Virus record (IMG/VR): IMGVR_UViG_3300046012_000877
Location: 1-21,110 of that record
Origin: a virus
Length of the DNA stretch: 21,110 nucleotides
Direction: 5' to 3' (one strand)
Each line of letters opens with the position of its first letter. The stretch's first letter is position 1. A program made the translations under genes and the position numbers. Shown in pieces: positions 1 through 21,110 of this stretch. The notes under the pieces were generated by a model, which was not told the origin of the DNA, made no database searches, and saw only the letters and a program-made list of their open reading frames with translations.

Positions 1-17
1 GTGTGCTCTTCCGATCT
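1..17. other. Illumina TruSeq read-2 adapter remnant
   Basis: The first 17 bases, GTGTGCTCTTCCGATCT, are identical to the 3' end of the standard Illumina TruSeq read-2 adapter. This is library sequence left at a contig end, not phage DNA. It supplies a false GTG at base 1 and extends the first reading frame artificially. True sequence starts at about base 18. Confidence 0.93.
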
Positions 18-85
18 AGGAGGAAGGACCCGCAAGTTCGAAATTGAAGGCTGCAAAAATCGGCGTTGCCGGGGTGGCGGCGTGA
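18..85 (+). CDS. C-terminal end of an upstream gene (partial)
   Basis: Read in the frame of base 20, the sequence after the adapter is open and ends at TGA 83-85. It encodes about 21 residues ending in KLKAAKIGVAGVAA. This stop overlaps the GTG at 82 in a GTGA junction, the same arrangement used at several later gene borders (297, 758, 2643 and 17051). I read it as the last residues of a truncated upstream gene. The fragment is too short to assign a function, and a chance open frame cannot be excluded. Confidence 0.4.
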
Positions 86-300
86 AGACGACGATCGAGA
101 CGGTCGAGATCGGCTGTGATGGCTGCTCGAAGGTCGTGAGCGGCGCACGGCCGAAGGCGTGGATCGAACTGGGTCTGGCTGTGACGCCGTTGGATGATGG
201 CGAGCAGCGGTCGATGTCGGTGGATCTGTGCCCGGAGTGTCAGGCGGCGATCGTCGTGCCGGGGATCCCGAACGAGCCGCGGAAGTGGCGGCCGCTGTGA
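82..300 (+). CDS. Small double-CxxC (zinc-ribbon-like) protein
   Basis: This is a predicted 72-residue protein starting at GTG 82. The frame is open back to base 1, but those codons include adapter sequence, so the GTG that overlaps the preceding stop (GTGA) is the better start. Two CxxC pairs are visible, CDGC near residue 11 and CPEC near residue 50. They are separated by about 35 residues with a predicted beta-rich stretch (AWIELGLAV), which fits one structural zinc site. Small zinc-ribbon proteins are common in phage genomes next to terminase genes, but their roles are mostly unknown. It is followed by the TerS-like gene with another GTGA overlap, so it is probably cotranslated with packaging genes. 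DNA binding is possible but not shown. The zinc site is well supported and the function is not. Confidence 0.65.
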   Translation: MKTTIETVEIGCDGCSKVVSGARPKAWIELGLAVTPLDDGEQRSMSVDLCPECQAAIVVPGIPNEPRKWRPL

Positions 301-761
301 CGATGCGTGGCCGGCCGCCGAAGGACAACCCGCAGGATGGCGGCGCTCGGCGTTCGCTGGAATGGACGGAGCTGGGCGCGACGCCGATCCCTGAGGAGGA
401 GCGTGAGGAGCTCGGCCGCAAGCCGGGGGGCGGCCGCTGGACGACGTATACGCGGCGGTGGTGGAAGGTCTGGGCGGAGTCGCCGATGGCGAGTCGCTTC
501 ATCGGGACGGACTGGGAGCATCTGCGCAAGACGGCGATGCTCGTCGACGAATACATCCGCCAGCCGACGCCGGCGGGGTTCCGTGCGATCGAGCATGCCG
601 AGTCGATGGTGGGCGGGACGATCTCGGCGCGGCTGCAGCTGCGGTTGCGGGTGCATCAGCGCGGCCAGGTCGGCGAGGAGCGGCCGGCGGAGGAGCGGCC
701 GCAGCTTCGGCGGGTGGCGGGCGATCCGCGGCTGGCGCTGGTGAAGGGGGCCGAGGAGTGA
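297..761 (+). CDS. Terminase small subunit-like protein
   Basis: The predicted 154-residue protein begins VTMRGRPPKDNP. The RGRPPK opening, a W/P-rich centre (RWWKVWAESPMASRF), a helix around DWEHLRKTAMLVDEY, an ExxxxG segment and a terminal LRLR region follow the pattern of P27-like and actinophage small terminase proteins. Small terminases recognise the packaging site on phage DNA and hand it to the large subunit. The gene lies two genes before TerL, as expected. I chose GTG 297 because it overlaps the upstream stop as GTGA and has GGAAG at 281-285 eleven bases away. ATG 303 would give 152 residues and is the alternative. The C-terminus is rich in Arg and Glu. The family call rests on pattern and position, with no alignment made. 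Confidence 0.72.
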   Translation: MTMRGRPPKDNPQDGGARRSLEWTELGATPIPEEEREELGRKPGGGRWTTYTRRWWKVWAESPMASRFIGTDWEHLRKTAMLVDEYIRQPTPAGFRAIEHAESMVGGTISARLQLRLRVHQRGQVGEERPAEERPQLRRVAGDPRLALVKGAEE

Positions 762-988
762 ACCGGTACCTGCGGCTGGTCGCGGAGGCGGAGATGCGCG
801 ACTGGCGGGTCGCGGTGTTCATCGAGCCGAGCGCGTCGCCGAAGAGTCAGCGGTCGCGGCTGTCGCGGCTGGCGCTGCTGAACCGTGAAGGGCTGATGGT
901 CGCCCACGTGAGCCTGCTGCATGACGATCGGCTCGACCTGGCGGCGGAGCAACTGCTGCCGGTCGTGCTGGAGAGGCGGATCGTATGA
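758..988 (+). CDS. Hypothetical 76-residue protein between TerS and TerL
   Basis: The frame starts at GTG 758, overlapping the TerS stop as GTGA, and ends at 988, overlapping the TerL start as ATGA. Tight coupling on both sides argues that it is a real gene. The product begins VNRYLRLVAEAEMRDW and mixes Arg-rich amphipathic stretches with a short beta/alpha pattern (WRVAVFIEP, then SRLSRLALLNREGLMV). I see no catalytic motif, cysteine pair, signal peptide or membrane segment. I do not recognise the family. Its position suggests a packaging accessory or regulator, but this is inference from neighbours only. Confidence 0.62.
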   Translation: MNRYLRLVAEAEMRDWRVAVFIEPSASPKSQRSRLSRLALLNREGLMVAHVSLLHDDRLDLAAEQLLPVVLERRIV

Positions 989-2646
989 CGGCGACGCGGC
1001 AGGCGCCTCGCCGGCGGCAGCGCGCCGCGCCGAGCGACCTGGCGCTGCGGTCGCTGATGGTGCCGGCGATCGAAGCGGAGCCATGGCCGTCGCTGGGCGG
1101 CCAGGTGTGCGCGTTCATCGAGGAACTGCTGTGTCACGGGCCCGGCGACGTGCTGGGCGATCCGATCACGCTGTTGGACGAGGCGCGCGTGATCATCTGG
1201 CGCGCCTACGAGGTGTACCCGCCGGGCCATCCGCAAGCGGGGCGGCGCCGGTTCAAGCGCGTCGCGATCAGCCGCCGCAAGGGGTGGTCGAAGACGGAGC
1301 TGCTCGCGCTGCTGGCGATCGTCGAGCTCGACCCGGAGGGGCCGGTCCGGTGCGACGGGTTCGACGCGTATGGCCAGCCGGTCGGGCGCGGTGTCCGCGA
1401 CCCCTATATCCCGCTGGTCGCGACGACGGAGGAGCAGTCGGACGAGCTCGCGTTCGGCGCGGCGCGCGAAATCCTGATGCACTGCGATCTAGGCAACAAC
1501 TACGACGTCGGGCTCGAGCGGATCTCGCCGCGGGACTCGCCGGGGAAGATGGTCAGCCTCGCGTCGTCACCGAGCGCCCGTGACGGTGCGCGCACGAGTA
1601 TGCAGGGCTTCGACGAGACGCACGGCTTCGTCCGCGAGGGGCAGAAGGCGGCGCACTCCACGATGCTGCGCAACGTCCCGAAGCGGCTAGTGGCGGACGC
1701 GTGGAGCCTGGAGATCGGGACGATGTACGAGCCGGGCGAGGGGTCGATCGCGCAGCAGACGCACGAGTACGCACTCGACGTCGCGCGCGGCCGGGTGGCG
1801 GACACGCGCCTCTACTACGACCACCGCCAGGCGTCGCTCGTGTGGGATCTCAGCCGCCGCGGCGAGCTGATGAAGGCGATCAAGGAGGCCAGCGGAGACG
1901 CGCTCGCCTACGCCGACGTCGAGGGGATCGCGAGCATCTACCTCGACCCGAGCCAGGACCGCCAGGAGTTCCGCCGCTTCTACCTGAACCAGCGCGTGAA
2001 GGGCAGCGGCCGCTGGTTCGCGCCCGATGTGCTCGAGCGGCTCGTGCAGCCGCGGCGGATGCCATCGACGAAGAACGGCGCGCGGCCGAAGGTCGTGCTC
2101 GCGTTTGACGGGTCGGACACGCGCGACTCGACCGTGATCGTCGGCGCGACCGTCTCCGGACGCCCGCACGTCTGGCTCGAGCGGATCTGGGAGCGCCCGA
2201 TGAGCCTGAAGGGGCAGGAGTGGCGCGTTCCGCGGCGCGAGGTCGATGCGGCGGTCGACGAGGCGATGGAGCGCTACGACGTCATCGAGTTCGCGCCCGA
2301 CCCGCCCGGGTGGCACCGCGAGATCGAGGAGTGGGAGGAGCGGTGGGGCGACCAGGTCGTCGTCCGGTTCGAGACGAAGCAGCCGGCGCGCATGGGGCCG
2401 GCCGCTGACCAGTTCGAGCAGCTCGTGAAGGACGGCGGCGTCAGCCTCGACGGGTCAGAGCCGCTGATGCGCCACCTCGAGAACTGCATGACGGCGGTGC
2501 GCCGCGGCTACCGCGTCCCCGTGAAGGCCGCCGACGACTCGCCCGACAAGATCGACGCCGGCGTCGGAGCAGTCATCGCCGCGAGCCGCGCGATGTGGCA
2601 CGAGCTCCACCGCGCCAAGCCCTTCACCTGGAAGGTGGCCAAGTGA
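985..2646 (+). CDS. terL: Terminase large subunit
   Basis: This 553-residue protein is the ATP-driven DNA packaging motor and nuclease. The N-terminal ATPase has a deviant P-loop, ISRRKGWSKTE at residues 95-105, of the type RRKGWxK seen in actinophage terminases. A Walker B-like SMQGFDETHGF lies at 205-215 with the acidic pair D210/E211. The C-terminal RNase H-like nuclease starts with VLAFDGSDTRDST at 371-383, where D375 is the likely first metal ligand, and ends with the acidic DSPDKIDAGVGAV region (D521/D524). Length is normal for the family. The start ATG 985 overlaps the previous stop as ATGA, and GGAGAGG at 970-976 is a good ribosome site eight bases upstream. It sits directly before the portal gene, the usual order. 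The assignment is firm, while the exact catalytic residues are inferred. Confidence 0.95.
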   Translation: MTATRQAPRRRQRAAPSDLALRSLMVPAIEAEPWPSLGGQVCAFIEELLCHGPGDVLGDPITLLDEARVIIWRAYEVYPPGHPQAGRRRFKRVAISRRKGWSKTELLALLAIVELDPEGPVRCDGFDAYGQPVGRGVRDPYIPLVATTEEQSDELAFGAAREILMHCDLGNNYDVGLERISPRDSPGKMVSLASSPSARDGARTSMQGFDETHGFVREGQKAAHSTMLRNVPKRLVADAWSLEIGTMYEPGEGSIAQQTHEYALDVARGRVADTRLYYDHRQASLVWDLSRRGELMKAIKEASGDALAYADVEGIASIYLDPSQDRQEFRRFYLNQRVKGSGRWFAPDVLERLVQPRRMPSTKNGARPKVVLAFDGSDTRDSTVIVGATVSGRPHVWLERIWERPMSLKGQEWRVPRREVDAAVDEAMERYDVIEFAPDPPGWHREIEEWEERWGDQVVVRFETKQPARMGPAADQFEQLVKDGGVSLDGSEPLMRHLENCMTAVRRGYRVPVKAADDSPDKIDAGVGAVIAASRAMWHELHRAKPFTWKVAK

Positions 2647-4010
2647 ACCGAGTCCGCCGCATCCTGAACATGATCTTCCGCGACGCGACGTGGCATGTCT
2701 TCCGCCTGGGCGGCAGCGCCGACATCGACTACGCAGCCGAGGTCGGCGACCCGACCGAGTCGAGCCTGGTCGCCGCGGTTCTCGGCTGGATCGGCCGGAC
2801 ATTCCCGGAGGCGCCGCCGATGCTCGAGCAGTTGGGCGACACCTACGACGAGTCCGTCCACGACCATCCGCTGCTGCGGCTGCTGCAGAAGCCGAACGAC
2901 TACTACACCGGCCCCGAGCTTTGGATGGCCACCGTCACCGACTGGGCGGCCAACGGCGACGCCTATTGGCTCGTGCTGCCCAACGAGGACGGCATCCCGG
3001 TCGAGCTGTGGTGGATCCCGAGCTGGATGATGGCGCCGGCCGGCAACGAGAAGGAGTACCTGACCCACTACGACTACGAGGTCGACGGGAAGACGGTCCC
3101 GATCGACCCGGAGCAGGTCGTGCACTTCCGGTATGGCCTCGACCCGACGAATGACCGCAAGGGCGTCTCGCAGCTGCGCAGCCTGATCCGCGAGGTCTTC
3201 ACCGACCAGGAGGCGGCCGCGTTCACGGCCAGCATCCTGCGCAACCACGGCGTGCCGGGGATCGTGGTCAGCCCGGACGCGGCCGGCCAGAGCATCGACG
3301 AGAAGGAAGCCAAGGAGACCAAGCGCGACCTCGCCCAGAACTTCACCGGCGCCAAGCGCGGAGAGCCGATCGTCGTCACCGGCGCGACGAAGGTGCAGCA
3401 GTTCGGGTTTTCGCCTGAGCAGCTCGTGCTCACGTCGCTGCGGCGCGTGCCGGAGGAGCGCGTCTCCGCCGTCACGGGTGTGCCGGCGATCGTGGTCGGG
3501 TTCGGCGCGGGTCTGGAGCGGTCGACGTTCACGAACTTCGGCGAGGCCAAGCAGTCGGCGTACGAGGCGTGCCTGATCCCGATGCAGCGGATCATGGCCG
3601 AGAAGATCCGGTTCGACCTGCTGCCCCTGTTCGACGAGGACCCGTTCAAGTGGCGGTTCTGCTTCGACCTGACGAAGGTGCGGGTTTTCCAGGAGGATCT
3701 CAACCGCCTCTTCTCGCGGATGGATCAGGCCGTCCGCGGCGGGTGGGCGATGGTCAGCGAGGCCAAGCGCGCCTGTGGCCTGCCCGTTGCCGACGACGGC
3801 AGCGACGACGTCTACCTGCGCCTCGTCACCGTCGCCCAGGTGCCCGGCGGCGAGCACGCCGGCGACCCGGTCGAGCACCTCACCCCACCGAAGGCCCCGG
3901 GCGACCCGAGCCAGGACGGCGCGGCCACGAGCATGGACGCCGAGCTGGTCGCCTACCACGTCGTCTCTGCGCTCGAGCGGCGCCAGGAACTCACGGAAGG
4001 AGTCGCATGA
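2643..4010 (+). CDS. Portal protein, HK97 family
   Basis: This 455-residue protein forms the dodecameric ring at one head vertex through which DNA enters and leaves and to which the neck attaches. Family features include the HPLLRLLQKPN segment near residue 75, an AANGDAYWLV strand, the VVHFRYGLDP turn, the GVSQLRSLIRE helix, and a FGFSPEQLVL...RVPEERVSAVTGVP run leading to the helical stem. The Asp/Pro-rich C-terminus (about residue 400 on) is probably disordered. Length is typical for HK97-type portals. Start GTG 2643 overlaps the TerL stop (GTGA), and GGAAGG at 2630-2635 lies seven bases upstream. A longer frame opens at 2595 inside terL but lacks the portal-like N-terminus and is unlikely. 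The order terL, portal, protease, capsid is canonical. Confidence 0.95.
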   Translation: MNRVRRILNMIFRDATWHVFRLGGSADIDYAAEVGDPTESSLVAAVLGWIGRTFPEAPPMLEQLGDTYDESVHDHPLLRLLQKPNDYYTGPELWMATVTDWAANGDAYWLVLPNEDGIPVELWWIPSWMMAPAGNEKEYLTHYDYEVDGKTVPIDPEQVVHFRYGLDPTNDRKGVSQLRSLIREVFTDQEAAAFTASILRNHGVPGIVVSPDAAGQSIDEKEAKETKRDLAQNFTGAKRGEPIVVTGATKVQQFGFSPEQLVLTSLRRVPEERVSAVTGVPAIVVGFGAGLERSTFTNFGEAKQSAYEACLIPMQRIMAEKIRFDLLPLFDEDPFKWRFCFDLTKVRVFQEDLNRLFSRMDQAVRGGWAMVSEAKRACGLPVADDGSDDVYLRLVTVAQVPGGEHAGDPVEHLTPPKAPGDPSQDGAATSMDAELVAYHVVSALERRQELTEGVA

Positions 4011-5254
4011 GCGACCGCAGCTACCGCCATATCGTCAAGTTCGCCACCTCGACGCCGTGGATGATGATCCCCGAGACGCTCGAGCTGGTCTGCGAGGTAC
4101 TCACGGCCCGCATCAGCGGCGACCGCTGGAGCGACGCCGAGATCGCCGCTCGGATCGAGGCCGCCGGCGGCCGTCGCACGAGCAGCGTCAAGCCGACCGG
4201 CGGCGCCGTCGCCGTCATACCGCTGATGGGCGTCATCGTGCCGCGGGCGAACCTGATGACCGACCTGTCCGGCGGCACGAGCGTGACCGACTTCATGGAG
4301 TCGTTCATGGCGGCCGTCGCCGACCCTGACATCTCGGCGATCGTCCTCGACGTCGACTCGCCCGGCGGCAGCGTCGACCTGATCCCCGAGTCCGCGGCCC
4401 GCATCCGAGCTGCGCGGGGCACGAAGCCAATCCTCGCCGTCAGCGACACGATGATGGCGAGCGCCGCCTACTACCTCGGCAGCCAGGCCGACGAGGTGTA
4501 CGTGACGCCGAGCGGACTGATCGGGTCGATCGGCGTCTATGCGACCCACTACGACCAGAGCGGCCTGAACGAGAAGACCGGCGTGAAGCCGACGCTCGTG
4601 TCCGCCGGCAAGTACAAGACCGAGCTGAACCCGAACGAGGCGCCGAGCGAGGAGGGCATCGCCCACCTCCAGTCGATCGTCGACGACGCCTACCAGCAGT
4701 TCACCCTCGACGTGTCCAAGGCGCGCGGCGTGTCCGTCGCCGACGTCCGCGGCGGATTCGGCGAGGGGCGCGTCCTCCCCGCCAAGGCAGGCGTCAAGGC
4801 GGGACTGGCCGACGGGATCCTGACGCGCGAACAGACGATCGGCCGCGCGATGGAGCTCGTCTCCGGCCGGCGCTCAGCGCAGCGCGCCGCCTCGGCGGCG
4901 TTCGCGGCAGACCTCGACCGCGCGGCCGCCGAAGAGCCGCCGACGCCGGAACCCGAAGATGATCCTGCCTTCGACCACGAGGGCGACACGAAGACCGAAC
5001 CCGAGGCGATCGGCAGTGCCGAAGCCGCCTCGATCGCAGACCAGCTCGACGGCGCGCTGTGCGCGACGGAAGACCTGGTCGCCCAGGGACGGCCGCTCAC
5101 GGCCGCGAAGCGCGAGCGACTCGAAGCGATCCGTGATCGCGTCGACGACCTGCTCGACGCCGAGCCGCCGATGGCAGCGGTGGGGTCCGCGATCACCGAG
5201 GACGACGAGGCCTTCTGGGCCGGACTCGTCCCGACAAATCATCGAGAGGAGTAG
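4007..5254 (+). CDS. S49-family (ClpP/SppA-like) capsid maturation protease
   Basis: This 415-residue protein most likely cleaves capsid precursors during head maturation. The crotonase/ClpP-like core spans about residues 66-280. VAVIPLMGVIV is followed by IVLDVDSPGGSVD at 112-124, whose GG forms the oxyanion region. The likely nucleophile is S152 in MASAAYYLGSQADE, followed by GLIGSIGVYATH. The likely general base is K204 (or K202) in SAGKYKTELNP, as in SppA-type Ser/Lys dyads. After residue 285 comes an Ala/Glu/Pro-rich acidic tail of about 130 residues with a predicted helix (ERLEAIRDRVDDLLD), longer than the protease needs and possibly scaffold-like. Start ATG 4007 overlaps the portal stop (ATGA), with GGAAGGAG at 3995-4002. 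It lies immediately before the major capsid gene. Confidence 0.92.
   Translation: MSDRSYRHIVKFATSTPWMMIPETLELVCEVLTARISGDRWSDAEIAARIEAAGGRRTSSVKPTGGAVAVIPLMGVIVPRANLMTDLSGGTSVTDFMESFMAAVADPDISAIVLDVDSPGGSVDLIPESAARIRAARGTKPILAVSDTMMASAAYYLGSQADEVYVTPSGLIGSIGVYATHYDQSGLNEKTGVKPTLVSAGKYKTELNPNEAPSEEGIAHLQSIVDDAYQQFTLDVSKARGVSVADVRGGFGEGRVLPAKAGVKAGLADGILTREQTIGRAMELVSGRRSAQRAASAAFAADLDRAAAEEPPTPEPEDDPAFDHEGDTKTEPEAIGSAEAASIADQLDGALCATEDLVAQGRPLTAAKRERLEAIRDRVDDLLDAEPPMAAVGSAITEDDEAFWAGLVPTNHREE
5244..5251 (+). promoter_or_regulatory. Strong ribosome binding site of the major capsid gene
   Basis: GAGAGGAG lies five bases before GTG 5257 and decides that start over the out-of-frame ATG at 5255, which runs into a stop after four codons. 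The same 8-mer precedes the next two genes. Confidence 0.75.
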
Positions 5255-5256
5255 AT

Positions 5257-6606
5257 GTGCCACCCGTGATCGAAGACCTGCGGACGGCCAAGGACGTCCG
5301 CGACGCGCTTAAGACGAAGCGCGCGAAGGCCGCCGAGATCCGCGAGGCGAACGGCGGATCGTTCGTCGGCCTGTCGGGCACCGACGCCGACGAGGTGCGT
5401 GAGCTGATGGCCGAGACGAACATGCTCGGCGAGAGGCTCGAGGAGCTCAGCGGCCAGGAGCAGTCGGACGCCGAGTTCGACGCCATCAACGCGCGCTTCG
5501 AGGAGCCCGCGATCGCCCACCCCGGCCACGCCGGTACGAAGGGCTACAAGCCGCGCGAGAAGGGGCCGAGCGATATCGGCGCGTTGTTCGTCGAGTCGGA
5601 CGCCTTCAAGGCGTTCAAGGAGCAGGGCACCAAGGACAAGGTCGTCGAGCTGCCGATGGGCAGCGTCTTCAACGGCTACCAGGGCATCGGCGAGGTGCCG
5701 AGCATCGATCGGCAGGGCGCGCTCTTCCAGTCGAGCGGCTACCCGATCCAGCCCGAGTTCCTGGCCGCGCCGATCCCGACGCTGTTCCAGGCCAACAACA
5801 TCGGCCAGCTGATGGCGCAGGGCACGACCAACCTCCCGACCGTCCGTTACGTCACCGAGACCGTGACGGCGCAGGGCGCGGCGGAGACGGCCGAGGGCGC
5901 GACGAAGCCGGAGGCGCAGATCAGCTTCACGAACGTCGACGAGCCGGTCCGCAAGATCGCGGTGACGCTGCCGCTGACCGACGAGTCGTTCGACGACGTG
6001 CCGCTGCTGCGGGCGTACCTCAACAGCCGGCTGCGGCTCTTCCTGCAGATGCGGGAGGACAGCCAGCTGCTGAACGGCAACGGCACCCCGCCCAACCTGC
6101 AGGGGCTCTTCAACCGCTCCGGCATCAACACCGCCACCAGCTACTCGATCGGCGGAGCGAACCCCGACCAGGCGCTCGTCGACGCCGTCTTCCACGGCGC
6201 GATGCGCGTCCGCGACGCCTTCCTCGAGCCGGACGGGGTCGTGATGAAGCCGTCGACGTGGGAGATCGCGGCGCTGGCGAAGGACGGGAACCGCAACTAC
6301 CTGCTCGGCGGCCCCGGCGCGGCCGGATACGCCGGCAACGACCCGGCGACGGGCCCGCGTCTGTGGGGCCTGCGCGTCGTCCTCAACGCCAACGTCCCCG
6401 CCCAGGTCGCGACCAACAAGGTCGCCCTGGTCGGTGCGTTCGCGACGGCGGCGATGCTGATCCGCCGGTCGGGGATCGACGTCGCGATCAGCGACTCGCA
6501 CTCCACGTTCTTCCAGGAGAACAAGCTGATGCTGCGCGTCGAGGAGCGCGTCGCCCTGGCCGTCTTCCGCCCCGCCGGCTTCGCCGCGGTCACCTCGGCC
6601 GCCTAG
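5257..6606 (+). CDS. Major capsid protein, HK97 fold
   Basis: This 449-residue protein builds the icosahedral shell. Residues 1 to about 90 are charged and helical (VRDALKTKRAKAAEIRE, ELMAETNMLGERLEELSGQ) and look like the delta/scaffold domain that HK97-type capsids carry at the N-terminus and that a head protease usually removes. The shell fold follows: E-loop-like residues around 135-200, a conserved strand-rich block (LPTVRYVTE, VRKIAVTLPLTDESFDD), LLNGNGTPPNLQGLFNRSG near residue 275, a VMKPSTWEIAALAKDGNRNY backbone helix and a C-terminal LMLRVEERVALAVFRPAGFA strand. It follows the S49 protease gene directly and has one of the strongest ribosome binding sites in the window. GTG 5257 is the start. 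The assignment is firm, and the cleavage point cannot be read from sequence. Confidence 0.95.
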   Translation: MPPVIEDLRTAKDVRDALKTKRAKAAEIREANGGSFVGLSGTDADEVRELMAETNMLGERLEELSGQEQSDAEFDAINARFEEPAIAHPGHAGTKGYKPREKGPSDIGALFVESDAFKAFKEQGTKDKVVELPMGSVFNGYQGIGEVPSIDRQGALFQSSGYPIQPEFLAAPIPTLFQANNIGQLMAQGTTNLPTVRYVTETVTAQGAAETAEGATKPEAQISFTNVDEPVRKIAVTLPLTDESFDDVPLLRAYLNSRLRLFLQMREDSQLLNGNGTPPNLQGLFNRSGINTATSYSIGGANPDQALVDAVFHGAMRVRDAFLEPDGVVMKPSTWEIAALAKDGNRNYLLGGPGAAGYAGNDPATGPRLWGLRVVLNANVPAQVATNKVALVGAFATAAMLIRRSGIDVAISDSHSTFFQENKLMLRVEERVALAVFRPAGFAAVTSAA

Positions 6607-6630
6607 CCCAGACCACCCAGAAACCTTCCG

Positions 6631-6638
6631 GAGAGGAG
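6631..6638 (+). promoter_or_regulatory. Strong ribosome binding site
   Basis: GAGAGGAG, identical to the site of the major capsid gene, lies ten bases before ATG 6649 in the 42-base gap after the capsid stop. It supports ATG 6649 over the in-frame ATG 6655. Confidence 0.7.
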
Positions 6639-6648
6639 AAACCCCAGC

Positions 6649-6834
6649 ATGGCGATGAAGAACTACGAGGTGACCCAGGAGGACGGCACCTCGACCATCT
6701 ACCAGTTCGACGACGCGGACGACGTCGGCAAGCAGCAGCTCGCCGTCCTGCAGGCCGCGGCGAAGGACAAGGACAGCCCGGTCGCGAGCATCAAGCCGGG
6801 CGAGCCGACCGCGATCAACGCGGGCGGCAAGTAG
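6649..6834 (+). CDS. Small 61-residue protein downstream of the capsid gene
   Basis: The product begins MAMKNYEVTQEDGTSTIYQF and ends PTAINAGGK. It is acidic in the centre (DDADDVGKQQ) and has short beta-like and helical stretches, but no cysteine, membrane segment or catalytic motif. I do not recognise a named family. Short acidic proteins immediately after the major capsid gene often turn out to be minor head or decoration proteins or assembly factors. The capsid-strength GAGAGGAG site suggests high expression, which fits a structural role. A GC-rich stem-loop follows it at 6841-6874. ATG 6655 would remove only two residues. Confidence 0.72.
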   Translation: MAMKNYEVTQEDGTSTIYQFDDADDVGKQQLAVLQAAAKDKDSPVASIKPGEPTAINAGGK

Positions 6835-6840
6835 GGCGCG

Positions 6841-6874
6841 TGGGCGGGCGACGGTTTCGGCCGCCGCCCGCCCA
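6841..6874 (+). terminator. GC-rich stem-loop after the capsid genes, possible terminator or attenuator
   Basis: TGGGCGGGCGACGG (6841-6854) pairs with CCGCCGCCCGCCCA (6861-6874) over 14 positions with a single A-C mismatch. The loop TTTCGG can form a UUCG-type turn with a U-G closing pair. No T-run follows, so it is not a textbook intrinsic terminator. It lies wholly in the 69-base gap between the 61-residue gene and the next gene, where coding does not explain it. Attenuation, RNA processing or mRNA 3'-end protection are all possible. Confidence 0.5.
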
Positions 6875-6886
6875 GCGCTGATACCC

Positions 6887-6895
6887 AGAGAGGAG
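6887..6895 (+). promoter_or_regulatory. Strong ribosome binding site
   Basis: AGAGAGGAG, containing the same GAGAGGAG core used by the capsid gene, lies eight bases before ATG 6904 and directly after the stem-loop. Confidence 0.7.
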
Positions 6896-6903
6896 ACCGC
6901 AGC

Positions 6904-7287
6904 ATGAGCGTTAGCGACTACGCGGAGAACAAGCTGCTCGACGCGGTGTTCAACGCGACGACGACCGGCGGCGGCCTGCCGACCGCCAACGTGTGGGTGA
7001 AGCTCCACACCGCCGATCCCGGCGAGGCCGGCACGACCGCCGCGGCTGGCAACACGACGCGCGTCCAGGCCAGCTTCGGCTCCGCATCAGGCGGCACAGT
7101 CACCAGCGACGCCGATGTCGCGTGGACATCGGTCAGCACGACCGAGACGTACACCCACATCAGCCTGTGGGATGCGAGCACCGCCGGCAACTGCGTCTGG
7201 ACGGGCGCGCTGACCGCGTCGAAGGCCGTGAACAGCGGCGACAACTTCACCATCCCGACCGGCAGCCTCACGGTGTCGTTGGATTAG
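6904..7287 (+). CDS. Phage structural protein, possible head decoration or minor tail protein
   Basis: This 127-residue protein starts MSVSDYAENKLLDAVFNATT. It continues with a beta-rich region containing VWVKLHTADPGEAGTTAA, WTSVSTTETYTHISLWDAS and a GDNFTIPTGSLTVSLD end. The pattern, a short helix with a Y/N/LLD signature, then LHTADPGEAGT, then THxSLWDA, then a terminal beta strand, is one I recognise from small conserved phage virion proteins. These are variously annotated as tail-fibre-like or structural proteins. It is probably a beta-sandwich with no enzymatic residues. A very strong ribosome binding site and its place in the head module favour an abundant virion component, perhaps decoration. 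It immediately precedes the large fibre-like gene, so it could also be the fibre's anchoring partner. The exact location in the virion is undetermined. Confidence 0.75.
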   Translation: MSVSDYAENKLLDAVFNATTTGGGLPTANVWVKLHTADPGEAGTTAAAGNTTRVQASFGSASGGTVTSDADVAWTSVSTTETYTHISLWDASTAGNCVWTGALTASKAVNSGDNFTIPTGSLTVSLD

Positions 7288-7291
7288 TTAG

Positions 7292-10200
7292 ATGGCTGCG
7301 AGCGTCGTATCCACCAACAACGGGTCGACCGGATCGGCCGTATCCAGCAACACGCTGACGCTGTCCGCGTCGGCTGGGCATGCCCTGATCGTCGCCATCG
7401 CGTGCAACACGAAGACGCGGACTGTTTCCAGCATTACCGACTCGGCTGGGAACAGTGGGTGGGTACAACTCGCAGGCGCCGGATCCTCGTCGGCAGGCAA
7501 CACGTTCCTGTGGTGGAACCCCAACTTGACGGGGTCGATCACGTCGATCACCGTCTCGTATTCGGGGACGACGAAGATCTCGTGGGGGTCGCTCGAGGTC
7601 TCTGGGTTGCAGGGCACTGCGGACGGGTCGGGCGTGGCGACGAACGTCACCAGTGCCGCGTCGACGGCGGTGCAGAGCGTCACGTCGACGAACGCCGACG
7701 ATTTCCTCGTCGCCGCGGTGAGCATATCCGGCACGCCGAGCGCGACCGGCACGACCGGCGTCTTCAACTACGAGACGGGCGCGCACGGAACGGGCAGCGG
7801 GATCAGCGTCAGCCTCGCCGACGTCGAAGAGACCTCGGCGGGGACGTACACGGCGACGTTCACGCTCTCCGCGAGCAGCGCCTACACGATCGCGACCGCG
7901 GCGCTGAAGGTGGCGTCGACGGCCGCGAACGTCACCGGCGCTGCCGCATTGACGGGATCGGGATCGGCGGCCGCCGCTGGCGTCCGCCGCGTCGCGGGCG
8001 CAGCTGCCTTGACGGGGACGGGCACGGCGGCCGTGACGGGGTACAAGGATGGCGACCTGATCCGCGTCGTCGCGACGGCGCACCGTGAGGGGAACGACAC
8101 GCTGACGCTCGTCGGGACGATCGCCGGCCAGGCTGCACGCGCCGGGAACACCCTCGCCGCCATCTTCGCTTCGCAGAGCCAGTTCGTCGGCTCGATCGCC
8201 AACTCGACGGGCACCGATACGTGGAGCCTGAACGAGGCGACCAGGCAGAACAGCGCCGCGACGGACAGCGTCTGCGTCTCCTCCTGCAGGCTCACGGCCG
8301 ACCTCGCGGTCGCCGCGACCGTCACCGTGACGCCCGCCGCCGCCGCCGCTTCGAAGAACATGATCCTGCTCGAGTTCCAGGGCGCGCTGACCCTCGAGGC
8401 GGGCACGCCGGGCGGGGGCGACTCGGGCGTGACCCTCGTGACGAGCCTGGCGGCGGCTGCTGGCGGCGCGACGAACCAGGCGGAGTCGACGGTCATCGTC
8501 GGCGCCGTCTTCGCCGGCGGAGACCCGGGGACGCTCACCGCGACCGGGTACACGCAGCCGGCGGGCGCCACCGTCGCGAACTCGAGCGGCACGATCCGTT
8601 TCGCCGCCGCGCTTTACCGCGAGACGACGACCTCGGAGACGCCCAGCGCGGCGCTGTCGTGGGTGACGAGTCGCGCCGCCGCCGCCGCCATCGCCGCCTA
8701 TGGCAAGCCGGTCACCGCGACGACCGGAGCCGCTGCCCTGACCGGAACCGGCAGCCTTTCTGCAGCCGGCGTGCACCAGGGCCGCGCCGCGGCCGCCCTC
8801 ACCGGCGCCGGGACGCTGGCGAGCGGCGGCCGCCAGGATGTCCACGCCGCAGCTGCGCTGACCGGCACCGGTTCTCTCTCGGCGACCGGCCGGCGGATCG
8901 TTCCCGACGGCGCATCCCTCTTCGGAACCGGATCGCTGTCGGCCAGCGGCAAGCGGACACGGTTCGGAGCGGCCGCGCTCACGGGTGCGGGGACGCTCGC
9001 AGCCAGCGGCGTTCGTCGGCGCAGTGGAGCTGCCGCGCTCACCGGGGCCGGCAGCGTCTCCGCGGCGGGAGTCGTGACGCACACGGCGGCGGCTGCTCTT
9101 CACGGCCGTGGCGGATTGATGGCGACTGGCACGCCCGGCGGGTGGGCGTGGGATCGTGGAGCGTTCGACGGCGGCGGCCGCGCGAACGCGATCGCGCTTG
9201 ACCCGAACCACGCGGGGACGGCCGTGATCATGGGCGACGTGTGGGGGTTCTTCGAGACCGTCACCGGCGGCGACGTGTGGTATCCGATCATGGGCGGCGC
9301 GAAGGTGCATCCCAGCGGCGTCGCGGGCGACGTGTACGGCCGGTCGGTCGTCTTCTCCCAGAAGCATTCCGGCCGCGCGATCCTCGGCGTCGGCACCTTG
9401 ACGGGCGGGCCGAGTGGGTGGTGGGGCCATCACGAGCGCGGCGCGCTGACGATCACGAAGGACTCGACGCTGTATGGGTTCGGCACCACCGGTGGCGAGG
9501 CGGGCCTCAACCCGCGGCCGACCGGGCAACTGCAGGCGGTCGACTACGACTCGGGCGGCAACATCGAGTACGTCTACGCCGGCACGAACCAGGGCCTCGT
9601 GCGGATGAAGGACGACGCCGGAGGGACGATCACCTTCACTGTTCTCGGCGCCACCTCCGAACCGAACGACGAGTGGAAGTTCGTGTGCGTCGCGCCCGAC
9701 GGGTCGGTCTACGCGGGCAGCTACGGCGACCGCGGCGCGGGCACGCCCACCAGCGGCACCGTCTACCGCGTCACCAGCCCGCGCACCACCGGCACCGTCA
9801 CCGCAGACTCCGGCGCGCCCAGCTACGTCAACGACATGAAGGTCATCAACGGGACGCTGTGGGCGTGCACGCAAAGCGGCGGCCTCTACACCGTCGCGCC
9901 CGGCGGCTCGTGGACGCAGGTCTCGAGCTCGTTCTTCAGCGGGTGTGACCTCGCGAGCGTCGCCGGCGCCGGGTCGACGATCTACGTCGCGACGGCCAGC
10001 CATCCGAGCGGGTCGGACAAGTGGCTCGCGAAGAGCACAGACGGCGGGTCGACCTGGTCGTGGCTCCAGAACGTCGTCGAGACGGTTCAGGGCACCGGCC
10101 GCCACTTCTGGCTCGATCCCGCCGGCGACGGCGACAGCAAGGGCCCTGACGATTCATGGGCGACGCTGCACATGGACGTCGACCCGACGAACGCGAACGT

Positions 10201-11377
10201 GTTCATGCTGGCCGCGTTCCGCGGAGCGTGGGCGTCCCAGGACGGCGGCGCGACATGGCACCCCGCGCTGAACGGGCTCGGCGGGTCTGAGGTCGCGAAG
10301 GTCGAGATCCAGATCGACGGGTCGATCGAGAACACCGACGTCGACTGGCATGGCGCGGTCACCTCGGACTGGTACGCGAGCATGACTCCGCTCGCGTCGG
10401 CGCCGACGCTCGGCACTGCCAGCCTCGCCGACATCACCATCGGCGGCCACACCTACTCGTTGACGTTGCCGACGACCGGCGCGGCTCCTGACATCACCGT
10501 CGACGGCGTCTCGATCGCCGACGACTACTTCCGCGCCGCGTGCATGGCGCCCGACGACTGGGACGTCAGCGCCGACGGTCAGATCGTGATCGGCCTCTTC
10601 GGCGGAGGGATCCTCCGCGCCCTGCCCGCAGCGACGGCGCTCTCCACCACCGGCGCCGCCAACCTCACGGGCACGGGGACGCTCACCGCCGCCGGCCACC
10701 ATGACGTCCCGAACGCTGCGGCGGCTCTCTCCGGCAGCGGCACACTCGCAGCCAGCGGACGCCGCACCCGGCTCGCCGCCGCAGCCCTCACCGGCGCAGG
10801 CACCGCCACCATCACCGGGGTACGCATCCGCCTGGCAGCGGCACACCTCACCGGCGCGGGCACTCTCACAAGCGGCGGCCGCCAAGACGTCCACGCCGCC
10901 GCGCACCTCACCGGCACCGGGTCGCTCTCCGCCAACGGTTCCACCAGCGCCGGCGTCCTCGGCCAGGCGCACCTCACCGGCCTCGGCGCGCTCACCGCTG
11001 CGGGCGTCCACAACGCTCGCGCAGCTGCCGCACTGACCGGAGCGGGCACGTTGGCCGCGGCGGGCACGCGGACACGCCTGGGAGCTGTGGCCGCCGCCGG
11101 CACGGGGTCTCTGAGCGCGACCGGCCGCCGCACGCGGCTCGCCACGGCGACGCTCACCGGTGCCGGGTCGCTCACCGCCAGTGGGCGCATGGTGGCGTTC
11201 GGAGCGGCGGCGCTCTCTGGCCACGGATCGCTCACTGCCAGCTTCACGGCCAGCGCCCATCCCGTCACCACCTCGTACACGCGAGCGTCGACGCTGCGCA
11301 ACGGCATGACCGGCGGGTCGCCGGCACGGACCGGCCGCACACGCGCCACGTCGCGGAAGGAGCTCACCCGTGTCTGA
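7292..11377 (+). CDS. Large repeat/beta-propeller fibre-like virion protein
   Basis: This 1361-residue protein probably forms a long surface appendage. Domains in order are: a beta-rich domain (about 1-212), two 20-residue repeats (217-250), a second similar beta-rich domain (251-475), seven repeats (479-613), a beta-propeller (about 618-1110), ten repeats (1121-1315) and a short Ser/Arg-rich tail. Repeats follow AAALTGxGxLxAxG plus six variable residues. The propeller carries Asp-box motifs STDGGSTW (915-922) and SQDGGATW (982-989), weaker relatives near 656 and 867, and a GH74/sortilin-like opening AFDGGGRANAIALDPNHAG. Such propellers bind or cut glycans, but I cannot identify catalytic residues. 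The start ATG 7292 has no recognisable ribosome site and lies four bases after the previous stop, so translation probably depends on reinitiation. The next gene overlaps its end by eight bases. Lying in the head module, it may be a head fibre rather than a tail fibre. Confidence 0.88.
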   Translation: MAASVVSTNNGSTGSAVSSNTLTLSASAGHALIVAIACNTKTRTVSSITDSAGNSGWVQLAGAGSSSAGNTFLWWNPNLTGSITSITVSYSGTTKISWGSLEVSGLQGTADGSGVATNVTSAASTAVQSVTSTNADDFLVAAVSISGTPSATGTTGVFNYETGAHGTGSGISVSLADVEETSAGTYTATFTLSASSAYTIATAALKVASTAANVTGAAALTGSGSAAAAGVRRVAGAAALTGTGTAAVTGYKDGDLIRVVATAHREGNDTLTLVGTIAGQAARAGNTLAAIFASQSQFVGSIANSTGTDTWSLNEATRQNSAATDSVCVSSCRLTADLAVAATVTVTPAAAAASKNMILLEFQGALTLEAGTPGGGDSGVTLVTSLAAAAGGATNQAESTVIVGAVFAGGDPGTLTATGYTQPAGATVANSSGTIRFAAALYRETTTSETPSAALSWVTSRAAAAAIAAYGKPVTATTGAAALTGTGSLSAAGVHQGRAAAALTGAGTLASGGRQDVHAAAALTGTGSLSATGRRIVPDGASLFGTGSLSASGKRTRFGAAALTGAGTLAASGVRRRSGAAALTGAGSVSAAGVVTHTAAAALHGRGGLMATGTPGGWAWDRGAFDGGGRANAIALDPNHAGTAVIMGDVWGFFETVTGGDVWYPIMGGAKVHPSGVAGDVYGRSVVFSQKHSGRAILGVGTLTGGPSGWWGHHERGALTITKDSTLYGFGTTGGEAGLNPRPTGQLQAVDYDSGGNIEYVYAGTNQGLVRMKDDAGGTITFTVLGATSEPNDEWKFVCVAPDGSVYAGSYGDRGAGTPTSGTVYRVTSPRTTGTVTADSGAPSYVNDMKVINGTLWACTQSGGLYTVAPGGSWTQVSSSFFSGCDLASVAGAGSTIYVATASHPSGSDKWLAKSTDGGSTWSWLQNVVETVQGTGRHFWLDPAGDGDSKGPDDSWATLHMDVDPTNANVFMLAAFRGAWASQDGGATWHPALNGLGGSEVAKVEIQIDGSIENTDVDWHGAVTSDWYASMTPLASAPTLGTASLADITIGGHTYSLTLPTTGAAPDITVDGVSIADDYFRAACMAPDDWDVSADGQIVIGLFGGGILRALPAATALSTTGAANLTGTGTLTAAGHHDVPNAAAALSGSGTLAASGRRTRLAAAALTGAGTATITGVRIRLAAAHLTGAGTLTSGGRQDVHAAAHLTGTGSLSANGSTSAGVLGQAHLTGLGALTAAGVHNARAAAALTGAGTLAAAGTRTRLGAVAAAGTGSLSATGRRTRLATATLTGAGSLTASGRMVAFGAAALSGHGSLTASFTASAHPVTTSYTRASTLRNGMTGGSPARTGRTRATSRKELTRV
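7940..8041 (+). repeat. Repeat block 1 (2 copies of the 20-residue unit)
   Basis: Two copies, GAAALTGSGSAAAAGVRR and GAAALTGTGTAAVTGYKD, lie exactly 20 residues apart (LTGSG at 220, LTGTG at 240). They link the two N-terminal beta-rich domains of the large fibre-like protein. Confidence 0.8.
8726..9130 (+). repeat. Repeat block 2 (7 copies of the 20-residue unit)
   Basis: The LxGxG core recurs at residues 483, 503, 523, 543, 563, 583 and 603, a strict 20-residue (60-base) period. The consensus is AALTGxGxLxAxG followed by a variable, often basic, six-residue linker. The block ends at the propeller. Confidence 0.9.
10652..11236 (+). repeat. Repeat block 3 (10 copies of the 20-residue unit)
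   Basis: The core recurs at residues 1125, 1146, 1166, 1186, 1206, 1228, 1248, 1268, 1288 and 1308, mostly 20 apart with one 21 and one 22. One copy is degenerate (VAAAGTG near 1266). The block follows the propeller and shares the segment SGGRQDVHAAA with block 2. Confidence 0.9.
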
Positions 11378-12398
11378 TTTCTTCTGGCGCCAGCACGACA
11401 CCGCGAGCGACTTCACCGAGACGCTCCGAGACGAGGACGGCGACCCGGTCGACATCGCCGGCGCCGACATCCACTTCACCATGACCCCGATCCGCGGCGG
11501 CGACCCAGTCATCGACACGGACATCGAGAACCGTCAGAACGGCGACGGTGGCGACGGCAGTCTCGGCCAGGTCGGCTACACGCCGGTCGACGGCGACACC
11601 GACCAGCCGGGTGACTACCTCGCCTCGATCATGGCGTCGTTCGTCGGCGGCCGGGTGCAGACGTTCCCGAACGTCGGCTACATCCTCATCACCGTCACTC
11701 CGACGGCCGCAGGACAGCAGCGCCGCTACGTCGGGATCGAGGATTACAAGCAGACGCTGACCCTGCAGGGCCTCACCTTCGCCGACGCCGACATCGACAT
11801 CGCGATCGAGGCTGCGAGCCGCGCCATCGAAGAGGCGTACGGCGGGCCATGGATGCTCCGAGACGCGGGCGAGCAGAGGTACTACTCACGCGCCGACGAG
11901 CGCACGGTCAGCCTCGACGGCGCGATCGCGATCAGCGAGGTCGCGCTTGACTACACCGTCGGCGACTTCTTCGACCGGCGGTGGGGATACGACCCGTTCG
12001 CCGGCGGCGGGGGCACCTATTCGACGGTCATCACGCCGAGCGACTACCGCCTGCTGCCGACGATCAACGGCCTGTCGATCCTTACTCCGCCCGGGAACGG
12101 CGAGCCGTACACAGAGCTCGAGCTCGTCCGCGGCGCCAGCGTCCGCCGCCTGCCGAGCGGCGTCGACGCGATCCGCATCACCGGCCAGTTCGGGTGGGAG
12201 ATGGTGCCAAGCGGCGTCGTGTTCGCGACGAAGCTGACCGCGACCCGGTTCCTGCGCAGGATGCGAGAGGCGCCGTTCGGGATCGTCGCGCTGGGACTCG
12301 AAGGCGCCGTCGCCCGCGTCCGCGAGATCACGAGCGACCCCGACATCAAGATGGCGATGAACGGCGTAAGCGGCGGCCGCAGGAGCCTGGTGGTCTGA
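11370..12398 (+). CDS. BppU-like N-terminal domain fused to head-tail adaptor
   Basis: This is a 342-residue protein with two recognisable parts. Residues 1 to about 112 (FFWRQHDTASDFTETLRDED, DPVDIAGADIHFTM, GDYLASIMASFVGGRVQTFP, GYILITVTP) match the immunoglobulin-like N-terminal domain of baseplate upper proteins (BppU_N/DUF2479 type). Residues of about 118-342 match the gp6-type head-tail connector: a DADIDIAIEAASRAIEEAYGG helix pair, then SDYRLLP, then ITGQFGWEMVPSGVVFATKL. The adaptor forms the ring below the portal. Between the halves I see no stop and no plausible internal start, so it is one gene. Start GTG 11370 overlaps the fibre gene by eight bases and has GGAAGGAG at 11355-11362. 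The adaptor call is strong, while the BppU-like call is by pattern. Confidence 0.85.
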   Translation: MSDFFWRQHDTASDFTETLRDEDGDPVDIAGADIHFTMTPIRGGDPVIDTDIENRQNGDGGDGSLGQVGYTPVDGDTDQPGDYLASIMASFVGGRVQTFPNVGYILITVTPTAAGQQRRYVGIEDYKQTLTLQGLTFADADIDIAIEAASRAIEEAYGGPWMLRDAGEQRYYSRADERTVSLDGAIAISEVALDYTVGDFFDRRWGYDPFAGGGGTYSTVITPSDYRLLPTINGLSILTPPGNGEPYTELELVRGASVRRLPSGVDAIRITGQFGWEMVPSGVVFATKLTATRFLRRMREAPFGIVALGLEGAVARVREITSDPDIKMAMNGVSGGRRSLVV

Positions 12399-12829
12399 TG
12401 GCGGACACGCTCACCGCAATCCGCCAGGCGCTCGCCGACGCGATCATGGCGCGCGTCGACGGCATCCAGGTCTCTCCGTGGATGCTCGCGAGTCCCACGC
12501 CGCCGGCCGCGCACGTCTTCCCCGCGCAGATCGCCTACCACCAGGCGTTCGGCAACGGCATGGAGACGTGGGAGTTCACCCTCCAGGTGTTCGTGAGCGA
12601 GAACGCCGGCGACATCGGCAGCCAGCAGATCCTCGACCGGTACCTCTCGCGCACCGGCCCCTCGAGCATCAAGGCGGCACTCGAGGCTGACTTCACGCTC
12701 GGCGGCGTGATCAGCGACCTGACCGTCACCCAGTCGAGCGGCTACCGCCAGTACATGACGCAGGGCCGAGCGAACGTGCTCGGCGCCGAGTGGACGATCA
12801 ACGTGATCCCCGCAGACGAGGAGGACTAA
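12398..12829 (+). CDS. Tail terminator / tail completion-like protein
   Basis: This 143-residue protein begins MADTLTAIRQALADAIMARV, followed by VSPWMLASPTPPAAHVFPAQ, WEFTLQVFVSENAGDIGSQQ, a helix ILDRYL...SSIKAALEAD, and a closing LGAEWTINVIPADEED. This alpha/beta pattern and length fit the small actinophage proteins that cap the tail tube and join it to the head. Such a protein is expected between the adaptor and the major tail protein, where this gene lies. The start ATG shares one base with the previous stop (TGATG). There are no cysteines or signal sequence. A closely related neck protein of the HK97 gp9/gp10 series is the alternative. Confidence 0.75.
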   Translation: MADTLTAIRQALADAIMARVDGIQVSPWMLASPTPPAAHVFPAQIAYHQAFGNGMETWEFTLQVFVSENAGDIGSQQILDRYLSRTGPSSIKAALEADFTLGGVISDLTVTQSSGYRQYMTQGRANVLGAEWTINVIPADEED

Positions 12830-12832
12830 CGC

Positions 12833-13114
12833 ATGAAGCAGCGCTACAAGGTGGTCGGGCCGTTCACGACGCACGGCGTCGCGACGGGCCTCGTCTTCGA
12901 GGCCGACATGGCGCCCGAGCACGCACAGCGGCTGATCGACCAGGGCGCCATCGAGGAGACGGCCAACAAGGTCACGTACGACGGCGAGGTCGAGCTCGGA
13001 GATCTCGAGCGCCCAGTGCCTGTCCAGCCGGAAGGGCCCGGGCCGTCGGCGCCGCGCCAGTTCCACACCGAGGCGAAGTCCACCAAGAAGACGACCGACG
13101 AGACGAAGGAGTAG
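12833..13114 (+). CDS. Small neck-module protein of unknown function
   Basis: This 93-residue protein begins MKQRYKVVGPFTTHGVATG and contains EADMAPEHAQRLIDQGAIEE, a pattern seen in many small phage proteins of the head-tail region (a beta strand, a turn and a helix ending in a GAIE motif). The last third is Pro-rich and then Lys/Thr-rich (AKSTKKTTDETKE), probably disordered. GAGGAGGA at 12818-12825, seven bases upstream, supports ATG 12833. It is likely a minor virion or assembly protein, but I cannot name a function. The next gene follows after three bases. Confidence 0.75.
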   Translation: MKQRYKVVGPFTTHGVATGLVFEADMAPEHAQRLIDQGAIEETANKVTYDGEVELGDLERPVPVQPEGPGPSAPRQFHTEAKSTKKTTDETKE

Positions 13115-13117
13115 CGC

Positions 13118-13474
13118 GTGGCGACCCTGACCAAGCAGCTGATCACCAACACGGGCGTCGCGCCGACGTATGCCGCGGCGACGAACGCGCCGGGCGACAA
13201 CTTCACGCCCGACCAGGACACCTTCATCCACGTCAAGAACGGCGGCGGCTCGTCGATCACGGTCACCGTCGCGACGCCGGGGACCGCGCCGGGCGGCCTC
13301 GCGATCGCCGACGTCTCCGTCGCCGTCCCCGCCACCAGCGAACGCATGATCGGCCCGTTCCCCGCCGAGCAGTACGCCGACCCCGCCGGCACGCCGGCCG
13401 GAAACGCGTTCGTCACCTACAGCGGCATCACGTCCGTCACCGTCGGCTGCTTCAGCGCAGCCCGCCAGCCCTAA
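13118..13474 (+). CDS. Small beta-rich virion protein
   Basis: This 118-residue protein starts at GTG 13118, six bases after GAAGGAG (13105-13111). It begins MATLTKQLITNTGVAPTYAA, continues through APGDNFTPDQDTFIHVKNGG, SSITVTVATPGTAPGG and MIGPFPAEQYAD, and ends in a Thr/Val strand pattern. This looks like a beta-sandwich structural protein commonly found near head-completion and tail-tube genes in siphoviruses and sometimes annotated as decoration or structural protein. There are no enzymatic motifs. It lies directly upstream of the major tail protein. A virion role is likely, but head versus tail is undecided. Confidence 0.75.
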   Translation: MATLTKQLITNTGVAPTYAAATNAPGDNFTPDQDTFIHVKNGGGSSITVTVATPGTAPGGLAIADVSVAVPATSERMIGPFPAEQYADPAGTPAGNAFVTYSGITSVTVGCFSAARQP

Positions 13475-13476
13475 CC

Positions 13477-13485
13477 GAGGAGGAG
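13477..13485 (+). promoter_or_regulatory. Strong ribosome binding site of the major tail protein gene
   Basis: GAGGAGGAG lies seven bases before ATG 13493 in an 18-base gap. Its strength fits a gene whose product is needed in many copies. Confidence 0.7.
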
Positions 13486-13492
13486 CCAGACC

Positions 13493-13912
13493 ATGGCGAA
13501 GTTCGTATGGAAAAACCCGCAGATCACCGTCAACGGCCAGGACATCTCGAACTACGTCCACGAGGTGTCCGTCGAGACGAGCCGCGCCGACGTCGACGTC
13601 ACCGGCTTCCAGGCCGCCAACACCGAACACCTCGCCGGCCTCGGCGACGCGCAGATCACGATGACCGTCTACCAGGACTTCGGCGCCTCCGCGATCGACG
13701 CGCTGCTGTGGCCGCTGTCCACGTCGAACACGCCCTTCACGGTCGCCGTGCGGGCGTCCGTCGGCGCGAAGTCGGCGACCAATCCGGAGTTCAGCATGTC
13801 GGCGCTGCTGCTGAACTACAACCCGATCTCGGGCGCGGTCGGCGACGCGGCCGACACGCCGGTCACGTTCGTCAACGCCGCCCAGGCCGGACTCGCCCGG
13901 GCGACGTCGTAG
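13493..13912 (+). CDS. Major tail (tube) protein
   Basis: This 139-residue protein begins MAKFVWKNPQITVNGQDISN and includes YVHEVSVETSRADVDVTG, HLAGLGDAQITMTVYQDF, a DALLWPL segment, VAVRASVGAKSATNPEFSMS and ALLLNYNPISGAVGDAADTP, ending QAGLARATS. The sequence follows the actinophage tail-tube family closely, in particular the VNGxDIS start, the YQDFGAS.IDALLWPL centre and the SATNPEF...PISGAVGDAA..PVTF end. Subunits stack as rings around the tape measure to form the tube. The ribosome site GAGGAGGAG and position before the tail chaperones agree. There is no sheath gene nearby, consistent with a non-contractile tail. Confidence 0.9.
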   Translation: MAKFVWKNPQITVNGQDISNYVHEVSVETSRADVDVTGFQAANTEHLAGLGDAQITMTVYQDFGASAIDALLWPLSTSNTPFTVAVRASVGAKSATNPEFSMSALLLNYNPISGAVGDAADTPVTFVNAAQAGLARATS

Positions 13913-13914
13913 CG

Positions 13915-14286
13915 ATGCCTGGACGCTCTGTCGACGGCGTCACGGTGAAGGTGTCGGGGCTGCGCGAGGTGCAGCGCGCGTTTCGGCGCATGTCGGGGAC
14001 GCTCCGCCCCGAGCTGCGCGCTGCACTTCGCAAGGCCGCCGAACCCGTCGCCCGAGACGCCCGTGCGAAGGAGAAGTGGCAGGGCGCGAGTGTTTCCACC
14101 ATCGGGCCGAAGGTGACGCTCGCCGGCGCCAGCGTCACCCAGCGCGCCCGCAAAGTCACGGGCGCCCGACCCGACTACGGCGCCCTCCAGATGCGCGAAG
14201 CGTTTATCCCCGCCCTGACGGAGAACGCCGACGAGATCGAAGCAGCAGCCGAGGCGGCGCTCGCCACGATCATCGAGGGCGCATGA
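13915..14286 (+). CDS. HK97 gp10-like tail/neck protein
   Basis: This 123-residue basic protein begins MPGRSVDGVTVKVSGLREVQ and has the helix RAFRRMSGTLRPELRAALRK, then AAEPVARDARAKE, VTLAGASVTQRARKVTGARP, DYGALQMREAFIPAL and a terminal Glu/Ala helix. This is the HK97 gp10-like pattern (a helix ending AAEPVxRDA and a late PDYGALQMRxAFxPAL segment), a family involved in head-tail joining or tail completion. In many phages it precedes the tail terminator and major tail genes, whereas here it follows the major tail protein. The start ATG lies two bases after the previous stop, and the end overlaps the chaperone gene as ATGA. No strong ribosome site is visible, so coupling is likely. Confidence 0.82.
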   Translation: MPGRSVDGVTVKVSGLREVQRAFRRMSGTLRPELRAALRKAAEPVARDARAKEKWQGASVSTIGPKVTLAGASVTQRARKVTGARPDYGALQMREAFIPALTENADEIEAAAEAALATIIEGA

Positions 14287-14612
14287 GCCTCGTCGACATC
14301 TTCACCGTGAAGGACGTGCTCGCCCTCGACGGCGAGTACGAGCTCGATTGGGAGCAGATCAACGGCAACGATCTACGCCTGATCAAGAAGCTCTCCGGCG
14401 TCCGCGCGAACGAGCTCAGCGACGCGATCGACGCCGGCGACTGGGACGTCCACGTCGCCTGCGCCCTCATCGCTATGCGCAAGGCCGGCCAAGCCCACGC
14501 GGAAGACCCGGGCGCCGTCGAAGCGCTACTCGCCGCCCCGCTGCGGTGTATCCACCTCCGACCGAAGGTGAACGGTGACCAGCCGGACCCTCCCGAACCA
14601 CAGCCCGAATAG
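14283..14612 (+). CDS. Tail assembly chaperone, first frame (gpG-like)
   Basis: This 109-residue protein begins MSLVDIFTVKDVLALDGEYE and continues ELDWEQINGNDLRLIKKLSG, LSDAIDAGDWDVHVACALIA and EDPGAVEALLAAPL, ending in a Pro/Glu-rich tail PDPPEPQPE. The helical pattern and a GD in the middle fit the G-type chaperone that guides tube polymerisation around the tape measure. It lies in the standard place between the major tail protein and the tape measure. The start overlaps the previous stop as ATGA. The Pro-rich end overlaps the second chaperone frame, which has no start codon, so some ribosomes probably shift -1 here to make a longer fusion. Confidence 0.85.
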   Translation: MSLVDIFTVKDVLALDGEYELDWEQINGNDLRLIKKLSGVRANELSDAIDAGDWDVHVACALIAMRKAGQAHAEDPGAVEALLAAPLRCIHLRPKVNGDQPDPPEPQPE

Positions 14613-14812
14613 CCGCCGCCGAGAAACGCCACGCGCGGCTGTGGTGGGAGGCGTGGCAGAACATCTTCGGCCCGGCCAGCGAGGAGCCCTCGTCGTACTG
14701 GCGGCCCGAGCTCGGTGTGTGCAGCGTCTCGCCCGACCAGGTCGGCCTGCTCACGCCGGCGCAGATGGACGCGGCGTACCGAGTGGGCCGCAAGGTCATC
14801 CGCGGCGGGTGA
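14579..14812 (+). CDS. Tail assembly chaperone, -1 frameshift extension (gpT-like)
   Basis: In the -1 frame relative to the preceding gene the sequence is open from 14579 (just after TGA 14576-14578) to TGA 14810-14812. Residues include AAEKRHARLWWEAWQNIFG, SSYWRPELGV, SVSPDQVGLLTPAQMDAAY and RVGRKVIRGG. Paired Trp, YW-PEL and LTPAQMDAAY are typical of the second frame of siphovirus tail chaperones. No ATG or GTG start exists near its beginning, so it is reached by frameshifting from the first frame between 14579 and 14612. If slippage occurs at CCCTCCC (14588-14594), the fusion is about 176 residues. The overlapping frame from GTG 14575 is a shadow with Arg/Pro-biased composition. Reading frame confidence is high; the shift point is uncertain. 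Confidence 0.8.
   Translation, partial: PAGPSRTTARIAAAEKRHARLWWEAWQNIFGPASEEPSSYWRPELGVCSVSPDQVGLLTPAQMDAAYRVGRKVIRGG
14588..14594 (+). promoter_or_regulatory. Candidate -1 ribosomal slippery site
   Basis: CCCTCCC is read as C CCT CCC in the upstream frame. Slipping back one base would re-pair Pro-tRNA with CCC perfectly and with TCC by a G-U first-position wobble. It is the best repetitive tract in the only window where both frames are open, but it is not a textbook XXXYYYZ heptamer. Confidence 0.4.
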
Positions 14813-14933
14813 CGATCCTCACGGCGCTCTCTCGCGTCACCCACCCGATTCGGCATGACCGTCGCGTCGGGGGGTACTCGGCGGCCCAGAAGACGCCTGA
14901 GGGTCGATCCGGTCGAGATTCGAGGGTCCGCTG
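14813..14933. other. 121-base gap before the tape measure gene
   Basis: The stretch lies between the end of the chaperone extension and the tape measure start. I find no convincing coding frame, promoter or long inverted repeat in it. CGAGGG at 14921-14926 is a usable ribosome binding site for ATG 14934. It is the largest non-coding stretch in the window. Confidence 0.5.
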
Positions 14934-17054
14934 ATGGCGAGCAGGCGCATCGAAGTGGAGATCATCGGGTCGAGCAAGAGCCTCCAGGCCGCGCTCGGCC
15001 GCAGCAGTGCGTCGCTGACCGGGTTCGCCGGGAAGGCGGATCGGCTCGGCAGCCGACTGTCGGGCACTGGCCGGACGCTGAGCCGCAACGTGACGCTGCC
15101 GATCATCGCTGTCGGCGCGGCGGCTACGAAGATGGCGCTCGATTACGACACGGCCATCAACCACGTCCAGGCGCTGACCGGCGCGTCGGCGAAGCAGACG
15201 CAGCAGTGGAGCGACCAGATCCTGAAGCTCGCGCCGAAGATCGGCCAGTCGCCCCAGGAACTCGCGAACGCCCTCTATTTCGTCGCGTCGTCGGGCGCGA
15301 AGGTGAACCAGGTGCTGCCCATCACAGCGGCAAGCGCACGCGCGGCGGCCGCCGGCATGGGCGATGCGCAGACGATCGCGCAGCTGCTTACCAGCGCCAT
15401 CAACGACTACGGCGCGAAGACGTTGTCGGCCTCGAAGGCGACCGACATCCTGACCGAGGCTGTGAAGGTCGGCAAGGCCGAGCCGAGCGACCTCGCGGAA
15501 AACATGGGCAAGGTGATCCCGGTCGCTCAGAACATGGGGGTCTCGTTCGCTGAGGCGACAACGTCGGTGTCCGAGCTGACGAATACGGGCCTGGATGCGG
15601 CGCAGGCGGCGACGGGTGTGCGAGCGATCCTGACCGGCCTGCTAAAGCCCGCGAGCCAGACGACGAAGGAGTTCAAGCAGCTCGGCACGAGTGTCGCTGA
15701 CGTCCGCCAGGAGATCCGGGAGAAGGGCCTGAACGCGACGCTGCAGGATCTGTCGAAGCGGATAGGCGACAACCAGACCGCGCTGGGGAAGGTGTTCCCG
15801 AACGTGCGCGCCCTGACTGCGTACCTGGCGCTGACCGGCAAGAACGCGGGGAACGTGTCGAAGGCGCTCGACCAGGTCGAGCACTCCACGGGCGCCGCGA
15901 GCCAGGCGTTCAAAGTGGCCAGCGGCGGCCCGGGCCAGAAGCTGAATCGGGAGATGGCGCAGCTCGACGCGACAGCGATCAAGATCGGGAACGACCTGCT
16001 GCCGGTCGTGCTCGACATCGGCAACCACATCGGCCACCTGGCGGACGACTTCTCGGGGCTGTCGAAGAACGAGCAGCACGCGATCGAGATCGGGCTGGGG
16101 ATCGCGGCGCTCGTCGGTCCCGTCGCTCGGTTCGCTGGCGCCGTCTCGAGCCTCGCGAGCCTCGTATCGCGACTAGCCGGGGCTATGACCGTGGAATCTG
16201 CTGCCGCAACGCGCGCAGGCACGGCGACGGCTGCAGCTGGAGCAGAGGCCGAAGCAGCCGGCGCGGCCGGCGGCGGGTTCGGCTTGCTCGGACCGGTCGC
16301 TTTGGCGGCGGCGGGCGCGATGGCCGTCTACTACAAGAGCACGCTCCCGAACGTGCACGTGTCGAAGCAGTTCGCCGCGGCGCAGGCTGAGGTCAAGGCC
16401 AAGATCGACGCGGGCGCGATCAGTGCCACCCAGTACGACAACGTGATTCAGCGGTCGCAGCACCTGTCGGGGCTGGCGCAGCAGGCGTACCACAAGCTGG
16501 CGGCGAGCGGCATCGACGTGTCACAGGCGCACAGCGCGGCATCCCAGAATGTGCGGACGTTCGTTCATCAGATGGGCCAGGTCGCGGGCGAGGCCGAACG
16601 AGCGGCGGGCGGCGAGGCGCATATGGGCGCGGCGGCGGCCGCGGCCGCGCTTCATGCCGCTGCCTATGCGCGTGCCGCGCGGATCCTCGCGCAGTCGATC
16701 GACCGCATCCCGAGCCGCAAGGACGTCGACATCTATCTACGGACGCACGAGATCATCTACGGCACGCAGCGGATCGGGGCTCCGCCTGCCACGACGACCG
16801 GCGGTGCGCACCCAGGCGCGACCGGCGCGATCGTGCGACGGCCCACCTACGCGATGATCGGCGAGGGCCGGAGCAGTGAGGCGGTCGTGCCGCTCGGGAA
16901 ATCCGCCGGCAACTCGCCGCTGGGTGGCGGGAATCGTCTGCGGTTCGTGATCGACGACTGGGAGACGATGAGCGGGTACATCGAGGAGGTCGCCGGCGGC
17001 GTCCAGCGGCGCGCAACGAAGCGCCGCGGCCAGCTGCAGAGGATGGGCGCGTGA
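14934..17054 (+). CDS. Tail tape measure protein
   Basis: This 706-residue protein sets tail length and is threaded inside the tube. The N-terminus (RRIEVEIIGSSKSLQAALGR) leads into a TP901-type core of about 60-380 with DYDTAINHVQALTGASAKQT, LANALYFVASSGAKVNQVLP, VSELTNTGLDAAQAATGVRA and FPNVRALTAYLALTGKNAGN. Two hydrophobic segments follow, near 386-412 (IGLGIAALVGPVARFAGAVS) and 446-467 (GGGFGLLGPVALAAAGAMAV), which may insert into the host membrane during DNA entry. An Ala-rich helix and the typical PTYAMIGEGRSSEAVVPLG motif near residue 640 close the protein. At about 0.15 nm per residue, a tail of roughly 105 nm is implied. Start ATG 14934 has CGAGGG seven bases upstream. The end overlaps the next gene (GTGA). 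Confidence 0.93.
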   Translation: MASRRIEVEIIGSSKSLQAALGRSSASLTGFAGKADRLGSRLSGTGRTLSRNVTLPIIAVGAAATKMALDYDTAINHVQALTGASAKQTQQWSDQILKLAPKIGQSPQELANALYFVASSGAKVNQVLPITAASARAAAAGMGDAQTIAQLLTSAINDYGAKTLSASKATDILTEAVKVGKAEPSDLAENMGKVIPVAQNMGVSFAEATTSVSELTNTGLDAAQAATGVRAILTGLLKPASQTTKEFKQLGTSVADVRQEIREKGLNATLQDLSKRIGDNQTALGKVFPNVRALTAYLALTGKNAGNVSKALDQVEHSTGAASQAFKVASGGPGQKLNREMAQLDATAIKIGNDLLPVVLDIGNHIGHLADDFSGLSKNEQHAIEIGLGIAALVGPVARFAGAVSSLASLVSRLAGAMTVESAAATRAGTATAAAGAEAEAAGAAGGGFGLLGPVALAAAGAMAVYYKSTLPNVHVSKQFAAAQAEVKAKIDAGAISATQYDNVIQRSQHLSGLAQQAYHKLAASGIDVSQAHSAASQNVRTFVHQMGQVAGEAERAAGGEAHMGAAAAAAALHAAAYARAARILAQSIDRIPSRKDVDIYLRTHEIIYGTQRIGAPPATTTGGAHPGATGAIVRRPTYAMIGEGRSSEAVVPLGKSAGNSPLGGGNRLRFVIDDWETMSGYIEEVAGGVQRRATKRRGQLQRMGA

Positions 17055-18892
17055 CCCTCGTCCGTACCGGCACCGATACCTACGTCGGTCAGGGCGGCCC
17101 GACGATCAACCATGGCGGTACCGCGAAGCTGTGGATGAGCAACGCCGGGTCGAACGAGAAGCTCGGCCTGGTCTACTTCAAGGTGCCGTTCCCGCCCGGC
17201 GCGACCGTCTTCACCGCCACGCTCAAGCTCGTCGCGAGCGACCCCTGGACGAGCTCGCAGGTGCTCACCGCGAAGCGCATCGTTGCGAAGTGGCAGGAGG
17301 ACAAGGTCACCTACAACAGCCGGCCGAGCACGGTCGCGACCAACAGCGGGTCGGTCACCGTGAGCGGCGCGGTGGCGGGCGACGAGATCGACATCGACGT
17401 GACCGCTCTGCTGAACGACGTCGCCGCCGGCGGCGCGTTCTTCGGGTTCAACCTCAGCGTCGGCACAACCGCGGTGCGGAAGGTGCACTCGAGCGAGGCG
17501 CCGAACGCCGACCACCGCCCGATGCTCGTGGTCGAGTGGTCGAGCTCGCCCGACGTGCCCGACGACCTGCACCCCGCTGGCGGCGCGGCGATCGACGTCG
17601 CCAAGCCGATCCTGAACTGGAACTACGCCGACCCCGACGGCGCCGGCACCCAGTCGAGCAGCCAGGTGCAGATCTCGACGTCGACGAGCTTCGCCTCGCC
17701 CGAGTACGACAGCGGGAAGGTGGCGAACACGGAGAGCCAGTGGGACCTCGGCGCGACCGCGTATGCGGGCGTCCCCGCCGCCGCGACCCGGTTCTGGCGT
17801 GTCCAGGTGTGGGATGACACGAATCTCGCGTCGGGGTGGAGCGACACCGTCAGCTTCGTGCGCACCGCGCAGGGCACATTGACGCTCGTATCGCCGACCG
17901 GCGGCGCGGTCGATGACCTCACCCCGCCGATCTCGTGGACCCTCACCGGCGCGACGCAGGAGGCGTACCGCGTGATCGTCAGCTACGTCGCGACGATCGC
18001 TAGGCGCAGCCCCGTCATCTTCGACACCGGCAAGGTCACCAGCACCGCCACCAGCGTCACCCTCCCCGCCGGCCTGCTCTACACCGGCATCCTGGGGATC
18101 AAGATCGAGGTGCGTGTCTGGGACACCGTCGACCGGCAGAGCATCCCCGGCGACCCCGCCTACCTCAGCGTCACCAGCGGCAACGTCACCTACAGCCGCA
18201 GCGGCGCGCCCGCCAACGTCCCCTCACTGACCGCGGCGCTGTCACCGTCGAGCGTCTCGCCGGGCGTGCTCCTCACGTGGACGCGGTCGGTGCAGCCCGA
18301 CTACTTCTCGCTGCGCGTCGACGGCGTCGAGGTGCTCCCCCGCATCGACCCGACCGACGTGTTCGTCAGCGGCACGACCTACAGCATGGTCTACTGGGGC
18401 GCAGTCCCCCGCGTCTCCCACACATATGAGGTGGAAGCGGTGGTCATCAGCGGCGGCCACACCCAGCACTCGAGCGGCAACGCCACTCAGACGCTGACCA
18501 CGAACCCGACCGGTGCCTGGCTCGTCGACCCCGACGACAACACGGCCGTGAACATCCGCGGCCCGAACGACTCGAGCGAGTTCGGGATCGGTGAGATCGG
18601 CACGACCTATGACGTCGCCGGCAGTCGCAAACCCGTCCGCGTCGTCGACTCGATCCGCGGCTACGAAGGGTCGATCAGCGGCAACCTGCTCAGCAAGGCG
18701 GATCGCGACACGTTCCTCGCGCTGAAGGGGCGCATCACGACGCTGCGCCTGGTCGTCAGCGACCTGAACTTCCCGTGCGTGGTCGAGGAGGCGTCCGCGC
18801 CTCCGTCGCAGCTCGCCGGCGACCGCATGTACGGCTGCTCGTTCGGGTTCTTCCAGACCGGCGAGTTCACCTTCCAAGTTTCGGGCGGCTAG
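17051..18892 (+). CDS. Minor tail protein: DNRLRE-like, FN3-like and distal-tail-like domains
   Basis: This 613-residue protein probably lies at the tail tip. Residues 1-163 fit a DNRLRE/CBM96-type beta-sandwich (TDTYVGQGGPTINHGGTAKL, LVYFKVPFPPGATVFTATLK, AKWQEDKVTYNSRPS, PNADHRPMLVVEW), a domain often linked to carbohydrate binding. Three FN3/Ig-like domains follow at about 170-272, 274-375 and 388-482, with recurring Trp-rich strands (RFWRVQVWDD, PPISWTLTG, LLTWTRSVQPDYFSLRVDG). The C-terminal segment 487-613 (RVVDSIRGYEGSISGNLLSK, YGCSFGFFQTGEFTF) resembles distal tail proteins of actinophages. The gene is coupled to the tape measure by GTGA and sits where a Dit protein is expected. Glycan binding is inferred from fold pattern only. 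Confidence 0.82.
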   Translation: MTLVRTGTDTYVGQGGPTINHGGTAKLWMSNAGSNEKLGLVYFKVPFPPGATVFTATLKLVASDPWTSSQVLTAKRIVAKWQEDKVTYNSRPSTVATNSGSVTVSGAVAGDEIDIDVTALLNDVAAGGAFFGFNLSVGTTAVRKVHSSEAPNADHRPMLVVEWSSSPDVPDDLHPAGGAAIDVAKPILNWNYADPDGAGTQSSSQVQISTSTSFASPEYDSGKVANTESQWDLGATAYAGVPAAATRFWRVQVWDDTNLASGWSDTVSFVRTAQGTLTLVSPTGGAVDDLTPPISWTLTGATQEAYRVIVSYVATIARRSPVIFDTGKVTSTATSVTLPAGLLYTGILGIKIEVRVWDTVDRQSIPGDPAYLSVTSGNVTYSRSGAPANVPSLTAALSPSSVSPGVLLTWTRSVQPDYFSLRVDGVEVLPRIDPTDVFVSGTTYSMVYWGAVPRVSHTYEVEAVVISGGHTQHSSGNATQTLTTNPTGAWLVDPDDNTAVNIRGPNDSSEFGIGEIGTTYDVAGSRKPVRVVDSIRGYEGSISGNLLSKADRDTFLALKGRITTLRLVVSDLNFPCVVEEASAPPSQLAGDRMYGCSFGFFQTGEFTFQVSGG

Positions 18893-18894
18893 CG

Positions 18895-20127
18895 GTGTTG
18901 AACTTGGCGCTCACCGCGGCGGACAAGCGCACGCTGTTGCAGTGCTTGCGCGGCGTGCAGGGCCCGATCCGTCGCCGGGTCGTCGTGCACGTCCTGAACA
19001 ATCGCGAGAAGGCGATCGCGTCGCTGACGACGCCGGTCGAGCAGGTCATCAGCGGGTCGGTGAGCGTCGACGCGACCGCCGACATCACCCGGTCGCTCAG
19101 CCTCGTATTCGTCGACACGCAGCACCGCCTCGGCTTCGACGCGGGCAGTCCCGCCCGCGGCGCGGTGTTCGCCGACAACCTGGTCGCGGTCGAGTACGGC
19201 GTCGAGGTCGACCCGCTCGGCTGGGTCGACATCCCCGTCTTCTGGGGGCCGATCACGAATTTCGAGCGGCAGCAGGCGCAGGTCACGATTGAGGCGCAGG
19301 GCAAGGAGGCGCTCGCCCTTGACCCGCACTTCGCGACGCAGGGCTACACGATCCGCAAGGGCCGCCGCGTCGACAATGCGATCAAGGACGTGATGGATCG
19401 AATGGGCGAGACGCGCTACCTCTTGCCCGACATGCCGCAGCGCCTCCAAGGCAGGCGCGCTGTCCAGCCCGACGACGAGCCGTGGGACATCGTCAAGTTC
19501 GGGTGGTCGAGCCAGAAGAAGGTCTACCACGGCAAGGGCAAGAAGCGGCGCGGGAAGAAGGTCGACGTCGAGTACAACGGCCTGGTCAAGGTCGCCGGCC
19601 ATTACTACGCCTACTACAACGGCAGGGGCCAGCTCCGCGCGCGGCGCCGCGTAAGGACGCCGATCCTGACGTTCCAGGAGGGGCGCGACCTGGTCACCGA
19701 TCCGGACGTGAAGTTCGACGCGCTCGCCGGCCGAAACCACGTCGTCGTCACCGGCGCCACCACGACGGTGAAGAAGAAGCACATGCAGCACCGCGGCTCG
19801 GCGACTCTGCAGCCCGGCCACCCGCTCAGCCCATACGCGATCGGCCGGAACGGCAAGGCGCGGTACATGACCGAGTTCGTCGACGCGAGCAGCATCAAGA
19901 CGACGTCGGGGTGCAAGACGGCCGCGCGGGAGATCCTGCAGGTCAAAAGCGAGGAGGGCCTCGACCTCAGCTTCGAGTGCCTGCCGATGCCGTTCCTGGA
20001 GGAGCTCGACTACGTCACCGTGCAGACGAAGAGCTACGAGGTGAAGATCCCATTGGAGACGTTCACGATCCCGCTCGACGCTTCGAACACGATGCAGATC
20101 GGCTACACGAAGGACGGCGTCGGCTAG
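18895..20127 (+). CDS. Minor tail protein, hub-like
   Basis: This 410-residue protein begins VLNLALTAADKRTLLQCLRG. Its N-terminal half is strand-rich: RRRVVVHVLNN, SGSVSVDATADITRSLSLVF, NLVAVEYGVEVDPLGWVDIP, VFWGPITNFERQQAQVTIEA, then KEALALDPHF. The middle and C-terminal regions (RVDNAIKDVMDRMG, REILQVKSEEGLDLSFECLP, YVTVQTKSYEVKIPLETFTI) resemble siphovirus tail-hub proteins of the gp27/Tal-N type that close the tube and bear the tip. A lysine/arginine-rich insertion lies at 208-254. I chose GTG 18895, two bases after the previous stop; TTG 18898 is an alternative. A longer in-frame extension into the previous gene is Arg-rich and unlikely to be coding. No protease or lysozyme motif is seen. 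Confidence 0.8.
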   Translation: MLNLALTAADKRTLLQCLRGVQGPIRRRVVVHVLNNREKAIASLTTPVEQVISGSVSVDATADITRSLSLVFVDTQHRLGFDAGSPARGAVFADNLVAVEYGVEVDPLGWVDIPVFWGPITNFERQQAQVTIEAQGKEALALDPHFATQGYTIRKGRRVDNAIKDVMDRMGETRYLLPDMPQRLQGRRAVQPDDEPWDIVKFGWSSQKKVYHGKGKKRRGKKVDVEYNGLVKVAGHYYAYYNGRGQLRARRRVRTPILTFQEGRDLVTDPDVKFDALAGRNHVVVTGATTTVKKKHMQHRGSATLQPGHPLSPYAIGRNGKARYMTEFVDASSIKTTSGCKTAAREILQVKSEEGLDLSFECLPMPFLEELDYVTVQTKSYEVKIPLETFTIPLDASNTMQIGYTKDGVG

Positions 20128-21110
20128 TGCTCGCGAACGTCGTCCAGGTCATCGACGAGGTCGCCGGCAGCGAGTTGGTCGGCGACGTCGCGATCGGCGC
20201 GACCAGCATCACCGTCTCAGACACCGTCGACTACAGCCCCGACGGCGGCACCATCAGCTTCACCGACGGCACCGAGACGAACCTCGAATACCTCACAGCC
20301 GACGACGACACAGGCATCGTCACGCTCGCCGCCGCGCTGACGGTCGCCCATCTCGACGGCGACCAGCTGCAGATCGAGCCGCTGACCGTCGAGCGCGTCG
20401 CGCACGTCGCGGCCGAAGACCAGGACGAGGCTCTCGAGGCGCTCGTGCCGCACAGCCTCTATGACCGGATGCCGACCGGGATCCGCGACGAGGATAGCGG
20501 TGAGAGCGAACTCGTCGACGTCGGTCCGAACGAGCAGGGCGATCTCGTAATCCTCGACGTCGTCGACCGCGAGCCGAACATCGACGGCAGCTTCATCGAC
20601 ACGACCACGCTTCCGCCGGCCGGCACCGACGGGTCTCCGCCGAGCGCGTCGCCGGCCGCGACCCTCGTCGGCGGCATCGGCAGCCTCTTCGTCAGCTGGC
20701 CGGTGATCGCCAACGCCGACCCGATCGAGTACGAGGTTCACATCTCCACCACGAGCGGGTTCACGCCGGGGCCGACGACACTCTACGCCGTCACCGGCGC
20801 CACCCAGGCCGTCATCCGCACGATGCCCGACCTCTCGCCGCTCGACTACGCGACCACCTACTACGTGCGCCTGGTCGCCACCGACGCCGACGGCGCGGCC
20901 GCGGCTGGCACGCAGGCGAGCGGGTCGCCCGTTCAGGTCACCGGCCCCGACATCGCTGCCTCCTCGATCACCGGCGACCGGATCCTGGGCAACACGATCA
21001 CCTCGGATCTGCTCAGCGCCGTGCTGGCCGTGCTCGGCGTGATCGAGACGGCCGACAGCGGCCAGCGCGTGGTGATCGACTCGAGCGGCCTGCACCTCTT
21101 CGCGGCGGAC
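20127..21110 (+). CDS. Tail-tip / minor tail protein with FN3 domain (partial)
   Basis: An open frame starts at GTG 20127, sharing its G with the previous stop (TAGTG), and runs 328 residues to the window edge without a stop. GAAGGA at 20109-20114 lies upstream. The N-terminus (about 1-90) is beta-rich with GATSITVSDTVDYSPDGGTI and EYLTADDDTGIVTLAAALT, resembling short attachment domains of phage tail proteins. An FN3-like domain occupies about 170-272 (SLFVSWPVIANADPIEYEVH, YATTYYVRLVATDADG). It is followed by DIAASSITGDRILGNTITSD and RVVIDSSGLHLF, a sequence type common in the C-terminal stalks of tail-tip and fibre proteins. It probably belongs to the host-contacting tip. The missing C-terminus may carry a receptor-binding domain. 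Confidence 0.8.
   Translation, partial: MLANVVQVIDEVAGSELVGDVAIGATSITVSDTVDYSPDGGTISFTDGTETNLEYLTADDDTGIVTLAAALTVAHLDGDQLQIEPLTVERVAHVAAEDQDEALEALVPHSLYDRMPTGIRDEDSGESELVDVGPNEQGDLVILDVVDREPNIDGSFIDTTTLPPAGTDGSPPSASPAATLVGGIGSLFVSWPVIANADPIEYEVHISTTSGFTPGPTTLYAVTGATQAVIRTMPDLSPLDYATTYYVRLVATDADGAAAAGTQASGSPVQVTGPDIAASSITGDRILGNTITSDLLSAVLAVLGVIETADSGQRVVIDSSGLHLFAAD

What the first reader, a model, noticed from the sequence alone, without database searches (positions are those of the whole stretch)
7292..11377. Huge repeat/propeller fibre encoded inside the head module
A 1361-residue multi-domain protein lies between the capsid-associated genes and the head-tail adaptor, where short head genes are normally found. 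The tail-tip genes are at the other end of the window. This placement suggests a capsid-attached fibre that could bind glycans, rather than a standard tail fibre. The combination of domains is the strongest candidate in the window for an undescribed system.
Basis: partly seen in the sequence, partly recalled or inferred. Interest (0 to 1): 0.75.

Follow-up and report, generated by a model that had tools for sequence, protein, structure and literature searches.

The report
Neck-type phage fibre beside capsid genes
A soil-phage gene next to the capsid gene encodes a very long adhesin-like fibre whose small partner protein belongs to a family seen as whiskers on a phage neck, so it is probably a neck fibre and a large member of a widespread, unnamed two-gene fibre unit.

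Summary
One intact 1361-residue frame (7292-11377) lies between a capsid/127-aa gene pair and the head-tail adaptor. Its anatomy is a beta-rich N-terminal domain, 2 strict 20-residue repeats, a second domain, 7 repeats, a weakly supported Asp-box propeller, and 10 repeats. The 127-aa neighbour is the key. It belongs to Pfam Gp80 (GP4 'fiber I') and PHROG_240, and is homologous to Sf14 whisker protein gp31, which sits on the neck in a cryo-EM structure. Surveys of related loci show that Gp80 followed by a 20-residue-repeat protein is a recurrent pair: 60 of 73 Gp80 loci, median gap 15 bp, though most are close relatives. A search by repeat alone found a Gp80 gene in 10 of 17 loci. Domains swapped at this position include collar, collagen, beta-helix, Gly-rich and jelly-roll. 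The pair also occurs in cultured cluster L mycobacteriophages, but at the end of the tail genes. Gene position therefore does not prove capsid attachment. Best reading: a modular adhesive fibre anchored at the neck by the Gp80 protein. Capsid attachment and glycan binding are untested. New variant of a known kind; moderate interest.

The parts
5257..6606 (+). major capsid protein (449 aa), upstream context
   Evidence: Pfam Phage_capsid E 7.9e-39; PHROG_10 E 1.1e-55
6904..7287 (+). 127-aa Gp80-family protein, proposed anchor or whisker protein of the fibre
   Evidence: Pfam PF23140 E 1.2e-31; PHROG_240 E 9e-36; PDB chains 8jou_a E 7.8e-9 and 9c39_K E 1.2e-4; a family HMM finds Sf14 whisker gp31 at E 2.3e-11
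7292..11377 (+). 1361-aa modular repeat/propeller fibre protein
7292..7933 (+). N-terminal domain D1 (about residues 1-214), probably beta-rich; also seen at the start of several fibre proteins in related loci
   Evidence: leave-one-out HMM E 5.6e-5, no shuffled sequence matched; weak in hhalign and in a retrained HMM
7943..8062 (+). first repeat array, two 20-residue repeats (residues 218-257)
8051..8719 (+). second domain D2 (about residues 254-476), possibly related to D1 (not shown)
   Evidence: HMM E 0.15 only
8732..9151 (+). second repeat array, seven 20-residue repeats (residues 481-620), consensus AALTGTGSLxAxGxRxRxxA
9131..10639 (+). proposed Asp-box (BNR/Vps10-type) beta-propeller (residues 614-1116)
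   Evidence: BNR motifs below Pfam cutoff; NCBIfam F510_1955 E 3e-4, below cutoff; 27-29% identity to a secreted actinobacterial Sortilin-Vps10/BNR protein, E 2.4e-8
10658..11266 (+). third repeat array, ten 20-residue repeats (residues 1123-1325)
11370..12398 (+). head-tail adaptor (342 aa) with an extra Ig-like N-terminal stretch, overlapping the fibre gene by 8 nt; possible docking site (inference)
   Evidence: PHROG_442 head-tail adaptor E 1.8e-6 over residues 113-297; Pfam Invasin_D3 E 0.002 over residues 12-60, below cutoff

Best explanation
The 1361-aa protein is a modular adhesive fibre anchored at the head-tail junction (neck) through the 127-aa Gp80-family protein encoded just before it. 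Shown: the pair and its position, the repeats, the family of the 127-aa protein, and the recurrence of the pair in related phages. Inferred: the 127-aa protein sits on the neck ring as its Sf14 relative does; the 20-residue repeats form a thin beta-structured shaft or spacer; and the N-terminal domains and the propeller inserted between repeat arrays are adhesive modules, probably for host surface glycans, held out from the particle to aid reversible contact before the tail tip engages its receptor.
For: The 127-aa protein is Gp80/PHROG_240. Its PDB relatives are GP4 fiber I and the Sf14 neck model, whose gp31 whisker is in the same family by HMM; Sf14 whiskers attach to the neck through the adapter (PMC11821841). 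A 20-residue-repeat ORF follows Gp80 in 60 of 73 loci with at least 1.2 kb downstream, median gap 15 bp, and a search with the repeats alone found a Gp80 gene in 10 of 17 loci. In podovirus-like ctTH923 the pair lies just before a gene annotated as a stabilization protein. Fibre-tip-type domains are swapped at the same place: collar, collagen, Gly-rich, beta-helix, arabinofuranosidase-like. Known neck fibres have sugar-binding ends: A-1(L) and TP901-1 NPS. The propeller resembles a secreted actinobacterial exoprotein.
Against: No virion data. The same Gp80 plus repeat pair lies at the end of the tail genes in cluster L mycobacteriophages, so a tail location is possible for the family. In A-1(L) the carbohydrate-binding module of the neck fibre did not bind the host. 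The propeller and repeat folds were not confirmed: pLDDT 34 and 48, no significant PDB fold match. The link between the fibre and the 127-aa protein is by adjacency only.
Confidence: 0.5

Rival explanations
1. Capsid-surface (head) fibre: the Gp80 protein binds capsomers as a decoration protein and displays the fibre over the shell.
For: It is encoded right after the capsid gene here and in many relatives; PHROG_240 is labelled 'head protein'; decoration genes often sit next to the capsid gene (general knowledge); Hoc-like decoration proteins carry outward-pointing Ig-like domains.
Against: The one family member with a described place in a virion is a neck whisker. Family genes also lie between portal and protease or after tail genes. 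No capsid-bound member was found.
Confidence: 0.22
2. Tail-associated receptor-binding fibre: the pair attaches along or at the end of the tail, and its position among the head genes is only genomic shuffling.
For: The same pair follows minor tail genes in cluster L mycobacteriophages, where the repeat protein is annotated 'minor tail protein'; GP4 gp80 is named tail 'fiber I'; phage tail collar domain proteins occur in the slot.
Against: In this window and in most related uncultured phages it is encoded before the adaptor and separate from the tape-measure and tail-tip block; the Sf14 member is on the neck.
Confidence: 0.2
3. Enzyme-bearing appendage: the propeller is a glycoside hydrolase (GH74-like) that degrades surface polysaccharide rather than only binding it.
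For: The propeller homologue L106 matches Sortilin-Vps10/BNR and weakly a solved BNR glycosyl hydrolase. In phage CN1A the head-module slot carries GDPD and SGNH hydrolase proteins.
Against: No catalytic residues could be assigned; the match is below family cutoffs; single-sequence model unusable.
Confidence: 0.1

Closest known systems
Gp80 family PF23140 / PHROG_240 (GP4 fiber I; Sf14 neck whisker gp31)
   Same: The 127-aa neighbour is a member by sequence.
   Different: In Sf14 the whisker is made of two short proteins, gp30 and gp31; here a 1361-aa repeat protein follows the Gp80 gene.
A-1(L) neck fibre gp82-gp81-gp80 (PMC10966104)
   Same: Small anchor, long repeated shaft, distal carbohydrate-binding module; encoded as an operon.
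   Different: The beads there are many copies of a separate protein; here the repeats are inside one chain and are only 20 residues long. Homology was not tested.
Lactococcal neck passage structure (TP901-1 NPS, PMC10747895)
   Same: Elongated protein anchored to the neck, ending in carbohydrate-binding modules.
   Different: A single protein with its own N-terminal collar domain; no sequence link was found here.
Clavibacter phage CN1A gp49-gp52 block
   Same: Giant domain-rich proteins between capsid-region and connector genes; gp51 shares the D-type N-terminal domain (E about 6e-6).
   Different: Carries GDPD and SGNH hydrolases; no 20-residue repeats and no Gp80 gene detected.
Mycobacteriophage cluster L gp24/gp25 (Baudelaire, DrSeegs)
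   Same: Gp80 followed directly by a protein with 20-residue repeats: clear in Baudelaire, marginal in DrSeegs.
   Different: Located after the tail-tip genes and before lysin A; Gly-rich domain instead of a propeller.

Membership tests
Gp80 PF23140 / PHROG_240 | full-length profile match of the 127-aa protein above curated cutoff | tested here: met
   PF23140 110 bits against cutoff 27; PHROG_240 E 9e-36
Neck whisker (Sf14 gp30/gp31 type) | sequence homology to the whisker protein | tested here: met
   phmmer E 1.2e-4 to 9c39_K; family HMM E 2.3e-11 to FDI99_gp126, listed as gp31 whisker
Neck whisker (Sf14 gp30/gp31 type) | attachment to the neck adapter in the virion | not testable with these tools
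   needs cryo-EM or proteomics
Gp80 + 20-residue-repeat pair (defined here) | 20-residue-repeat ORF close to a Gp80 gene | tested here: met
   window gap 4 nt; 60 of 73 loci; 10 of 17 in the reverse search; Gp80s fall in 22 clusters at 70% identity, one of them holding 69 loci
Neck passage structure (lactococcal NPS) | NPS-type N-terminal collar domain | not tested
   no NPS sequence compared
Hoc-like Ig decoration protein | Ig-like domains recognised by profile and a capsid-binding domain | tested here: not met
   no Ig family in the 1361-aa protein; Filamin E 0.049 only, below cutoff
RcGTA head spike | sequence similarity to deposited head-spike chains | tested here: not met
   no such chain among the PDB hits of either protein
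Asp-box/BNR propeller (GH74, Vps10, sialidase) | Asp-box repeats and propeller fold | tested here: inconclusive
   BNR below cutoff; remote homologue L106 with Sortilin-Vps10 E 8.7e-15; fold prediction pLDDT 34
Tail-tip receptor-binding protein | encoded in the tail-tip block after the tape measure gene | tested here: not met
   in the window it precedes the adaptor; however, relatives in cluster L lie there

The most novel reading that the evidence does not exclude
Gp80 plus a 20-residue-repeat protein is a portable, modular fibre cassette in which adhesive or enzymatic domains (propeller, beta-helix, jelly-roll, collar tip, collagen) are swapped between repeat arrays. It is used by many uncultured phages as a second, non-tail-tip adhesion device on the neck or head, and its members in cultured M. 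smegmatis phages are misannotated as minor tail proteins.
Probability: 0.35. Interest if true: 0.65.

Novelty: new variant of a known kind. Interest (0 to 1): 0.48.

Why it matters
If right, many uncultured phages, probably including phages of actinobacteria, carry a second adhesion device away from the tail tip, built from a simple repeat scaffold into which binding modules are swapped. That would bear on host range and on how virions are held in soil and water, and it would correct automatic labels ('head protein', 'minor tail protein'). Because the pair also exists in M. smegmatis phages, it can be tested in a standard laboratory system.

Tried and rejected
Direct homology of the whole protein: no hit in PHROGs, cultured phages or NCBIfam, and only sub-cutoff Pfam hits. 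Viral scans with the N-terminal domain and with the propeller found nothing. FimH similarity at E 0.005 is a low-complexity match to Thr/Ser-rich sequence and was set aside. AlphaFold of the propeller from one sequence failed (pLDDT 34). A model of relative L071 (pLDDT 48; repeats about 58 with short strands recurring every 20 residues) gave no significant PDB match. Membership of window D1 in the D-domain family is suggestive only: leave-one-out E 5.6e-5, but hhalign probability 23% and no match with a retrained model. D2 as a second D copy was not shown (E 0.15). No propeller homologue in plasmids. A propeller search in 396 actinobacterial genomes gave mostly short Asp-box matches. Fetching cluster L virion proteomics from the literature gave nothing usable.

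Full report
WHAT IS THERE. The window is a continuous head-to-tail morphogenesis block of a siphovirus-like phage with about 70% GC; the source is a 21,110-base virus record. Gene order by profile search is terminase, portal, S49 protease, HK97-type capsid, a 61-aa ORF, a 127-aa protein, the 1361-aa protein, head-tail adaptor, tail terminator, tail proteins, tape measure and minor tail proteins. The 1361-aa frame is uninterrupted. Its third codon positions are 89% GC, like its neighbours; the long antisense ORF does not show this pattern on its own third positions. It starts 4 nt after the 127-aa gene stops, and its end overlaps the adaptor start by 8 nt, which suggests coupled expression.

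ANATOMY. Residues 1-214 form a domain D1. Residues 218-257 hold two 20-residue repeats. Residues 254-476 form a second domain. Residues 481-620 hold seven repeats. Residues 614-1116 form a propeller-like region. Residues 1123-1325 hold ten more repeats. A short Arg/Thr-rich tail follows. The repeat consensus is AALTGTGSLxAxGxRxRxxA, with two glycines invariant in all 19 copies. The periodicity is well above shuffles. The repeats average only 55% DNA identity to each other, so they are mostly not recent duplications.

THE PROPELLER. Two good Asp-boxes (KSTDGGSTW, ASQDGGATW) and weak BNR, SGL and F510_1955 profile hits point to an Asp-box propeller, but all are below cutoff. A search of 296 actinobacterial genomes found one convincing relative, L106. 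It is a 1147-aa open frame with a signal-peptide-like start (by eye) and with Sortilin-Vps10 and BNR domains; it is 27-29% identical over about 390 residues. The likeliest history is capture of a host exoprotein domain. The fold itself was not confirmed, because the single-sequence model failed.

THE NEIGHBOUR DECIDES THE READING. The 127-aa protein is a clear member of Pfam Gp80 ('Podophage GP4 fiber I') and of PHROG_240 'head protein'. In the PDB its relatives are GP4 chain 8jou_a, chain 9c39_K and chain 9mt4_I. Entry 9C39 is the neck map of Shigella phage Sf14 (PMC11821841). The matching gene is FDI99_gp126, which the paper lists as whisker gp31. A family HMM built from the metagenomic relatives finds it at E 2.3e-11. 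Sf14 whiskers hang on the neck through the adapter protein. The only family member with a described place in a virion among those found here is therefore at the neck; GP4 gp80 is named a tail fibre (the GP4 paper was not available).

GENE-ORDER SURVEY. A scan with the Gp80 alignment returned 80 viral loci. Among 73 loci with at least 1.2 kb downstream, 60 carry a downstream ORF with a 20-residue period, at a median distance of 15 bp. Several of the 13 exceptions do carry such repeats below the threshold used. The gene upstream of Gp80 was a major head protein in the loci tested (L003, L004, L010, L088). The reverse search, with the repeats alone, returned 17 loci, of which 10 contain a Gp80 gene, in most of them close to the repeat ORF. 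Caveat: one Gp80 cluster at 70% identity holds 69 of 98 loci, so the number of independent cases is much smaller, of the order of 22 clusters. At this same position other phages carry collar, collagen, Gly-rich, beta-helix and arabinofuranosidase-like modules. The slot therefore looks like a variable adhesin locus.

COUNTER-EVIDENCE ON PLACEMENT. In cultured mycobacteriophages and a Gordonia phage the Gp80 gene lies after the minor tail genes. In cluster L it is again followed by a repeat protein: Baudelaire gp25 has a clear 20/40-residue period (0.38-0.41 against a shuffle maximum of 0.24), DrSeegs gp24 a marginal one (0.25 against 0.24). In Sf14 the gene sits between portal and protease. In Bcep22-like phages it is some genes downstream of the capsid gene and shortly before genes annotated as tail fibres.

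MOST LIKELY MECHANISM. I put about 50% on a neck fibre: the Gp80 protein docks on the neck, the repeats act as spacer or shaft, and the D domains and the propeller contact host or environmental polymers. The adaptor gene next door carries an extra Ig-like N-terminal stretch, which could be a docking site; this is inference. Capsid attachment (22%) and tail attachment (20%) remain open.

KNOWN AND NEW. Neck whiskers and fibres are known (Sf14; the A-1(L) bead-chain fibre; TP901-1 neck passage structure). What looks new is the recurrent unit of a Gp80 protein plus a 20-residue-repeat scaffold that accepts different adhesive modules, and the extreme size and propeller of this example. PHROG_23524 ('unknown function') matches one freshwater version; otherwise the repeat proteins are nearly invisible to the family libraries and to the cultured-phage search.

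Noticed in passing
window 11370-11708: The head-tail adaptor has an extra N-terminal stretch of about 110 residues with a weak Ig-like match (Invasin_D3, PHROG_1084); the adaptor of relative L003 also seems to carry an unrelated extra N-terminal beta-domain (by eye).
   Followed up: partly
L133 (Clavibacter phage CN1A) 3601-11051: Three very large proteins (SGNH hydrolase, GDPD phosphodiesterase, SGNH hydrolase) lie between the capsid region and the connector genes; the GDPD protein shares the D-type N-terminal domain.
   Followed up: partly
L128 8358-9944 and L134 4304-6592: Cluster L mycobacteriophage 'minor tail proteins' next to Gp80 carry Gly-rich domains plus 20-residue repeats (clear in L128, marginal in L134).
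   Followed up: partly
L099 6982-8658: A repeat protein with a different N-terminal domain, 20-residue repeats and a jelly-roll-like C-terminus, lying just upstream of Gp80 rather than downstream.
   Followed up: no
L094 7222-12461: A 1746-residue (incomplete) repeat protein with inserted enzyme-like and CBM_4_9-like regions.
   Followed up: no
L030 3601-4947 and L034 5992-7338: A 448-aa ORF with a 12-residue repeat (67% identity), two genes upstream of the capsid gene.
   Followed up: no
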